Shown here: positions 1 through 64,000 of the stretch, one piece after another
How positions within the stretch are numbered: the first letter of the stretch is position 1
Layout of the letters: each line of letters starts with the position of its first letter
DNA from: Maribacter sedimenticola
Lineage (GTDB): Bacteria; Bacteroidota; Bacteroidia; Flavobacteriales; Flavobacteriaceae
Length of the DNA stretch: 64,000 bases
Direction of reading: 5' to 3'
NCBI RefSeq assembly: GCF_900188415.1
Contig: NZ_FZNV01000002.1
Span: 105,339 to 169,338 of the forward strand
Program-made: the position numbers and the translations under genes
The notes under the pieces: generated by a model
Databases searched by the model: none
What the model was told of the DNA's origin: nothing
The model's input: only the letters and a program-made list of their open reading frames with translations

Positions 1-3000
1 GATTTGCGAACTATACAGGATTGGATAGTAAAACGACAATTATCAGGTATACCCGGTGTTGTTGAAGTGAACACCTGGGGCGGATTTTTAAAGCAATATG
101 AAGTAGCCATCAATAGCCAAAAGTTAAACGCCATGAACATTACTGCTAGTGATGTATTTAGGGCGCTTGAAAATAACAATAGTGTTTCTGGTGGTGGGTA
201 TATAGAAAAAGTCAATCAAGCGTATTTTATTCGTGGTGAAGGCTTGGTTGCCTCTTTGGATGACATTAAAAATATAGTAGTAAAGAATGATGGTATTCCA
301 ATTTATATTAAAGACGTGGCCACAGTGGATTTTGGAAGTGCAGTACGTTTTGGAGCAATAACCGGCAACGGGGAAGGGGAAAAAGTTTTAGGACAGGTGA
401 TGATGCTTAAGGATGCAAATTCTAAAAAAGTGATAGAAGCGGTCAAGGAACGAGTGGAATTAATTTCAACTTCACTACCAAAGGGCGTTTACATTAATCC
501 GTTTTTGGAGCGTAGTGAGCTAATTTCAAAAACAACCTTTACGGTTACGGAAAATTTAATTTTAGGATGTCTGATCGTCATCTTTGTGGTGGTACTTTTA
601 TTGGGCAACTTTAGGTCTGGTTTAGTGGTTGCATCAGTAATTCCGTTGTGTTTGTTGTTCGCTTTATCGCTTATGTACATTTTCGGAGTAGATGCCAATT
701 TAATGAGTTTAGGAGCTATTGATTTTGGCATTATCATCGATGGGGCAGTAATTATTGTAGAATTCATAGCGTTCGAGATTACTAGGAAACAGCAAGAATT
801 AAATAGTCTGCAAAAGTTAGAAAAGCAGTATTTAAAAGATGAAATCACCTTTAATGGAGCTTCAAAAATGATGAATTCGGCCATTTTTGGACAATTGATC
901 ATTTTGATCGTATTTATACCCATATTGTCTTTGAGTGGTGTAGAAGGCAAAATGTTCAGGCCTATGGCATTGACATTTAGTTTTGCGCTGATCGGGGCAA
1001 TGATCTTATGTTTTACCTATGTACCGGTAGCGGCATCAATCTTTATAAAGCCCGCCAAGCAAACCGATAAGAACATCTCCGTTCGTTTAATGAATTGGTT
1101 GAACAAGAAATATGCACCTATAATTGAATGGGCATTAAATAGTAAAAAAATTGTTTTAGGTATTGCAACGGTATTTCTTTTAGGTGCAATAGTATTATAT
1201 AGTACCATGGGTAGTGAATTTGTACCTACATTGGATGAAGGGGATTTTGTGATCCAGCCCGTTTTAAAAACAGGGACTTCATTGAGCAAGACTGTTGAAA
1301 TTACTACCGAAATCGAGAAAATTCTATTGAAAAACTTTCCGGAGGTACAACAGGTTGTTACGAGAATAGGTGCCGCAGAAGTTCCTACCGATCCTATGTC
1401 AATGGAAGAAAGCGATGTTATCATTAAACTGGCTCCAAAAGGGGAATGGACCAGTGCAACCTCCAAAGATGAACTTGCGGACAAGTTCAAAAAAGCATTG
1501 GCCGTAATACCGGGTATGGAAGTAGAATTTACCCAACCTATAGAAATGCGTTTTAATGAGTTGATTACTGGAGTTAGGGCAGATATTGCCATAAAGATTT
1601 TTGGACCGGATTTAGATGTGCTGGCTCAAAAAGGGAGCGAGATAGGTAATTTGATAAAAACGGTAGAAGGTGCTGCAGATATAAGTGTAGAGAAAATAGC
1701 GGGTCTACCGGAAATGAGGGTTCATTACAACCGGGCCAAAATTGCCCGTTATGGATTGAACATTCAAGACTTGAATGATTTGGTATCCATGGGATTTGCA
1801 GGTAAAACTGCAGGCAGTGTATTTGAGGGAGAAAAGCGTTTTGATTTAGTGGTTCGCTTAGAAAAGGATAAGCGAAAAGATTTGGATGACCTTAAAAACC
1901 TATATGTAGATATTCCTACAGGTGGTAAAGTGCCTTTGACAGAACTGGCGGAAATCAGCTATAAAAAAGGGGCGGCAAAAATTTCTAGGGACGATACCAA
2001 ACGCCGAACAGTAGTTGGGGTTAATGTTCGTAACCGCGATCTACAATCTGTAGTGGACGATATTCAAACATTGATAATGGCGAACGTTAAACTACCAATA
2101 GGGTATACCATAACCTATGGCGGACAATTTGAGAATTTACAGAGCGCAAGAGACCGCCTTTTAATTGCTGTGCCTATTGCATTATTGCTCATTTTTGTGC
2201 TCCTGTATTTTGCATTTAAATCGGTAAAGGAAGCATTGATAATTTATTCCGCAATACCATTGGCGGCTGTAGGTGGCGTTGTACTGTTGTGGATGCGAGG
2301 TCTACCGTTCAGTATATCCGCAGGCGTGGGTTTTATAGCGCTGTTTGGTATAGCCGTACTCAATGGAATAGTTTTAATAGAGCATTTTAAGGAATTAAGG
2401 AAGCAGGCGTTCCCCAGTTTGGATGCGTTGATAAAACAAGGGACTACAGACCGTTTAAGAGCTGTATTGTTAACGGCCTCAGCTGCTGCCCTAGGGTTTT
2501 TGCCAATGGCAATATCTACCAATGCAGGGGCAGAAGTCCAAAGACCTTTGGCAACTGTAGTAATTGGGGGGCTTTTTACGGCCACCATTTTGACTTTGGT
2601 CGTTTTACCGGTGCTCTATTCAATCTTTGGTAAATATGAACATTCAAGAAAACCAATTCCTAAAACAACGCTGCATAATGGTATCGCTTTTATTGCACTG
2701 CTATTATCGGTTGGCGCATCGGCACAGAATACAAAAACTCAAGATCTTGACGGATTGATATCCTTGGCCCTTGAAAACAATATGGGTATAAAAGCCGGGC
2801 AGTCTAAAGTTGAGGTATCAAGGACCATGGTCAATAGTGCCTTTAATTTTGATAAGACCCATGTGTATTATGAGTATGATGAAAATAATTTAGCCATTAA
2901 CGGGGTGCCGTTAAAAGTATTTGGTGTGCAACAGGATTTTCGTTTTCCTACTGAATATTTCTTCCAAAAGAGGGTGAATAAAGTAAAAAACAATTTAGTA

Positions 3001-3861
3001 CTAACGGAATTCGATATTCAGCGTAAAGCTTTAAAAAGAGCTATGACAATTAGGTACTATGAATATCAGGTTGCACGTAAAAAAATAATGGTCTACAAAC
3101 GTTTAGATAGTCTGTATGCCAATTTCTCTTCTGTTGCCGCCAGAAAGTTTGAACTAGGTGAAACCAATTATTTGGAAAAGATTACAGCGGCTTCAAAACA
3201 ACGAAAAATTAACTTGGACTATGAACGGGCCGTTCAAGAATTGGCTACGGCATATAGTAATTTGTCCGGATTGGTTCAAGTTGAAGATAGCTTGATATTA
3301 TCACAGGAAATACATCTTAAAATGGATGTATTGAATGCGCCAATTGAAAATTCTCCGGAGATGGCCTTTTATGAGTTACAAATGCAACTAATGGCTGCAG
3401 AAAGTACTGTTGAAAAACAGCAATTGCTTCCAGATATCAGTTTAGCTTACTTTCAAGGGTCAAATTCAGCATTGAACGACAATCTCATAGGATATCAATT
3501 GGGGTTGAAAATTCCTTTACTGTTCAGTGGGCAGGCCGCCAAAATTAAAGCGTCCAAAATTGCTAAGGAACGGGCAGTGACAGAATCGGTTTCGTACAGG
3601 GTTCAACTGCAATTAAGACAAAACATCCTATTAAAGGAATTGGAGCAGATACAAAATTCTCTCAATTATTATGAAAATGAGGGAACGGTACTATCAGACG
3701 CAATATTAAGGACCGCCCAGATTAGTTTTAAAAATGGTGAAATTGATTTCTATCAATATATACAGAGTTTGGAAAGTGCCTATGATATTCAATTGGGCTA
3801 TTTGGAAAAATTAAAGGAGTATAACCAAACCGCCGCAAATATTAATTACCTAACCTTATAA
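1..3861 (+). CDS. CusA/CzcA-type heavy-metal RND efflux pump fused to a TolC-like outer-membrane factor (5' truncated)
   Basis: The reading frame is open from base 1, so the true start lies upstream; compared with CzcA/CusA pumps roughly the first 150 residues are missing. Residues 1 to about 880 are the RND inner-membrane pump: porter domain first, then hydrophobic helices (about 180-260, 290-350), the second periplasmic loop, and a second helix block (about 720-880). The remainder (about 910-1286) is rich in heptad-like helices and resembles a TolC/CusC-type outer-membrane factor. Between them, at nt 2671-2733, sits a segment that reads like a signal peptide, hydrophobic and ending ASA-Q. 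Such pump/outer-membrane-factor fusions are known in Flavobacteriia. The adaptor gene follows 10 nt downstream. Proton-driven metal-ion export (Cu/Ag or Co/Zn/Cd) is expected; the metal cannot be told from the sequence. Confidence 0.9.
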   Translation, partial: DLRTIQDWIVKRQLSGIPGVVEVNTWGGFLKQYEVAINSQKLNAMNITASDVFRALENNNSVSGGGYIEKVNQAYFIRGEGLVASLDDIKNIVVKNDGIPIYIKDVATVDFGSAVRFGAITGNGEGEKVLGQVMMLKDANSKKVIEAVKERVELISTSLPKGVYINPFLERSELISKTTFTVTENLILGCLIVIFVVVLLLGNFRSGLVVASVIPLCLLFALSLMYIFGVDANLMSLGAIDFGIIIDGAVIIVEFIAFEITRKQQELNSLQKLEKQYLKDEITFNGASKMMNSAIFGQLIILIVFIPILSLSGVEGKMFRPMALTFSFALIGAMILCFTYVPVAASIFIKPAKQTDKNISVRLMNWLNKKYAPIIEWALNSKKIVLGIATVFLLGAIVLYSTMGSEFVPTLDEGDFVIQPVLKTGTSLSKTVEITTEIEKILLKNFPEVQQVVTRIGAAEVPTDPMSMEESDVIIKLAPKGEWTSATSKDELADKFKKALAVIPGMEVEFTQPIEMRFNELITGVRADIAIKIFGPDLDVLAQKGSEIGNLIKTVEGAADISVEKIAGLPEMRVHYNRAKIARYGLNIQDLNDLVSMGFAGKTAGSVFEGEKRFDLVVRLEKDKRKDLDDLKNLYVDIPTGGKVPLTELAEISYKKGAAKISRDDTKRRTVVGVNVRNRDLQSVVDDIQTLIMANVKLPIGYTITYGGQFENLQSARDRLLIAVPIALLLIFVLLYFAFKSVKEALIIYSAIPLAAVGGVVLLWMRGLPFSISAGVGFIALFGIAVLNGIVLIEHFKELRKQAFPSLDALIKQGTTDRLRAVLLTASAAALGFLPMAISTNAGAEVQRPLATVVIGGLFTATILTLVVLPVLYSIFGKYEHSRKPIPKTTLHNGIAFIALLLSVGASAQNTKTQDLDGLISLALENNMGIKAGQSKVEVSRTMVNSAFNFDKTHVYYEYDENNLAINGVPLKVFGVQQDFRFPTEYFFQKRVNKVKNNLVLTEFDIQRKALKRAMTIRYYEYQVARKKIMVYKRLDSLYANFSSVAARKFELGETNYLEKITAASKQRKINLDYERAVQELATAYSNLSGLVQVEDSLILSQEIHLKMDVLNAPIENSPEMAFYELQMQLMAAESTVEKQQLLPDISLAYFQGSNSALNDNLIGYQLGLKIPLLFSGQAAKIKASKIAKERAVTESVSYRVQLQLRQNILLKELEQIQNSLNYYENEGTVLSDAILRTAQISFKNGEIDFYQYIQSLESAYDIQLGYLEKLKEYNQTAANINYLTL

Positions 3862-3871
3862 ATTCTGCATC

Positions 3872-5014
3872 ATGCAAAAACATAGTTATAAAATTTTGAA
3901 CGTTTTAATGCTTGCATTTCTTGTAAGTTGTGGGGGTGAAGAAAAGTCGCCCAAGGGAAGCGGGGAATCAGTTGCAGGTACTGATGACCGTATTCAAATT
4001 TCCCAAGAACAATTTGACCAAAATAATATGAAGTTGGATGTTATGAAAGAAATGCAATTTCCGGTTATGATTACTACTTCAGGGATGATAGATGTACCAC
4101 CGGAAAATAGGGCTGTAGTTAGTGCCACAATGGGCGGTTATATTAAAAGGGCTCCGTTGCTTGTAGGTGATCGGGTTCGTAAAGGTCAATTATTGGTGAC
4201 TATAGAAAATCCGGAGTTCGTAGCCTTACAGCAAAAATATATGGAAATTCATGGGCAATTAAGCTATTTACAGGCAGAGTACGACCGGCAACAGACCATG
4301 GTAGACGAGAAAATTTCTTCACAGAAAAGTTTTCTTAAGGCTCAGAGCGATTTTAAAACTGCCGTTGCAACCTATAATGGCTTACGTAAACAATTAAGTA
4401 TGATGAACATATCTACAGAACAGGTTGAAAAAGGTAATATTAGTTCTGTGGCATCAATTTTTGCGCCCATAGCGGGTAGTATTACAAAGGTAAATGTTTC
4501 AAAAGGAACGTATGTTTCCCCTGCGGTACCTATTATGGAGATTATCAATAATGATCATATCCATTTAGAACTGTCCGTATTTGAAAAGGATATCATGAAC
4601 ATCAAGAAAGGACAAATGGTCGAGTTCAAAATTCCTGAATCTTCAAGGGAGACTTTTAAGGCCCAAGTGCATTTGGTAGGGACTTCTATTGACCAAAATA
4701 GAACAATAAAGGTTCATGCACATTTGGAAAACGAGGAAAAGGCAAATTTTTTAACCGGCATGTTCGTAGAAGCAAATATAATTACGGAATCAACAAAGAA
4801 AATGGCGTTGCCTACAGAGGCTATAAACATTGTAGATGACCAAGCTTATATATTGGTCCTTGACGATAAATTGGATGATCAATACTATTTTAAGCGGATG
4901 ACAGTTACAACTAATGGTGATTATAATGAAATGACAGCTCTGGAGAACCTATCAGGCGATAATTTAAACAGGCAATTTTTGACCAAGGGCGCTTTTAATT
5001 TAATGGGAGAGTAA
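3872..5014 (+). CDS. Efflux RND transporter periplasmic adaptor (CusB/CzcB family) lipoprotein
   Basis: A 380-residue membrane-fusion protein that should bridge the RND pump and its outer-membrane channel in the periplasm. The N-terminus has a short signal sequence ending in a lipobox (LVSC, Cys20), so it is probably a lipoprotein. A biotinyl-lipoyl-like half motif (GGYI...VGDRVRKGQLL, about residues 88-110) is followed by a helical hairpin (about 115-185), the second lipoyl half (IFAPIAGSITKVNVSKGTYV) and beta-barrel domains. It starts 10 nt after the pump gene and is surely cotranscribed. No Met-rich or His-rich metal-binding extension is visible, so the substrate metal stays open. Confidence 0.9.
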   Translation: MQKHSYKILNVLMLAFLVSCGGEEKSPKGSGESVAGTDDRIQISQEQFDQNNMKLDVMKEMQFPVMITTSGMIDVPPENRAVVSATMGGYIKRAPLLVGDRVRKGQLLVTIENPEFVALQQKYMEIHGQLSYLQAEYDRQQTMVDEKISSQKSFLKAQSDFKTAVATYNGLRKQLSMMNISTEQVEKGNISSVASIFAPIAGSITKVNVSKGTYVSPAVPIMEIINNDHIHLELSVFEKDIMNIKKGQMVEFKIPESSRETFKAQVHLVGTSIDQNRTIKVHAHLENEEKANFLTGMFVEANIITESTKKMALPTEAINIVDDQAYILVLDDKLDDQYYFKRMTVTTNGDYNEMTALENLSGDNLNRQFLTKGAFNLMGE

Positions 5015-5096
5015 ATGACCATAAACCATAATTATTAAGATACCTTAAGAAATAATTGGAACAATAATTGAAACTTGCAATTTAAAAATGACCACA

Positions 5097-5534
5097 ATGA
5101 AAAAAGTAGTTTTCATTTTATGTGCTATCCTTTACATAAACGTTTCGTTTGCTCAAGATTGGCAGACAGATTTTACTAGGGCACAGGAATTGGCAAAAGC
5201 TAAAAATTTGCCCATTGTCCTTGTCTTTCAAGGTTCGGATTGGTGCGCTCCATGTATTAAATTGGATAGGAGCGTATGGTCTACGGAGGAATTTAGGGAA
5301 TATGCCAATGACCATTATGTCATGCTACAGGCAGATTTTCCGCGAAAAAAGAGTAATGCCTTGCCTATTGAACAATTGAATAAGAACAAGGCCTTGGCTG
5401 AAAAATATAATGGTAACGGAATATTTCCTTTTGTAGTGGTCATGGACGCTACAGGTAAGGTGTATGGTGAAACAAGTTATAAAAAGCTTTCTCCCGTTGA
5501 ATATATAAATGAACTAAATTCCTTTATTGAATAG
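5097..5534 (+). CDS. Secreted thioredoxin-family protein
   Basis: About 145 residues with a signal peptide (KKVVFILCAILYINVSFA, cleavage before QDW) and a thioredoxin fold carrying the redox motif WCAPC about 50 residues in. An ATG at 5088 would add three residues (MTT); 5097 gives a standard signal-peptide start and is preferred. It probably works in the periplasm as a thiol-disulfide reductase or oxidase. The stop codon directly abuts the GTG start of the ApbE gene, and the same four-gene order (thioredoxin, ApbE, DUF4266, DUF3570) suggests it services cysteines in that system, for example the C-terminal CGC of the DUF4266 protein. That partnership is inference. Confidence 0.85.
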   Translation: MKKVVFILCAILYINVSFAQDWQTDFTRAQELAKAKNLPIVLVFQGSDWCAPCIKLDRSVWSTEEFREYANDHYVMLQADFPRKKSNALPIEQLNKNKALAEKYNGNGIFPFVVVMDATGKVYGETSYKKLSPVEYINELNSFIE

Positions 5535-6515
5535 GTGAAGAATAGTTTTTTCATACTAACCCTGTGCTATATGGGCCTATTGGTTGCCCAAGAACCCTAT
5601 AAACGTACCATGAAGTTAATGGGTAGCCGTTTTGATATTACGGTGGTTGCTAAAGATCTTGTTGAAGCTAATGGATATATTGACCTGGCTGTCAATGAAA
5701 TAACAAGAATAGAGCAATTAATTTCCTCTTGGGACGCAAATTCCCAGACAGCTGAGGTCAATAGAAATGCAGGTATACGACCGGTACAGGTAAATGCGGA
5801 ATTATTTGAACTTATACAAAGGGCGATAAGTATTTCCAAATTGACAGATGGGGCTTTTGATATCAGTTATGCCTCTATGGACAACATCTGGCGGTTTGAT
5901 GGTAGTATGAAGGCAATGCCTACCGCAGAGGAAATCAAGGCATCCGTTTCTAAAGTAGGGTATCAGCATATTGTGCTGAATAAGGAGAACAGTACGGTTT
6001 TTCTAAAATCAAAAGGCATGAAAATTGGTTTTGGAGCCATAGGTAAAGGGTATGCGGCAGATAAGGCTAAAGATGTATTGATTGCCAAGGGTGTCGTTGC
6101 AGGGATTATCAATGCGTCCGGTGATATGAATACTTGGGGCAAGCAACCAAATGGAAACGAATGGAATGTTGCCATAACCAACCCAATGGACAAAAACAAG
6201 GTGTTCGCTGTATTGCCCATTACCAATGGGGCGGTAGTAACTTCCGGTAATTATGAAAAGTACGTAACTTTTGATAATGTAAGATATACGCATATAATAG
6301 ACCCAAGGAGTGGCTATCCGGCTACGGGAATCATTAGCGTTACAGTGTTTGCACCAAAAGCGGAATTGGCAGATGCCCTCGCTACATCGGTATTTGTAAT
6401 GGGTAAGGATGTCGGGTTAAATCGTATCGAACAATTGCCCAAAGTAGCGTGCATTATTATAGATGATAAAGGAAATATCATTACATCAAAAAATATAGAA
6501 ATAGAAAAATCATGA
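5535..6515 (+). CDS. apbE: FAD:protein FMN transferase (ApbE family)
   Basis: A 326-residue ApbE-family protein. Members transfer FMN from FAD to a Thr or Ser of extracytoplasmic flavoproteins (RnfG/NqrC type). Visible family features are MGSRFDITV near the N-terminus, the ISSWDANSQTAEVNRNAG region, the GFGAIGKGYAADKA motif (about residues 165-178), and the C-terminal THIIDPRSGYPA motif. The GTG start is chosen because it gives an intact signal peptide and sits immediately after the thioredoxin stop; an ATG at 5571 would destroy the signal. It overlaps the next gene by ATGA. The window holds no classical FMN_bind substrate protein next to it, so its target is probably the DUF4266 lipoprotein or a protein encoded elsewhere. 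Confidence 0.93.
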   Translation: MKNSFFILTLCYMGLLVAQEPYKRTMKLMGSRFDITVVAKDLVEANGYIDLAVNEITRIEQLISSWDANSQTAEVNRNAGIRPVQVNAELFELIQRAISISKLTDGAFDISYASMDNIWRFDGSMKAMPTAEEIKASVSKVGYQHIVLNKENSTVFLKSKGMKIGFGAIGKGYAADKAKDVLIAKGVVAGIINASGDMNTWGKQPNGNEWNVAITNPMDKNKVFAVLPITNGAVVTSGNYEKYVTFDNVRYTHIIDPRSGYPATGIISVTVFAPKAELADALATSVFVMGKDVGLNRIEQLPKVACIIIDDKGNIITSKNIEIEKS

Positions 6516-6724
6516 TACGAACATTATTAGTTCTGGTGCTTGTTATTAGCGCGTTGAGTAGCTGTACGGTTTTAAAGGAATATGAAAAAATAAATATCAA
6601 TGACCCGGATATGGCTTTGCAGGATAAAAAGGTGGACCGTAATGTAACGATTATGCATTCGTATAGGGAAGCTGCCGCTGGGGCCAATGGAGGTAAAACA
6701 GGCGGAGGTTGTGGTTGTAATTAA
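6512..6724 (+). CDS. DUF4266 small lipoprotein ending in GGGCGCN
   Basis: A 70-residue lipoprotein: hydrophobic signal, lipobox LSSC (Cys18), a short acidic and polar middle, a MHSYREAAAGANGG stretch and a Gly/Cys C-terminus ending GGGCGCN. The pattern matches the DUF4266 family, whose members lie beside ApbE and DUF3570 genes. It starts inside the ApbE stop (ATGA overlap) and ends 22 nt before the DUF3570 start. Function is not established. The neighbours suggest a small surface or periplasmic redox carrier that may be flavinylated by ApbE and have its C-terminal cysteines handled by the thioredoxin; no canonical flavinylation motif is obvious, so this is inference. Confidence 0.8.
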   Translation: MIRTLLVLVLVISALSSCTVLKEYEKININDPDMALQDKKVDRNVTIMHSYREAAAGANGGKTGGGCGCN

Positions 6725-6746
6725 TGGGGACGTAAAGTTGCAAAAA

Positions 6747-8072
6747 ATGAATTTTTTCAAGAAAATAGGTAGTTTGGTATTACTGTTCCTAACTGCAACG
6801 GGCTATGCCCAGCAAGATCAGGATTCTGTTAAGACCTATAAAAAAAGAGTGTTGGAAACTACCGAGGTAGATTTTTTGACCAGTTATTATTCACAGGACG
6901 GTGATAATGCCGCTGTAAGTGGAGGTTTGGGAACTGAAGAGTTAACGGACATTACGGGGACATTTGTGGTGGCCATTCCTCTTAACGATGATGACGTGTT
7001 AACCATTGATGCAGGCGTTTCAGCGTATACATCGGCATCATCAAGTAATGTTGATCCATTTGACGGCGCACAACCGGCAGATCCTTTTGTAGCTAGTTCC
7101 GGAGCTTCAAGTTCAGATACTTGGGCAAATATTACGGGCGCATATAGCCATAGTTCAGATGATAGAAATACAATAGTTACAGGTAAACTTTCGGTATCCT
7201 CGGAATACGATTATTTTTCTGTTGGTTTTGGGGGTGGATTAACCAAATTGTTCAATGAGAAAAATACCGAGGTTAGTATAAATGCAAATGTATATCTCGA
7301 TACTTGGAATTCTATTTATCCCACGGAGTTGAGGCCATTTGCCAGTGGAGCCAATGGCTTGGCCAATGGGTTCTTTTCAAATAAAACAATAACGGGTAAT
7401 GCCAATTACGATCCTGTGTTTGAAAAATTTACCGATGAATCCAGAAATTCTTACACCTTGGGCTTTGGGTTCTCCCAAATTTTAGGTAAAAATCTGCAAG
7501 GTTCATTGGCATTGGATTTGGTTAAGCAACAAGGGTTGCTGTCCACACCGTTTCAACGCGTATATTTTGCAGATGTGGCCGATTCGTTTATCGAAAATTT
7601 TCAACTTGCGGATGCCATAGAGCAATTACCTGATAGCCGATTTAAAATTGCGGCGGGCGGGCGTTTAAACTGGTTTGTTAATGAAACCATAGTTGTAAGA
7701 AGTTATTATCGGTATTATAATGATGATTGGGGAATAAGGTCACACACCGCAAATGTGGAACTGCCCATTAAATTATCGGATAAGTTTACGGTATATCCTT
7801 CGTACAGATTTTACGAACAGTCTGCCGCAGATTATTTTAAGGGATATGAAGAAGCTTTGTCTACGGATACATTTTATACTTCAGATTATGATTTATCGGA
7901 ATATTCGGCAAATCAATTTGGAGTGGGCATATCGTATACGGACATTTTTACCACAATGCATATTTGGAAATTAGGTCTTAAGAGTATTGATGTGAAATTT
8001 TATAAATACGATAGGGATACCACGTTCAGTTCCAGTATTATTACCGCAGGATTTAAGTTTGTAATGGACTGA
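6747..8072 (+). CDS. DUF3570 outer-membrane beta-barrel protein
   Basis: 441 residues from the ATG at 6747, which gives a clean signal peptide (FKKIGSLVLLFLTATGYAQ). An upstream in-frame ATG at 6687 would overlap the DUF4266 gene by 38 nt and mask the signal, so it is rejected. The body is made of alternating polar/aromatic strands ending in a Phe-containing strand (AGFKFVMD), typical of outer-membrane beta-barrels. Composition and gene order match DUF3570, which occurs with DUF4266, ApbE and thioredoxin genes. It is last in the operon and is followed by a strong terminator. It could be a pore or surface scaffold for the small lipoprotein; the function is unproven. Confidence 0.82.
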   Translation: MNFFKKIGSLVLLFLTATGYAQQDQDSVKTYKKRVLETTEVDFLTSYYSQDGDNAAVSGGLGTEELTDITGTFVVAIPLNDDDVLTIDAGVSAYTSASSSNVDPFDGAQPADPFVASSGASSSDTWANITGAYSHSSDDRNTIVTGKLSVSSEYDYFSVGFGGGLTKLFNEKNTEVSINANVYLDTWNSIYPTELRPFASGANGLANGFFSNKTITGNANYDPVFEKFTDESRNSYTLGFGFSQILGKNLQGSLALDLVKQQGLLSTPFQRVYFADVADSFIENFQLADAIEQLPDSRFKIAAGGRLNWFVNETIVVRSYYRYYNDDWGIRSHTANVELPIKLSDKFTVYPSYRFYEQSAADYFKGYEEALSTDTFYTSDYDLSEYSANQFGVGISYTDIFTTMHIWKLGLKSIDVKFYKYDRDTTFSSSIITAGFKFVMD

Positions 8073-8096
8073 CCCGCTAGCTAGAACAAGGTATTG

Positions 8097-8120
8097 AACA
8101 GGCCTCTAGGCCTGTTTTTT
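8097..8120 (+). terminator. Rho-independent terminator after the DUF3570 gene
   Basis: Perfect 9-bp inverted repeat AACAGGCCT / AGGCCTGTT with a 2-nt central gap (practically a tetraloop after fraying), followed by a T run. It lies 24 nt after the DUF3570 stop and ends the metal efflux/ApbE operon. Confidence 0.85.
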
Positions 8121-8219
8121 GTTTTTGGAACAAGGTTTAAAATGCCAAATCATTTAGAAAATGCCATTTGAAATAAGTAACTTTTCAAACGTTTATGGTG
8201 AAATAAAATAGTGATGTGA

Positions 8220-9716
8220 ATGGACTTAAGAAAAGAATATGACTTAGTATGTGTAGGAGCGGGTATAATGAGTGCAACCTTGGCATTACTGGTAAAACAG
8301 TTAAAGCCAGATCTTAAGGTACTTATTGTTGAACGGTTGGATAAAGTGGCACAAGAAAGTTCAGCTGCCTGGAACAATGCCGGTACAGGTCATTCAGCTT
8401 TGTGCGAGTTAAATTATACCCCAGCGGATAAAAATGGGGATGTAAACATTACCAAGGCAATTGATATCTGTACACAATTTGAAATTTCTAAACAATATTG
8501 GTCTTATTTAGTGGACCAAGGATTAATTAAAGAACCCAGATCATTTATAAATCCGGTGCCACATCATAGTTGGGTAAGGGGCAAAGAGAATGCGGATTAT
8601 TTGGAAAAACGTTATAAAGCGTTGAAGGAGCATTTTATGTTTAATACCATAACATTTACTAGAGATGTGAATAAGATGGAGAATTGGTTTCCCCTTATGA
8701 TGCGCGGACGAACAAATGAAGAGATTATGGCCGCCTCTAGAATAGATAGGGGAACAGAAATGAACTATGGGGCGTTAACAGAACAATTATTTGCCATACT
8801 AGAAAAGGAATATAATACAAAAGTTTTGTTTAATACGGAGGTAGAGGATATTGATCCCGACCATGATGAGGATTGGCTTCTTAAAATGGAAAATCTTAAA
8901 AATGGCAAAAAAAGTACTTTAGATGCCCAACATGTATTTATAGGTGCTGGAGGTGGCAGTCTATTATTGTTGCAAAAAGTGGAAATTGAAGAAAAAGATG
9001 GTTACGGCGGTTTTCCGGTGAGTGGGGAATGGCTAGTCTGTAAGAATAGGGAGATTATTGAACAACATAATGCAAAAGTATATAGTAAGGCGGGTATAGG
9101 AGATCCACCCATGTCGGTTCCCCATTTAGATACACGATATATCAATGGTAAGCGTGAACTTCTATTTGGGCCGTTTGCAGGGTTTAGTCCCAAATTTTTA
9201 AAAGAAGGCTCAAATTTGGATTTGTTGAAATCTATCAATTTTGACAATATACCTTCTATGTGGGGCGTGTTTTGGCACAACTTACCACTTACAAAATATC
9301 TTATAGAACAGGTTGCTATGAGTTTTGAGGATAGAATGGAATCCCTGAGAACTTTTATAAAAGATGCCAAAAATGAGGATTGGGAAATTTTAGTGGCCGG
9401 TCAACGGGTGCAGACCATTAAAAAAGATGAATTTGAAGGTGGTTCGTTGGAATTTGGAACCCAACTGGTAAGCAGTAAGGATGGTAAGATCACTTGTTTG
9501 TTAGGCGCATCACCAGGGGCATCTACTTCCGTGAAAATTATGTTGAATGTTTTGGAAAAAGCGTTTCCCGAAATAATGACTACGGATAAGGGTACACAAT
9601 TACTTAAAAAAATGGTGCCGTTTTATACCCAGGAAGTTACCAAAAATTTGTTTGATACTTGCCTACAAAGGTCCAATGAAATATTAGGTTTAAACCGAGA
9701 TTTGGTAAAAGAATAA
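8220..9716 (+). CDS. mqo: Malate:quinone oxidoreductase
   Basis: 498 residues, the usual length for Mqo. It oxidises malate to oxaloacetate with electrons passed to quinone at the inner face of the cytoplasmic membrane (TCA cycle). The FAD-binding GxGxxS motif is at residues 12-19 (CVGAGIMS), followed by the family signatures ESSAAWNNAGTGHS and GGFPVSGEW, and a C-terminal LLGASPGASTS motif. No signal peptide or membrane helix is seen, as expected for a peripheral enzyme. It is monocistronic, flanked by terminators on both sides, with no cytoplasmic malate dehydrogenase gene in the window. Confidence 0.96.
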   Translation: MDLRKEYDLVCVGAGIMSATLALLVKQLKPDLKVLIVERLDKVAQESSAAWNNAGTGHSALCELNYTPADKNGDVNITKAIDICTQFEISKQYWSYLVDQGLIKEPRSFINPVPHHSWVRGKENADYLEKRYKALKEHFMFNTITFTRDVNKMENWFPLMMRGRTNEEIMAASRIDRGTEMNYGALTEQLFAILEKEYNTKVLFNTEVEDIDPDHDEDWLLKMENLKNGKKSTLDAQHVFIGAGGGSLLLLQKVEIEEKDGYGGFPVSGEWLVCKNREIIEQHNAKVYSKAGIGDPPMSVPHLDTRYINGKRELLFGPFAGFSPKFLKEGSNLDLLKSINFDNIPSMWGVFWHNLPLTKYLIEQVAMSFEDRMESLRTFIKDAKNEDWEILVAGQRVQTIKKDEFEGGSLEFGTQLVSSKDGKITCLLGASPGASTSVKIMLNVLEKAFPEIMTTDKGTQLLKKMVPFYTQEVTKNLFDTCLQRSNEILGLNRDLVKE

Positions 9717-9724
9717 TTGCAAAA

Positions 9725-9759
9725 GAAAACGCCGTAATGGGTTTCATAACGGCGTTTTC
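9725..9759. terminator. Bidirectional terminator between mqo and the molybdopterin oxidoreductase gene
   Basis: Stem GAAAACGCCGT / ACGGCGTTTTC with a 13-nt loop. A-run on one side and T-run on the other let it serve both convergent genes. Confidence 0.85.
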
Positions 9760-9783
9760 AAATTTCACTATAGCATAAGGGTG

Positions 9784-11988
9784 TTAACCTAAAACAGGTT
9801 TTTGCGTTATAAACGGTTGTTTGTAATATCTTTGACCGGTTGCTTTGTACAAGGCATTTGCCAATGCGCCCACCACCGGTGGTAATGAAGGCTCTCCAAG
9901 TCCTGTGGGGTCAATGCCGTTATCCACAAAATAACTTTCTATTTCCCTTGGTGCTTCCTTATGGCGAATTAAGCGGTAAGTATCAAAATTGGATTGTTGG
10001 GGTATCCCGTCCATAAAGGTCATTTCACTATAAGTGGCATGACCAATACCATCTATAATACCTCCCTCAATTTGATTTTTTGCCGCCATAGGGTTGATTA
10101 CGATTCCGCAATCTACCGCACACCAAACTTTATCTACTTTTGGCGGATTGGAATCCTTGGTCAAATCCAACACTTGGGCAACATAGGAATTATGGCAATA
10201 ATAAGCGGATACTCCTCTTGCCACGCCATTTTTTACACTGCCGTCCCAACCAGATTTCTCTTTGACCAACTTAAGGACACCTGCATAACGTTCTGGGTCA
10301 TAATCATTCTTTTCAGGGTTGCCCACAGGATCTTTCATGGCCCTGTCAAATAATTCTAATCTAAATTCTATAGGGTCCTTTCCGGCCGCTTCGGCAACTT
10401 CGTCCATAAAGGATTGTTCCGCACCTGCAACAAAATTTGAACGGGGCGCACGCCATGCTCCAGTAGTAACATTGGTTTCAAGAACAAATTTCTCCGCTTT
10501 ATAATTATCTACCGCACCCGCTGGAAACCTATTTTCAAAAATGAGGTCGTCATTGGAGCCAACGCCTTTTACATGCCAGGCGATTAAATTTCCATCCTTG
10601 TCCAAACCGGCCTTATATTTCACTTTATAGGTGGGTCTGTACGTTCCTTGTGTCATGTCATCCTCACGGGTATAGACCAATTTTACAGGGGCTTGCATCT
10701 TTTGCGAAATTACGGCAGCCTCAACGCCAAAGGTACCATAGAGTCTCCTTCCAAATCCGCCGCCCATTCGGGTCATTTTTATATCAATTTTTTCTACCGG
10801 TAGATTTAGACGTGAAGCCAAGGATTTTTCCAAAAATTCCGGGGTTTGTATAGGCCCGTTCAGTATAGCGCGTTCAGCGGTGACATCGGCATAGAAATTC
10901 ATGGGCTCCATGGTATTATGCGCAAGAAAGGGTGCACTATAGGTACGTTCAATGATTTGTGCCGCACGGTTAAAAGCCTTGGCGACATTACCATCGTTTC
11001 GTGCCGGTTCCTTGGCGTTGGTATTCAGTAATTTTTCCAAAGCTTCTTCATGATAAGCTGTACTTTCTAGGGTAGATGAGTTTTCCCATTCAACGTTCAG
11101 CGCTTTCTTTGCCATCATACATTGCCACGTACTCTCGCCAACTATTGCTACCAGTTTTGCAATACCGCCACCGTCAGACCATTGTTGTTCCATGTCATCA
11201 GGGTATACATCTATGGGAAACACTTCTTTTATCCCGGGCATGGATGATACGGATTCTGCATTCATTGATTTATAGGTCATTCCAAAAGCTGGCGGATGCA
11301 CGATCATTGCCGTTAACATGCCCTCTTCTTGAATATCGATACCGAATAATGGTTTTCCTGTTACAATGTTTGGTCCGTCCACATTACGTTTATCGGTACC
11401 AATGATGCTAAAATCCTTGGTATCCTTAAGCACTACTTCCTCGGGTACGGGTATGGTGGCCGCTTTTGAGGCCATTTCACCAAATCCGGCGGATTTATCG
11501 GAACCTTTGTGTGTAATGACACCTGCGTCAATGGTAATTTCCGAAGCAGGTACCTGCCACGTATCAGCAGCGGCAGCGATCAACATATGTTTTGCGGTGG
11601 CTCCGGCCATACGTAGGCCTTCCCAGCTTGCACGAATAGATTGGCTTCCACCGGCTATTTGCCTTTGAAAGATATCTGTGTTCAATGGTGCTTGTTCAAC
11701 GATTACATTGTTCCAGTCTACGCCGAGTTCATCCGCAACGATCATGGGCATACTGGTTTTTACATTTTGACCAATTTCAGGGTTTGGTGATGCAATCGTT
11801 ACAATGCCGTTGTCGCCAATTTTTAAAAAGGCGTTGATATTGAACCATTCTTTGGGCATTCTGCTTACCTGTTCCGGTGTTGGGTTACATGAGGCCAACC
11901 AGCTAAAACCTAATAAAAGGCCTCCACCGGCAAGTGTACTGCTTTTAAGAAAGGAGCGTCTGTTATATGATGTTTTTATGAGTGTCAT
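9784..11988 (-). CDS. Molybdopterin-binding oxidoreductase large subunit (xanthine dehydrogenase family, IorB-like)
   Basis: 734 residues. A twin-arginine signal (NRRSFLKSS) followed by a hydrophobic stretch and a lipobox-like LASC suggests Tat export and possible lipid anchoring. The body is a xanthine-dehydrogenase-family molybdopterin subunit of the isoquinoline 1-oxidoreductase beta type, with the glycine-rich MGGGFGRR and GLGEPSLPP motifs conserved in that subfamily; the final Glu-containing segment corresponds to the Mo-site glutamate region. It lies 53 nt downstream of the 2Fe-2S subunit gene. No FAD subunit is encoded, as in Ior-type enzymes, so electrons should go to a cytochrome or another periplasmic carrier not seen here. 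The substrate (N-heterocycle or aldehyde) cannot be inferred. Confidence 0.9.
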   Translation of the reverse strand: MTLIKTSYNRRSFLKSSTLAGGGLLLGFSWLASCNPTPEQVSRMPKEWFNINAFLKIGDNGIVTIASPNPEIGQNVKTSMPMIVADELGVDWNNVIVEQAPLNTDIFQRQIAGGSQSIRASWEGLRMAGATAKHMLIAAAADTWQVPASEITIDAGVITHKGSDKSAGFGEMASKAATIPVPEEVVLKDTKDFSIIGTDKRNVDGPNIVTGKPLFGIDIQEEGMLTAMIVHPPAFGMTYKSMNAESVSSMPGIKEVFPIDVYPDDMEQQWSDGGGIAKLVAIVGESTWQCMMAKKALNVEWENSSTLESTAYHEEALEKLLNTNAKEPARNDGNVAKAFNRAAQIIERTYSAPFLAHNTMEPMNFYADVTAERAILNGPIQTPEFLEKSLASRLNLPVEKIDIKMTRMGGGFGRRLYGTFGVEAAVISQKMQAPVKLVYTREDDMTQGTYRPTYKVKYKAGLDKDGNLIAWHVKGVGSNDDLIFENRFPAGAVDNYKAEKFVLETNVTTGAWRAPRSNFVAGAEQSFMDEVAEAAGKDPIEFRLELFDRAMKDPVGNPEKNDYDPERYAGVLKLVKEKSGWDGSVKNGVARGVSAYYCHNSYVAQVLDLTKDSNPPKVDKVWCAVDCGIVINPMAAKNQIEGGIIDGIGHATYSEMTFMDGIPQQSNFDTYRLIRHKEAPREIESYFVDNGIDPTGLGEPSLPPVVGALANALYKATGQRYYKQPFITQKPVLG

Positions 11989-12041
11989 TTGTTTAAAATT
12001 TTATGGAGGTGAACAACCCTTTGGATATGGGGGCAAAATAA

Positions 12042-12506
12042 CTACGCATTTTGTAGATTAGCGGCATTTTTAATAGCCTTTTTTATTCGCGTATAAGTTC
12101 CACATCGGCAGATATTTCCGTGCATGGCATTTTCTATTTCCTCATCAGTTGGGTTAGGGTTCTTTTTTAAAAATGCACTAGCGTTCATGATTTGTCCGGC
12201 TTGGCAGTAGCCACATTGATATACATCCTCTTCTAACCAAGCTTTTTGTACAGGATGGTCGCCATTTTCTGAGAGTCCTTCAATAGTCGTAATTGCTTGC
12301 TCTCCAACTGCCGAGACCGGAAGTTGACAGGAGCGTACCGCATTATCGTTTAAATGTACCGTACAGGCGCCACACTGGGCTATACCACAACCAAATTTGG
12401 TGCCTACCATTTGTAAATGGTCGCGTAGCACCCAGAGCATTGGGGTGGTAGGGTCAACATCTACTTGTTCTGTTTTTCCGTTGATTTTTAAACTGAAATT
12501 AGCCAT
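12042..12506 (-). CDS. (2Fe-2S)-binding subunit of an IorAB-type oxidoreductase
   Basis: 154 residues. The N-terminal plant-ferredoxin-like cluster motif is [14 protein letters not shown] plus a later Cys (about residues 38-61). The C-terminal helical domain holds the second 2Fe-2S site, CGYCQAGQ and CRCGTYTRI (about 99-140). This arrangement is typical of the small subunit of xanthine dehydrogenase family enzymes. It lacks its own signal peptide, so it is presumably exported bound to the Tat-signalled large subunit. It lies between a small membrane ORF (6 nt upstream) and the large subunit gene. Confidence 0.93.
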
Positions 12507-12512
12507 TTGTTT

Positions 12513-12644
12513 TTACTGTTTGTTTGAGTCCTTTGAAATTAAGGATTTTTTATATGCATCGGTCATAAAATTCCAATTAAATAGCGTTAAAATTAGCAAG
12601 GCGTATGGCATTGTAAGGGTTATGTTATAAGAGTTCGTATTCAT
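12513..12644 (-). CDS. Small hydrophobic ORF (43 aa) upstream of the oxidoreductase subunits
   Basis: An ATG-to-TAA ORF of 43 residues whose stop is 6 nt before the ATG of the 2Fe-2S subunit gene, so it is positioned as first gene of that operon. The protein has one hydrophobic stretch (ITLTMPYALLILTLFNW, about residues 8-24) and a charged C-terminal tail ending in KDSNKQ. I do not recognise the family. Its placement and single-helix character make a small membrane partner plausible, but the length is short enough that chance cannot be excluded. Confidence 0.42.
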   Translation of the reverse strand: MNTNSYNITLTMPYALLILTLFNWNFMTDAYKKSLISKDSNKQ

Positions 12645-12833
12645 GCTTGATTAAGGAGGAGATTTAAACAAAAAAGTATGCCTGTGCTTTATTTACAAAT
12701 TATTGCTTCTAAAGGTAAAAGAGCTATTTATAGATGGTATTGTGCTATTTGTTTGCGCAGGATGCGGGTATTTTTATGAAATACAAAGAGACTGTGCTCA
12801 TTGTTACTTGAACATGGTCAAAATCCGTAGCAT
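12645..12833. other. Divergent intergenic region
   Basis: The gene-poor stretch between the oxidoreductase operon and the diaminopropionate operon. It must contain promoters for both directions. A loose TTTG (12750 region) and TATTTTTA arrangement is present but too weak to call. No convincing ORF, hairpin or riboswitch was seen. Confidence 0.5.
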
Positions 12834-13838
12834 ATGATAACTCAAAATATAACACATAAACTATCAGAATCTATTATAGACACCATTGGAAGTACCCCTT
12901 TGGTCAATCTTGCAAATATGGTAGAAAAGAAAAAGTTTAATCTATATGGCAAATTAGAGGCTGCAAATCCGGGAGGAAGTATAAAGGACAGGACTTCGTT
13001 GTTTATTTTAAAGCAGGCGTTGGAAAATGGCAGGATAAAAAAGGGAGATACCATCGTGGAGTCCAGCTCCGGGAATATGGCCGTAGGCCTGGCCCAGGCA
13101 TGTTTGTATTATGGACTTCAGCTTGTGGTGGTGGTAGACCCAAAATTGAATTCACACACAGAAAAAATATTGAAAACCTATAACGCACGTATTGAAAGGG
13201 TAACCAAACCTTTGGATAATGGGGGGTTCTTGGGGGCAAGGTTAGAACGGGTACAATGGTTGTTGAATACCATACCCAATAGTTTTTGGACCAACCAATA
13301 TGGTAATCCGGATAATCCATTGACCCACCATTCCACTATGACGGAAATATTAGATGCACTGCATGGAAAGTTAGATTATCTATTTGTTGCCACAAGTACT
13401 TGTGGTACGCTTATGGGCTGTGCCGATTTTATATATGAGAATAATTTGAACACCAAAATCATTGCGGTAGACGCAGTTGGTAGTGTGTTGTTTGGCGGTC
13501 CACCGTTAAAACGACTTATTCCAGGTCATGGTGCAGGGGTGCCCTCCCAATTTTTGGATACCTCCAGAATACATGATTATATATATGTTGATGACGTTGA
13601 TTGCGCCAGGGGGTGTTGGTCAATATTAGAAAAAGAGGCTATACTTTGTGGTGGTTCATCTGGCGGTATGATAAGTGCTGTAAGAAAGTATGCGGATAAG
13701 ATTGGGGAAGACAGCAATTGCGCATTATTTCTTTGCGATCGCGGTGAACGGTATTTGGATACAATTTATAACAAAAAATGGCTGTTAAGGGAATTGCCGG
13801 AAAGTAAATCCGCATTTACTCCTTTAGGTGGATGGTAA
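12834..13838 (+). CDS. sbnA: SbnA-like PLP synthase (2,3-diaminopropionate biosynthesis)
   Basis: 334 residues of the cysteine-synthase fold family. The PLP lysine is in PGGSIKDRTS (Lys51) and the phosphate-binding loop is ESSSGNMAVGLA. The sequences GHGAGVPSQF and the ending ALFLCDRGERYL...W resemble SbnA (N-(2-amino-2-carboxyethyl)-L-glutamate synthase), which joins O-phospho-L-serine and L-glutamate, rather than ordinary CysK. It is first in a three-gene operon; its stop overlaps the next possible start codon. There is no sulfur-assimilation gene nearby. In staphyloferrin B synthesis the next enzyme is SbnB; here a flavoprotein takes that place. Confidence 0.85.
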   Translation: MITQNITHKLSESIIDTIGSTPLVNLANMVEKKKFNLYGKLEAANPGGSIKDRTSLFILKQALENGRIKKGDTIVESSSGNMAVGLAQACLYYGLQLVVVVDPKLNSHTEKILKTYNARIERVTKPLDNGGFLGARLERVQWLLNTIPNSFWTNQYGNPDNPLTHHSTMTEILDALHGKLDYLFVATSTCGTLMGCADFIYENNLNTKIIAVDAVGSVLFGGPPLKRLIPGHGAGVPSQFLDTSRIHDYIYVDDVDCARGCWSILEKEAILCGGSSGGMISAVRKYADKIGEDSNCALFLCDRGERYLDTIYNKKWLLRELPESKSAFTPLGGW

Positions 13839-15667
13839 GAGGAATGGATGAAATGAACGATGAACATATATACAAGATTGCAATTGTAGGTTTTGGACCT
13901 AAGGGCCTGTATGGTCTTGAGCGTCTTACGGCTTTTTTGAAAGATAGGGCAATCTCAAAAAATGTTGAGGTTCATATTTTCAATAGTACCTCCTTTTTTG
14001 GTGCAGGTGATGTGTATAGAACCGATCAGCCGCACTGCCTTATCATGAATTACGCCAATGGAAATATTAACGTGTGGCCCAAGCAATTACCGAAGCCGAT
14101 ACCAAACCATACTCCAGATTTTGTAGCATGGTTGAAGGAAAGAAATGTGAAGAAAAGTTCAACTACTGATTTTGCCCCTAGGGCAATGGTGGGTACATAT
14201 TTAAATGAGAGCTATCATAAACTAATAAGCCATTTACCTGTTAATGTTAACGTTGTACCTCATATAGGCTGGGTGGTAAATGTGGAAAATAGTAAACCGG
14301 GATTTGCCTTGTATTATACAAATGAAAAAGAACAAGAATCAACTATAGCGGTAGATCAAATCCTATTTACCACGGGGCACATTACATATAAATCTCACAT
14401 TGCGCCAAAACGGGCATCCGAGAACAATATTGGCTTTATATATCCTACCGATAAAAAACTTGTTGTGGTAGCGCCAGGAACGTCTGTTGCGATTAAGGGA
14501 ATGGGGCTAACTTGCATAGATGCCGTTTTAGCGTTAACGGAAGGTAGGGGAGGTAATTTTATTAAAAATGCAGATAATTTTTTTAACTACGTGGCATCTG
14601 GTCAGGAACCCAAACAAATGCATCTATTTTCAAGGTCTGGGTTGCCAATGGTTCCCAGGGATGGAACCCCGTTAGATGACAAACCCCTTCAATTTTTTAC
14701 CGAGAAAGCGCTTATCAAAATAAAAGCGAGAAGACCAATCAACTTTAATGAAACTCTTTTACCATTAATAAAGAAAGAATTCTATTGGGCATATTACCGT
14801 ACCTTATTTCAACAATATGGTTGGGAACTAAAGGGAGGTCTTGATTTTGAGAAGATAAGGGCGCAAGTAGTGCAATTTCATAAGCAATTTAGAAATGTGA
14901 CCTATTTTAGCTGGCAGCGTATTGTAAATCCTTTTGCGGAAAAAAGAAATATTACTAATGGGGAATTGAGGGAGTATATTCAATTTTTAATTCATCAAGC
15001 GGAATTGGGGGCTGATAAAAGTCCATTTATAGCGGCCGTAAGTACCTGGAGAAAAATAAGTCCGTTGTTTAATGAACTATACAGTTATGGTGGTTTGGAT
15101 GCAGCTTCGCATAAAGAATTTGACACCTATTATTTTGGGCTGTTCAACAGGCTGTCGTACGGACCGCCTATTGAGAACATGAAGAAAATATTGGCGCTTC
15201 ATACCAGTGGGTTGTTAAATTTTTCCTTTGCAAAATCGGTAACGGTGGTGAAAGGTAATGATGATGGGGAATGGTCGCTAATTGGGGAAAAGAGAAAAGA
15301 AACAAAGGTTCAATTTTTAATCAATGCTACCATTCCCAGGGCCGGACAGCAGGGATTTAAAAATGAACTTTATCAGAATTTAGAGAAAAACAAGTATATC
15401 ACTCCTTTTATAAATTCATCAAGTTCTACTTACCATCCCGGTTGTATCGCTTTAAATAAAAATGGAAATCCAGTAAATGAATATGGTGAGGTCAATAAGG
15501 CCTTTACGTTTTACGGAACACCTACAGAGGGTATAACGTATGACAATGATACCCTTTCACGTACCCGCAATGATTTTGCTACCATCTGGGCCAAATATAT
15601 TTGTAAGGATCTACAGAACAAAAATAGAAGAATAGCACATTATGAAAGAGAAGAACAAGTATTATAA
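13832..15667 (+). CDS. FAD/NAD(P)-binding flavoprotein of the diaminopropionate-type cluster
   Basis: 611 residues. The N-terminal Rossmann motif is IAIVGFGPKGLYGLERL, followed by FGAGDVYRTDQP, features of the FAD-NAD(P)-binding family (PF13454-like). A second glycine-containing strand (IKGMGLTCIDAVLAL, about residue 224) fits the rest of the dinucleotide fold. Three in-frame starts exist (13832, 13844, 13853); the shorter ones avoid overlap with sbnA. It overlaps the next gene by 26 nt. It might oxidise the SbnA product (secondary amine to imine) or act as an N-hydroxylase; both are inference. No signal peptide, so cytoplasmic. Confidence 0.78.
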   Translation: MVRGMDEMNDEHIYKIAIVGFGPKGLYGLERLTAFLKDRAISKNVEVHIFNSTSFFGAGDVYRTDQPHCLIMNYANGNINVWPKQLPKPIPNHTPDFVAWLKERNVKKSSTTDFAPRAMVGTYLNESYHKLISHLPVNVNVVPHIGWVVNVENSKPGFALYYTNEKEQESTIAVDQILFTTGHITYKSHIAPKRASENNIGFIYPTDKKLVVVAPGTSVAIKGMGLTCIDAVLALTEGRGGNFIKNADNFFNYVASGQEPKQMHLFSRSGLPMVPRDGTPLDDKPLQFFTEKALIKIKARRPINFNETLLPLIKKEFYWAYYRTLFQQYGWELKGGLDFEKIRAQVVQFHKQFRNVTYFSWQRIVNPFAEKRNITNGELREYIQFLIHQAELGADKSPFIAAVSTWRKISPLFNELYSYGGLDAASHKEFDTYYFGLFNRLSYGPPIENMKKILALHTSGLLNFSFAKSVTVVKGNDDGEWSLIGEKRKETKVQFLINATIPRAGQQGFKNELYQNLEKNKYITPFINSSSSTYHPGCIALNKNGNPVNEYGEVNKAFTFYGTPTEGITYDNDTLSRTRNDFATIWAKYICKDLQNKNRRIAHYEREEQVL

Positions 15668-17111
15668 AGGCAATCAAAAAAAAGGGTTGACCCCAATTAC
15701 GTCGCATTGGATGCACGAAATTTTCAATGACCAAGAAGTATTAAGAGGGGTGATGGAAAAGTACGGTTCTCCCATTAATGTTCACCATTTACCAACATTT
15801 AACGATAACTGTGCGCGTTATAAAGATTTATTTAAATCGTACGATTTAAAATATCAAATTTTCTATGCTAGAAAGGCCAATAAATCCAAGGGTTTGGTAA
15901 AACAAGCGTTTAGATCTGGCATAGGAGTGGATACCGCAAGTTTTAAAGAGTTGGAACAATCTTTGGCCCTAGGAGGAAATGGTAAAAATTTAGTATTGAC
16001 ATCGGCCATTAAGACTGAAGAACAAATAGCATTGGCCATAAATAATGAGGTTCCAATAATTTTAGATAACGAGGATGAATGTGTGTTAACGGAACAAGTA
16101 GCCAAAAAAATGGGTCTGCGGGCCAAAGTTGGTTTCCGTATAAGTGGATTTGAGGTCAAAGGTGAAAAGTTATATAGCAGGTTTGGTTTTGATATTGACC
16201 AAGTCACAAATTTTATTGCATCATATGTAGGTGATACAAAGACCTTTGAAAACTTAGATGTTACAGGACTTCATTTTCATTTGGACGGATATTCAACCTA
16301 CCAGCGTAGTATTGCACTATTAACTTGTATTAAAATTGGAAATGACTTAAAACGAAAAGGGTTTCCTGTTACATTTATTGATATGGGCGGGGGTATTCTC
16401 ATGAATTATTTAGAAGATGAACGCCAATGGATAGATTTTAATGATTCGCTACAAAAAGCCGTTACAACAGGAAACAATACCATTACCTTCAATGATAATG
16501 GGTTGGGGTATAGGTTAGAAGATGGTAAGCTACGTGGAAAATTAAATACCTATCCGTACTTCAATAAGGTTAACAAAAATTCATTTTTAAAAGAAGTTTT
16601 GGATTATGTAGATGCCGATTCTGGATTATCCTTGGCCGCATTACTTCGTAAAAACCATTTTGAAATTAGGATAGAACCCGGTCGTTCCTTATTGGACCAA
16701 GTAGGCGTGACCATTGCCAAAGTAGTCTATAGAAAACAAGATGCCAAAAAACAATGGTTGGTTGGCCTTGAGATGAATATGAGCCAGATGATGAGCTCAA
16801 GCGCAGATTTTCTATTGGATCCATATATAATTCATACCAGTGAAACTTCAGATAAGGAGAACGTTGATGTATTTTTTACTGGAGCTTATTGTTTAGAAAG
16901 GGATGTATTATTGAAGCGAAAAATAAGCTTAAGCAGGCTACCGGCCATTGGGGATTATGTCGCTTTTGTAAATACAGCTGGTTATATGATGCATTTTTTC
17001 GAAACGGAGGCACATTTATTTGATCTTTCCACTAATTTAATGCATACAGGTACAGATGAAAAGTTATCGTTTTTTCAATTTATTGATGATAATAAGATTG
17101 TATTGGAGTAA
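15642..17111 (+). CDS. Fold-type III PLP-dependent decarboxylase (Y4yA-like)
   Basis: 489 residues of the alanine racemase/diaminopimelate decarboxylase fold. The PLP lysine lies in FYARKANKS (Lys78); further motifs are GLHFHLDGYSTYQ, the phosphate-binding DMGGGILMN, IEPGRSLLDQ and the C-terminal GAYCLERDVL and FVNTAGYMM. The large insertion after GGG and the overall motif set resemble the Y4yA family, which occurs with SbnA-like genes, more than biosynthetic LysA. In the SbnA/SbnB/SbnH logic it would decarboxylate diaminopropionate or a conjugate of it. No lysine-pathway gene is adjacent. Confidence 0.8.
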   Translation: MKEKNKYYKGNQKKGLTPITSHWMHEIFNDQEVLRGVMEKYGSPINVHHLPTFNDNCARYKDLFKSYDLKYQIFYARKANKSKGLVKQAFRSGIGVDTASFKELEQSLALGGNGKNLVLTSAIKTEEQIALAINNEVPIILDNEDECVLTEQVAKKMGLRAKVGFRISGFEVKGEKLYSRFGFDIDQVTNFIASYVGDTKTFENLDVTGLHFHLDGYSTYQRSIALLTCIKIGNDLKRKGFPVTFIDMGGGILMNYLEDERQWIDFNDSLQKAVTTGNNTITFNDNGLGYRLEDGKLRGKLNTYPYFNKVNKNSFLKEVLDYVDADSGLSLAALLRKNHFEIRIEPGRSLLDQVGVTIAKVVYRKQDAKKQWLVGLEMNMSQMMSSSADFLLDPYIIHTSETSDKENVDVFFTGAYCLERDVLLKRKISLSRLPAIGDYVAFVNTAGYMMHFFETEAHLFDLSTNLMHTGTDEKLSFFQFIDDNKIVLE

Positions 17112-17202
17112 TATTTGGCAAAAATGAAATGAATCAATAAGAAAATGGTATAAGCCAAACTAAAAATGCTTCTTGTGGTACCTTGTAATAAAACAATATA
17201 AA

Positions 17203-17601
17203 ATGAAAATACAAGCATATTTAGCATTTAACGGAAACTGCCAAGAGGCATTGAATTTTTACGCCAATTTATTTGGTGCGGAGGTAAAGAATAGGCAAAC
17301 GTATGAAGATAAGGAAATAGATGTTCCATCATCATACCGTCAAAAATTACAGCATGCGGAATTAAAAGGTAAAGGCGTGCATTTTATGGCTTATGATGCT
17401 TCACCAGATACCCCTTTGAACAATGGAAACCAGATTAATATGAGTGTTGATTTGGATAATTTGGACGAGGGAAAACAATTGTTCAAGGATTTGTCCAGTG
17501 GAGGACAGGTTCATCATGAATTTAGGGAACGTGAATGGGGACATTTTGGTAGATGTACCGATCGTTTTGGAATTGGTTGGATGGTTAACGTTGATAAATA
17601 G
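17203..17601 (+). CDS. VOC-family (PhnB/glyoxalase-like) protein
   Basis: 132 residues from the ATG at 17203; an upstream TTG at 17173 would only add a poor ten-residue extension. The sequence has the PhnB-like beta-alpha pattern: AYLAFNGNCQEALNFYANLFGAE at the start, HFMAYDA in the middle and DRFGIGWMVN at the end. Members of this group are small metal-binding or metal-free dimers of unclear substrate. It is followed 11 nt later by the hibernation-factor gene. Confidence 0.85.
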   Translation: MKIQAYLAFNGNCQEALNFYANLFGAEVKNRQTYEDKEIDVPSSYRQKLQHAELKGKGVHFMAYDASPDTPLNNGNQINMSVDLDNLDEGKQLFKDLSSGGQVHHEFREREWGHFGRCTDRFGIGWMVNVDK

Positions 17602-17612
17602 AAAATAGATAT

Positions 17613-17915
17613 ATGGATATTATATATGAGTATGACGGAGTAACGGCAAGTGATAGGCTTGAAGCGTTTGCCAAGGAAAAATTAAATAAACTGCACGCTA
17701 AATTTGATGATGTAATACGGGCAGATGTGTTTTTTAAGGATGAAAACACATCATCTACTGATACGGGTAAAATCTGTAATATTAGATTGAGTTTGCCCGG
17801 TCCCAGAATTTTTGCTGAAGCCAGTAACGAAAATTTTGAGGAATCGGTGAGTGAGTCCGTACGTGAACTGGAACGACAGTTGAGAAAAAGGAAGGATAAA
17901 CTAAAAACCTATTAA
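17613..17915 (+). CDS. hpf: Ribosome hibernation-promoting factor (HPF/RaiA family, short form)
   Basis: 100 residues of the S30AE/YfiA fold. It begins with a beta strand, then ASDRLEAFAKEKLNKLHAKFDDVIRADVFF and ends in the basic helix ELERQLRKRKDKLK. It binds the small ribosomal subunit during stress or stationary phase and blocks translation. Only the N-terminal domain is present; the dimerising C-terminal domain of long HPF is absent. Its position next to a DUF2383 protein and small basic ORFs fits a stress or stationary-phase group. Confidence 0.9.
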   Translation: MDIIYEYDGVTASDRLEAFAKEKLNKLHAKFDDVIRADVFFKDENTSSTDTGKICNIRLSLPGPRIFAEASNENFEESVSESVRELERQLRKRKDKLKTY

Positions 17916-17924
17916 ATTAAAACA

Positions 17925-18017
17925 ATGAAGAAGGCCCTAATACTTTATTTTGGCAAAAAGTTCTATAAGCAATGGTTACAAAAAAAGCGAAAAAACAAAA
18001 GTCTTAAGACGTCGTAA
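17925..18017 (+). CDS. Small basic ORF (30 aa) after hpf
   Basis: An ATG-started ORF nine bases after the hpf stop, ending 34 nt before a strong terminator. The product is strongly basic (13 Lys/Arg in 30 residues) with an amphipathic first half (KKALILYFGKKFYKQWLQ). I recognise no family. It is transcribed with hpf if expressed; a ribosome- or RNA-binding peptide is possible but is a guess. Confidence 0.35.
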   Translation: MKKALILYFGKKFYKQWLQKKRKNKSLKTS

Positions 18018-18050
18018 AAATTTGTAGATAATTAATGCTTATGAAAATAA

Positions 18051-18078
18051 AAAAGCCCTTGCATTTGCAAGGGCTTTT
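18051..18078. terminator. Bidirectional terminator between hpf and the DUF2383 gene
   Basis: Perfect 13-bp stem AAAAGCCCTTGCA / TGCAAGGGCTTTT with a 2-nt gap (loop opens in practice), A/T runs on both flanks, between convergent genes. Confidence 0.88.
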
Positions 18079-18090
18079 GTTTGTTTGTTG

Positions 18091-18543
18091 TTACCTATAT
18101 TCTTCCAATATTTCAGAAGTTTCCAGGTCGTTCTGCAATTTCTCTTTTTGCGCTCTTATAAGGTCTTTGACTCTGGGAGGTATCATGGTTTCCGCTAAAG
18201 CCTTATCGTAATCTTCAATGGCGGCCTTGTCACCTCTAACGGCCTCTTCTAACATGGCCTCGTCATTATCTCCGGAAAAAAATGATTTAACGTCCATCCA
18301 CGTTCTATGAACGGCTCCTGCAGCACTACCTTTAATTTCAACGCTGCCCAAATCCAGTTCCGGCACTGCGGCCCTTAACTCCCTTAAAAATTGCATACGC
18401 TCTACAACCCTGTTCTCAAAATAACTCTTTATACCTACTTGTTCTGCATTTTCAGATGCTTTTTCAAAACCTTTTATGGCATCTTCGTTCTTGGAAACTA
18501 AGTCTTTTAAACGATTTTCAATTTTTTCTATATCTGTGTTCAT
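18091..18543 (-). CDS. PA2169 family four-helix-bundle protein (DUF2383)
   Basis: 150 residues, almost entirely helical and acidic, with no signal peptide. The pattern (KNEDAIKGFEKASENA, then FENRVVERMQFLREL, then AVHRTWMDVKSFFSGDNDEAMLEEAVRGDKAAIEDYDKAL) matches the PA2169/DUF2383 ferritin-like four-helix bundle family. Function is not well defined; a general stress role has been suggested because members are often found with stress genes. It is transcribed alone and convergently to hpf. A perfect palindrome lies 15 nt upstream of its start codon. Confidence 0.9.
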   Translation of the reverse strand: MNTDIEKIENRLKDLVSKNEDAIKGFEKASENAEQVGIKSYFENRVVERMQFLRELRAAVPELDLGSVEIKGSAAGAVHRTWMDVKSFFSGDNDEAMLEEAVRGDKAAIEDYDKALAETMIPPRVKDLIRAQKEKLQNDLETSEILEEYR

Positions 18544-18558
18544 ATTATTTTGTTTTAT

Positions 18559-18575
18559 GTAAGGATAATCCTTAC
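18559..18575. promoter_or_regulatory. 17-bp palindrome upstream of the DUF2383 gene (possible operator)
   Basis: GTAAGGAT-A-ATCCTTAC is a perfect 8-bp inverted repeat around one central base. It lies just upstream of the minus-strand start at 18543, where a repressor or activator could bind; it has no T run and is not a terminator. Confidence 0.4.
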
Positions 18576-18778
18576 GGTTTCATTTCAACTCTAAATTAAA
18601 TTGAAAAAAGACCTTTAGTTGACCTTAAACAACAAGAGTTTTGCTGTAAGCATTATTTAAGATATGTTTTGCATTCTATCAATAAGTTAGTGGGTTTATG
18701 CCTATATTTTAAATGGATAGAGTTAAGCAAACTCTAGTACTAATGGTAATTTGTGATTCACTTAAAAATGAATGAATT

Positions 18779-18922
18779 ATGGGATTATCACCTTTGTTCG
18801 GAGTTGCTAAACTTCTAGTACGTAGTAGAAAATTAAAGATTGCCGCAGTAGGTTTACAGTTGGCCTATTTAGGATATAAATATGTATCGGATAAAAAGAA
18901 AAAGAAAAAAATTAATTCATAG
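18779..18922 (+). CDS. Small membrane-like basic protein (47 aa)
   Basis: An ATG-to-TAG ORF too short for usual gene calling. The product has a basic N-terminal half (VAKLLVRSRKLK), a hydrophobic segment (IAAVGLQLAYLGYKYV, about residues 21-36) and a run of lysines at the C-terminus. This layout (Gly-started, one helix, Lys tail) is coherent and unlikely to be random. No family name is assigned. It stands between two divergently and separately transcribed units with its own upstream space of about 230 bp. Confidence 0.55.
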   Translation: MGLSPLFGVAKLLVRSRKLKIAAVGLQLAYLGYKYVSDKKKKKKINS

Positions 18923-19048
18923 GGGCTGTAAATTTTAAAAAGTAATTGATTATCAATGACTTAAGTTGGTTTATGAATGAATTGGTTCATATATTTTAAA
19001 AAAACCTATGAATTTTTATTAAGAACGTATTGAATTTGTTATTGGAAC

Positions 19049-19069
19049 TTTGGGGTATTAACCCCCAAA
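19049..19069 (+). promoter_or_regulatory. Leader hairpin with CCCCCAAA element upstream of the PD40 gene
   Basis: TTTGGGG and CCCCAAA form an inverted repeat with a 7-nt loop, ending 10 nt before the start codon, where folding could affect translation. Related C-rich runs precede the next two ORFs (20335-20347 and 22367-22378). Confidence 0.35.
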
Positions 19070-19079
19070 ATCTACAATC

Positions 19080-20306
19080 ATGAACAATTCAATTAAATGT
19101 GGCCTTTTGCTTGCTTGCATGGCTACAGTGGGTTATGGTCAAAATTTGGCCATGAATCAAGAACCCACCAAATTTCAACAACGTAAGGTTTCGGAAATTT
19201 CCAAACGTACTGAGAACTATAATAAGTTAAAAGCGCTTGGTTATGAAGATGAAGAAATTTTTGAAGACCTTGGTAATGCCAATTTTCTTTCTAAAAAATA
19301 CGAAAATGCACTGTATTGGTATGGTAGGCTAATTGAGGTTTCAGAAGATGGAACCTTAAGTAAAAGCTATCAGAAGAGATACGACCATGCCGTATCCCAA
19401 TTGGGTAAAAAAGTCCAGAATGAAATCAGTGATGAAAACTGGACGGAACTGGTAAAGGATGACTACAAAATGACCCATTATGTGGCACCTACAGAACTAT
19501 CTTCCAATAATAGGTCCAATTTTTTGCCTTGGAACACCACTTCTTCCAATGCAGAAATGGTATCAACCGGAACCAATGTTGTTCAGCTAAACGGTGAGTA
19601 TGCACCACCCGTAGCATTGACCAATGGCGGTAACACGGCTTATTTCAGTAAGGCAACCTATCGTAAGCCTGTTACAGGACTTTTTTCGAAAAAAAGAAAG
19701 GTACATAAAATCTACAAGGCCGATAAGATAGCGGGCGAATGGAAAAAAATCACCGAGGTGGCCGTATGCCCTTCGGACTATTCCGCAAAACACCCTGCCG
19801 TATCTCCAGATGGTAATCGTTTATTTTTCGCTTCCAATATGCCGGGCAGTTTTGGGGCATATGATATATATGTGGCCACCATTCATAAGAATGGAAACCT
19901 GGGCATGGCAAAAAATCTTGGAACAAAGGTAAATACCATCAAAGATGATATGCATCCTAATCCACTTTCCAACAATCAATTGGTTTTTGCATCAGAAGGC
20001 CATGAAGGCTTTGGAGGTCTAGATGTTTACCTTGTTGAGGTAGGGGAAAGAAATGTGGGCCTTGCCGTAAATATGGGAGAAAACATTAATAGCGCATATG
20101 ATGAGTATTCTGTAAACATGTTGCAAAAAGATGGTTCCGGATTTGTAGTCTCCAATAGGGGTTCTACTACTGGAATAGGGCATCACATAGCATTTAACCT
20201 TAATGATAAGCCGGCTAGTGAAAAAGATAGGGATTATCGTTTTTTAGAAGCATTTAATACAGATAAACAAATGCAGTATTCAAGTTCTGTATTTGATGAT
20301 GAATAA
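19080..20306 (+). CDS. PD40 (WD40-like beta-propeller) protein, PorP-associated
   Basis: 408 residues with a short signal peptide (cleavage after GYGQ). The N-terminal third looks TPR-like (YEDEEIFEDLGNANFLSKKYENALYWYGRL). The rest holds PD40 propeller blades, for example HPAVSPDGNRLFFASNMPGSFGAYDIYVA and HPNPLSNNQLVFASEGHEGFGGLDVYLV. Related proteins encoded beside PorP/SprF usually continue into an OmpA peptidoglycan-binding domain; here the chain ends without it. It precedes the PorP/SprF gene by 77 nt and is probably cotranscribed. Likely a periplasmic partner in type IX secretion or surface attachment of an exported protein. Confidence 0.82.
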   Translation: MNNSIKCGLLLACMATVGYGQNLAMNQEPTKFQQRKVSEISKRTENYNKLKALGYEDEEIFEDLGNANFLSKKYENALYWYGRLIEVSEDGTLSKSYQKRYDHAVSQLGKKVQNEISDENWTELVKDDYKMTHYVAPTELSSNNRSNFLPWNTTSSNAEMVSTGTNVVQLNGEYAPPVALTNGGNTAYFSKATYRKPVTGLFSKKRKVHKIYKADKIAGEWKKITEVAVCPSDYSAKHPAVSPDGNRLFFASNMPGSFGAYDIYVATIHKNGNLGMAKNLGTKVNTIKDDMHPNPLSNNQLVFASEGHEGFGGLDVYLVEVGERNVGLAVNMGENINSAYDEYSVNMLQKDGSGFVVSNRGSTTGIGHHIAFNLNDKPASEKDRDYRFLEAFNTDKQMQYSSSVFDDE

Positions 20307-20383
20307 TCTCCCCCAATTATTCATTGAAATAGTTCCCCCCAAACCCCAGACAAAATAAATCTTTAATCATAAAATCATACGTT

Positions 20384-22096
20384 ATGGAAAGTCCATTAAA
20401 AATCAATAGTTTTCTTATTGCTTTGTTCCTGTTGGCTCTGATCCAGACTGTAAAAAGCCAGGAGACCAATGCCAATCTTGGGTCCAGTAGTACGTACCAC
20501 AATCAATTATATTTCAATAGGTTCTTTATTAACCCTACTTATTCCTTGGTACGAGAGAATAAATCGTATTTAAATATTCTTCATAGAAACCAATATGCCA
20601 CGTTCGATGATAATAGCCAAAATTATTTCTTAGGCTTCAGTAACAAGCTAAGTGATCAAACAGCCGTAGGTATAGGAGTATATAGCCAATGGGCCGGTGT
20701 GGTCCAGGAATTTGGTTTCAATGCCAACTATGCCACCTCTGTACGTTTGGCCGATAAATCCGTATTAACGTTCGGTACCAATATCACCTATTTTAATCAA
20801 GGGTTGGATAAAAATAGAATTGTGATCAGTGAAGAAGATCCAGAACTTTCAGAGGCCAGAAAGGAAAGTAAAATAGCTGTTCAACCAGGTATCAATCTAT
20901 CATTGGGCAAATTTGATTTTGGCCTGTACGCTGAGGATTTGTTGAAATATAACCAAACAACCAATGAGTTTTTAACAGAATTCTCCACAAAAAGTGTCAA
21001 GGCATCTATGCAGTATACCCATGACTTTAAAAATTCTAGAGGGCTATTTGAAAATGCCCGTTTTATGCCCATGGTGCAGGTAGGACAAAATTATGACAGT
21101 AGTCTGTATTACTTTGGTTCATTATTGTTGGATATGCCAAATTATGGATGGATTCAAACTACTTATGATCGGGATTATGGTATATCTGCAGGTCTTGGGT
21201 TTAATCTAAGCGAGAAAATGTCGTTGGGATATTTAATGGAAAAAGATATTGCAAAGCAAGACGCCAATTTGGGTTGGAACCATGAAATAACATTGGCCTA
21301 TACGTTTAAGGATGATGATTTGGGCATTACCGTTGCGGATAATAGTACAGATAATCAAATAGATAATATTGTGCGAAACTACGAAGAACAAATAGCCCAC
21401 CTTATAGAGGAACGGGACAATGCCAGAACATCTAGCAAAGCCAAAAATGTGGAAAAAGAATTGGAAACAAGCAATGCCAAGGAGATGTATAGTGCAAGTG
21501 CAACAGATTTGGCCTACCAGAATAAAATGGTCTTGGATGAGCTGATCATGAGGCAGGATTCTATTGAAGAAGTAAGAATTGCAGCTTTCGAAGAAAGGTT
21601 CAATCTTATTGTTAGGATGTTAAGAAATGATATAGACACCACCATCAAGAATTCGTTACAAGACTACAGTGCAGAGGAAACCACTGCTTATGTAGCCAAT
21701 GAAATACCTAAGAAAGATAAATCGGTAATTGCAAATACAAATAGCAGAAGGGCCAATTTCAAGGAACTGCCCGTAAAGATGATGGTAGATTCAGATGTTA
21801 TAGGAATGAATTCCGGATATTATGTAATTGCCAATGTATACAGCCAAACAAAATATTTAAATGCTTTTATGAAAGAGTTAAGGTCAAAAGGCTTGGATCC
21901 AAAACAATTTTATAATAAGGAAAACGGACTTTACTATGTATACTTGGCAGATTATGATTATAAGAATGAGGCCCAAATGGCCGCAAGTACAAATTTAAAC
22001 GGTAAGTATAATGATGAAAAATGGATAATGCAGGTGAATGAAACCACTGCTACAGTATCCAACACGTTTGAAGACGATGATATGAGTATTGAATAG
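20384..22096 (+). CDS. PorP/SprF family outer-membrane protein with C-terminal coiled coil and SPOR-like domain
   Basis: 570 residues. Signal peptide to about residue 25, then the PorP/SprF signature (YHNQLYFNRFFINPTYSLVR, later LGFSNKLSDQTAVGIGVYSQ) and a beta-barrel to about residue 310. Known PorP/SprF proteins hold type IX-secreted proteins at the outer membrane. The usual protein ends there at 300-350 residues. Here about 260 more residues follow: a helical, charged stretch (about 320-450) and a C-terminal module, GYYVIANVYSQTKYLNAFMKEL...GLYYVYLADYDYKNEA, with the SPOR pattern that binds denuded peptidoglycan. The extension may replace the OmpA anchor missing from the PD40 neighbour. 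Confidence 0.85.
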   Translation: MESPLKINSFLIALFLLALIQTVKSQETNANLGSSSTYHNQLYFNRFFINPTYSLVRENKSYLNILHRNQYATFDDNSQNYFLGFSNKLSDQTAVGIGVYSQWAGVVQEFGFNANYATSVRLADKSVLTFGTNITYFNQGLDKNRIVISEEDPELSEARKESKIAVQPGINLSLGKFDFGLYAEDLLKYNQTTNEFLTEFSTKSVKASMQYTHDFKNSRGLFENARFMPMVQVGQNYDSSLYYFGSLLLDMPNYGWIQTTYDRDYGISAGLGFNLSEKMSLGYLMEKDIAKQDANLGWNHEITLAYTFKDDDLGITVADNSTDNQIDNIVRNYEEQIAHLIEERDNARTSSKAKNVEKELETSNAKEMYSASATDLAYQNKMVLDELIMRQDSIEEVRIAAFEERFNLIVRMLRNDIDTTIKNSLQDYSAEETTAYVANEIPKKDKSVIANTNSRRANFKELPVKMMVDSDVIGMNSGYYVIANVYSQTKYLNAFMKELRSKGLDPKQFYNKENGLYYVYLADYDYKNEAQMAASTNLNGKYNDEKWIMQVNETTATVSNTFEDDDMSIE

Positions 22097-22141
22097 TATG
22101 ATTTAGATAACGGGGATTTATGATTGATTTAAATTGTCAAT

Positions 22142-22190
22142 AAAAGGAGGGGTGTTGTCCGGGGGGATAACGGGTGCCCCTCCTTTTTTT
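22142..22190 (+). terminator. Terminator after the PorP/SprF gene
   Basis: AAAAGGAGGGG pairs with CCCCTCCTTTT around a 25-nt loop containing G runs, followed by eight T. It lies about 45 nt after the PorP stop and ends that unit. Confidence 0.85.
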
Positions 22191-22738
22191 TCTTATTGAT
22201 TGAACATAATTTTTCTTTTTTTGGAAAGTAAAATATCGATGAACGGTAGCATTTTTCTTCAAAACATTGCATTTGAACGAAAATTCCTATGATTTTAACG
22301 ATTTTATAACTTTTAACATTATATTTCTCGAACCAAATTAATTGTAAACATTGTTTAATCCCAAATCCCCCCAAAACCATGAAAAACAATTACCTACTAT
22401 TTTTAAGCGATCTCATTCATCGTAATTTTTCAATTTCTGGATTCCTTTCAGAAATCATTTTCCTAAAAAGTTATTTGCGTTTTAATTCATTCAATTTTAC
22501 ATCTAGACAGGTCACTAGCTAGATTTTAAATTGTAACCGGAATTTAAACTACTACTTCAGTACAGAATTTTTATAGGACAATTTTATGCCTTTTCAATAC
22601 AATATCCTTTTACAGGGTATAAGTGTATAATGGTAGATTTTGTAAAAATTTCAAGTACGTATTTGGATTCCTAATTGTATTTAAAACAAAACTTTTGTTG
22701 TGCGGCTCCCGGCATAACAGTATTAAATATTGGAAAAA
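22191..22738. other. Long AT-rich intergenic region with C-rich leader and short ORF
   Basis: Between the PorP terminator and the LuxR-type regulator. It contains the CCCCCCAAAACC element at 22367-22378 directly before a 47-residue ORF; the remaining 200 bp before the regulator show no recognisable promoter, repeat or RNA fold. An opposite-strand ORF that runs through the terminator was judged spurious. Confidence 0.5.
22379..22522 (+). CDS. Possible small ORF (47 aa) behind a C-rich leader
   Basis: ATG-to-TAG ORF directly following CCCCCCAAAACC. The product is rich in Phe, Leu, Ser and Asn (LFLSDLIHRNFSISGFLSEI) and matches no family I know. The leader resembles those of the PD40 and PorP genes, so this may be a short gene or the remains of a larger surface-protein gene. 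Codon use gives no clear support. Confidence 0.22.
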   Translation: MKNNYLLFLSDLIHRNFSISGFLSEIIFLKSYLRFNSFNFTSRQVTS

Positions 22739-23380
22739 ATGAAAAATACCAAGACTCGAATAATAATTTTAGAAAGAGATAGCTCAATGCACATAGTTTA
22801 TAAAAACCATTTTGATGCATTGGAAGATTATGAACTAGTTGGAAGTTATACTTCTGCCAACCTAGCCTTAAAGGATTTTAAGCATACTAGGCCACAAATA
22901 GTGTTATCTGAAATTGACCTGGATGATGTTAATGGTATAGATGCCATTAAATTATTTAGAAAAAAGAACTGGGGTATCAATATTATTATGTTCAGTGAAA
23001 TCAATGATTTTGAAGTTATTAAAAAAGCCTTTAAAAAAGGGGCCAACGGATATTTGACCAAACCATTGACCTTGGACAAACTTGAGCATGCCTTAAGCAG
23101 TATAGAAAAGGAAGGTGCTGCTATGAGCAATGATATCGTAAAAAAGTTTATAAGCAATTTCCATAAAAGAACGTTTGCTTTCTTTTCTGAACGTGAAAAC
23201 CAGATAGTAGATTTTCTATGTCAAGGCGCAACGTATAAAATGATAGCTGAAAAACTGTTCGTGACACCCAGCGCGGTCAATTTTCATATCCAGAACATTT
23301 ATCTTAAACTAGATGTAAATTCCAAGTCAGAGGCACTTACCAAATTGGAACGGTTACAAAACCAATTGGAGGAATATTAG
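22739..23380 (+). CDS. LuxR/NarL-type response regulator with degenerate receiver domain
   Basis: 213 residues from the ATG at 22739 (a TTG at 22730 adds only three). The N-terminal receiver fold runs to about residue 120, and the C-terminal LuxR HTH is clear: SERENQIVDFLCQGATYKMIAEKLFVTPSAVNFHIQNIYLKL. The usual phosphoacceptor position (strand VLSEIDL) carries Glu58 in place of Asp, and the acidic pocket that is normally DD reads ER (LERDSS). The switch Ser (IIMFSE) and Lys (GYLTKP) are kept. The protein may therefore be phosphorylation-independent. Its position after the PorP genes suggests, but does not prove, control of that locus. No histidine kinase is adjacent. Confidence 0.87.
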   Translation: MKNTKTRIIILERDSSMHIVYKNHFDALEDYELVGSYTSANLALKDFKHTRPQIVLSEIDLDDVNGIDAIKLFRKKNWGINIIMFSEINDFEVIKKAFKKGANGYLTKPLTLDKLEHALSSIEKEGAAMSNDIVKKFISNFHKRTFAFFSERENQIVDFLCQGATYKMIAEKLFVTPSAVNFHIQNIYLKLDVNSKSEALTKLERLQNQLEEY

Positions 23381-23441
23381 TAGATTGCAATTATACTAGG
23401 ATAGCCTTTTACGAAAACCCTTTCGATAATTTTCGAACAGT

Positions 23442-23498
23442 AAAATATCCTATAATAAATTGATTTTCAATTTGTTATAGGATATTTTTATTTTTTTT
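23442..23498 (+). terminator. Long-stem terminator after the regulator gene
   Basis: AAAATATCCTATAA-T-AAATTGA and TCAATTT-G-TTATAGGATATTTT form a 22-bp stem with one T-G wobble and a TTT loop, followed by a T-rich tract. Confidence 0.85.
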
Positions 23499-23565
23499 AC
23501 CTACAGTATATAGCGCTCTACTATTTATTTTCGTGGCAATAAACATGTTGTGGGCGTATAGTCGT

Positions 23566-23573
23566 TATTTTTG
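23566..23573 (+). promoter_or_regulatory. Candidate -7 element for xylB
   Basis: TATTTTTG matches the Bacteroidetes TAnnTTTG -7 consensus, 38 nt before the xylB ATG. A clear TTTG -33 box at the expected distance is missing, so the call is tentative. Confidence 0.3.
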
Positions 23574-23611
23574 GTTTAACTTAATAAAGCTAAAATCAAC
23601 TCACAACAAAT

Positions 23612-25099
23612 ATGTATCATCTAGGACTAGATATAGGAAGTTCATCAATAAAGATTGCCTTAGTTGAAGCCTCAACAGGTAAAAGTATTGGTGTAGTTAC
23701 GGAACCGGAGACAGAAATGTCCATGCAGGCGGTTAAAAATGGTTGGGCAGAGCAAAGCCCGGAAGATTGGTGGGGGTATGTATGTAGTGGCATAAAACGC
23801 TTATGTAATGAATACCATATTAATGCAACGGGGATTACCGGTATTGGCATTTCTTATCAAATGCACGGATTGGTCCTAATAGATAAGGATGGTGTTCCGT
23901 TACGCAAATCAATTATTTGGTGCGATAGTAGGGCAGTTGAAATTGGCGAAAAAGCCTATGAAGAAATTGGACCGGAAGTATGCGATACCCACTTGTTGAA
24001 TTCTCCTGCAAACTTTACCGCTTCTAAATTAAAGTGGGTAAAAGAAAATGAACCTGAGGTATACGCTAAAATTCACAAGATCATGCTGCCTGGGGATTAT
24101 ATTGCTTATAAATTTTCGGGAGTGGTAAATACAACTGTATCAGGGTTGTCAGAGGGTATTTTATGGGATTTTAAAAATGATGCCGTTGCCCAACTATTGT
24201 TAGATCATTATGGTTTGGAAAAAGAACTGATTCCTGATATTGTAGATACATTTTCGGTACAATCCAACGTAAACGAGAAGGGCTCAACGGAAAGTGGCAT
24301 TAAGATTGGCACACCTATATTGTACAGGGCCGGTGATCAACCCAATAATGCATTGACCTTAAATGTTTTTAAACCGGGTGAAGTGGCGGCTACTGGTGGT
24401 ACATCTGGTGTAGTTTATGCGGTTACGGATAATTTGTCGGTCAAGGAAAGTTCTAGGGTAAATAATTTTGCGCATGTCAACTATACCCCGGGGCAACCTG
24501 CAAGAATTGGTAAATTATTATGTATTAATGGTGCTGGAATACAATACCGTTGGCTATTGAACAACCTGAATGTAGCATCCTATGATGAAATGAACACCCT
24601 TGCCAATGAAGTACCGATCGGTTCTGATGGTATTGCGCTAATACCCTTTGGTAACGGAGCGGAAAGAATGCTTAAAAATCAGGATATTGGAACAAGGATC
24701 GTAAACCTGAACTTGAACAATCATGGCAAAGGACATTTATGTAGGGCGGCATTGGAAGGTATTGCTTTCTCTTTTGTTTACGGCATGGAAATCATGAAAT
24801 CAGACGGTATAAAAGTCAATGTCATGCGTGCAGGAAACGATAACCTTTTTAGGTCGGAAATATTTTCTTCCACCGTGGCAACGCTAATAGGGTACGATAT
24901 TGAAATTTATAATACAACCGGTGCAATTGGTGCGGCCAGGGCCGCTAATTTGCACAGGGGAGATTTTGAGGCGTACGGCAAGGCAATTTTAGAGAATGAT
25001 TATGTTATGACCTTTAGTCCCAAAATGGACAAAACGGGGTATGAAAAAGCATATGCCGCATGGAAAAATGAATTGGAATTAATCTTAAACAACAAATAA
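23612..25099 (+). CDS. xylB: Xylulokinase
   Basis: 495 residues of the FGGY carbohydrate kinase family. It phosphorylates D-xylulose to xylulose 5-phosphate in the cytoplasm. The phosphate-1 motif is [16 protein letters not shown] at the N-terminus; the substrate region contains [13 protein letters not shown] and IIWCDSRA, typical of xylulokinases, and [12 protein letters not shown] is the nucleotide-binding loop of the C-terminal domain. It is separated by only 10 nt from xylA, which supports the xylose assignment over other FGGY kinases. Confidence 0.95.
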
Positions 25100-25109
25100 A
25101 ATCAACATA

Positions 25110-26426
25110 ATGGCAAACAAGGAATATTTTAAAGGAATTGATAAAATCAAGTTTGAAGGAAAGGAATCCGATAATCCATTGGCTTTCAAATACTATAACC
25201 CAGAGCAAGTAGTGGCCGGTAAGACCATGAGAGAGCATTTTAAGTTCTCTACCGCTTATTGGCATACGTTCTGTGGTCAGGGTTCGGACCCATTTGGTCC
25301 TGGTACCCAAAATTTTGAATGGGATAAATCATCCGATCCCATACAAGCGGCAAAGGATAAGGCCGATGCGGCATTTGAATTTTTTGAAAAAATTGGCTTT
25401 GATTACTATTGCTTTCATGATTTTGATTTAATACAGGAAGCACCCACATTTGCGGAATCTGAAAAGAGATTGGCCACTATAACAGATTATGTAAAGGAGA
25501 AGCAAAAGGCGTCTGGGAAAAAATTATTATGGGGAACGGCAAACTGTTTTTCTAATCCAAGATACATGAACGGTGCAGCGACCAATCCAGATTTTAATGT
25601 ACTGGCCAGGGCCGGTGGCCAAATTAAGTTGGCGTTAGATGCAACCATTGCCCTAGGTGGTGAAAATTATGTGTTCTGGGGAGGTCGTGAAGGATACATG
25701 TCCTTGTTGAACACAGACTTGGGCCGTGAACTGGACCACATGGGTCAATTTTTGGCCATGGCAAGGGATTATGCTAGATCACAAGGGTTTAAAGGTAATT
25801 TCTTTATTGAGCCCAAGCCAATGGAGCCAATGAAACATCAGTATGATTTTGATTCTGCTACGGCTATTGGTTTCTTAAAGGAGTATGGTCTTGATAAGGA
25901 CTTTAAAATGAATATAGAGGTCAATCATGCAACTCTGGCCCAGCATACTTTTCAACATGAATTGGCCGTTGCCGCCAAAGCGGGCATGTTAGGTAGTTTG
26001 GATGCGAACAGAGGAGATTACCAAAACGGGTGGGATACGGACCAGTTCCCTAACAATATCCAAGAAACCACAGAAGCCATGTTGGTATTTTTGGCCGCAG
26101 GTGGCTTACAAGGTGGTGGCGTAAACTTTGATGCCAAGATCAGAAGAAACAGTACCGATCTAGAAGATGTGTTCTTGGCACATATTGGCGGTGCGGATAC
26201 CTTTGCCAGGGCATTATTGACTGCGGATAAAATCATTTCTTCATCGGCCTACAATGCGTTACGTGAAAAAAGATATAGTTCCTTTGATGCCGGAAAAGGA
26301 AAAGATTTCGAAAATGGCAAATTGGACTTCATGGATCTTTATGAAATTGCAAAGGAAAATGGTGAGTTGACCTTGCAAAGCGGTAAGCAAGAATTATTTG
26401 AAAATATCATCAACCAATATATATAA
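25110..26426 (+). CDS. xylA: Xylose isomerase
   Basis: 438 residues, the length of class II xylose isomerases. It converts D-xylose to D-xylulose. Active-site segments are visible: FHDFDL (catalytic His), VFWGGREGY, the metal ligands [17 protein letters not shown] and [18 protein letters not shown], and the final metal site [19 protein letters not shown]. Gene order xylB-xylA followed by a LacI-type regulator makes a compact xylose catabolic unit; no transporter gene is present in it. Confidence 0.97.
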
Positions 26427-26496
26427 TTCATCGATCCCTTATACCGGCATTTAATATGTTGGTTTAGGGATTGTAAAAGCTTAATGTAATAGCGAT

Positions 26497-26536
26497 CTGT
26501 CCCTTGGTATTCCTTTGGGACAGTTTGCTTTTTATA
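26497..26536 (+). terminator. Terminator after xylA
   Basis: CTGTCCC / GGGACAG stem with an inner pyrimidine/purine extension (TTGG.TATT.CCTTT), followed by TTTGCTTTTT. Confidence 0.7.
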
Positions 26537-26558
26537 TATAAAAGGTTTGCTAAGTTTG
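26524..26558 (+). promoter_or_regulatory. Candidate promoter of the LacI-type regulator gene
   Basis: TTTG (26524-26527) and TAAGTTTG (26551-26558, full match to TAnnTTTG) with 23 nt between them, slightly longer than the usual 18-21. The -7 box ends 28 nt before the ATG at 26587. Confidence 0.4.
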
Positions 26559-26586
26559 TAATGGGTACGTTTTAATCAATAAACGC

Positions 26587-27603
26587 ATGAAGAAAGTTAC
26601 TTTAAAGGACATTGCTGGGCATTTTAAGGTTTCTATCTCAACAGTTTCCAAAGCTGTGAACGATAGCCATGAAATCAGTGCTGATTTAAAGGCGAAAATT
26701 CAGGAATATGCAAAAGCCAAGCATTACAAGCCAAACAGGCTGGCCCTAAACCTTTTAAATAGAAGTACCAAGACCATAGGTGTCGTAGTACCCAATATCC
26801 TTAATTATTTTTTTGTTCAAGTATTGTACGGTATTGAAAAAGTAGCCAATGAGAACGGGTATAATATTATTAGCTGTATAAGCGATGAATCCAGTGAAAA
26901 AGAGAGTAAAACCTTGGAGTTTTTTGATTCTGGCACCGTTGATGGATTGATTATATCCCTTGCAGAGGAAACGCAAAATGAAAATAAGCATGATGCCCTT
27001 ATAGATATTATAAACAATGACATACCTGTTGTTTTGTTCGATAGGGTTGCAGATGCTTTGGAATGTGATAAGGTGGTAGTAGATGATTTTGAGGCTGGTT
27101 ATAAAACGACCAAGCACTTGATCAATGTGGGCTGTACCAATATAGCGGTCGTTAACCCAACGGGAAGTTCAAGTGTAGGGAAATTAAGGTTACTGGGTTA
27201 TAAGAAGGCATTAGAGGAATTTAAGATTCCGTTCGATGCCAAATTGGTCATGAACCTTACGCCCAAGGACGACCTTGATCTGCTAATGTCCTTTCTTTTA
27301 AATTATAAAACAATAGAGGGTATTATTGGCTTTGATGAGATTACTGCTGTAAAAGTATTGGAAATTGTAAAGGCTAGGGGGTATAATGTGCCCAATGATA
27401 TTTCTATAATTGGGTTTACCAATGGGCAATTGTCCAAGTATGTAACTCCGTCGTTGACCATGGTTAGCCAACATGGAAAGTATATTGGTGAACTTACCGC
27501 CAAACTCTTGATCAATAGAATACAAAATCCGGGACTGCCTTATGAGACTAAAACGGTAAAGACCAGCTTATTGGTAAGGGGCTCAACCAAAAAAATGCAA
27601 TAG
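26587..27603 (+). CDS. LacI-family transcriptional regulator (probable xylose regulator)
   Basis: 338 residues. N-terminal LacI HTH (TLKDIAGHFKVSISTVSKAVNDSHEISADLKAKI) with the hinge PNRLALNLL, then a periplasmic-binding-protein-like sensor domain (KTIGVVVPNILNYFFVQVLYGIEKVA). It should bind operators near xylB/xylA and respond to xylose or a phosphorylated intermediate; that target is inferred from position. It has its own candidate promoter. Its stop codon is one base away from the stop of the convergent oxidoreductase gene. Confidence 0.93.
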   Translation: MKKVTLKDIAGHFKVSISTVSKAVNDSHEISADLKAKIQEYAKAKHYKPNRLALNLLNRSTKTIGVVVPNILNYFFVQVLYGIEKVANENGYNIISCISDESSEKESKTLEFFDSGTVDGLIISLAEETQNENKHDALIDIINNDIPVVLFDRVADALECDKVVVDDFEAGYKTTKHLINVGCTNIAVVNPTGSSSVGKLRLLGYKKALEEFKIPFDAKLVMNLTPKDDLDLLMSFLLNYKTIEGIIGFDEITAVKVLEIVKARGYNVPNDISIIGFTNGQLSKYVTPSLTMVSQHGKYIGELTAKLLINRIQNPGLPYETKTVKTSLLVRGSTKKMQ

Positions 27604-27604
27604 T

Positions 27605-28978
27605 CTAAATGGTATCTGGGTGTGGGTGTACCCAATTTCCCCTGTAGGTACGTTGCAATAGGTCAGTTGCTTTCCGATCATTAACAACCATTCTGCTCTT
27701 GGGGTCGTATACCAATGGCCTTTTTAGGTCCATTGACAGATTGGCCAATATGCAACTGGCAGAGGAGATGTGTCCTTCCTCAATATCCGCAATAGGTTTT
27801 GTGCCATTTTGTATGGCATTTAAAAAATTGAGCATATGTCTTCTGGTTGCCGGTGCTGCATGTAGTTCTATGTCTTTTTCATTAAGGTCTTCAGGATAGG
27901 CCTCTCGCTCATAAAGTACCTCGAATTTTATTGGGGCATCACCGTTTGCAGGAACAAATTCCGCCTTCATGACATCGGCTTTGAGCATACCTTTTTCTCC
28001 ATAAATTTTAAAGGCCCAAGGGTATTCCGGATCAGCGGCATTTCCCCACGTACGGTGCTGCCAGTTGCAATTGAAATTATCGTATTCAAATACTGCAGAT
28101 TGGGTATCGGAAATAGTTGACTTACCATTTTTTTGAACAAAAATTCCACCTTCGGAACTTATGCGTTTGGGCCACCCTAAATTCAACATCCACCTAACGG
28201 TATCCAGCATATGAACACACATATCCCCGGTTATACCATTTCCATACTCCCTAAATGTTCGCCACCACCTTCTATGCGGTAACCCGTCATAGGGCCGCAT
28301 AGGGGCCGGACCCGTCCACATTTCATAATCCAAACGATCAGGTACCGGTTGTTCGGGCGGATTGTCATTGGCACGCATATGGTAATAGCAGCACATATCT
28401 ACATGGCCAATAGTACCAAGTAATCCTGTATCTATAATTTCTTTTTTGACCGATATTAAATGGGGCGTGCTCTTTCGTTGTGTGCCAACCTGTACTACTT
28501 TATTATATTTTCTTGCCGCGGCAATCATGGCCTCACCTTCTATAACATCTACGCTGGTGGGTTTTTGAACGTATACATGAGCGCCAGATTGTAGTGCCGC
28601 TATGCACATAAGCGCATGCCAATGATCCGGTGTGCCAATGAGCACGATATCAAAATCCATGGTATCCAGCATTTTCCTGTAATCTATGAACAATCTTGGT
28701 CTTTTACCGTTTTTCTGTCTCTGGGCCACTAAGTTTGCGGTATTGTTTAGAAAAACCGAATCTACATCACAAAGCGCAGTGACCTCCACATTGGCTACTT
28801 GTATAAGTCGCAATAAATCACTTGTGCCATACCAGCCGGTACCGATCAAAGCAACTTTTTTAGGCTGCTCGTCCTTAAAGAATTCAAATCCATATGTGCT
28901 TAAGGAAGATAGGAGGAGAGAGGCAGAAGCGGCTTTTAAAAAATGTCGTCTATGAAGGGTATTGGGCATAATGTTCAA
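27605..28978 (-). CDS. Tat-exported Gfo/Idh/MocA family oxidoreductase
   Basis: 457 residues. A twin-arginine motif (HRRHFLKAASA) with a hydrophobic stretch predicts Tat export of the folded NAD(P)-bound protein. The Rossmann motif is ALIGTGWYGTSDLL, and the dehydrogenase signature is VYVQKPTSV, where the usual Glu of the EKP motif is Gln while the Lys is retained. Family members act on sugars and their oxidised forms, often with a tightly bound cofactor. Alternative starts are 28978 and 28969. Because it lies close to the GMC/subunit-3/isomerase genes, a role in 3-keto-sugar chemistry is plausible but not shown. A glycosidase activity of GH109 type cannot be ruled out. Confidence 0.87.
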   Translation of the reverse strand: MNIMPNTLHRRHFLKAASASLLLSSLSTYGFEFFKDEQPKKVALIGTGWYGTSDLLRLIQVANVEVTALCDVDSVFLNNTANLVAQRQKNGKRPRLFIDYRKMLDTMDFDIVLIGTPDHWHALMCIAALQSGAHVYVQKPTSVDVIEGEAMIAAARKYNKVVQVGTQRKSTPHLISVKKEIIDTGLLGTIGHVDMCCYYHMRANDNPPEQPVPDRLDYEMWTGPAPMRPYDGLPHRRWWRTFREYGNGITGDMCVHMLDTVRWMLNLGWPKRISSEGGIFVQKNGKSTISDTQSAVFEYDNFNCNWQHRTWGNAADPEYPWAFKIYGEKGMLKADVMKAEFVPANGDAPIKFEVLYEREAYPEDLNEKDIELHAAPATRRHMLNFLNAIQNGTKPIADIEEGHISSASCILANLSMDLKRPLVYDPKSRMVVNDRKATDLLQRTYRGNWVHPHPDTI

Positions 28979-29119
28979 TTTTTAATCAGGGATATGTATT
29001 AATAAATTATTTCATCGTAATGAAATTAGCAATAAAAAGGAAGTGTAAATTAATTATTTATTAAAAAATAGGTTGAATAATTGCTTATATTTAAATCTGT
29101 TAACACTTCTATCTTTAAA

Positions 29120-30490
29120 ATGCGATTTTATTTATTATTGATTTTCATTTGTTCAACGGCTATTGTCAAAGCGGAAATTACCTTACCCAATATTTTCTCG
29201 GACAAAATGGTGCTTCAACGAGAAGCGGAAGTATTACTGTATGGTTGGGCAGACCCCAACGAGGAATTTGAAATTTATACGGGTTGGAACGATAAGACGG
29301 TAGCTGTAAAGACCGGGAATAATGCAAAATGGCAGGTAACCGTGCAAACACCTGAAGCAGGTGGGCCGTATTCCATTAAGTTTACCGGAAAAGGAAATGA
29401 AATTATTTTTACGCAAGTTTTGATCGGGGAAGTCTGGCTTTGCTCAGGACAAAGCAATATGGAGTGGAGTGCCAACAGTACAATAGACAATAAGGAATTT
29501 GAAATTGCCAATGCGAACAATGATTTAATACGATTGTTTACCGTGCAAAAAAGAACGGCACTTCATCCACTGGAAGATGTAGAGGGAACGTGGGAAGCCT
29601 GTACATCGGAAACCATGCCCGATTTTAGTGCAGTAGCCTATTTTTTTGCTAAGAAAGTGGCAACGGAGTTAAACGTACCCATTGGCTTGGTCGATGCTTC
29701 CTGGGGAGCATCCTGTGCCGAAGTGTGGACACCGGAAAATGTCTTTGAATCTTTTCCGGAATTAGCTAATGCGCATAAAGCCATAAAACCCAATAAATGG
29801 GTTACCATTGAACCGTCTGTGTTATATAATGCAATGATTGCCCCACTTACCAATTTTAAGATTTCTGGGGTTCTATGGTATCAAGGAGAATCCAACACGG
29901 CCAACGCATCATCGTACCAAAATCTTTTTACCCATATGATTACTTCATGGAGGACGGCATGGCAATATGATTTTCCATTTTATTATGTACAAATAGCTCC
30001 GTTTAAATATGGAGGAACGTATGAAGGAGGTATTGTCAGGGACCAACAGCGCAGAACGTTGTCCTTAAAGAATACCGGCATGGCCATGACAAGTGATATT
30101 TGCACTGTTGATGATATTCACCCCCAAAACAAGCAAGATGTGGGATTGCGACTTGCCAATATCGCCCTAAAATATCATTTTAATGCTTTTGACGGGGAAG
30201 TTAATGGTCCGTTGTATGATATGGTTAAAGTCCAGGGGAATGCCATAGAAGTATCTTTTCATAATGATGAAGGAATGTATGTCAAGGGTAAGCAAATAGA
30301 CCATTTTGAAATTAGTGGAGAGAATGGGGTTTGGTATCCTGCTAAGGCAAGTTTAAAGAAAGGAGTGGTGCGTGTAAGTGCCAAGGAAGTGAAATTACCG
30401 GTGCATGTGCGTTATGCTTGGAAAAGTACGGCTATAGGTAATCTATTTAATGCGGCGGGCTTGCCCGCTTCTACATTTACCAGCGAATAA
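29120..30490 (+). CDS. Sialate O-acetylesterase-like SGNH esterase
   Basis: 456 residues from the ATG at 29120, which gives a signal peptide (FYLLLIFICSTAIVKA). An upstream TTG at 29081 would place 13 polar residues before it and is rejected. The SASA/SGNH nucleophile motif is SGQSNMEWS (Ser112) and the late Asp-His pair is in DDIHPQNKQDVG. WYQGESN in the middle is typical for this family. Secreted members remove O-acetyl groups from sialic acids or other glycans, including xylan. It is divergent from the Gfo/Idh gene across 141 AT-rich bases and is not clearly in an operon. Confidence 0.9.
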   Translation: MRFYLLLIFICSTAIVKAEITLPNIFSDKMVLQREAEVLLYGWADPNEEFEIYTGWNDKTVAVKTGNNAKWQVTVQTPEAGGPYSIKFTGKGNEIIFTQVLIGEVWLCSGQSNMEWSANSTIDNKEFEIANANNDLIRLFTVQKRTALHPLEDVEGTWEACTSETMPDFSAVAYFFAKKVATELNVPIGLVDASWGASCAEVWTPENVFESFPELANAHKAIKPNKWVTIEPSVLYNAMIAPLTNFKISGVLWYQGESNTANASSYQNLFTHMITSWRTAWQYDFPFYYVQIAPFKYGGTYEGGIVRDQQRRTLSLKNTGMAMTSDICTVDDIHPQNKQDVGLRLANIALKYHFNAFDGEVNGPLYDMVKVQGNAIEVSFHNDEGMYVKGKQIDHFEISGENGVWYPAKASLKKGVVRVSAKEVKLPVHVRYAWKSTAIGNLFNAAGLPASTFTSE

Positions 30491-30622
30491 TATCCGGATA
30501 AATAGGTTTCGATAGCACTATAAAAGCAGACGCCTGTAGAACATATTAGGTTATTCAGCTAAAAACATATTTATAATTTTTTATTAATATTTACATTGTA
30601 TGCTCGAACAAATAGAAAGATT

Positions 30623-32344
30623 ATGCAGATAAAAGAATCCTCAGAAATTTATGATGTCATCATAGTCGGTTCAGGAGCCGGTGGTGGTATGGCAACAAAA
30701 CAGTTGGCAGATGCCGGCCTTAATATTGCCGTTGTAGAGGCAGGGCCATTTTTTGATCCTGCGGACCCAAAGACCATGACCCAGTTAAAACAACCTTATG
30801 ATTCCCCAAGAAGGGGTGCGGGAACCACCCGTGCATTTGGAGAATGGGATATGTCCTGGGGGGATTGGGAAGTTGAGGGAGAACCATATACCCATGCAGA
30901 AGGTACCGAGTTTAAATGGTGGCGGGCGCGAATGCTAGGTGGTAGAACCAACCACTGGGGACGAATATCCTTGAGATTTGGACCTAAGGATTTTAAAGGA
31001 AAAACAAGGGATGGTCATGGAGATGATTGGCCTATTGGCTATGAGGACGTAAAACCCTATTATGATAAATTGGACAAACTTATTGGGGTTTTTGGAACCA
31101 ATGAAGGAAGGGAAAACGATCCTGACGGATTTTTCCTGCCTCCTCCAAAACCAAGATTGCATGAGCTTTTCTATATTAACGGAGCAAAAAAATCTAACAT
31201 ACCGGTTATACCGGGTAGGCTTTCAATGTTGACCAAACGTATCAATGAAGATCGTGGGGTCTGTTTTTATTGTGGCCAATGTGGTAGGTCTTGCCAAATT
31301 TATGCGGATTTTTCCGCAGGTAGCTGTTTAATCTTTCCTGCCCAAAAAAGTGGTGGTCAAGTAAAATTGTTCGTAAATGCCATGGTACGTGAAATAACGA
31401 CAAATGAAGAAGGTAAGGCTACCGGGGTTTCCTATATCAACAAAGAGGACAGAAAAGAGTATAAATTAAGGGGCAAGGTAGTGGTTTTGGCCGCATCTGC
31501 TTGTAGCTCAGCACGTATACTTTTAAATTCAAAGAGTAAACAACACCCTAATGGACTAGGAAACAGTAGTAACCTTGTGGGAAGATACCTGCATGATTCT
31601 ACCGGAGCTAGTGCCGCTGGGGTAATACCAGGTCTAATGAACCGTAAAACATCATATAATGAAGATGGTGTTGGGGGTATGCACGTTTACTCACCCTGGT
31701 GGGGAGATAATTCAAAATTGGATTTCCCTAGAGGATACCATATAGAAGTTTGGGGCGGTATGAGTCAGCCTAATTACGGGTTTGGTTGGGACCCAAATGC
31801 ATTGAATAAATATTTTGGATTAAAGTCTGGAGGATATGGCGATAGTTTACGGGACGATGTCAAGAAATACTATGGTTCTGTCATAGGTTTTGGTGGTCGT
31901 GGAGAAGGCTTGGCCAGCTATGATAATTATTGTGAGATAGATCCAACTACTGTTGATCAATACGGTATCCCCGTACTGAAGTTCAATTATAAATGGTCTC
32001 AGTATGAAAGAAACCAGGCCAAACATATGCATGATACCTTTGAAGAAATCATACATAACATGGGCGGACATTATTTAGGGGAAAAACCCGGTAAAGACCA
32101 AGATTATGGATTGCATAAACCAGGTGAGATTATTCATGAAGTTGGTACGACAAGAATGGGAGATGACCCAAAAACATCGGTTACGAACAAGTTTCAGCAA
32201 TTGCACGATGTAGATAACGTTTTTATAGTGGATGCAGGGGTATTTGTATCACAAGCGGACAAGAACTGTACCTGGACCATTATGGCACTTTCATGGAGGG
32301 CATCTGATTATATCATAGAACAGTTAAAGGCACAAAATATTTAG
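30623..32344 (+). CDS. GMC-family sugar dehydrogenase large subunit with Fe-S-type Cys motif (glucoside 3-dehydrogenase/FAD-GDH like)
   Basis: 573 residues from the ATG at 30623; a TTG at 30596 is less likely. FAD motif VGSGAGGGMATKQLADAGLNIAVVEAG (residues 15-41), then RMLGGRTNHWGR typical of GMC enzymes. Cys214, 217, 220 and 224 (CFYCGQCGRSC) form a CX2CX2CX3C pattern that could hold an iron-sulfur cluster, as in FAD-dependent glucose dehydrogenases. The C-terminus has NCTWTIMALSWRASDYI. With the adjacent subunit-3 gene it resembles pyranoside 3-dehydrogenases such as Caulobacter LacA. It has no signal peptide, so export is probably by co-translocation with the Tat-signalled small subunit. 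Confidence 0.9.
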   Translation: MQIKESSEIYDVIIVGSGAGGGMATKQLADAGLNIAVVEAGPFFDPADPKTMTQLKQPYDSPRRGAGTTRAFGEWDMSWGDWEVEGEPYTHAEGTEFKWWRARMLGGRTNHWGRISLRFGPKDFKGKTRDGHGDDWPIGYEDVKPYYDKLDKLIGVFGTNEGRENDPDGFFLPPPKPRLHELFYINGAKKSNIPVIPGRLSMLTKRINEDRGVCFYCGQCGRSCQIYADFSAGSCLIFPAQKSGGQVKLFVNAMVREITTNEEGKATGVSYINKEDRKEYKLRGKVVVLAASACSSARILLNSKSKQHPNGLGNSSNLVGRYLHDSTGASAAGVIPGLMNRKTSYNEDGVGGMHVYSPWWGDNSKLDFPRGYHIEVWGGMSQPNYGFGWDPNALNKYFGLKSGGYGDSLRDDVKKYYGSVIGFGGRGEGLASYDNYCEIDPTTVDQYGIPVLKFNYKWSQYERNQAKHMHDTFEEIIHNMGGHYLGEKPGKDQDYGLHKPGEIIHEVGTTRMGDDPKTSVTNKFQQLHDVDNVFIVDAGVFVSQADKNCTWTIMALSWRASDYIIEQLKAQNI

Positions 32345-32347
32345 AAG

Positions 32348-33070
32348 ATGGATAGAAGAAAAAGTTTACAAACCCTAATACTTGGTGGTGCCGCTGCGGG
32401 TACCGGATTGGTGTTCAATTCCTGTAAGACTGAAAATGGCGAGTCTATAGACGAAACCATCACTACCAGTACCGAAAAATATTTTGGAAGAACCCCCGCC
32501 GAATTGGAGCGTATAGAAAAATTGAATGCAGAACAATTGTTCAATGAGCATGAAATGGAAACTATAGCTGCGTTGGCAGTAGTAATTCTTCCACCTAAAG
32601 AACCCCATGGCGGACCAATAGAGGCAGGAGTACCGGAACTTGTTGAATTTATGGGCAAGGATATTCCTGAAATGGCTCCTACACTTCTTGGTGGACTAAT
32701 GTGGTTAGATCATAAAAGTAATACGGAATTTGGAACCGAATTTAAATCGGCGACCTTGGAACAGAAAAAACAGATTTGTGATGAGATCTGTTGGCATGAT
32801 ACGGAAAAGCCATTGAGTGAACAACCTTTGGAAATTCAGTTTTTTTACACCATGAGAGGCCTTACGGTAACTGGTTATTATACTTCTGAAGTAGGTATTG
32901 CAGATTTGGGTTATAAAGGGAATACCCCTAATGTGTGGGATGGCGTTCCGCAAGATGTTCTAGATCAGCACGGTGTTGCCTATGATCCGGAATGGATAGC
33001 CAAGTGTGTGGACCAAAGCAAGAGAAATGTCATTGCTGAATGGGATGACGAAGGCAATTTACTTACATAA
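32348..33070 (+). CDS. Gluconate 2-dehydrogenase subunit 3-like protein (Tat signal, lipobox)
   Basis: 240 residues, four bases after the GMC gene. The N-terminus has RR in MDRRKSLQTLILGG followed by a hydrophobic stretch and NSC lipobox (Cys26), i.e. a Tat lipoprotein pattern. The body (ETIAALAVVILPPKEPHGGPIEAGVPELV) is the gluconate 2-dehydrogenase subunit 3 family, which binds GMC dehydrogenases and carries them through the Tat pore. It should anchor the complex to the membrane. No multihaem cytochrome subunit is found next to it. Confidence 0.9.
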   Translation: MDRRKSLQTLILGGAAAGTGLVFNSCKTENGESIDETITTSTEKYFGRTPAELERIEKLNAEQLFNEHEMETIAALAVVILPPKEPHGGPIEAGVPELVEFMGKDIPEMAPTLLGGLMWLDHKSNTEFGTEFKSATLEQKKQICDEICWHDTEKPLSEQPLEIQFFYTMRGLTVTGYYTSEVGIADLGYKGNTPNVWDGVPQDVLDQHGVAYDPEWIAKCVDQSKRNVIAEWDDEGNLLT

Positions 33071-33077
33071 ACGGATT

Positions 33078-33902
33078 ATGAGGATGAAAAAAATAATCAT
33101 TGCAGCCTTATTTATCGGAAGCGGATATTTGGCACAGGCCCAAGAAGTGGGACTTCAACTATATAGTCTTAGGAATCAGTTTAAGGTTGATGTAGCCAAT
33201 ACACTGGGGTTGATCAATGAGTGGGGTATTACTAAAATTGAAGGCGGTGGAACGTATGACATGCCTTTAGAGGAGTTTAAGGCCTTGCTTGCAGAGAATA
33301 AACTGGAGATGGTTAGTGTAGGAGCCAGTTTTGAAGACCTTGAAAATAATGTGGGCAAAGTCATTAAGGATGCCAAGGATTTTGGCGCAAAATATGTAAT
33401 GTGCGCTTGGGTGCCGCATGAAGGTAATAAATGGGCTTTGGAAGAAACCAAACATGCCAGTGAAGTATTCAACAAAGCAGGTAAGAAGCTTCAGGAAAGT
33501 GGACTTATTTTGGTTTATCATCCGCATGGCTACGAATTTAGACCTTATAGAAAAGGAACTTTGTTTGATTATATGGTAAGGAATGCAACCAATTATACAT
33601 TTGAGCTAGATGTATTCTGGGCACAACATGGCGGTGAGGACCCTTTGGCATTAATGAAAAAATATCCTAGTAAGATTACATTGCTACATTTAAAGGATAT
33701 GGAAAAAGGTGTTGAGGGTAATGATACAGGGCATGAAGATGATGAAACCAATGTAGTCCTGGGTACAGGGCAAATAGATATTGCAGGTATTGTTGCCGAA
33801 GCAAAGAAATTGGGTATAGAATATATGTTTATTGAAGATGAATCTACAAATGTGGTATCTCAGGTACCGCAAAGCTTAACGTATTTAAAATCGCTGGAAT
33901 AG
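33078..33902 (+). CDS. Secreted sugar phosphate isomerase/epimerase-like TIM-barrel protein
   Basis: 274 residues from ATG 33078 (or 33084), which expose a signal peptide (KKIIIAALFIGSGYLAQAQ). An in-frame ATG at 33006 overlaps the previous gene and would hide the signal, so it is rejected. The barrel shows VGLQLYSLRNQ, KIEGGGTYDM, YHPHGYEF and LLHLKDME, with metal-ligand-type Glu and His residues of the xylose-isomerase-like family. Being periplasmic, it is unlikely to act on sugar phosphates; comparable secreted members are linked to 3-keto-glycoside cleavage or isomerisation. Eight bases separate it from the subunit-3 stop, giving a three-gene operon. Confidence 0.87.
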   Translation: MRMKKIIIAALFIGSGYLAQAQEVGLQLYSLRNQFKVDVANTLGLINEWGITKIEGGGTYDMPLEEFKALLAENKLEMVSVGASFEDLENNVGKVIKDAKDFGAKYVMCAWVPHEGNKWALEETKHASEVFNKAGKKLQESGLILVYHPHGYEFRPYRKGTLFDYMVRNATNYTFELDVFWAQHGGEDPLALMKKYPSKITLLHLKDMEKGVEGNDTGHEDDETNVVLGTGQIDIAGIVAEAKKLGIEYMFIEDESTNVVSQVPQSLTYLKSLE

Positions 33903-33923
33903 CCTCAAGGATATAGTAGACAT

Positions 33924-33960
33924 AAAAAGCTCCGATCATAAATGAATTGGAGCTTTTTTT
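33924..33960. terminator. Terminator between the isomerase and sulfatase genes
   Basis: AAAAAGCTCC / GGAGCTTTTT stem with a 15-nt loop and T run; A-rich on the other side, so usable from both convergent genes. Confidence 0.8.
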
Positions 33961-35743
33961 ATTCCACCTTTTTAAATTGTAACAACCTAAAATCGCCAAC
34001 TTGGCTTTTCTTTACTTCCAGAGCTTTAAGGGTAAGAATGCCGTTACCTTTAGTAAGGGAAATAGTTCCTAAATCAAGCGCTTTAAAATTTTTTACATAA
34101 GATTCCATTCTCGGTACACGATCATTGTGCATGCCTATTAGTTCTGGGTCGTGGGCTTCTGTTATTTTACTTGCTATTTTGCTTCCGTTGAAACTCAATT
34201 CTACTATTGAACCCAAATCTTTCTCTGGACAGGTATAGTAGAGATGAACTTGAAATCGTCCTTCTTCCATTACCTCAACATCCCAACTAATGGAATCATT
34301 GACTGATTTCCAATTGGTAAAGAAAGAATCATTGGGCCATTGGTTACTGCGTATTATTGAACCATGGGCAATACCATCTCTTGCAGGTAGCTGTGTGTAT
34401 ATTGCTTGTGGATAGCCTAATGTAAAAGCACGTTTATCGTTGTTTTTGTGAAGTGTCATGGTTTCTTCTTGCCAATTCTCCTTGGCCGCTATCAAGGAAT
34501 CTCTTAATGTGGTATATATGTGGGAAACATCTATTTTCTGTCCGCGGTCTATGGTAATATCATAAAGCCTGTTTTCCTCATCTAACCTAAATTGCTGATT
34601 TCTAACACTTGTTTTTCCGTTCCAATGGTTAAATATTAAACGTTCCTGTACCGTTGTGTCCTTTTGTAATAGCAAAGCACTTAAATCTTTGCCATCAATA
34701 GGTTTATTGGTGCTTACGGGTATTTCCAATAAGCCGCAAAGAGTAGGTAGCAAGTCAATACTTCCGGCTATATCAACAAGATTTAATCCGTTTTTTATAT
34801 GGCCGGGCCATTTAATAAAGAAAGGTGTTCTCACGCCGCCTTCATCTACATTTCCTTTTTTACCTTTCATTCCACCGTTCCATCGGTATGCATTAGGTCC
34901 ATTGTCAGATAAGTAGATGATGATGGTGTTTTCCTCCAATCCCAATTGTTCTATGGTAGTCATTATTCGCCCTACATTGGTATCGATATTTTCCACCATG
35001 GCCAAAGCGGCTTTCGTAAATTGCAGGTCTTCATCTTTATCTACGGAGGCTAATGAATCTAATGGTTTATGTTTCATTTTGTTCCAATACTCGTCCGGTA
35101 CCTGCATAGGGCTATGTGGGGTATTATAGGGTAGGTAAAGGAAAAAAGGTTCGTTTGCATGCTTTTCTATAAAATTAATTCCTTGGCCGGTAAGGTCATC
35201 TACCAAAAAACCTTTTCCTTGAACAAGTTTCCCATTGTTTTCCAGCATGGGGCTAAAATAATTACCCCAATGCCCAGACGCAAAACCATAAAACTGTTCA
35301 AATCCTCTAGAATTAGGGTGGTAAGGCGGTTGCATACCATTATGCCACTTGCCAAATGCCGCCGTTCTATAACCTGTTTCCTGAAGTATTTCCGCTATGG
35401 TGGTTTCATTAAGGTTAAAACGTTCTCCACCCGATGAAGTTTCATATACGCCTAATCTGGTAAAATATCTTCCGGTCAATAATTCAGCTCTTGTAGGGGA
35501 GCAAACGGGTTGCACATAAAAATTATCAAAAGATGCCCCATAATTTTTAATAGCGTCTATGTGTGGTGTGTGCAGATTGGAATTGCCGCTACTGCTCAAA
35601 TCGCCCCAACCTTGGTCATCTGCCAAAAACAGGATGACATTTGGTCTTTTTTGTGTAGGCAAAGGTTTTTCTATGGTTTTCTTTTCTGTACAGCCAATAC
35701 CTGTTATAAAAAGGGAAAGTATGAATACTTTAATTAACTTCAT
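33959..35743 (-). CDS. Sulfatase (arylsulfatase A family, S1) lipoprotein
   Basis: 594 residues. Signal ends with lipobox GIGC (Cys18). NVILFLADDQGWGDLS gives the N-terminal metal-binding aspartates; the formylglycine motif is VCSPTRAELLTGRY (Cys81, to be matured by an anaerobic or FGE-type enzyme encoded elsewhere). GKWHNG and YLSDNGP continue the active site. The C-terminal 150 residues (FQVHLYY, GSIVELSFNGSKI) look like a carbohydrate-binding-type beta sandwich. It follows the GH130 gene by 24 nt, so the pair probably attacks a sulfated oligosaccharide together. The S1 subfamily and substrate cannot be told. Confidence 0.93.
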   Translation of the reverse strand: MKLIKVFILSLFITGIGCTEKKTIEKPLPTQKRPNVILFLADDQGWGDLSSSGNSNLHTPHIDAIKNYGASFDNFYVQPVCSPTRAELLTGRYFTRLGVYETSSGGERFNLNETTIAEILQETGYRTAAFGKWHNGMQPPYHPNSRGFEQFYGFASGHWGNYFSPMLENNGKLVQGKGFLVDDLTGQGINFIEKHANEPFFLYLPYNTPHSPMQVPDEYWNKMKHKPLDSLASVDKDEDLQFTKAALAMVENIDTNVGRIMTTIEQLGLEENTIIIYLSDNGPNAYRWNGGMKGKKGNVDEGGVRTPFFIKWPGHIKNGLNLVDIAGSIDLLPTLCGLLEIPVSTNKPIDGKDLSALLLQKDTTVQERLIFNHWNGKTSVRNQQFRLDEENRLYDITIDRGQKIDVSHIYTTLRDSLIAAKENWQEETMTLHKNNDKRAFTLGYPQAIYTQLPARDGIAHGSIIRSNQWPNDSFFTNWKSVNDSISWDVEVMEEGRFQVHLYYTCPEKDLGSIVELSFNGSKIASKITEAHDPELIGMHNDRVPRMESYVKNFKALDLGTISLTKGNGILTLKALEVKKSQVGDFRLLQFKKVE

Positions 35744-35767
35744 TGTACACTGGGTTTACGAATGGTT

Positions 35768-36895
35768 TTATTTATTTCTTACTGCTAAACCAACCATTGA
35801 ATCTGCCGTACCATAGTACAGGAACCATTTTTCTTTAAAGAATACCAAGCCTTGGATGAAGGTGGTCCCCGCTTTGTACTGACCACTAATTTCATGAGGT
35901 AGGCTTGGGCATATAAAAGGGGTTTCCAGTCTTTTTATCATAATTGTAGGATTTTCCTTGTCAAACAATACTTGACCACCACAATAGGTCCCTTCCGGAT
36001 ATTTAGAGGTAGCGCCTTCTCCACTAAGATTTTTTCCATTATATAATAAAAGAATGCCGGCATCAGTATATATTGCAGGGGGTCCGGGTTCGGTTAAATG
36101 GCTGTCAAATTCATTGAGGGTAGGGGTAAAACTATGCAGTAATTTCCCTTCTTCGTTCAGAGTCGGTTTCCAATCTATGCCATTAGTGGAGGTGGCCAAG
36201 TTAACAAATAACTCGCCCCAGTACATCAAGAATGTTCCGTTTACTTTTTTAGCTAGTAATCTACCATTGACCAATTCTGTAACGATAGCACCGGATTTGC
36301 TCCATTCGTTCAAGAATTTACCACCATGTGCTTGTTCAAAAACAGGGCCATGTTTTGTCCATTTTTTCAAATCTTTGGAAGTGGCACTGGATAGTCTGGC
36401 AATATTCTTGTTCCAACTGGTGTATAGCATAATATACGTCCCATCTTCTGTTTCAACGATTCTTGGGTCTTCTATTCCACCGGGCTGGTCCCATTGTGCA
36501 AATTCATCATTGTCAGGATATAGTACTGGTGTTGGATATTTGGTAAAATTGATGCCGTTTGTACTATACGCCAACCCAATTCTTGAAGTTCTTCCACCTA
36601 ATATGGCATCGGGATTGTCCTCTGCCCTAAACAATAGAAAAACGGTATCGTTCCGTACAATGGCTCCAGGGTTGAAAACATCGGCTTTTTGCCAAGAAAC
36701 CGGTTTTTTCGAAATAGGATCAATAAACGAGTAAGATGAATCTGCCTGCATAATAGGGTTAAGGGCTGTTTTTTCAAACCCCAATAACCAAGGAGATTCT
36801 TTTATGTTGTTAGTGTCCAAAACGACTTCCTTTGGTGTGCCGCAGGAAATAAATAAGAATAGTATGCAGAAGGGAACAATAATATGTTGGTTCAT
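35768..36895 (-). CDS. Glycoside hydrolase/phosphorylase family 130-like lipoprotein
   Basis: 375 residues with a lipobox FISC (Cys18). The five-bladed propeller motifs are FNPGAIVRNDTVFLLFRAED, GGIEDPRIVE and LLLYNGKN, matching GH130 (mannoside phosphorylases and beta-mannosidases). The enzyme is exported, unlike most cytosolic phosphorylases of the family, so a hydrolase role is likely. Substrates of the family are beta-mannosides. It is the first gene of a two-gene unit with the sulfatase and divergent from the dipeptidase gene. Confidence 0.85.
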   Translation of the reverse strand: MNQHIIVPFCILFLFISCGTPKEVVLDTNNIKESPWLLGFEKTALNPIMQADSSYSFIDPISKKPVSWQKADVFNPGAIVRNDTVFLLFRAEDNPDAILGGRTSRIGLAYSTNGINFTKYPTPVLYPDNDEFAQWDQPGGIEDPRIVETEDGTYIMLYTSWNKNIARLSSATSKDLKKWTKHGPVFEQAHGGKFLNEWSKSGAIVTELVNGRLLAKKVNGTFLMYWGELFVNLATSTNGIDWKPTLNEEGKLLHSFTPTLNEFDSHLTEPGPPAIYTDAGILLLYNGKNLSGEGATSKYPEGTYCGGQVLFDKENPTIMIKRLETPFICPSLPHEISGQYKAGTTFIQGLVFFKEKWFLYYGTADSMVGLAVRNK

Positions 36896-36998
36896 TGTTT
36901 TTGGTTAAATTGCTTAAAAATCAGTAGGTATAAGGTAGGTAATAAATCTTTACTACTGGCTTACAGCTTAAAAGAAATTATAAGGTAGTTTGCTTAAT

Positions 36999-37766
36999 AT
37001 GAAATGGATGGGTTTGGTTAAAAATGGGAAGTATTTTAAAACGTTGATATGCTTATTTTTACTTACCGTTATGTTTGTAGGTTGTAAGGACACTGTCAAA
37101 TCCGCAAATGGCGATTTGGAGACCCGTAAGCCTATTCCCACAACGGATACCATATCCAAAACCGATATTGCGAAAACGCCACGTTTGAAAACAATAATAC
37201 CATTGGATTCGTTAAGGGACACCACCTTTGTGAGATTAGCCGATTACAGTGATGGTTTTGCCTTTGATTTAAGATACGCTACCCAAAACAATTTTTTAAA
37301 GGAACAGGTTTATGACTGTGCGGAATGTTATACCAGGGTTAAAACCGTTAAGGCCTTATTGGCTGCAAATGCCGATTTTCATAAAAATGGGGTCAAGATT
37401 AAATTTTTTGATTGCTACCGTCCAAATTCTGTTCAATATAAAATGTGGAAAATTGTGCCCAATCCACAATACGTCGCCAATCCTGTTAAGGGCTCAATAC
37501 ACAATAAAGGAGGGGCTGTTGACATAACCTTGGTGTCATTGACCGGTGAGGAACTGGATATGGGAACAGATTTTGATTTTTTTGGAAAGAGAGCTTATCA
37601 CGATAATTATGATCTGCCCAAACAAGTTTTGGACAACCGGAAATTATTGAAGGAAACAATGGAAAAACATGGATTTTGGTCCACTAGGACAGAATGGTGG
37701 CATTATAACCTTCAAGGAGCCTCAAATGACCCCATAGCTAATTTTAATTGGGAGTGTAATGATTAG
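36999..37766 (+). CDS. D-alanyl-D-alanine dipeptidase-like M15 lipoprotein (VanX/DdpX family)
   Basis: 255 residues from ATG 36999 (TTG 36990 is less likely). Signal with lipobox MFVGC. Zinc motifs of the family: KGSIHNKGGAVDITLV (SxHxxGxAxD) and TEWWHYN (ExxWH), plus the IKFFDCYRP segment. Family members cut D-Ala-D-Ala dipeptides; here the protein is a lipoprotein, so it acts outside the cytoplasm, probably in murein peptide recovery rather than vancomycin resistance. It overlaps the esterase gene by 8 nt and lies in a carbohydrate-processing region. Confidence 0.9.
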   Translation: MKWMGLVKNGKYFKTLICLFLLTVMFVGCKDTVKSANGDLETRKPIPTTDTISKTDIAKTPRLKTIIPLDSLRDTTFVRLADYSDGFAFDLRYATQNNFLKEQVYDCAECYTRVKTVKALLAANADFHKNGVKIKFFDCYRPNSVQYKMWKIVPNPQYVANPVKGSIHNKGGAVDITLVSLTGEELDMGTDFDFFGKRAYHDNYDLPKQVLDNRKLLKETMEKHGFWSTRTEWWHYNLQGASNDPIANFNWECND

Positions 37767-38694
37767 GCTGCCTTTAATAATGATTTTTGTCCTGGCACTG
37801 ACGGTTTTGGGTGGATGTGCCGCAAATAAGGAATTGGTTATTGATATTTGGCCCAAAGATAAAATTCCCAACCAATTAAAAACCGATATAGGGGAAGTTC
37901 AAGAGTATACGGACATTTTAAAAATCAGCAGGGTACAAAAACCTACAATAGAAGTTTTTTTGCCACATGCATCAAAAGCTACGGGAAAGGCCATGTTGAT
38001 TTTTCCGGGAGGAGGGTATGGTATTCTGGCCTATGACTGGGAAGGTACTTCGGTTGCCAAGTTTTTGGTAGATCATGGTATAGCGGGCATTGTAGTCAAG
38101 TATAGATTGCCGTCTGATGAAACCCAAATAGATAAGCACTATGTGCCCTTAATAGATGCCCAAAGGGCTATACGGTTGGTAAGGAGCAGATCAAAAGAAT
38201 GGAACATTGATCCCGCCAATATTGGTATAATAGGCTTCTCGGCTGGTGGGCACTTAGCCTCAACTTTAGGTACCCAATACGATAATATGGTGTATACGGC
38301 CGTGGATAAGGTTGATAGCTTAAGTGCTAGACCGGATTTTATGGTTTTGATGTATCCGGTAATTACCATGGGAGAAAACACACATAAAGGTTCAAGGAAT
38401 AATCTGTTGGGAAAAAATCCATCTGCCGAAAAGGTCATGCAATTTTCCAGCGATCTGCAGATTAATGAAGATACCCCGGCTACGTACTTAATTCATGCAA
38501 TGGATGATAAAGCCGTTCCGGTGGCCAATAGTGAATATTTTTTTGCCCTGCACAATGCAAAGTCCAACGAGCGTGGCCAATTATATATTTTTGAAGAAGG
38601 GGGGCATGGGTTTGGGATGGCAGAGGACAATGAAATATTAAGAAAATGGCCTTTATTGGTTTTAGATTGGATTAATAGTTTGGAAACCGATTAA
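37759..38694 (+). CDS. Alpha/beta hydrolase, secreted esterase-like lipoprotein
   Basis: 311 residues. Lipobox LGGC (Cys20). Oxyanion-hole FPGGGYG (about residues 82-88), nucleophile GFSAGGHLAS (Ser161), late acid MDDKAVP and catalytic His in GGHGFGMA complete the serine hydrolase triad. It looks like an acyl-sugar or xylan-type acetyl esterase of the BD-FAE/dienelactone-hydrolase-like group, but the exact ester is unknown. It overlaps the dipeptidase gene by 8 nt, so the two are translated from one message. Confidence 0.85.
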   Translation: MIRLPLIMIFVLALTVLGGCAANKELVIDIWPKDKIPNQLKTDIGEVQEYTDILKISRVQKPTIEVFLPHASKATGKAMLIFPGGGYGILAYDWEGTSVAKFLVDHGIAGIVVKYRLPSDETQIDKHYVPLIDAQRAIRLVRSRSKEWNIDPANIGIIGFSAGGHLASTLGTQYDNMVYTAVDKVDSLSARPDFMVLMYPVITMGENTHKGSRNNLLGKNPSAEKVMQFSSDLQINEDTPATYLIHAMDDKAVPVANSEYFFALHNAKSNERGQLYIFEEGGHGFGMAEDNEILRKWPLLVLDWINSLETD

Positions 38695-38822
38695 CTTTTT
38701 TATTTTTGCAACCTTAATTTGAGAATCTAATCGTTAAATAAAAAGTTTAAGCACTATTATCCGGTTAATTTTCAAGTAAATAAACGGTATAGCACTTTTA
38801 TTTTTTGCTGTATTGGTAGTCT

Positions 38823-38896
38823 CGGGATGTAGCGCAGTCCGGTAGCGCACTCGGCTGGGGGTCGAGTGGTCGCAGGTTCAAATCCTGTCATCCCGA
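38823..38896 (+). tRNA. tRNA-Pro (anticodon GGG)
   Basis: Cloverleaf read by hand: acceptor CGGGATG / CATCCCG, D arm GCGC...GCGC, anticodon arm CTCGG-CTGGGGG-TCGAG with GGG at the anticodon, T arm GCAGG-TTCAAAT-CCTGT, discriminator A. Total 74 nt; the 3' CCA is not encoded. The T stem has a G-T closing pair. Confidence 0.96.
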
Positions 38897-38905
38897 CTGA
38901 ATGAG

Positions 38906-38936
38906 AAAGTGAACTGTGAAAGCAGTTCACTTTTTG
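38906..38936 (+). terminator. Terminator after tRNA-Pro
   Basis: AAAGTGAACTG / CAGTTCACTTT with a 6-nt loop followed by a T run, ten nucleotides after the tRNA. Confidence 0.85.
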
Positions 38937-39021
38937 TTTTCAATGAGGTCATGAACATAGTTCATGAAAGGAATTGGGAGCAAAAAGTGGGTAGGCGATA
39001 GCCTTCACTTTGTTATTTGCA
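38935..39021. repeat. Palindromic repeat, copy 1 (downstream of tRNA-Pro)
   Basis: About 87 bp, nearly identical to copy 2. Contains the perfect palindromes CATGAAC-ATA-GTTCATG and GGC(G/T)ATAGCC, so it can fold as two hairpins. The spacer to copy 2 is 29 bp. The repeat begins at the T run of the tRNA terminator. Confidence 0.8.
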
Positions 39022-39050
39022 ATGAGGGTTCATTAGGATTATACAAATCC

Positions 39051-39138
39051 TGTTTTCAATGAGGTCATGAACATAGTTCATGTAAGGAATTGGGAACAAA
39101 AAGGGTGGTAGGCTATAGCCTTCACTTTGTTATTTGCA
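39051..39138. repeat. Palindromic repeat, copy 2
   Basis: 88 bp, differs from copy 1 at a few positions (for example GGCTATAGCC instead of GGCGATAGCC). The junction contains a 10-nt match (CAAATCCTGT) to the tRNA-Pro T-arm end. Confidence 0.8.
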
Positions 39139-39233
39139 TTTCATTGAACTATAAGGTTTGGTCAACAGTAAAGCTTGCAAAAAAAGTATTGCTTTTGGTC
39201 ATCTTTGCGTAGGCATTTATTTATATATTCCAT

Positions 39234-39241
39234 TAGTTTTG
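39234..39241 (+). promoter_or_regulatory. Candidate -7 element for the fucosidase gene
   Basis: TAGTTTTG agrees with TAnnTTTG, 42 nt before the ATG. No TTTG at the proper distance; tentative. Confidence 0.28.
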
Positions 39242-39283
39242 AAAATGTCTGTACAATATGTACATTCTTAATAATTAAAAATT

Positions 39284-41548
39284 ATGGATATGTGTATGAT
39301 AGCCCCAAAAAAATACGGTTATTTCTTAAGCATTATTACATTGTGCATATGGTTGACATCCTGTACGCCAAAAGGCAAGCCTGCATTGGCCTTGTCAACT
39401 GAAAACACTATGGCACTTGATAATGATGACATTGAAGATTCCGTTAGGGTAAAAGCTGCACATATTGTTCCATCCAAAAATCAATTTGAAGCGTTAAAGG
39501 ACGAATTCATAGCGTTTGTACATTTTGGACCCAATACCTTTACTAGAATGGAGTGGGGTAATGGTATGGAAGACCCTGCTATCTTTAATTTAAAAAATCT
39601 AAATACAGATCAATGGTGCCAGGCAATGAAAGATGCGGGAATGAAAAAAGTAATCATTACGGCCAAGCATCATGATGGTTTTGTCTTGTGGCAGAGCAGG
39701 TATACAAAACACGGGGTAATGTCTTCTCCGTATAAAAATGGAGAAGGAGATGTCGTTAAGGAATTAGCTGCATCCTGTAAAAAATATGGCATTAAATTGG
39801 GGGTCTATCTCTCTCCAGCAGATTTGTATCAAATAGAACATCCAGAAGGATTGTACGGTAATTTAAGTAAGTATACCAAACGCACAATACCTAGACAAAT
39901 TGAGGGTAGGCCTTTTGAGAATAAAACCACTTTTGAATTTGAAGTAGATGATTACAATGAATATTTCTTAAATCAATTGTTTGAATTGTTGACGGAGTAT
40001 GGACCTATAGATGAGGTTTGGTTTGATGGTGCCCACCCCAAACGTAAAGGAAATCAGCGATATAAATATAGGGATTGGAAGAAATTAATAACTGCCCTAG
40101 CGCCTAATGCAGTAGTTTTTGGAAAAGAAGGTACGCGATGGTGCGGTAATGAAGCAGGGGCAACCAGAGATACCGAGTGGAACGTTGTGCCATATGATGA
40201 AGACCCTAGGACTATGAATCTCTTTGCCGATATAACGGACGAAGATGTTGGGAGTATGAAAAAATTGGTTGCCGGTAAGTTTTTACATTACCAGCCAGCA
40301 GAAACCAATACCTCTATAAGGGAAGGATGGTTTTACAGGGATGATACCGACCAAAAGGTAAGAACTACAGACGATGTCTTTGATATATATGAACGTTCTG
40401 TTGGTGGCAATTCCATATTTTTATTGAACATACCCCCAAATAGGGAAGGGGAATTTTCTGACCAAGATGTACAGGTACTTAAAGAAACCGGCCAAAGAAT
40501 TAAGGAAACGTACAGGGTAAGCTTATTGGACGGCGCAGATGGGCCTAAGGAACTCCTGGACCAGGATAATAAAACGCATTTAATTTTGCAGGATAAAGAA
40601 CCGATTGTTGAGGTGACGTTACCTAAGGCTACTAAGATCAATAGATTTTTAGTTCAGGAACATGTTGAGGTATATGGAGAACGTGTATCCGAACATGCGT
40701 TGGATGCCTGGATCAATGATGAATGGAAAGAGGTTGCCAGTGCAACCAACATTGGTTACAAAAGAATATTGCGTTTTCCGGAAATTGAGACTACCAAATT
40801 AAGGCTCCGTATCTTGTCATCAAGATATACACCCGTTTTGCAGCATATTTCAGCGCATTATTTTAAGAGTAGGCCACCACAGTTACAGTTTAGCAGAAAT
40901 AGTAAGGGAGAAGTCAGTATTGTTCCTAAAATGTCTGATTTTGGATGGAACCCCAATGGGGAGAACGCCGGGGCCAATTTAAACAAGGGCATGCAGATAT
41001 TTTACACTACGGATGGGCAAGTACCAAATTCATCGTCTTCCTTGTTTACCGATCCCTTTGTTTTTGGGGAAGGTGAGGTCAAAGCGGTGGCTATTATGAA
41101 TGGGGAGAAAGGAAGTACCGCCACGTTTAGGTTTGGAATTCCAAAAATGTCTTGGACATTGGTAGAGTCAAGTAGCGCACAGAAAAAGCATGAGGGAGAA
41201 TTACTATTTGATGAGAATCCCAATACATATTGGCAATCCCAAGAAAATGATGGGAATAAATCCGTAGTAATTGATTTGGGTAAAGAATTGGAAATTAGTG
41301 CTTTTGCATATACACCGCCCACTTCAATATCCAATAGCATGATTGAAAAAGGAACTATTTTTTCCAGTCAAGATGGTAAGGTTTGGACCAAACAGGATAG
41401 TTTTACCTTTGGCAACCTGATCAATGACCCAACACAACGTACCTACACGTTCAATAAGAAGTTCCAAGCAAGGTATATTAAATTACAGGCTAATGAAATT
41501 GCGGGCAATGGGCTTAAGGCGACTATTGCAGAATTGGATTTTTACTAA
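39284..41548 (+). CDS. Alpha-L-fucosidase (GH29) lipoprotein with C-terminal binding domains
   Basis: 754 residues. Signal with lipobox WLTSC (Cys27). The GH29 barrel includes FIAFVHFGPNTFTRMEW, VIITAKHHDGFVLW (histidine pair) and the catalytic nucleophile in EVWFDGAH (Asp248). Following domains are a discoidin-like segment (about 430-520), a chitobiase/FN3-type segment (IFYTTDGQVPNSSSS) and a last F5/8 type C-like domain ending FQARYIKLQANEI. It should remove alpha-L-fucose from glycans in the periplasm or on the surface. It is monocistronic; a possible -7 box precedes it. The window has no fucose catabolic genes. Confidence 0.92.
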   Translation: MDMCMIAPKKYGYFLSIITLCIWLTSCTPKGKPALALSTENTMALDNDDIEDSVRVKAAHIVPSKNQFEALKDEFIAFVHFGPNTFTRMEWGNGMEDPAIFNLKNLNTDQWCQAMKDAGMKKVIITAKHHDGFVLWQSRYTKHGVMSSPYKNGEGDVVKELAASCKKYGIKLGVYLSPADLYQIEHPEGLYGNLSKYTKRTIPRQIEGRPFENKTTFEFEVDDYNEYFLNQLFELLTEYGPIDEVWFDGAHPKRKGNQRYKYRDWKKLITALAPNAVVFGKEGTRWCGNEAGATRDTEWNVVPYDEDPRTMNLFADITDEDVGSMKKLVAGKFLHYQPAETNTSIREGWFYRDDTDQKVRTTDDVFDIYERSVGGNSIFLLNIPPNREGEFSDQDVQVLKETGQRIKETYRVSLLDGADGPKELLDQDNKTHLILQDKEPIVEVTLPKATKINRFLVQEHVEVYGERVSEHALDAWINDEWKEVASATNIGYKRILRFPEIETTKLRLRILSSRYTPVLQHISAHYFKSRPPQLQFSRNSKGEVSIVPKMSDFGWNPNGENAGANLNKGMQIFYTTDGQVPNSSSSLFTDPFVFGEGEVKAVAIMNGEKGSTATFRFGIPKMSWTLVESSSAQKKHEGELLFDENPNTYWQSQENDGNKSVVIDLGKELEISAFAYTPPTSISNSMIEKGTIFSSQDGKVWTKQDSFTFGNLINDPTQRTYTFNKKFQARYIKLQANEIAGNGLKATIAELDFY

Positions 41549-41646
41549 ATGCCTTTATATTAGGGGTGGTAATTAAATTTATATGATTTTACTCATAGGC
41601 TAACATATTCTTTAGTAGTTACTTTGGTTAAGGTAATCTAAGAAAT

Positions 41647-42729
41647 ATGCGCTTTTTTAAAATTATAGTCCTTTCATTGTTAATTGGGGGTTGTCAAGGT
41701 AATGAAGATAACATTTTACCTAAAAGAACGACCCTTACCATGTCCGTGTATGCATCTGCAACTATACAGCCGGATAGTTTATACCAACTATACGCCGCGG
41801 TAGGTGGTATTTTGGACAATAACTTTAAAGAGGAGGGAGATCTGGTTCAAAAAGGTGACCCCATTCTTCAAATTATTGATCGTGCCCCACAACTACAGAC
41901 CGAGAATGCCTACTTGGCATTAAGACAATCCAAAGAGAATTTAGAAGGTAATGCCGCAGTTTTAAAAGAGATTGAAGACGAGGTTTATGCGGCTAGATTA
42001 AAATACTTGAACGATTCTCTTAATTTTAGCAGGCAGCAACGCCTATGGGAACAAGGAATTGGTTCCAAAGCCGAGTATGACACCAAAATGTTGGCTTTTC
42101 AACTATCCCAAAATCAACATAAAACTTTAAAAGCACGTTATGCCAGAACGCGTTTTGAATTGGAAACGAAAATGGTACAGGCAAAGAACAGTTACCAATC
42201 TAACAAGATAACCACAGATGATTTTACGGTAAATAGCAGAATTGCAGGAAGGGTATACGCACTATATAAGGAACCTGGGGAACTGGTTAGCACCGTAGAG
42301 CCGCTTGGTACCATTGGTAGTGCCAATGATTTTATAATTGAAATGTTGATTGATGAGGTAGATATCATCAAAATACAATTAAATCAGCAGGTACTTATTG
42401 TTTTAGAGGCATATCCCAATGAAATATATACTGCAAGGGTAAGTAAGATTTACCCGCAAAAAGAAGAGCGATTGCAGACCTTTAAAATTGAGGCATTGTT
42501 TCACGAACCGCCTAAATTACTGTATCCAGGATTGGCCGGTGAAGCAAATATTGTAATAGCCCAAAAGAAAGACGTTCTTACCATACCGCGTGATTATTTG
42601 ATGGACGGCAACAAGGTTATGACCCCAGAAGGGGATATAGATGTTGAGGTAGGGTTACAAAATTTAGAACAGGTAGAAATTCTGTCCGGAATAACGGAAA
42701 CCACCTTGATAATTAAGCCAACGCAATGA
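41647..42729 (+). CDS. HlyD/MacA-like periplasmic adaptor lipoprotein of an ABC exporter
   Basis: 360 residues, lipobox IGGC (Cys16). Lipoyl-like halves (VGGILDNNFKEEGDLVQKGDPIL and SRIAGRVYALYKEPGELV) flank a helical hairpin (about 95-185), followed by beta domains. It overlaps the permease gene by four bases. With the FtsX-type permease and the ATPase it forms a MacA/MacB-style three-gene exporter, where this component links the inner-membrane pump to an outer-membrane factor that is not encoded here. Confidence 0.88.
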   Translation: MRFFKIIVLSLLIGGCQGNEDNILPKRTTLTMSVYASATIQPDSLYQLYAAVGGILDNNFKEEGDLVQKGDPILQIIDRAPQLQTENAYLALRQSKENLEGNAAVLKEIEDEVYAARLKYLNDSLNFSRQQRLWEQGIGSKAEYDTKMLAFQLSQNQHKTLKARYARTRFELETKMVQAKNSYQSNKITTDDFTVNSRIAGRVYALYKEPGELVSTVEPLGTIGSANDFIIEMLIDEVDIIKIQLNQQVLIVLEAYPNEIYTARVSKIYPQKEERLQTFKIEALFHEPPKLLYPGLAGEANIVIAQKKDVLTIPRDYLMDGNKVMTPEGDIDVEVGLQNLEQVEILSGITETTLIIKPTQ

Positions 42730-43988
42730 TAAACTGGAAGGTAATTTTAAATATTGCCAAAACACATCTTTTAACCAAGATGAAATCCACCGTAACGGCA
42801 GCTTTGGGAGTAACATTTGGTATTGGGGCCTATATCACCTTGGTCAGTTTTATGACCGGACTCAATACTATGCTGGACAGTTTAATTTTAAACCAAACTC
42901 CCCATATTCATTTATACAATGAAATTGCACCAACAAAAGATCAACCTATTTCACTCTATGAAGAATTTGAAAACTCGGTACATATAATAAGTTCCATTAA
43001 ACCCAAACAGGGGCAAAAGAAAATTCACAATGCGCTACCAATACTTAATTATCTAAAAAATAAAGATGTAGTAAAGGGGGCCACTCCCCAAGTACGCGCA
43101 CAGATTTTTTACCTGTCCGGTTCTATTGAACTGGGGGGCAGTATAGTAGGCGTGGATATTATGGAAGAAACCAGATTGTCCAATATGCGGGATTACATTG
43201 TGCAGGGTTCGCCAGAAGCATTAAAAAACATGGATAATGGAATCTTGTTGGGTGCCGGGTTGGCAGATAAAATGTCCTTATCTGTAGGAGATAGGGTGCA
43301 AGTGAGCACGGTAGCCGGGGCACTTGTGCCCCTTAAAATTGTAGGCTTCTATCAAAGCGGTATTGCGGATGTGGATAATGTTCAGAGTTTTTGCAAGTTA
43401 AAAACGGTACAACGTATTCTGGGTGAATCTCAAAATTATATAACCGATATCAATATTAAACTTTACGATATTGAACAATCACCACAATTGGCAGAATTTC
43501 TTGAAAAGCAATTTAATGTTACGGCCACGGACATCAATGAGGCCAATGCACAATTTGAGACCGGTTCAAATATTAGAAATTTAATTACCTATGCCGTATC
43601 CATCACCTTGCTCATCGTTGCGGGTTTTGGTATTTATAATATCCTTAATATGCTCATTTATGAAAAAATGAAGGATATAGCAATTTTAAAAGCTACAGGT
43701 TTTTCAGGTACGGATGTTCAATTTATATTTATGAGTCAAGCTATGATTATAGGCATTATAGGAGGCATTTTAGGTTTGGTATTGGGCTTTGTCCTTTCTG
43801 TAATCATTGATGGTCTACCTTTTGAGACTGAAGCGCTGCCTACCATAGATACATATCCGGTAAATTTTAGTCTTACCTACTATATCATAGGTATTGTGTT
43901 TGCGCTGATCTCTACCTGTATTGCGGGCTGGCTACCATCCAATAAGGCAAAGCATATTGATCCGGTTAAAATTATTAGAGGTACTTAA
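42726..43988 (+). CDS. ABC transporter permease (FtsX/MacB/LolE-like)
   Basis: 420 residues. One N-terminal helix (about 22-45), a large periplasmic domain (about 50-270), then three C-terminal helices (about 280-300, 335-360, 380-405) in the FtsX-family pattern: TYAVSITLLIVAGFGIYNILNMLIYEKMKDIAILKATGFS. Translational overlap (ATGA) with the adaptor. It lacks the fused ATPase of MacB, supplied by the next gene 12 nt downstream. Function: export of a substrate, or lipoprotein release; not decided. Confidence 0.9.
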   Translation: MINWKVILNIAKTHLLTKMKSTVTAALGVTFGIGAYITLVSFMTGLNTMLDSLILNQTPHIHLYNEIAPTKDQPISLYEEFENSVHIISSIKPKQGQKKIHNALPILNYLKNKDVVKGATPQVRAQIFYLSGSIELGGSIVGVDIMEETRLSNMRDYIVQGSPEALKNMDNGILLGAGLADKMSLSVGDRVQVSTVAGALVPLKIVGFYQSGIADVDNVQSFCKLKTVQRILGESQNYITDINIKLYDIEQSPQLAEFLEKQFNVTATDINEANAQFETGSNIRNLITYAVSITLLIVAGFGIYNILNMLIYEKMKDIAILKATGFSGTDVQFIFMSQAMIIGIIGGILGLVLGFVLSVIIDGLPFETEALPTIDTYPVNFSLTYYIIGIVFALISTCIAGWLPSNKAKHIDPVKIIRGT

Positions 43989-44000
43989 CATGGTGTAGGA

Positions 44001-44681
44001 ATGAATAATGTTTTAGAAGCAAAAAATATCAATAAGCATTTTTTGAAACCTAAGGATTTTCATGTCCTAAAGGATATTTCCTTTGCCATAAAAGAAGGAG
44101 AGTTTGCATCAATTATGGGAAAGTCTGGTTCTGGGAAATCTACTTTATTGTATATACTTTCAACAATGGATACTGATTACACCGGAGAATTATTCTTAAA
44201 CGATACCTTAGTAACGGGTAAACCTGCATCTGAGCTTTCCAGAATTAGAAATGAACATATTGGTTTTGTATTTCAGTTCCATTATTTGTTATCGGAATTT
44301 AGTGTATTGGAAAATGTAATGCTACCCGCTAAAAAATTGGCCCGTAAGTCCAATAAGGAAATAGAGCATGACGCCTATGAAAAATTAAGCATGCTAGGAA
44401 TTGAAAAATTGGCAAAGCAAAAGGCGTCGCGCATTTCTGGTGGTGAAAAACAACGGGTTGCTATTGCCAGGGCATTGATCAATAATCCTTCTATATTAAT
44501 GGGGGATGAACCTACCGGTAATTTGGATAGTTATAACTCTGACAATGTGTTCAATATTTTTAAAAGATTAAAGGAAGAGGAAGGGCTATCTTTGTTAGTG
44601 GTAACCCATGACGAAGATTTTGCAAAACGAACGGACTATATCATTGAAATGGAGGATGGGCGTATAGTATCTGGCCAATAA
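44001..44681 (+). CDS. ABC transporter ATP-binding protein (LolD/MacB-type)
   Basis: 226 residues, the usual size for the LolD/MacB ATPase family. Walker A GKSGSGKST (residues 40-48), Q-loop VFQFHYLLSEF, signature RISGGEKQRVAIARAL, Walker B ILMGDEPTGNLDS and the switch His in VVTHDE. It energises the adjacent permease. Third gene of the exporter operon. Confidence 0.95.
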   Translation: MNNVLEAKNINKHFLKPKDFHVLKDISFAIKEGEFASIMGKSGSGKSTLLYILSTMDTDYTGELFLNDTLVTGKPASELSRIRNEHIGFVFQFHYLLSEFSVLENVMLPAKKLARKSNKEIEHDAYEKLSMLGIEKLAKQKASRISGGEKQRVAIARALINNPSILMGDEPTGNLDSYNSDNVFNIFKRLKEEEGLSLLVVTHDEDFAKRTDYIIEMEDGRIVSGQ

Positions 44682-44697
44682 CGGAATAATCAATGCA

Positions 44698-44725
44698 TAA
44701 AAAAGGCTTCAAAAAGTTTGAAGCC
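44698..44725 (-). terminator. Terminator for the ThuA/sugar-dehydrogenase gene
   Basis: GGCTTCAAA / TTTGAAGCC with a 3-nt loop; the T run is on the minus-strand side (A6 at 44699-44704), while the plus-strand side is a weak CTCTT. Confidence 0.72.
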
Positions 44726-44746
44726 CTCTTACATTACCATACTGTG

Positions 44747-47700
44747 TTATCGTTTATAGTCAAATGAAATCCAGTCTGCATGGCAAATATTTTGAGTGGG
44801 GTCCTGTTCGTTCTTAAAAACAAGGACCAGATCGGCCTTTTCAACATTAGGGGATATAGGAATGGTATAATAAATGGTTTCTTCCTTACCATTATGTTCT
44901 AGATTTTGCTTGCCTATCAATGGTCCGTCCACACTATTTTCACGAACCTCCATAATACCTTTGAATTCTTGATCCATATTATAGAAGGCGGCAAACTTTA
45001 AATGCTCTAGGTCCTGAAGAGAAATAGCATTGAACTTTAGATATGCCCCATGCTGTAAAACACCCACAACCCGAGATTTGCTTGTACTCCAGGTACCCGT
45101 GCCCTCTTTGATTTCGTTGGCGTTTTCTGCTTCAATTTTTTGACTTTTAAAGATGACCTGTTCGCTAACGGTAAGTTCAGAGTTAGGTTGGGTTTTGTTG
45201 CCCTTGTCCCGGTAGGAAGCCATAAGTACATAATTACCTTCACCTGCCTTACCTATATGATCGTTGAATGTAATGGTTCCGGACAACGGCAATGATTTCT
45301 GGCCTGTCTCTTTTTGTGGTTTTAGGCTAAGGATGTAATCTACCATTTGCGTAACTTCCTCTACGGTAAGCTGGGGATGGGCGGACATAGCATTTTCTCC
45401 CCAGGCACCACCACCGCCTTTTATGATTTTAGAGACCAAATAACCGGTATCTTCCGCGCCATAACGCCTTGCAATGTCTATATAACTTGGACCGTTGACT
45501 TTTTCCTTAACGGCATGGCATGCTTTACAGTCAGAAGCTTCAATGGCCTTTTTGCCAATGGGTTCAAGATTACGCTGGTGCCCTAATGTGGCTTTAACGA
45601 AATCACGACCTTCCGGTATGTAGTCAAAAGTTACCTTTACATCTTCTGCGGCAATGGTTTGATCAGCAGTAGAGCCATCCTGTTTATCTTCTACGGTAAT
45701 GGTATAATCTATTTTTTTTCCATCCCAGTATATAGTGTCATTGTCGGCTATTTGTATGGTTAGGGTAGGGGCGTCGTTACCGACCAAAATTTTCGTGTTG
45801 GCAGACGTTGTGTTTCCTTTGCTGTCCGTTACCTTTAAGGTTACATTGTAAATTCCGTCTTCGGTAAAGGTAAACTCGGTGTTCATTTCTTGCGATTGAG
45901 GAGAATCTCCTGTAAAATACCAGTCATATGTAAGCGCATCATGGTCAAAATCTTTTGAGTTTTCTGCTGAGAAAGCAACGGTCAACGGTGCCGCACCTAC
46001 CGTTTTGTCGTGTGTAAATTTTGCGACCGGTTCCCTATTGCCTTTGATATACGATATGCTGCTTAATCTGGCATCCAGGTTTTGGGAGTTCCATTTTTGA
46101 CCATATTCCAGAATATACATATTGCCATTGGATGCAAAGATCATATCCATAGGATGGGAGAATTCCTCATTGGGCATAAAGGCATCGGCTTTAACATAAT
46201 TGAACTCCTCATCTAGAGTGATCACATAAATCCAATCTCTCATCCATTCATAAACAAACCATTTGTTTTCAAAGTAAGGAGGCCATAGATTTTCTGCGTT
46301 GGGCATATCCGCTTTATGAAATACGGGGCCTGCCATAGGGTTGATTCCTCCTTGGCCCATCCATGGAAATTCTTCTGATCTATAATAGGTCATAGGAATC
46401 ATGGATTTTTGTGCCGGAGGTAATTTCTGGATACCCGTATTATGTGGGGAATTATTGATAAGGTTATCTGGGTCAAATTTTGCACCTGACATATTGGTCG
46501 TAAAATCAAAATCATTGTATGCTTCATTGTACCCTCTAGTAAAAGGCCAGCCCCAAAAACCTGCATTTTTTGCTTGGTTGTATTCTCCCATTCCGCTAGG
46601 TCCCCTGTTGGGATCAGCCTTACCTGCATCTGGACCTATATCTCCCCAATATAGAATTCCAGTTTTGCTATCTATAGAATGTCTAAAAGGGTTTCTTAGT
46701 CCCATAGCATAGATTTCCGGTCTTGTTTTTTCCGTACCTACGGGAAACAGATTGCCTTTTGGGATAGTGTAGCTACCGTCTTCCTCTGGTTTTATCCGCA
46801 ATATTTTTCCCCTTAAGTCATTGGTATTGGCGGCAGAGCGCTGGGCATCGAACCCTGCACGGTCCAATCTTTCGTCCATAGGTGAGAATCCTGAAGATTC
46901 AAAAGGATTGGTATTATCGCCAAGGGCTATAAAAAGGGTTCCGTCAGGACCAAATTCCAAGGCGCCACCACTATGGCAACACTGCCTGTCCGTAGGAATT
47001 TCCAGTAGAATTTTTTCGGAATCAAGATCAAGGATGTCATCCTTTAAGGTAAAACGGGATACATGTTGTTTGGAAATATCCCCTTTGTTGGAATATAAAA
47101 GATATACCCAATTGTTCTCAAGGTAATTGGGGTCTACTGCCAGTCCCAATAATCCATCTTCGTTGCCATAGAACAAATTTAGCTGTGCAATGGTCTTTGT
47201 TTGTTCCGTTTCAAAATCAAAAAGCTTCAAAGCACCGTGGCGTTCAATGAACAAAATTCCCCTTCCGGGCAACTCATCGAGCTCCATGGGCTCGTTTAGG
47301 TTAAAATCCAATACGTTCTTAACAAAGCGGTCCTCTGGCGGCACTCTGTCCGTAGTGGCTCGGGAATAATCTAAGGTAGCATCGCCTACGGCATAGGTAA
47401 TACCCCCCAATAGATGCTTCAAAAATAACGGGTCCTCAAAAGTCTCATTGGTATGTCCCATCTCGGTATAGAAGGCCCTACCGCCATCATATGCGTGATA
47501 CCATGCTATGGGATGGCCCTCAGGATTTGTGCCGCCCTCATAACTGTTTTCGTCAATAGAAATCAGGACATTTATATTTGGATTGATATTTTTAAAATTG
47601 TACCACTCATCGCTCTTGGACCACGTTTCCCCTAAATGTTGTGTAGACGGGTGAGCATTGTTTTCAATATTCAATTTGGCTTCTTGTATGCGCGGATGGT

Positions 47701-48118
47701 CGTTAAAGACAGCACCCACAAGTTTATTGTACCATGGCCAATCATACTCGGTATCCGTAGCGGCATGGATACCAACAAAACCACCGCCAGCCTGGATGTA
47801 GCGTTCAAAATCTGCTTGTTGAACGTCATTTAGAATATCTCTAGTAGTATTGTTGAATATTACCGCAGCATAGTTTTTTAAGGAGTCCTCTACGATATAG
47901 TCGGCATCTTCGGTAGTAACGACCTTAAATCCATTTTCCGTGCCTAATTTTTGCAATGCAAGGTTTCCTGCCTCAATAGACCCGTGCCTAAAACCTTGGG
48001 TTTTGCTAAACACCAATATGGTATCATTTTTTTGCGAACAACTTTGTATGAAAAGAATGCAAAAACAAAGTGCTAACAGGAGATAAGGGGAACTAAGTGA
48101 AATATTAGGTCTGTACAT
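44747..48118 (-). CDS. Multidomain lipoprotein: ThuA, sugar/sorbosone dehydrogenase, PKD, cytochrome c, CBM
   Basis: 1123 residues, signal with lipobox FIQSC (Cys27). Domains in order: ThuA-like (about 32-245, HGSIEAGNLALQKLG to LLGGITYAVGD), a beta-propeller of the glucose/sorbosone (PQQ-type) dehydrogenase family (about 265-690; CCHSGGALEFGPDGTLFIALGDN), PKD (about 695-780), a class-I cytochrome c with CKACH at 864-868 and a candidate axial Met911 (ENAMSAHP), and a C-terminal beta-sandwich CBM6-like module (about 985-1123). A quinoprotein-like dehydrogenase with its own electron acceptor haem and a ThuA module suggests oxidation of a sugar or ketosugar. Whether PQQ is bound is not certain. 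Terminator follows. Confidence 0.88.
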   Translation of the reverse strand: MYRPNISLSSPYLLLALCFCILFIQSCSQKNDTILVFSKTQGFRHGSIEAGNLALQKLGTENGFKVVTTEDADYIVEDSLKNYAAVIFNNTTRDILNDVQQADFERYIQAGGGFVGIHAATDTEYDWPWYNKLVGAVFNDHPRIQEAKLNIENNAHPSTQHLGETWSKSDEWYNFKNINPNINVLISIDENSYEGGTNPEGHPIAWYHAYDGGRAFYTEMGHTNETFEDPLFLKHLLGGITYAVGDATLDYSRATTDRVPPEDRFVKNVLDFNLNEPMELDELPGRGILFIERHGALKLFDFETEQTKTIAQLNLFYGNEDGLLGLAVDPNYLENNWVYLLYSNKGDISKQHVSRFTLKDDILDLDSEKILLEIPTDRQCCHSGGALEFGPDGTLFIALGDNTNPFESSGFSPMDERLDRAGFDAQRSAANTNDLRGKILRIKPEEDGSYTIPKGNLFPVGTEKTRPEIYAMGLRNPFRHSIDSKTGILYWGDIGPDAGKADPNRGPSGMGEYNQAKNAGFWGWPFTRGYNEAYNDFDFTTNMSGAKFDPDNLINNSPHNTGIQKLPPAQKSMIPMTYYRSEEFPWMGQGGINPMAGPVFHKADMPNAENLWPPYFENKWFVYEWMRDWIYVITLDEEFNYVKADAFMPNEEFSHPMDMIFASNGNMYILEYGQKWNSQNLDARLSSISYIKGNREPVAKFTHDKTVGAAPLTVAFSAENSKDFDHDALTYDWYFTGDSPQSQEMNTEFTFTEDGIYNVTLKVTDSKGNTTSANTKILVGNDAPTLTIQIADNDTIYWDGKKIDYTITVEDKQDGSTADQTIAAEDVKVTFDYIPEGRDFVKATLGHQRNLEPIGKKAIEASDCKACHAVKEKVNGPSYIDIARRYGAEDTGYLVSKIIKGGGGAWGENAMSAHPQLTVEEVTQMVDYILSLKPQKETGQKSLPLSGTITFNDHIGKAGEGNYVLMASYRDKGNKTQPNSELTVSEQVIFKSQKIEAENANEIKEGTGTWSTSKSRVVGVLQHGAYLKFNAISLQDLEHLKFAAFYNMDQEFKGIMEVRENSVDGPLIGKQNLEHNGKEETIYYTIPISPNVEKADLVLVFKNEQDPTQNICHADWISFDYKR

Positions 48119-48298
48119 TAAATGATAGATTTGATGTTTTTTTCAATGCTTATGGACAAGCTTAAAATTTGAGGCCAAAATAAATGGAATAATAAAAGAA
48201 TTCAAACTAAATTTTTACCTAAACCAATACAATTTGTGCAAAATTTGAATACCTCCTATACTTTAAGTCAAAATTATATAGAGAAAAGGGTATAAAGT

Positions 48299-49132
48299 CT
48301 ATCGGTATTCAGAAGGCGCACATCCTATATTTTTTTTAAAAATACGGTTGAAATAGGATAGACTGTTAAATCCGGAATTATAGCATGCCATTGAAATGGT
48401 ATTGGAGGCATTGTTTTCCTTAAGTAATTTACATGCATAATTAATACGCACGCCATTTAAAAAATTCACGAATGTTTTTTGGGTGTTCTGTTTAAAGTAG
48501 CGACAAAATGCTGTTTTGTTCATGGCTACCATTTCAGCAATTTCATTTAATTGAATTTCGTTCTTGAAATTCATCATGATATATTCTATAACAGTATTAA
48601 TACGGTCATCAGCAATATTAATTTGCTCAATCCATTCAATACTTCCTAATTTGGCTAGATTTTCAATTAAGGACAAACGATATAAAATTTTTAAGGTCTG
48701 CAATACTTTTTCATCTGAGGAGGTTTCTGCCAATTCATGAAAAAGGTTTTTGAATTTTTGGCTTTCCTTGGTGTTGAATTTTAGGCCACGGTTGCTTAAA
48801 AGCAGTAATGAATTTATGTAATTGAATTCTTCTCCCAACTGTCCCAATTTTTTTAAAAAATCATAATTAAGGTGTACCACTATAGAAGAGGATTCACCTT
48901 CAAAATTAGGTGCGCTGTCAAACATATGGGGAATGTTGGAGCCTATTAGGAAAATGTTGTTGCTTTCAAAATTTCCAATGAAATCCCCTACATATAAAGT
49001 GCCCTTTCCAGAAACTATATATACAAGTTCCAGTTCAGGGTGGTAATGCCATAGTTTTAAAAATTCATCTCCGGTAAATGAAGAAAATAAAACGTTGGAC
49101 CTTAAATTTTTATGTAGTAGATGTAATTTCAA
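48299..49132 (-). CDS. AraC-family transcriptional regulator
   Basis: 277 residues. N-terminal cupin-like sensor (ELELVYIVSGKGTLYVGDFIGNFESNNIFLIGSNIPHMF, about 25-75) and C-terminal double HTH (IQLNEIAEMVAMNKTAFCRYFKQNTQKTFVNFLNGVRINYACKLL...SMACYNSGFNSLSYFNRIFKKNIGCAPSEYR). It lies downstream of the two-component pair, transcribed in the same direction, and upstream of the ThuA gene; it may control either neighbour or the SusCD locus in response to a sugar. Confidence 0.93.
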   Translation of the reverse strand: MKLHLLHKNLRSNVLFSSFTGDEFLKLWHYHPELELVYIVSGKGTLYVGDFIGNFESNNIFLIGSNIPHMFDSAPNFEGESSSIVVHLNYDFLKKLGQLGEEFNYINSLLLLSNRGLKFNTKESQKFKNLFHELAETSSDEKVLQTLKILYRLSLIENLAKLGSIEWIEQINIADDRINTVIEYIMMNFKNEIQLNEIAEMVAMNKTAFCRYFKQNTQKTFVNFLNGVRINYACKLLKENNASNTISMACYNSGFNSLSYFNRIFKKNIGCAPSEYR

Positions 49133-49217
49133 ACAATATGTTTAATGAATTTGGAAATACAGATTTGTTTAAATTATAACTTTAAATTTCCGATTAAAGA
49201 TACTGCTAATCCTTAGA

Positions 49218-49922
49218 TTACATAAAAATGGCTTTTTTTACATCTTCAATATAGCTTCTACCTATGGTGTATCTTACCCCTTCAATAGATAGGCTGTTAC
49301 CTTCAATGAATTCTACTTTATCCAGTGCAACGGTAAACGATCTATGGATTCTTATGAATTTATGCGAAGGCAGCTCGTCTGTAAAACTACTCAAGGTCCT
49401 ATGGGCAATGAAATTTCCTTTGGTTGTTTTTATCCTTATATAATCTTTTAAGCTCTCTACAATGCTGATGTCGGCAAAGTATATTTTTTGATGCTTTTTC
49501 TTGTCTATTTTTATAAAAAGATGGTCTACCTCTTCTTTTTCCGAAACAATTTCCTTGGTACTGGTCTTTAATTCCAGTACCCGATTAACGGCTTTTAGAA
49601 ATCTTGGAAAAGGTATAGGTTTTACCAAATAATCTATAGCCTCTAGTTCGTAACAATTAAGTGCATATTCCTCATGTGCCGTTGTAATGATTACCATTGG
49701 TCTGTTCGTTAGATTTTCCAAAAAATCCAGTCCGTTGAGTATTGGCATATTAATATCCAGAAATAGGATGTCCACCGGATTTTTTTGTACAAAGGAAGAT
49801 GCCTCTACGGCATTGGTAAAGGTTTTAATGAGCTCAAGCTCTTTGACCTCTTTAATATATTTTTTAATAACATTGACCGCTAATGGTTCATCATCAATAA
49901 TTACAGCTTTTAAATTCTTCAT
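49218..49922 (-). CDS. LytTR-type response regulator
   Basis: 234 residues. Receiver domain with phosphoacceptor Asp56 (VDILFLDINMP), acidic pocket DDEP at 10-13, then a LytTR DNA-binding domain (DYIRIKTTKGNFIAHRTLSSFTDELPSHKFIRIHRSFTVAL). It overlaps the kinase gene by four bases, so it is the kinase's cognate regulator. The targets probably include the divergently transcribed CBM9-like/GHL10/GH20/SusCD genes, by proximity only. Confidence 0.95.
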   Translation of the reverse strand: MKNLKAVIIDDEPLAVNVIKKYIKEVKELELIKTFTNAVEASSFVQKNPVDILFLDINMPILNGLDFLENLTNRPMVIITTAHEEYALNCYELEAIDYLVKPIPFPRFLKAVNRVLELKTSTKEIVSEKEEVDHLFIKIDKKKHQKIYFADISIVESLKDYIRIKTTKGNFIAHRTLSSFTDELPSHKFIRIHRSFTVALDKVEFIEGNSLSIEGVRYTIGRSYIEDVKKAIFM

Positions 49923-51004
49923 ACGTTCAATTTTAAAAACACTTTAAATATATTATTTGTAGTTGTAATGTTCAGTTCGTATTCATCTGGCCGGTATCCC
50001 AGTTCCAACCGTTTTTTAACGTTAGAAAGGCCAATACCGCCTTCTTCTTCGGCCAATCTGTTCGTGACCAAGGTTTCGGGTATAGGATTGGCGATTTCAA
50101 AATATAGTTTTTTTTCCTTGACGGCAATATTAATATCTATGGTCATAGGTTCAATAGTTTTATTGGCACCATGTTTAAAGCTATTTTCTACAAAAGGGAT
50201 TAACAGCATAGGTGCAATACGCTTATTGTCAAGATTGCCCGTTATGTTCATATAAATGGTCAGGGAGTCATTAAACCTTATTTTTTCCAGATCAAGATAA
50301 TTCTGTATCAATTCAATTTCACTCTGTAGATCCTGTTTGTTTTTCCTTGCTGCATATAAAAGGTAACGCATTAATTCAGACAGTTTTAAAACTACTTCTG
50401 GTGCCCTATCTGATTTTTCCAATGTCAGTGAGTAAATATTGTTCAAGGTATTGAAGAAGAAATGGGGAGATACCTGTGATCGTAAAAAACTTAGTTCAGA
50501 TGTTAATTGCCTGGTTTCTAATTCATGAAGCTTTTGGTGTTCCCTTAGCCAATCTATGGTTATTTTTATGGCCGTAACGAACGATACTACATACAGTTCA
50601 CCGAACATGGTAACAATGGCATAATTAAGGGTAATACTGTTGACTACCTCAGAAGCCTCTGGCATTACATTGGTGTCGATCAAATAGTAGGTTAAATTAA
50701 ATTTTACGACAAGCATAAGCGCCAATGACCCCAAAATGGCCAGGGTGTATTCCAAATATCGTTTGTTAAAGACGAAAACCGGCATTAGAAAATATACATT
50801 GAAGTATGCCAATGCCATGTGTATGGGGAATCCTATTAAATTGGTTTTGATAGAATAAATATAGTCGTTATGTAAGCTTCCCCAACGTAATGTGTTGAAC
50901 AAAATATAAATAGACCAGAAGATGATATGGTATTTGTAATGAATTTTATAACTCTCGGAGCCTTTACTTTCTATAATGTCATTTATTTTCTTCTTTGCGG
51001 CCAT
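49919..51004 (-). CDS. LytS/YehU-type sensor histidine kinase
   Basis: 361 residues. Four hydrophobic segments (about 27-45, 57-78, 85-108, 128-150) form a small membrane sensor without a periplasmic ligand domain. A coiled linker leads to the His_kinase domain with QVSPHFFFNTLNNIY (phospho-His181) and a C-terminal ATPase region (PFVENSFKHGA, GGIGLSNVKKRLEL). This is the usual Bacteroidota pair with a LytTR regulator. Divergent from the CBM9-like gene across 218 bp. Confidence 0.94.
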   Translation of the reverse strand: MAAKKKINDIIESKGSESYKIHYKYHIIFWSIYILFNTLRWGSLHNDYIYSIKTNLIGFPIHMALAYFNVYFLMPVFVFNKRYLEYTLAILGSLALMLVVKFNLTYYLIDTNVMPEASEVVNSITLNYAIVTMFGELYVVSFVTAIKITIDWLREHQKLHELETRQLTSELSFLRSQVSPHFFFNTLNNIYSLTLEKSDRAPEVVLKLSELMRYLLYAARKNKQDLQSEIELIQNYLDLEKIRFNDSLTIYMNITGNLDNKRIAPMLLIPFVENSFKHGANKTIEPMTIDINIAVKEKKLYFEIANPIPETLVTNRLAEEEGGIGLSNVKKRLELGYRPDEYELNITTTNNIFKVFLKLNV

Positions 51005-51130
51005 TAATTTACGCTATTCAAATACTGTATTCGACTTTCTAAACCCGTTGTTGGTCTAAATTTTATGCGATAATAACAAATGGTTTCCAATATTTGAGAG
51101 TACCGCTGTTAATTTTTATTGGACGTTATC

Positions 51131-51138
51131 TAAATTTG
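51131..51138 (+). promoter_or_regulatory. Candidate -7 element of the CBM9-like/GH20 operon
   Basis: TAAATTTG is an exact TAnnTTTG match about 85 nt before the CBM9-like start; a good TTTG -33 box is lacking. Confidence 0.38.
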
Positions 51139-51222
51139 CCGTCTTCCGGACGTCATAAACTGATTTCTGAAAATTGATATGAAAGCGGTTCTAGCTTTAA
51201 ACAGACCAACTAACTAATCTTA

Positions 51223-52263
51223 ATGCCAAAAACACCAAACCTGTTCATTGCCATGGTAACATGCATCCTTTTTGCATGTACGGGAACTGCCCAACAAGTA
51301 CCCAAGACTTACGTAGCCGTTAAGGCTAAGGGGCAACTGACCATTGACGGACTTGCTAATGAAGTCGCATGGAAAAATGCAAAATGGACATCGGATTTTA
51401 TAGATATAGAAGGAACCCTAACGCCAAAATACAGAACACGGGTAAAGATGGTATGGGACGATACATATTTGCATTTTTATGCGGAAATGGAAGAACCCCA
51501 TATTTGGGGAACGTTAAAACAGCGCGATACGGTTATTTTCTACAATAACGATTTTGAGATATTTATGGATCCAGATGGGGATACCCATAATTATATGGAA
51601 TTTGAAATTAATGTTTTAAATACTATTTGGGATCTGTACCTCACCAAACCATACCGAAATCAAGGCAATGTATTGAATCACTGGAATATGGAGGGTGTAA
51701 TATCTGCTGTGCATATTAATGGCACCTTAAACAATTCAAAAGATCGTGATAAAGGATGGGCCGTTGAGATATCCATACCATGGAATGTTTTGGGAGAGGC
51801 CAGTAAAGGTACGGTACCACCTAAGAACCAGTTTTGGAGAATAAATTTTTCTAGGGTCAATTGGCAGTTTGATCTGGAGAACGACCGTTATGGCAGGAAG
51901 AAAAAAGAAAACGGTAAATATGAACCGGAATACAACTGGGTATGGAGCCCTCAAGAAGTCATAAATATGCATGAGCCGGAACGATGGGGCTATGTTTACT
52001 TTGCGGAACAAAATTTACAACAGGATAAGGTGGTCATTCCAGATGATGACTATATAAAGTGGTATATGTATGAAATATATCGCAAAATGATGCAGGAAAA
52101 TGAAATGGAAAATTTTACTTATCCGCCCAAGGAGATAAAGGGCAAATCTATTGTAGTAAAAATTAAAAAGGAATTAAAGGGTTATGTGGTTTATACCAAG
52201 AGTCCTTTTAGTGGTAAACAATTAATCATAGATACAGATGGGAAATTTATTGAACAGAGGTAA
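51223..52263 (+). CDS. Secreted carbohydrate-binding family 9-like protein
   Basis: 346 residues with a signal peptide (cleavage near CTGTAQ). The region from about 35 to 230 has the CBM9-like beta-sandwich pattern: LTIDGLANEVAWKNAKWTSDF, VKMVWDDTYLHFYAEMEEPHIWG, FEIFMDPDGDTHNYMEFEIN, GWAVEISIPW. The following 115 residues are of unknown role. Such proteins bind glycans or assist surface enzymes and often stand next to GHL10 and GH20 genes. First gene of a group running to the SusCD pair. Confidence 0.85.
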   Translation: MPKTPNLFIAMVTCILFACTGTAQQVPKTYVAVKAKGQLTIDGLANEVAWKNAKWTSDFIDIEGTLTPKYRTRVKMVWDDTYLHFYAEMEEPHIWGTLKQRDTVIFYNNDFEIFMDPDGDTHNYMEFEINVLNTIWDLYLTKPYRNQGNVLNHWNMEGVISAVHINGTLNNSKDRDKGWAVEISIPWNVLGEASKGTVPPKNQFWRINFSRVNWQFDLENDRYGRKKKENGKYEPEYNWVWSPQEVINMHEPERWGYVYFAEQNLQQDKVVIPDDDYIKWYMYEIYRKMMQENEMENFTYPPKEIKGKSIVVKIKKELKGYVVYTKSPFSGKQLIIDTDGKFIEQR

Positions 52264-52270
52264 TGTGGGC

Positions 52271-53377
52271 ATGATCATGTCCTGTATTCTTTTAAGTGTT
52301 TTTATGGTCTCATGCAATGGTGGGCATAAGGAAGAAAAGGAAACGGCACTATTGGAGAAAGAGGAGTCCGGCCCATTTAAATTTTGGACTTGGATAACCG
52401 CAGACGCGTCCCGTACAGATGATTCCTATGTAGAAGAGTTTGCCAAATACGCGGATAATGGCATAGATGCCGTATTGATCAATACCTACACTGATCCTGA
52501 ACTTTTGGCAAGATTGACACCGTTGGCCTTAGGTATGGGGTTAGAAGTGCATGCATGGATGTTTACCATGAATAGACCAGGAGATAAAATTGCGGAACAA
52601 CACCCAGAGTGGTATGCGGTAAGTAGGGATGGGAAATCATGTTATGATGAACCGCCTTATGTAGGATATTATAAGTGGCTTTGTCCTACCAGAAAGGAAT
52701 CTAGAGAGCACATTTTAAGCTTGGTAGAAGGCTTGTCTAAGGTCGATGGTGTGGCCAGTGTACATTTGGATTATATACGTTATTCGGATATTTTCTTGCC
52801 AATAGGTCTATTACCAAAATATAACTTACAGCAAGAGGTAGAGCAACCTACCTATGATTTTTGTTATTGTGAGGTTTGTACGTCAACCTTTGAAAAAATG
52901 CACCATAAGAACCCTAACGATTTTGATAATCCTGCCATTGATATGGAATGGAAAAATTTTAGGTTGAACAGGGTAAAGGCAGTGGTGGATGCCTCTTATG
53001 AAATTGCACATAAAAATGGTAAAAAATTAACTGCCGCCGTATTTCCGTATCCGGAAATGGCAGACCATATGGTACGCCAACGTTGGGATAAATGGAATAT
53101 TGACGCCGTCTTGCCTATGATATACAATCAATTTTATAATGAGGAAATAGATTGGATAGGTTATGCAACTGGGCAAGGGGTGACTGATCTTGAGAAGCGT
53201 AATGTGGAATTACATACAGGTATTTATGTACCGGATATGCAACCGGAAGAATTGTTGAGTGCCATGAAATATGCACAAAAGAACGGGGCCAAGGGCGTAT
53301 CCTTCTTTGATGGTCCGGCAATTACCGAAGCGCAATGGAAGATGATCAAGGATTTTAAGGAATCAAAAGCTAAGTAA
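52271..53377 (+). CDS. Family 10-like glycosyl hydrolase (GHL10/DUF187-type) lipoprotein
   Basis: 368 residues from the ATG at 52271, seven bases after the previous stop, giving a signal with lipobox VSC. An upstream ATG at 52238 would overlap the CBM9-like gene. The TIM-barrel pattern contains FWTWITADASRTDDSYVEEFAKYADNGIDAV, LEVHAWMFTMNRPG, VASVHLDYIRYSD and DAVLPMIYNQFY, typical of uncharacterised GHL10 proteins related to GH family 10/13-like enzymes. Activity is not known; context suggests a HexNAc-containing glycan. Confidence 0.82.
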   Translation: MIMSCILLSVFMVSCNGGHKEEKETALLEKEESGPFKFWTWITADASRTDDSYVEEFAKYADNGIDAVLINTYTDPELLARLTPLALGMGLEVHAWMFTMNRPGDKIAEQHPEWYAVSRDGKSCYDEPPYVGYYKWLCPTRKESREHILSLVEGLSKVDGVASVHLDYIRYSDIFLPIGLLPKYNLQQEVEQPTYDFCYCEVCTSTFEKMHHKNPNDFDNPAIDMEWKNFRLNRVKAVVDASYEIAHKNGKKLTAAVFPYPEMADHMVRQRWDKWNIDAVLPMIYNQFYNEEIDWIGYATGQGVTDLEKRNVELHTGIYVPDMQPEELLSAMKYAQKNGAKGVSFFDGPAITEAQWKMIKDFKESKAK

Positions 53378-53426
53378 TACAATACATAACGGCATGAATG
53401 GTATTGCAAATCAAGGTATTGTGGGA

Positions 53427-55745
53427 ATGAAACAAATACGGCAGTTAATTATTATGGGTTTGGCGTTGGTGCTCACATCGTGTTATGACCCAGCTGAAAG
53501 TCCTGCCAATAGTGTTTTAGCCATTATTCCACAGCCCAACCAAATGAAAAAGGACAAAGGGTACTTTACTTTTGATAAAGGTACCGTATTGGTTGTTAAA
53601 AATGATGCATATGTAGAACCAACGTTGATCTTGTCCCAAAGGTTGAAGATTGCTGCAGGTTTTGATATGGCCATAGTCTATAGCCCTCCCACGGCCAATT
53701 ATGTACAAATAATGGTAGATACCAGTCTTGCTGCCGAGGCATATAAACTATCCATCAATGAAGGGTATATACAGTTGAAGGCATCAACCAAAAATGGCTT
53801 GGTGTATGGTATGCAATCCTTGCGTTTGCTTTTGCCCAAGGAAATGGAAAGCAAACAAATACAATCTCACGTAAATTGGTCGGTTCCGGTCATGGAAATT
53901 GAGGATAGTCCCAGATATGGTTACAGAGGGGTAATGTTAGATGTTTCAAGACATTTTTTTGATATCGCATATATTAAAAAAACCTTGGACCGTATGTCCC
54001 TCCTAAAATTAAATACGTTTCATTGGCATTTGGTAGATGATCAAGGTTGGCGCATAGAGATTAAAAAATATCCAAAACTTACCGAGATAGGCGGCTTTAG
54101 GGTAGATCAGGAAGATAAACACTGGAACTCAAGAAAAGTTACCCAAGCAGGTGAAGCAGCTGGTTATGGTGGATTTTATACTCAAGCACAAATTAAGGAA
54201 GTGGTTGATTATGCGGATAAATTGGGAATAACCGTAGTACCTGAAATTGAAATGCCTGCACATGTAATGAGTGCAATTGCCGCTTATCCTGAGTTGAGCT
54301 GTTTTGAAAAGCCTATTGGTGTACCTTCCGGTGGAGTATGGCCAATAACTGAAATTTATTGCGCTGGCAAGGAGCAAACATTTGTATTCTTGGAAGATGT
54401 AATAGATGAGGTGGCGGACTTGTTTCCAGGAACATATATCCATATTGGGGGAGATGAAGCCACCAAGACCAATTGGGCAGTTTGTCCCCACTGCAAAAAA
54501 AGAATGCAAGAAGAAAAGTTGGCGTCCGTAGAAGAATTGCAGAGTTACTTTATCCGTAGAATGGAAAAGTATATTAATGCTAAAGGCAAGGAGATAATTG
54601 GATGGGATGAAATTTTGGAAGGCGGTTTGGCACCAGGCGCTGCAGTAATGAGCTGGCGTGGAACACAAGGAGGTATGGAGGCATCAGAACAAGGGCATAA
54701 GGTCATAATGACGCCTGGCGAGTTCTGTTATTTTGACCAATACCAAGGACCACAGAATACGGAGCCCATTGCCATTGGCGGTTATCTGCCGCTTAAGAAA
54801 GTGTATGGTTTTGATCCAGTAATTCCAACAATGAGCAAGGAACAGGAATCTTTTGTGATGGGGGGACAGGCAAATCTATGGTCAGAATATATACCTACGG
54901 AAGAACATTCTGAATATATGCTTTTTCCTAGGTTGCTCGCCTTATCGGAAACCCTATGGAGTACCAAGGAACAACGTAATTGGAGCAATTTTTCCGAACG
55001 ATTAAAAGTAATCAACGAAAGGTTGGAGTTCATGGGTGTCAATGTTTCCAAAAGTGCGTATGCCATTAGGGATAGTGCAACAGTGGACATTGGTTCAAAA
55101 TCGATATCGGTTAAACTACATAATGAGTTTGATGATGCCGACATACGTTATGCATTTGCCCATGATGCGGATAATTTCATACCCTATACCGTTCCCGTTA
55201 CCATTGATTCATCGGTAACGATTACTGCAAAAGCTTATGAGGACGGTAAGGCTATGTCTCCATTATTTACACAGCAATATGATTTTCATAAAGGTGTGGG
55301 TGCAAAGGTTACATATCATACCTTATATAATAGTAGTTATGCAGGTGAGGGAGAATCTACATTGGTCAATGTGTTGCGGGGCAGTAAAAATTTTCACGAC
55401 GGACAATGGCAGGCTTGGCTGAACACGGATGTGGAACTGACCATAGATCTGTTGAATCAGAAAGACATTTCTGAAATCGTATTGGGTTTTCTACAAAACC
55501 AAGGTCCGGATATTTTCTATCCCACGGCAATTTCCATTTCCCTTTCCAAGGACAATATTGAATTTCAAGAAGTGGATATCATGGAAATTCCGTTTAAAAG
55601 TGCCAATACGGATGAAATACAGGACGTTAAGATTTCTTTTGGCCGGACCAAGGCCAGGTATATAAAAATTCATGCGGTCAATGGTCCCTATCCTGGAAAT
55701 GACGGGGGTTCATGGTTATTCATGGATGAAGTTAAAATCAATTAA
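53427..55745 (+). CDS. Beta-N-acetylhexosaminidase (GH20) lipoprotein
   Basis: 772 residues from ATG 53427, which gives a lipoprotein signal (lipobox LTSC, Cys19); ATG 53394 would add 11 residues before it. Parts: an N-terminal GH20b-like domain, a catalytic barrel with RGVMLDVSRHFF, FHWHLVDDQGWRIEIKKYP, and the acid pair HIGGDEATK (Asp343-Glu344), then a chitobiase C-terminal-like segment and an F5/8 type C domain at the end (YIKIHAVNGPYPG). It should remove terminal GlcNAc or GalNAc from glycans. Likely in one operon with GHL10; SusC follows after 220 bp with its own promoter. Confidence 0.95.
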   Translation: MKQIRQLIIMGLALVLTSCYDPAESPANSVLAIIPQPNQMKKDKGYFTFDKGTVLVVKNDAYVEPTLILSQRLKIAAGFDMAIVYSPPTANYVQIMVDTSLAAEAYKLSINEGYIQLKASTKNGLVYGMQSLRLLLPKEMESKQIQSHVNWSVPVMEIEDSPRYGYRGVMLDVSRHFFDIAYIKKTLDRMSLLKLNTFHWHLVDDQGWRIEIKKYPKLTEIGGFRVDQEDKHWNSRKVTQAGEAAGYGGFYTQAQIKEVVDYADKLGITVVPEIEMPAHVMSAIAAYPELSCFEKPIGVPSGGVWPITEIYCAGKEQTFVFLEDVIDEVADLFPGTYIHIGGDEATKTNWAVCPHCKKRMQEEKLASVEELQSYFIRRMEKYINAKGKEIIGWDEILEGGLAPGAAVMSWRGTQGGMEASEQGHKVIMTPGEFCYFDQYQGPQNTEPIAIGGYLPLKKVYGFDPVIPTMSKEQESFVMGGQANLWSEYIPTEEHSEYMLFPRLLALSETLWSTKEQRNWSNFSERLKVINERLEFMGVNVSKSAYAIRDSATVDIGSKSISVKLHNEFDDADIRYAFAHDADNFIPYTVPVTIDSSVTITAKAYEDGKAMSPLFTQQYDFHKGVGAKVTYHTLYNSSYAGEGESTLVNVLRGSKNFHDGQWQAWLNTDVELTIDLLNQKDISEIVLGFLQNQGPDIFYPTAISISLSKDNIEFQEVDIMEIPFKSANTDEIQDVKISFGRTKARYIKIHAVNGPYPGNDGGSWLFMDEVKIN

Positions 55746-55877
55746 CATATAAGCCAAGTTGCACAACCAGAATGGAAGGAGGTGAGGAAAATCTGAATTG
55801 ATCTGAAAATCAGTAGGGTTCAGAAATAAAAAAAATGGTATTGCAAATATTGTACAAGTGATGGCGAATATCCTTCA

Positions 55878-55907
55878 TTTGAAAGGTTTCTATAGACTAT
55901 ATATTTG
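55878..55907 (+). promoter_or_regulatory. Promoter of the susC-like gene
   Basis: TTTG (55878-55881) and TATATTTG (55900-55907) with 18 nt between them match the Bacteroidetes -33/-7 promoter exactly. Transcription would start near 55914, about 50 nt before the ATG. Confidence 0.72.
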
Positions 55908-55965
55908 GTATTAAGAAAACCTTAAGATAACATTAAACTAAGTAACTAATTAAAACAATTCGATA

Positions 55966-58900
55966 ATGATTCAAAAATTCAACTATGTATTGCTGTTTGT
56001 GGCTATGCTGTCCTTTCAAGGAGCATTTTCACAAGCGGTTTCAGGTACAATAACAGACCAGTCGGGTTCTCCTCTCCCTGGTGTGAACGTTGTAGAAAAG
56101 GGTACCAGTAATGGTACATCTGCAGATTTTGATGGTAACTATACTATCAATGTTACCGATGGTGCTACCTTGGTATTTAGCTCTATTGGCTATACCAAAA
56201 AGGAAATTGCGGTATCTGGCCAAACAGTTATCAACGTAACCTTGGAAGAGGATGCGGAACAGTTGGGCGAGGTGATCGTTACTGCATTGGGTATTAAAAA
56301 GGAGGAAAAGGCCTTAGGGTACTCCCTTACACAAGTAGACGGTGGTGAGCTTTCCGGCGTAAAGACAGTGAGTGCCATTAATTCCTTACAAGGTAAGGTA
56401 GCTGGTGTTAATATTACCGGATCCGCAACGGGAGCTTCTGGTACCAGTAACGTGGTTATTCGTGGTGCTTCTTCTGCAAGTGGTACCAACCAGCCTTTAT
56501 ATGTTGTAGATGGTATTCCTATCAACAACCAGAATTTAGGATCTGCAAGCCGTTGGGGCGGGGCGGATTTTGGTGATGGTATTTCCAGTATCAACCCAGA
56601 TGACATTGCCAGTATGAGTGTACTTAAAGGTGGTGCGGCCGCGGCATTGTACGGATCTAGGGCAGCAAATGGTGTTATTATCATCAACACCAAATCAGGA
56701 AAACAACAAAATGGTTTCGGTGTTGAATATTCAAGTTCATTGTTGATGGAATCTGCTATGACAGATTTGTACGATTTCCAAAAAGAATATGGTCAAGGAA
56801 CCAATGGTGTTGCCCCATCTGATAGATTAGAGGCATTGGATGCCGGTATCAACTCTTGGGGAGCAAAACTTGATGGTTCAAGCGTTGCTCAATTTGACGG
56901 TGTTAGTAGACCATATAGTAATGCTGGAGATAACGTAAAAAACTTCTTCAACACTGCTACTACCTTTACCAATACGGTTGCGGTAAGCAAATCTGGTGAC
57001 GGGTATAACTTTAGGTTTTCAGGTACCGATCTAACTAACTCTGATATTACGCCAAATGCAGGTTTGAACAGAAAGTCGTTCTCTATAAACGCAGGTGTGG
57101 TAATGAACGAAAAATTAACCTTGGATGTTAACGGTAAGTATGTAATAGAGAACGTTAAGAACAGACCAAGACTTTCAGATTCTCCAGGTAACTCTAACTT
57201 TACGGTTGCCTTATCACCGGCCAACGTAAATGTTGCCGACTATCAACCAGGATTCTTTCAGGAAGGAACAACGGTTGCTGGTTTGGATTCAAGACCAGGT
57301 TACAATGAAGTTGGTTCAGAATACTTAATTTCTACGGCAAGTACCTATCATCAAAATCCATATTGGGTAACCGAAAGATTCAACAATGAGAGTGATAAAA
57401 ACAGGTTCATTGGTTCCGGTACTTTAAGATATGAATTGACAGATTGGTTATATGCAATGGGTAGGGCAGGTATTGATCAATATACTGCAAGTATTACCAA
57501 TGTAGAACCTTACGGTACGGCTTACAAAAATTTGGGAGGAATGACCGAAACTACATACAATGTATCTACGGTAGATGCGGACGTAATTTTAGGTATAGAA
57601 AAAGATATTACGGAAAAGTTTGCTACCAACATTGTTTTAGGGGCCAACAGTAATACGTTCACCAATGAAAGAACAGAGTTAAATGGTCAGGATTTTGTAA
57701 TTCCTGATTTAGTGACCATTGGTAACGTTGCCAGAAAAAACTACGGGTATTCTTTTTCTAAGAATAAAAGATCAGGCGTTTATTTTTCAACGGAACTTTC
57801 TTATGACAGCTATTTATATCTTACCGTTACCGGTAGAAATGACTGGTTCTCTACATTATCGTTGGCAGGGAAAACATCTCCAAACTCATATTTCTATCCA
57901 TCGGTCAGTTCAAGTTTCATTTTTTCCGATGCCTTTCAAATGCCTAGCTGGATTACCTTTGGTAAAATTCGTGCAGGATATTCTGATATAGGTGGTGGAG
58001 CTAACGACCCTTATCAATTGTCATTGGTATATGGTATCAATGATACATATACTGCTACGGGAACTCCTGTTTCCATTGGTGGTGTAGGTGGTGCGGATTC
58101 CAATAAATTACCGAACATCAACCTTACGCCATTCTCCAAGTCAGAATATGAAATAGGTTTTGATCTTAAGATGTTCAATAATAGATTTGGTATCGATTTT
58201 GCTTATTACAACAATAAGACTACAGATGATATTGTGCCTATAGATATTTCAAGAACTACAGGATTTACAAAAGCGGTCATCAACATTGGTGAGGTAACCA
58301 ACCAAGGTGTGGAACTTCTATTGACCGGTGCTCCTGTAAGAACGGAAAACTTTAATTGGGACATTACCTATAACTTAGGATATAACGAAAATATGGTGGT
58401 CAAGACAGATGCTGATGACAATCCTATATTTGCAGGTGACCAAGCAACTGGTGTCAATGTTCAGTCTGGTGCAATAGTAGGTAAACCAATCGGTGCACTT
58501 TACGGTACATCTTTCGTAAGAAATGATGCAGGTGAAATTCAATATGACAGTAACGGTACTCCATCCATTGGTGAGAATAAATTTTTGGGCAACGGTGTAG
58601 CACCTTACTCAATGGGTCTTACCAATAATTTCCGTTACAAGGACTTTAACCTTAACTTCTTGATCGATGCTAAATTTGGAGCAGAGATTGCCTCTGGTAC
58701 CAGTGCTTATGCTACCTACTACGGTGCAAGTAAAAACACATTGGAAGGAAGGGAAAACGGATTGTCAGTTAGTGGTGTAGATGCTGCAGGAGCGCCTTTC
58801 TCTACTACTATAGCCCCAGAAAATGTAAGTTCTTACTATCAGAGAATATACTCTATAGCAGAAGCGCATATTCAAGATGCCGACTTTATTAAACTTAGAC

Positions 58901-59121
58901 AACTTAGTTTAGGCTATAATCTGCCATCTAGTGTAATATCTAAAACGTTCTTAAAGAGTGCCAACATTTCCTTGATAGCCAGAAACTTGTTCTACATCAT
59001 GAGAAATACACAGGATATTGATCCAGAATCTTCATTCAACGCTAGTTTTGGTGCAGGTTTAGAGCGTTTTGGTCTTCCTTCAACTAGAAGTTACGGATTA
59101 AGTTTAAATGTTAAATTTTAA
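55966..59121 (+). CDS. SusC/RagA-type TonB-linked outer-membrane transporter
   Basis: 1051 residues. Signal peptide, then the carboxypeptidase-like domain (SGTITDQSGSPLPGVNVVEKGTSNGTSADFDGNYTI), the plug with LGYSLTQVDG, VNSLQGKVAGV-type segment and LYVVDGIPINNQN, then a 22-strand-type barrel ending with an aromatic residue (SLNVKF). It imports a glycan through the outer membrane with TonB energy and the SusD partner encoded 11 nt downstream. It has its own promoter. No HTCS or anti-sigma regulator is adjacent. Confidence 0.96.
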   Translation: MIQKFNYVLLFVAMLSFQGAFSQAVSGTITDQSGSPLPGVNVVEKGTSNGTSADFDGNYTINVTDGATLVFSSIGYTKKEIAVSGQTVINVTLEEDAEQLGEVIVTALGIKKEEKALGYSLTQVDGGELSGVKTVSAINSLQGKVAGVNITGSATGASGTSNVVIRGASSASGTNQPLYVVDGIPINNQNLGSASRWGGADFGDGISSINPDDIASMSVLKGGAAAALYGSRAANGVIIINTKSGKQQNGFGVEYSSSLLMESAMTDLYDFQKEYGQGTNGVAPSDRLEALDAGINSWGAKLDGSSVAQFDGVSRPYSNAGDNVKNFFNTATTFTNTVAVSKSGDGYNFRFSGTDLTNSDITPNAGLNRKSFSINAGVVMNEKLTLDVNGKYVIENVKNRPRLSDSPGNSNFTVALSPANVNVADYQPGFFQEGTTVAGLDSRPGYNEVGSEYLISTASTYHQNPYWVTERFNNESDKNRFIGSGTLRYELTDWLYAMGRAGIDQYTASITNVEPYGTAYKNLGGMTETTYNVSTVDADVILGIEKDITEKFATNIVLGANSNTFTNERTELNGQDFVIPDLVTIGNVARKNYGYSFSKNKRSGVYFSTELSYDSYLYLTVTGRNDWFSTLSLAGKTSPNSYFYPSVSSSFIFSDAFQMPSWITFGKIRAGYSDIGGGANDPYQLSLVYGINDTYTATGTPVSIGGVGGADSNKLPNINLTPFSKSEYEIGFDLKMFNNRFGIDFAYYNNKTTDDIVPIDISRTTGFTKAVINIGEVTNQGVELLLTGAPVRTENFNWDITYNLGYNENMVVKTDADDNPIFAGDQATGVNVQSGAIVGKPIGALYGTSFVRNDAGEIQYDSNGTPSIGENKFLGNGVAPYSMGLTNNFRYKDFNLNFLIDAKFGAEIASGTSAYATYYGASKNTLEGRENGLSVSGVDAAGAPFSTTIAPENVSSYYQRIYSIAEAHIQDADFIKLRQLSLGYNLPSSVISKTFLKSANISLIARNLFYIMRNTQDIDPESSFNASFGAGLERFGLPSTRSYGLSLNVKF

Positions 59122-59132
59122 AAAGGAAAACT

Positions 59133-60626
59133 ATGAAAAATATATTTTATTTAGCGGTATTTTCAATGCTCTTCTTCACATCGTGTGATAAAGGTTTTGA
59201 GGATATCAATGTAGACCCTACATATGCTCCAACATTAGATGTAAAATACAAATTTCCACAAGCGGTATTGTATACTGCGGGGCAACGTTATGAGTCTTGG
59301 AGAGGTAATTTTATTTACTGTTCCGTAATGATGCAACACCTAGCAAGCACGCAAGGATATTGGAATGGGGATAAGTATACGTTAAGTACAGGTTACGCCG
59401 GTGCTTTATGGGAAGCGGAATATCCACAGGCCATTAAGACCTTGGAAGATATGAAAGCTCAATTAGAGGCCGATGAATTGACCGCGTCTCCAGAGTATGC
59501 TATGGTTAGGATACTACGTGTATTCTCTTTTCACAGATTAACGGATATCTATGGTGATATTCCTTACAGTGAAGCTGGTAAAGGATTTATTGATGGGGTA
59601 TTGAGACCGGTTTATGATGACCAAGAGTTCATTTACAAAGACATGTTGAACGAACTTAAGGAAGCATCGGATGCTTTGAGCGGTGGTACAAGTGCCTTGG
59701 GTACTTCAGATATCATATTCAATGGTGATTTGACCAAATGGAAGAAATGGGCCAACTCCATGATGTTACGTTTAGGATTAAGATTGGTAAAGAGAGATCC
59801 TGCCTTGGCGCAACAATGGGCACAAACCGCTATAGAGGGTGGTGTAATGACCTCAAATGAGGATATAGCTTATGTCATTCACCAATCTGGTAACGGAATT
59901 TTACAAAACGGAAATAGTGAGGTATTCCTTGCCGACCGTTCTTCAAGAATCAGTAAAACTTTCATGGATTTCTTGCAAGGTGATCCAAGAATGCCGGTTT
60001 TGGTAGCATTGCCAGATGGTAATAATGATGTTGCTGTTCAGAAAGGATTGCCAAATGGGTATGATGGTACAACCATAGCAAATGCACCGGGTGGTGATGA
60101 TATGTCTACTTATTCTGAAGTAAATTCCAACACGTTGCAAGGATTGGATGCACCAATGTTCTTCCAAACATATGCAGAAGTTGAATTTATGTTGGCAGAA
60201 TCTGCCGTAAGATGGGGTCTTGCTGGTGGTGCTGCCGCTGCAGAAGATCACTATAATGCTGGTGTAACCGCTGCCATGAAGTTTTTAGAACTGTATTCTG
60301 AGGATGCAGCCATTGATGATGCGGATATTGCAACTTACTTGGCAGATAACCCATATGACCCGGCAAATGCATTGGAGCAAATCAATACCCAATACTGGGC
60401 TGCTACGTTCTTGAACGAATATGAGGCATTTGCAAACTGGAGAAGAACAGGGTTTCCTGTATTGACTCCAGTAAACTATCCTGGTAATGTTACCAATGGT
60501 ACCATTCCTAGAAGGTTGACTTATTTTACGGGTGAGGCCGTAACGAACAAAGAAAATTATGATGCGGCCGTTGCAAGTCAAGGTCCGGATTTGCTTACCA
60601 CTAGAGTATGGTGGGATGCCGAATAA
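59133..60626 (+). CDS. SusD-like surface glycan-binding lipoprotein (SusD-like_2 type)
   Basis: 497 residues, lipobox FFTSC (Cys18). The start pattern CDKGFEDINVDPTYAPTLDVKYKFPQAVLYTAG and the TPR-like helices (about 80-240) fit the SusD/RagB superfamily, subgroup SusD-like_2. YAEVEFMLAESAVRWGLAGG is the conserved late helix. It caps the SusC barrel and binds the oligosaccharide. A terminator follows, so SusCD is a compact pair. Confidence 0.95.
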   Translation: MKNIFYLAVFSMLFFTSCDKGFEDINVDPTYAPTLDVKYKFPQAVLYTAGQRYESWRGNFIYCSVMMQHLASTQGYWNGDKYTLSTGYAGALWEAEYPQAIKTLEDMKAQLEADELTASPEYAMVRILRVFSFHRLTDIYGDIPYSEAGKGFIDGVLRPVYDDQEFIYKDMLNELKEASDALSGGTSALGTSDIIFNGDLTKWKKWANSMMLRLGLRLVKRDPALAQQWAQTAIEGGVMTSNEDIAYVIHQSGNGILQNGNSEVFLADRSSRISKTFMDFLQGDPRMPVLVALPDGNNDVAVQKGLPNGYDGTTIANAPGGDDMSTYSEVNSNTLQGLDAPMFFQTYAEVEFMLAESAVRWGLAGGAAAAEDHYNAGVTAAMKFLELYSEDAAIDDADIATYLADNPYDPANALEQINTQYWAATFLNEYEAFANWRRTGFPVLTPVNYPGNVTNGTIPRRLTYFTGEAVTNKENYDAAVASQGPDLLTTRVWWDAE

Positions 60627-60702
60627 TTTTTAAAATATGAAATCTGTTTTATTAGTTCATCTTTTAGTACAGATACAATTGTTGAGTTAGTGTAAGGGAA
60701 AG

Positions 60703-60729
60703 AGGAGATTTGTATAAATCTCCTTTTTT
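60703..60729 (+). terminator. Terminator after the susD-like gene
   Basis: AGGAGATTT / AAATCTCCT with a 4-nt loop followed by a T run. Confidence 0.88.
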
Positions 60730-60766
60730 CATTTTAAGTTCATATTACAAACAGCTTTCAAGATTA

Positions 60767-60774
60767 TATCTTTG
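60767..60774 (+). promoter_or_regulatory. Candidate -7 element of the FG-GAP gene
   Basis: TATCTTTG fits TAnnTTTG, 59 nt before the start; -33 element unclear. Confidence 0.3.
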
Positions 60775-60832
60775 GAAATTGTTACTTTTCTCCAATCAAT
60801 AAGTATTTAATAACCCTATTCAATCTAGGTTC

Positions 60833-63800
60833 ATGAAGAAAATCATTCTTTTAATGTTTTTTATTTCAGTGTATGTCAAAGGCCAACAAGCTAGGTTATT
60901 TGACTATGTTCCGGCTAGGCAGAGCAACGTTGATTTCAATAATAAATTAAAACCAACGGACGATGAGAATTTTTTCATTTACGATAATTTTTATCAAGGG
61001 GCCGGGGTTGGCTTGGGAGATATAAACAATGATGGATTATTGGATATTTATTTCTGTGGAAATCAGGAAAAAGATAGGTTGTACTTAAATAAGGGCAATT
61101 TTGTATTTGAGGACATTACCAAAAAAAGTGGCATTCTAGCAGTGGATGAAGGTTGGTCCTCATCTGTATCCATGATTGATATCAATAATGATGGACTCTT
61201 GGACATTTATGTGACCAAAGAATTGTATGATAATCGTCCGGACTGGAGGCGTAATAAATTATACATCAATAAGGGAAACAGCACATTTGTGGAAGTAGCG
61301 CAAAAAGTTGGTTTGGGAGATACTACTAGAACCCGGGGTGCCGCATTTTTGGATTATGATCTAGATGGTGACCTAGATGCATTCTTGTTGAGGCAGCCAC
61401 CTAATCCCGGTTTATATTCCAAATATAAGGTCATGTCAGATAATGGGGAGCTAACAGATGAACAATATGCTCCACAGCTCTATGAGAACAGGAACGGTAT
61501 ATTTTATAATGTATCCAAAGAAGCCAAGGTCTTGAGTCCCTCTTATGCCAATGCGGTAACCGTAGGGGATATCAACAAAGATGGTTATCCGGATATTGTG
61601 GTTGCCAATGATTTTGATGCACCGGATGCACTTTATATCAATCAGGGAGATAAAACGTTTAAAAATTTGTCCAATACGGCATTTAAACATACTTCATATT
61701 ATGCAATGGGGGTAGATATTGCCGATATCAATAATGATATGTTGTTGGATATTTTTACCGTAGATATGGCGGCCAATGATAATTTTAGGCTAAAATCCAA
61801 TATGAGCGGTATGAATCCGGATCAGTTTTGGAAAATTGTGGATAAGGGATGGAACTATCAATATATGTACAATGCCCTACAATTAAACAATGGAAACGGT
61901 ACGTTTAGTGAGATCGGGCAGCTATCTGGTGTATCCAGTACAGATTGGAGCTGGTCTCCATTAATCGCTGATTTCGATAATGATGGGTACAAGGATATTT
62001 TTGTTTCAAACGGTATTGTTAGGGATATCAGAAACACAGATGCCGATGTAAAGATAAAACTGTATATCAATAAAAAATTACAGGAATATATAGGCAAACA
62101 TGGCAATGCCGACTATAATTCTCTTTGGGATGTGGTAGACCATAATGAAATGGTGGCCCTATTTCCTTCAACTAAAATGCAAAACAAGTCCTTCAAGAAC
62201 GTAGATGGGTATCAATTTCAGGATGTATCCGAAAATTGGGGGATCGATAAAAAAACATTTTCAAGTGGTGCTGCCTATGGTGATTTGGATAATGATGGTG
62301 ATTTGGATATGGTATTGAACAATGTCAATGAAATAGCACATATTTTAAGGAACAATACAAATAACAATTTTTTAAGGATACAATTGTCAGGCCCCAAGAA
62401 TGAAGTCGTATTGGGGGCAAATGTGCAAATTTATTATGGTGACGGTAAACAGCAATATGCAGAGACTACTAGCGCACGTGGCATGTTTTCGGTAAGCGAA
62501 CCCGTTATTCATTTTGGTTTGGGAAATCACGCCCGTGTTGATAGTTTGTTCGTTAACTGGCCTACTGGATTGCGTACCGAAATCTATGATCCGGTAATAA
62601 ACCAACAGATAGACCTAAGCATTACTTCCGGAAAGGAAAAAGTGATATCGTCCTCTTTTGAAGTGCCGAAAATGTTTTCGGAACATACGAGGGGTTCATT
62701 AAAATTTAAACATAAGGAAAACAGATTCAATGACTATGCACATCAAGTTCTATTGCCCCATACCATGTCAGAATTTGGCCCTGCATTGGCCGTTGCCGAC
62801 ATTAATAATGACGGATTGGATGACGTGTTCATTGGTGGTGCATTTGGGGAGAAGGCTATGCTGTATATACAAGATGAAACGGGGAGTTATAAAAGTATTG
62901 CTGAACGTTTATGGGAAGGGGAAAAAAATTATGAGGACGTAGATGCCGTATTTGTGGACATTAACGGCGATGGGTTTAAAGACCTCTTTGTAGTTAGTGG
63001 TGGCAATGCCTACGTAAAAAATGATATCCATTATATGGATCGCCTTTACCTCAACGATGGTAAGGGAAATTTTAACAAAGGAGCCTTGCTGAACGGTAAA
63101 CCAATAAGTGGTTCCGTAGTAAAGGTTATGGATTACGATAAAGATGGGGATATGGATGTTTTTGTAGGAGGTAGACATATACCTCACCAGTACCCCTTAC
63201 CAAGTTCAAGTATGTTATTTGTTAATGAAAAAGGGCAATTGATTAATAAAACGGATGAATTGGCGCCGGAATTCAATGAGGTTGGTATGGTTACCGATGC
63301 TATTTGGGCCGATTATGATGCAGATGGTGATGCAGATTTGTTTTTGGTAGGGGAATGGATGCCAATTACATTGTTCTCAAATACCGATGGAACACTTTCT
63401 AAAGCCATGGTCAATGATTTTGAAACTACTGCTGGTTGGTGGTATAGTGTACAACAGGGAGATTTTGATAATGACGGGGATATAGATTTGATAGCGGGAA
63501 ACTTAGGTCTAAATAATAAATACAAAACCACCAATGAAACCCCGTTTGATGTGTATTATGATGATTTTGATGGTAATGGTAGTAGTGATATTGTTTTGGG
63601 ATACTATAACAATGACAAACATTTTCCATTAAGGGGTTTTTCCTGTTCGTCCCAGCAAATTCCAAGCCTAAAGGAAGAATTTAAAAAATATGATCTATTT
63701 GCCTCATTAGAAATTGATCAGGTTTATGGCAAGGACAATTTAGAAGAAGCCCTGCATTATATAACCGATACCTTTGCATCTATCTATATTGAAAATTTAG

Positions 63801-64000
63801 GCAATGGTAGATTTCAACATACTCCTTTACCTGTACAGGCCCAATTCTCTAATATTGAGGATATGGTAGTGCATGATTTTAACAATGACGGTAATTTAGA
63901 TGTGTTGGTCGTTGGTAATTGTTACGGATTTGAAGTTGAAACTCCTAGAAACGATGCTGGCACTGGCTTATTGATGCTGGGAAATGGTAATGGTTCTTTT
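60833..64000 (+). CDS. FG-GAP/VCBS repeat protein with ASPIC/UnbV segment (3' truncated)
   Basis: The frame is open from the ATG at 60833 to the window end, giving at least 1056 residues without a stop. A signal peptide (KKIILLMFFISVYVKG, no lipobox) is followed by many propeller blades with Ca-binding DxNxDGxxD loops such as DINNDGLLDIYF, DLDGDLDAFLL, DFDNDGYKDIFV and DLDNDGDLDMVL. An ASPIC/UnbV-like part lies around residues 515-590 (GANVQIYYGDGKQQYAETTSARGMFSVSEPVIHFGLG). A second block of repeats follows. Large proteins of this type often follow SusCD pairs in Bacteroidota and are thought to be surface-exposed glycan-binding or assembly factors; function is unproven. It is separated from susD by a terminator and has its own possible -7 box. 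Confidence 0.85.
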   Translation, partial: MKKIILLMFFISVYVKGQQARLFDYVPARQSNVDFNNKLKPTDDENFFIYDNFYQGAGVGLGDINNDGLLDIYFCGNQEKDRLYLNKGNFVFEDITKKSGILAVDEGWSSSVSMIDINNDGLLDIYVTKELYDNRPDWRRNKLYINKGNSTFVEVAQKVGLGDTTRTRGAAFLDYDLDGDLDAFLLRQPPNPGLYSKYKVMSDNGELTDEQYAPQLYENRNGIFYNVSKEAKVLSPSYANAVTVGDINKDGYPDIVVANDFDAPDALYINQGDKTFKNLSNTAFKHTSYYAMGVDIADINNDMLLDIFTVDMAANDNFRLKSNMSGMNPDQFWKIVDKGWNYQYMYNALQLNNGNGTFSEIGQLSGVSSTDWSWSPLIADFDNDGYKDIFVSNGIVRDIRNTDADVKIKLYINKKLQEYIGKHGNADYNSLWDVVDHNEMVALFPSTKMQNKSFKNVDGYQFQDVSENWGIDKKTFSSGAAYGDLDNDGDLDMVLNNVNEIAHILRNNTNNNFLRIQLSGPKNEVVLGANVQIYYGDGKQQYAETTSARGMFSVSEPVIHFGLGNHARVDSLFVNWPTGLRTEIYDPVINQQIDLSITSGKEKVISSSFEVPKMFSEHTRGSLKFKHKENRFNDYAHQVLLPHTMSEFGPALAVADINNDGLDDVFIGGAFGEKAMLYIQDETGSYKSIAERLWEGEKNYEDVDAVFVDINGDGFKDLFVVSGGNAYVKNDIHYMDRLYLNDGKGNFNKGALLNGKPISGSVVKVMDYDKDGDMDVFVGGRHIPHQYPLPSSSMLFVNEKGQLINKTDELAPEFNEVGMVTDAIWADYDADGDADLFLVGEWMPITLFSNTDGTLSKAMVNDFETTAGWWYSVQQGDFDNDGDIDLIAGNLGLNNKYKTTNETPFDVYYDDFDGNGSSDIVLGYYNNDKHFPLRGFSCSSQQIPSLKEEFKKYDLFASLEIDQVYGKDNLEEALHYITDTFASIYIENLGNGRFQHTPLPVQAQFSNIEDMVVHDFNNDGNLDVLVVGNCYGFEVETPRNDAGTGLLMLGNGNGSF

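What the first reader, a model, noticed from the sequence alone, without database searches (positions are those of the whole stretch)
12834..17111. Orphan diaminopropionate-type operon: SbnA-like, flavoprotein, Y4yA-like decarboxylase
The first and third genes correspond to SbnA and the SbnH-type decarboxylation step, but the SbnB dehydrogenase is replaced by an FAD/NAD(P) protein, and no NIS or NRPS synthetase, exporter or TonB receptor is adjacent. The genes overlap by 7 and 26 nt, so they are one functional unit. A plausible route is phosphoserine + glutamate to ACEGA, oxidative cleavage by the flavoprotein to diaminopropionate, then decarboxylation to a diamine. The end product may be a novel metallophore, osmolyte or signal.
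Basis: partly seen in the sequence, partly recalled or inferred. Interest (0 to 1): 0.72.

Follow-up and report, generated by a model that had tools for sequence, protein, structure and literature searches.

The report
Stress-linked N-hydroxylated diamine biosynthesis operon
Three adjacent marine-bacterial genes, kept together in distant groups and often sitting among stress-defence genes, look like a short unstudied pathway that builds a small nitrogen-rich molecule from serine phosphate, adds oxygen to one of its nitrogens and removes carbon dioxide.

Summary
A Maribacter-type genome carries SbnA - flavoprotein - Y4yA-type PLP decarboxylase (12834-17111). The unit is real: of the 80 best loci fetched with the decarboxylase (80 kept of 255), 79 have the flavoprotein beside it and 78 the whole trio; in 9, SbnA and flavoprotein are one polypeptide. 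SbnA passes the SbnA cut-off, and its reported O-phosphoserine-binding triad is conserved in 79 of 79. The flavoprotein is no SbnB-type dehydrogenase. Its only significant PDB sequence match and clear best fold match is L-aspartate N-hydroxylase (Z 35.5; next family 18.9). The catalytic Asn is kept in 80 of 80 rows, but three of five aspartate-binding residues are lost. Trio flavoproteins form their own clade. Relatives stand beside SbnA AND SbnB, so it does not simply replace SbnB. The genome has no NIS synthetase and no SbnB over cut-off. Neighbourhoods are enriched in stress genes (46 of 80 loci; 0 of 20 control regions). Best reading: SbnA adduct, N-hydroxylation, decarboxylation, giving an N-oxygenated 2-aminoethylamine tied to stress. 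Product, step order and role are inferred, not shown.

The parts
12834..13838 (+). sbnA-type gene, 334 aa; predicted to join O-phospho-L-serine to an amine (L-glutamate in S. aureus SbnA)
   Evidence: TIGR03945 398.3 bits over cut-off 349.95; best PDB match S. aureus SbnA 5d84, E 2e-73; R136, Y156, S188 match SbnA R132, Y152, S185 in 79 of 79 trio SbnAs, while the genome's own CysK has R, F, G
13832..15667 (+). flavoprotein, 611 aa (true start possibly 13844 or 13853); predicted FAD/NADPH N-hydroxylating monooxygenase of the aspartate N-hydroxylase family, substrate not aspartate
   Evidence: PF13454; 8cp2 E 1.2e-30 over residues 15-570; AlphaFold model pLDDT 90.5 matches 8cp5 with Z 35.5, 559 residues, next family Z 18.9; N73 = catalytic Asn62, 80 of 80 rows
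15642..17111 (+). Y4yA-type fold-III PLP decarboxylase, 489 aa; predicted to remove the alpha-carboxylate of the serine-derived half
   Evidence: PF02784/PF00278; PLP-site residues K78, H213, G249-G251, E345-R348, C417, Y448 invariant in 33 aligned rows; model pLDDT 89.1, fold matches DapDC, N-citrylornithine decarboxylase and SbnH at Z 28-32
12507..12833 (.). intergenic region between the divergent molybdenum-oxidase gene and sbnA, where the operon promoter should lie
   Evidence: read; no motif shared with other trio loci was found

Best explanation
A self-contained three-enzyme pathway. [quoted passage not shown] (2) The flavoprotein, an FAD/NADPH N-hydroxylating monooxygenase, oxygenates a nitrogen of that adduct, most simply the new secondary amine, because the decarboxylase needs the alpha-amine free; if it oxidises twice, the nitrone would hydrolyse to 2-oxoglutarate and N3-hydroxy-diaminopropionate. 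(3) The Y4yA-type decarboxylase removes the carboxylate of the serine-derived half, leaving an N-oxygenated 2-aminoethylamine (N-hydroxy-N-(2-aminoethyl)glutamate or 2-(hydroxyamino)ethylamine). With no recurrent exporter and a neighbourhood of stress genes, the product is most likely made under stress and kept in or near the cell as a radical scavenger or metal binder. Shown by computation: gene identities, conservation as a unit, fusion, enzyme families, loss of part of the aspartate site, stress neighbourhood. Inferred: the substrate, the order of steps 2 and 3, the product and its role.
For: SbnA identity and OPS triad. Trio in 78 of 80 kept loci; SbnA-flavoprotein fusion in 9 loci, on two separate starred branches of the tree (L076/L077 and L112), which argues that the flavoprotein uses the SbnA product. 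Flavoprotein is nearest to aspartate N-hydroxylase in sequence and fold, catalytic Asn kept 80 of 80, but R276, N413 and R416 are lost (5 R, 0 N among the six commonest residues, 2 R of 80 rows) and R13 is K in 79 of 80. Rows next to nitronate monooxygenase, as expected of a nitro product, differ: L023 keeps R412, N413, R416. Flavoproteins of the same family stand beside SbnA and SbnB. Other Y4yA loci pair a PALP enzyme with the decarboxylase and a different third enzyme. Stress neighbourhood 46 of 80 against 0 of 20, split-half test 10.7 of 18 groups against 1.5 of 20.
Against: No metabolite or assay. The SbnA co-substrate is assumed from S. aureus. 34 of 80 loci have none of the eight stress families, and the Sulfitobacter plasmid neighbours are not stress genes. 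No shared upstream motif. Only 14 of 35 congeners keep the trio and one (G013) has only remnants, so it is dispensable. The flavoprotein evolves faster than its partners (69% against 86% among congeners; window 52%), which could mean relaxed or shifting specificity. The model segment 449-460 of the decarboxylase is poorly predicted, so its specificity cannot be read.
Confidence: 0.55

Rival explanations
1. One reading: the flavoprotein oxidatively cleaves ACEGA to diaminopropionate and 2-oxoglutarate (SbnB's job), and the decarboxylase makes ethylenediamine or a similar plain diamine.
For: SbnB is missing from the operon, from the genome over cut-off and from 20 of 20 other trio genomes over cut-off; a nitrone made by double N-oxidation would hydrolyse to the same keto acid.
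Against: The flavoprotein is an N-hydroxylase relative with the catalytic Asn, and in Deefgea and Rhizobium relatives of it stand next to SbnB over its cut-off, where cleavage is already provided for.
Confidence: 0.15
2. An aminopolycarboxylate metallophore pathway of the EDDS or rhizobactin kind, with the flavoprotein tailoring the ligand; release is by a transporter encoded elsewhere.
For: Other Y4yA decarboxylases stand with a PALP enzyme and an opine dehydrogenase plus IucA/IucC synthetase or with an ornithine-cyclodeaminase-type protein and a MATE exporter; rhizobactin is described as ethylenediamine coupled with alanine, lysine and malic acid (passage of PMC7676072).
Against: No NIS synthetase in the genome. 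No exporter, receptor or metal regulator family recurs at the trio; the one large family that looks like TonB receptors is in 3 groups at the trio but also in 4 of 20 control regions. PALP enzymes of the NGR234 and M. avium loci lack the OPS triad (alignment).
Confidence: 0.15
3. A nitro-compound, nitrite or 3-nitropropionate-type generator: the flavoprotein makes a nitro or nitroso compound as aspartate N-hydroxylases do.
For: Family membership; PMC10404684 reports three rounds of oxidation to nitrosuccinate and 3-nitropropionate (parts 1-3 of 6 read).
Against: Aspartate-binding residues R276, N413, R416 are not kept; none of the five tested neighbours in the window is a lyase or nitronate monooxygenase; SbnA and decarboxylase would have no role.
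Confidence: 0.06
4. A cysteate/taurine or cysteine side route: the SbnA homologue makes cysteate or cysteine and the decarboxylase makes taurine or a related amine.
For: SbnA, cysteine synthase and cysteate synthase share one fold family.
Against: Cysteate synthase model 169.5 bits against cut-off 600 and cysteine synthase models far below cut-off; a separate CysK over cut-off exists; the flavoprotein, sometimes fused, would be unexplained.
Confidence: 0.04

Closest known systems
[quoted passage not shown]
   Same: TIGR03945 over cut-off, OPS-binding triad conserved; works with a fold-III PLP decarboxylase as SbnH does
   Different: SbnB and the NIS synthetases are absent; linked or fused to an N-hydroxylase-type flavoprotein
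L-aspartate N-hydroxylase FzmM/CreE type (8CP2, 8CP5)
   Same: full-length sequence and fold match, catalytic Asn, FAD and NADPH domains
   Different: three of five aspartate-contacting residues lost, separate clade (100/98) with SbnA and Y4yA as partners
Y4yA of Sinorhizobium fredii NGR234 and its IucA/IucC cluster
   Same: homologous decarboxylase next to a PALP enzyme
   Different: 27-28% identity; third enzyme is an opine-type dehydrogenase, plus NIS synthetase and MFS exporter
EDDS (aes) genes of Amycolatopsis japonicum (recalled; only its reference entry was seen)
   Same: ethylenediamine bridge thought to come from a serine-derived, decarboxylated half (recalled)
   Different: no exporter here, flavoprotein instead of the partner enzymes; the paper itself was not available

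Membership tests
SbnA (ACEGA synthase) | TIGR03945 curated cut-off | tested here: met
   398.3 against 349.95 bits; Sulfitobacter 358.1 (over), Tsukamurella 343.6 (just under)
SbnA (ACEGA synthase) | R132/Y152/S185, reported as key for O-phosphoserine (passage of PMC12414870) | tested here: met
   R136, Y156, S188 in 79 of 79 trio SbnAs; own CysK R, F, G
SbnA (ACEGA synthase) | SbnB as partner | tested here: not met
   none in operon; none over TIGR03944 cut-off in the genome or in 20 of 20 trio genomes
SbnA (ACEGA synthase) | forms ACEGA from OPS and L-Glu | not testable with these tools
   needs enzyme assay
L-aspartate N-hydroxylase (nitrosuccinate synthase) | three-domain fold with helical substrate domain | tested here: met
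   8cp5 Z 35.5, rmsd 2.7, 559 residues; next family Z 18.9
L-aspartate N-hydroxylase (nitrosuccinate synthase) | catalytic Asn62 | tested here: met
   N73, 80 of 80 rows
L-aspartate N-hydroxylase (nitrosuccinate synthase) | aspartate-binding set R13, R276, N413, R416, R577 | tested here: not met
   K24 for R13 (79 of 80); R276, N413, R416 replaced. R577 seems kept by register with L023, but the 8CP2 sequence beyond residue 570 was not in the alignment
Diaminopimelate decarboxylase (LysA) | TIGR01048 cut-off | tested here: not met
   137.2 against 297.9 bits; separate LysA 375.4 bits in the genome
Y4yA-type PLP decarboxylase | homology to NGR234 Y4yA and PLP-site residues of fold III | tested here: met
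   27% identity over 86%; PLP-site residues invariant; Sulfitobacter orthologue is annotated 'Y4yA family'
NIS siderophore cluster (staphyloferrin B type) | IucA/IucC synthetase | tested here: not met
   PF04183: no match in the genome; control rings in E. coli and Haloferax
EDDS/rhizobactin-type aminopolycarboxylate cluster | OCD- or opine-type dehydrogenase and exporter next to the PALP/Y4yA pair | tested here: not met
   none among the five tested neighbours in the window; none recurrent at 80 loci among families in at least 3 groups

The most novel reading that the evidence does not exclude
A stress-response small molecule of a new class: a three-enzyme, export-free pathway, horizontally spread over Bacteroidota, Balneolota, Chloroflexota, Alphaproteobacteria and (with a split flavoprotein) Actinomycetota, makes an N-hydroxylated ethylenediamine that protects cells as a hydroxylamine/nitroxide-type radical scavenger or an iron/copper mask, alongside HPII catalase, NHEJ and hibernation factors.
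Probability: 0.3. Interest if true: 0.85.

Novelty: new variant of a known kind. Interest (0 to 1): 0.6.

Why it matters
If right, the SbnA/decarboxylase logic known from metallophores has been rewired with an N-hydroxylase into a separate metabolic unit that many marine bacteria keep among their stress genes. It would add a new small molecule to bacterial stress physiology, a new substrate class for aspartate-N-hydroxylase-like flavoenzymes, and a natural SbnA-monooxygenase fusion as a tool. All steps are testable with three soluble enzymes.

Tried and rejected
Shared promoter motif upstream of the trio: dyad count over 35 genus-level groups found at most 5 groups per dyad, mostly A/T runs; nothing kept. 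Consensus promoter/terminator scan of the window gave no more sites than shuffles (16 found, 20.5 expected; 3 terminators, 4.2 expected).

Siderophore reading by whole-genome search: PF04183 and SbnB searches negative over cut-off. LysA and CysK readings rejected. Cysteate synthase rejected. Decarboxylase specificity from fold: DapDC, ODC, N-citrylornithine decarboxylase and SbnH are within a few Z units, so it says only the fold.

Literature: library searches turned up no paper whose listing describes this trio; only four papers hold 'Y4yA' and I saw them as listings only. One search was too broad to be informative. Spohn 2016/2018 (EDDS, EDHA) and the original SbnA structure paper were not available; they are cited from reference entries or a passage, or recalled.

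Limits: one search kept the best 80 of 255 confirmed loci, so the 79/80 and 78/80 figures describe the Y4yA clade nearest the window, not all Y4yA. Some of the 80 loci are cut at contig ends. The eight stress families were picked after seeing them recur; the split-half test is the check on that. The 20 control regions come from 9 genomes. In the residue check the second CysK-like row was a wrong short frame (123 aa) and is not used.
Full report
OBSERVATION. The window lies in a 4.27-Mb genome. Its nearest named relatives are Maribacter species. Three ORFs stand head to tail at 12834-13838, 13832-15667 and 15642-17111. They are an SbnA-type PLP enzyme, a NAD_binding_9 flavoprotein and a fold-III PLP decarboxylase. 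The overlaps are 7 and 26 nt as reported; the first depends on which ATG starts the flavoprotein, since homology begins near residue 8.

ONE UNIT. A scan of 84,980 species genomes with the decarboxylase alignment found 255 relatives, of which the tool kept the best 80. In these, 79 of 80 have the flavoprotein next door, 69 a separate SbnA and 9 an SbnA-flavoprotein fusion, i.e. 78 of 80 the whole trio. The exceptions are L097, cut at a contig end, and L123, a lone decarboxylase in Mesonia algae, a species whose other locus, L068, has the trio. In the fusions the SbnA part covers about residues 10-350 and the flavoprotein part the rest. Fused rows L076/L077 (Flavobacteriaceae) and L112 (Balneolota) lie on different well-supported branches, L112 with unfused relatives, so fusion probably happened at least twice. 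The trio also sits on Sulfitobacter plasmids: 5 Sulfitobacter records match, 4 with the whole stretch in one place and one in two places (gene order read). It is also on a Tsukamurella plasmid, where the flavoprotein lies in two pieces in different frames.

WITHIN THE GENUS. Full-length flavoprotein matches occur in 14 of 35 same-genus genomes. In all 14 the trio stands at the same place between the molybdenum-oxidase genes and the VOC/hibernation-factor/DUF2383 genes; L036 has three extra genes upstream. One genome, G013, keeps only fragments (L042), and G032 has a distant relative of the flavoprotein without the trio (L041). Among congeners, without the window, the flavoprotein averages 69% identity while SbnA and the decarboxylase average 86%; the window's flavoprotein is 52% identical to the others, its SbnA 81% and its decarboxylase 75%. 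So the module is accessory, and its middle enzyme evolves fast. In a sample of the phylum, 9 of 296 genomes (the window's own included), one in each of 9 of 140 genera, match the flavoprotein profile at 1e-40; whether each has the trio was not checked.

ENZYME 1. The SbnA homologue scores 398.3 bits on the SbnA equivalog (cut-off 349.95) and stays below the curated cut-offs of the cysteine, cystathionine and cysteate synthase models listed. The closest solved structure is S. aureus SbnA. A passage of PMC12414870 names Arg132, Tyr152 and Ser185 as the residues for selective O-phosphoserine binding. They are conserved in 79 of 79 trio SbnAs; the genome's own CysK has R, F, G there. A CysK over its cut-off exists elsewhere.

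ENZYME 2. The only significant PDB sequence match is 8cp2, E 1.2e-30; the other two hits are at E 0.47 and 0.93. The predicted structure (pLDDT 90.5) matches 8cp5 and 8cp2 at Z 35.5 and 35.2 over about 559 residues, the next entry at Z 18.9 (a re-alignment of Foldseek's hits). PMC10404684 (parts 1-3 of 6 read) describes this enzyme as an L-aspartate N-hydroxylase that oxidises three times. It names Asn62 as a catalytic residue and Arg13, Arg276, Arg416, Arg577 and Asn413 as aspartate contacts. In 80 trio rows Asn62 is kept in 80, Arg13 is Lys in 79, and Arg276, Asn413 and Arg416 are mostly replaced; Arg412 is mostly Ser. Position 571, Val in 8CP2, is Asp in at least 95% of trio rows if the register with L023 holds. 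By contrast the Parageobacillus and Staphylococcus relatives keep R412, N413 and R416, and the Parageobacillus one sits by a nitronate monooxygenase gene. The trio flavoproteins form one group (100/98) apart from aspartate N-hydroxylase and from the flavoproteins next to SbnA-SbnB (the Sulfitobacter row is long, 2.86). It is therefore an N-hydroxylase-type flavoenzyme with another substrate.

WHY IT IS NOT JUST A NEW SbnB. In Deefgea the gene order is SbnA, SbnB, flavoprotein, ThrH (SbnB 415.9 bits). In Rhizobium sp. CB3171 it is SbnA, SbnB (377.3), flavoprotein, an ATP-grasp-like protein with weak similarity to D-cycloserine synthetase (113.7 bits, cut-off 360) and an EamA transporter. There SbnB already frees Dap, so the flavoprotein presumably oxygenates it. 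In the trio genomes no SbnB passes its cut-off: 0 of 20, although 13 of 20 have weak matches. The flavoprotein must then act on the SbnA adduct itself, or cleave it by way of an N-oxidised intermediate.

ENZYME 3. The decarboxylase keeps the fold-III PLP-site residues and is not LysA: 137 bits against cut-off 298, while a separate LysA scores 375. Its relatives give a hint. In NGR234 and Bradyrhizobium the decarboxylase stands with a PALP enzyme, an opine-type dehydrogenase and an IucA/IucC synthetase; on M. avium pMAH135 with a PALP enzyme, an ornithine-cyclodeaminase-type protein and a MATE exporter. The shared core is a PALP enzyme plus decarboxylase, which fits an ethylenediamine bridge; the third enzyme varies. 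Rhizobactin, described as containing an ethylenediamine group (passage of PMC7676072), is a likely product type for such clusters; that link is my inference. The PALP enzymes of the NGR234 and M. avium loci lack the OPS triad (alignment).

NEIGHBOURHOOD. Families recurring around the trio include an SDR, YetF (DUF421), HPII catalase, DUF2383, response regulators, topoisomerase IB, MscS, DUF892, Ku and LigD. Any of eight of these (YetF, catalase, Topo IB, DUF892, LigD, Ku, DUF2383, MscS) occurs in 46 of 80 trio loci. By the first locus of each genus-level group it is 23 of 36, against 0 of 20 control regions of equal length from 9 of the same genomes (Fisher p 7e-7). Because the families were picked after the fact, I split the groups: families found in one half recur in 10.7 of 18 groups of the other half on average, against 1.5 of 20 control regions (200 splits). 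Against this: 34 of 80 loci have none, the Sulfitobacter neighbours are not of this kind, and no shared upstream motif was found. That these are general-stress genes is recalled knowledge. No exporter or metal regulator family recurs; the one large family that looks like TonB receptors is no more common than in controls.

READING. OPS plus an amino acid gives an adduct (SbnA); a nitrogen of it, probably the secondary amine, is hydroxylated (flavoprotein); the serine-derived carboxylate is lost (decarboxylase). The decarboxylase needs a free alpha-amine, which is why the secondary amine is the likelier target. The product would be an N-oxygenated 2-aminoethylamine, kept inside or near the cell under stress. 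A passage of PMC11705231 mentions N3-hydroxy-diaminopropionate as a hypothesised intermediate of alanosine made by a different flavoenzyme type, so such chemistry has been proposed before. I put 0.55 on this reading, 0.15 each on plain cleavage to Dap and on an EDDS/rhizobactin-like metallophore, and small odds on nitro-compound and cysteate routes.

NOVELTY. The enzyme families are known; the combination, its conservation as a unit, the fusion and the stress setting were not described in any listing returned by library searches. I call it a new variant of a known kind.

Noticed in passing
L045:5969-12288 (Rhizobium sp. CB3171 plasmid): SbnA-SbnB-flavoprotein-ATP-grasp (weakly D-cycloserine-synthetase-like)-EamA cluster; could make a cyclised N-hydroxy-Dap, for example an isoxazolidinone.
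   Followed up: partly
L044:3457-7894 (Deefgea piscis plasmid): SbnA-SbnB-flavoprotein-ThrH cluster between IS elements; Asn413 of aspartate N-hydroxylase is Asp in this flavoprotein, which would suit an amine in place of the aspartate carboxylate.
   Followed up: partly
L024:1587-14098 (Staphylococcus epidermidis plasmid pML7049-5): Biosynthetic-looking cluster with LeuA/LeuC/LeuD-like proteins, TauD dioxygenase, cupin, MFS, an aspartate-N-hydroxylase-like flavoprotein and an extra GAPDH gene that could be a resistant target copy.
   Followed up: no
L021:9037-15870 (Pantoea agglomerans plasmid): Cluster with a PEP-binding (PEP-mutase-like) protein, flavoprotein, alkaline-phosphatase-family protein and aminotransferase, possibly a phosphonate pathway.
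   Followed up: no
L023:9986-15430 and L040:6192-8934: Relatives of the flavoprotein next to nitronate monooxygenase genes, fitting nitro-compound production with self-protection.
   Followed up: partly
L048:6259-11750 (Mycobacterium avium plasmid pMAH135): PALP enzyme, ornithine-cyclodeaminase-type protein, Y4yA decarboxylase and MATE exporter near copper genes; resembles an EDDS-like metallophore cluster.
   Followed up: no
L042 (same-genus genome G013): The trio in decay: decarboxylase in three fragments, a 54-residue flavoprotein remnant, no SbnA among the ORFs, with flanking genes intact.
   Followed up: partly
window 4-3861: RND efflux pump (AcrB family) and outer-membrane efflux domain in one 1285-aa ORF.
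   Followed up: no
window 44747-48118: 1123-aa ORF combining ThuA, glucose/sorbosone dehydrogenase, PKD and cytochrome c domains.
   Followed up: no
window 20384-22096: PorP/SprF protein with a weak C-terminal SPOR domain.
   Followed up: no
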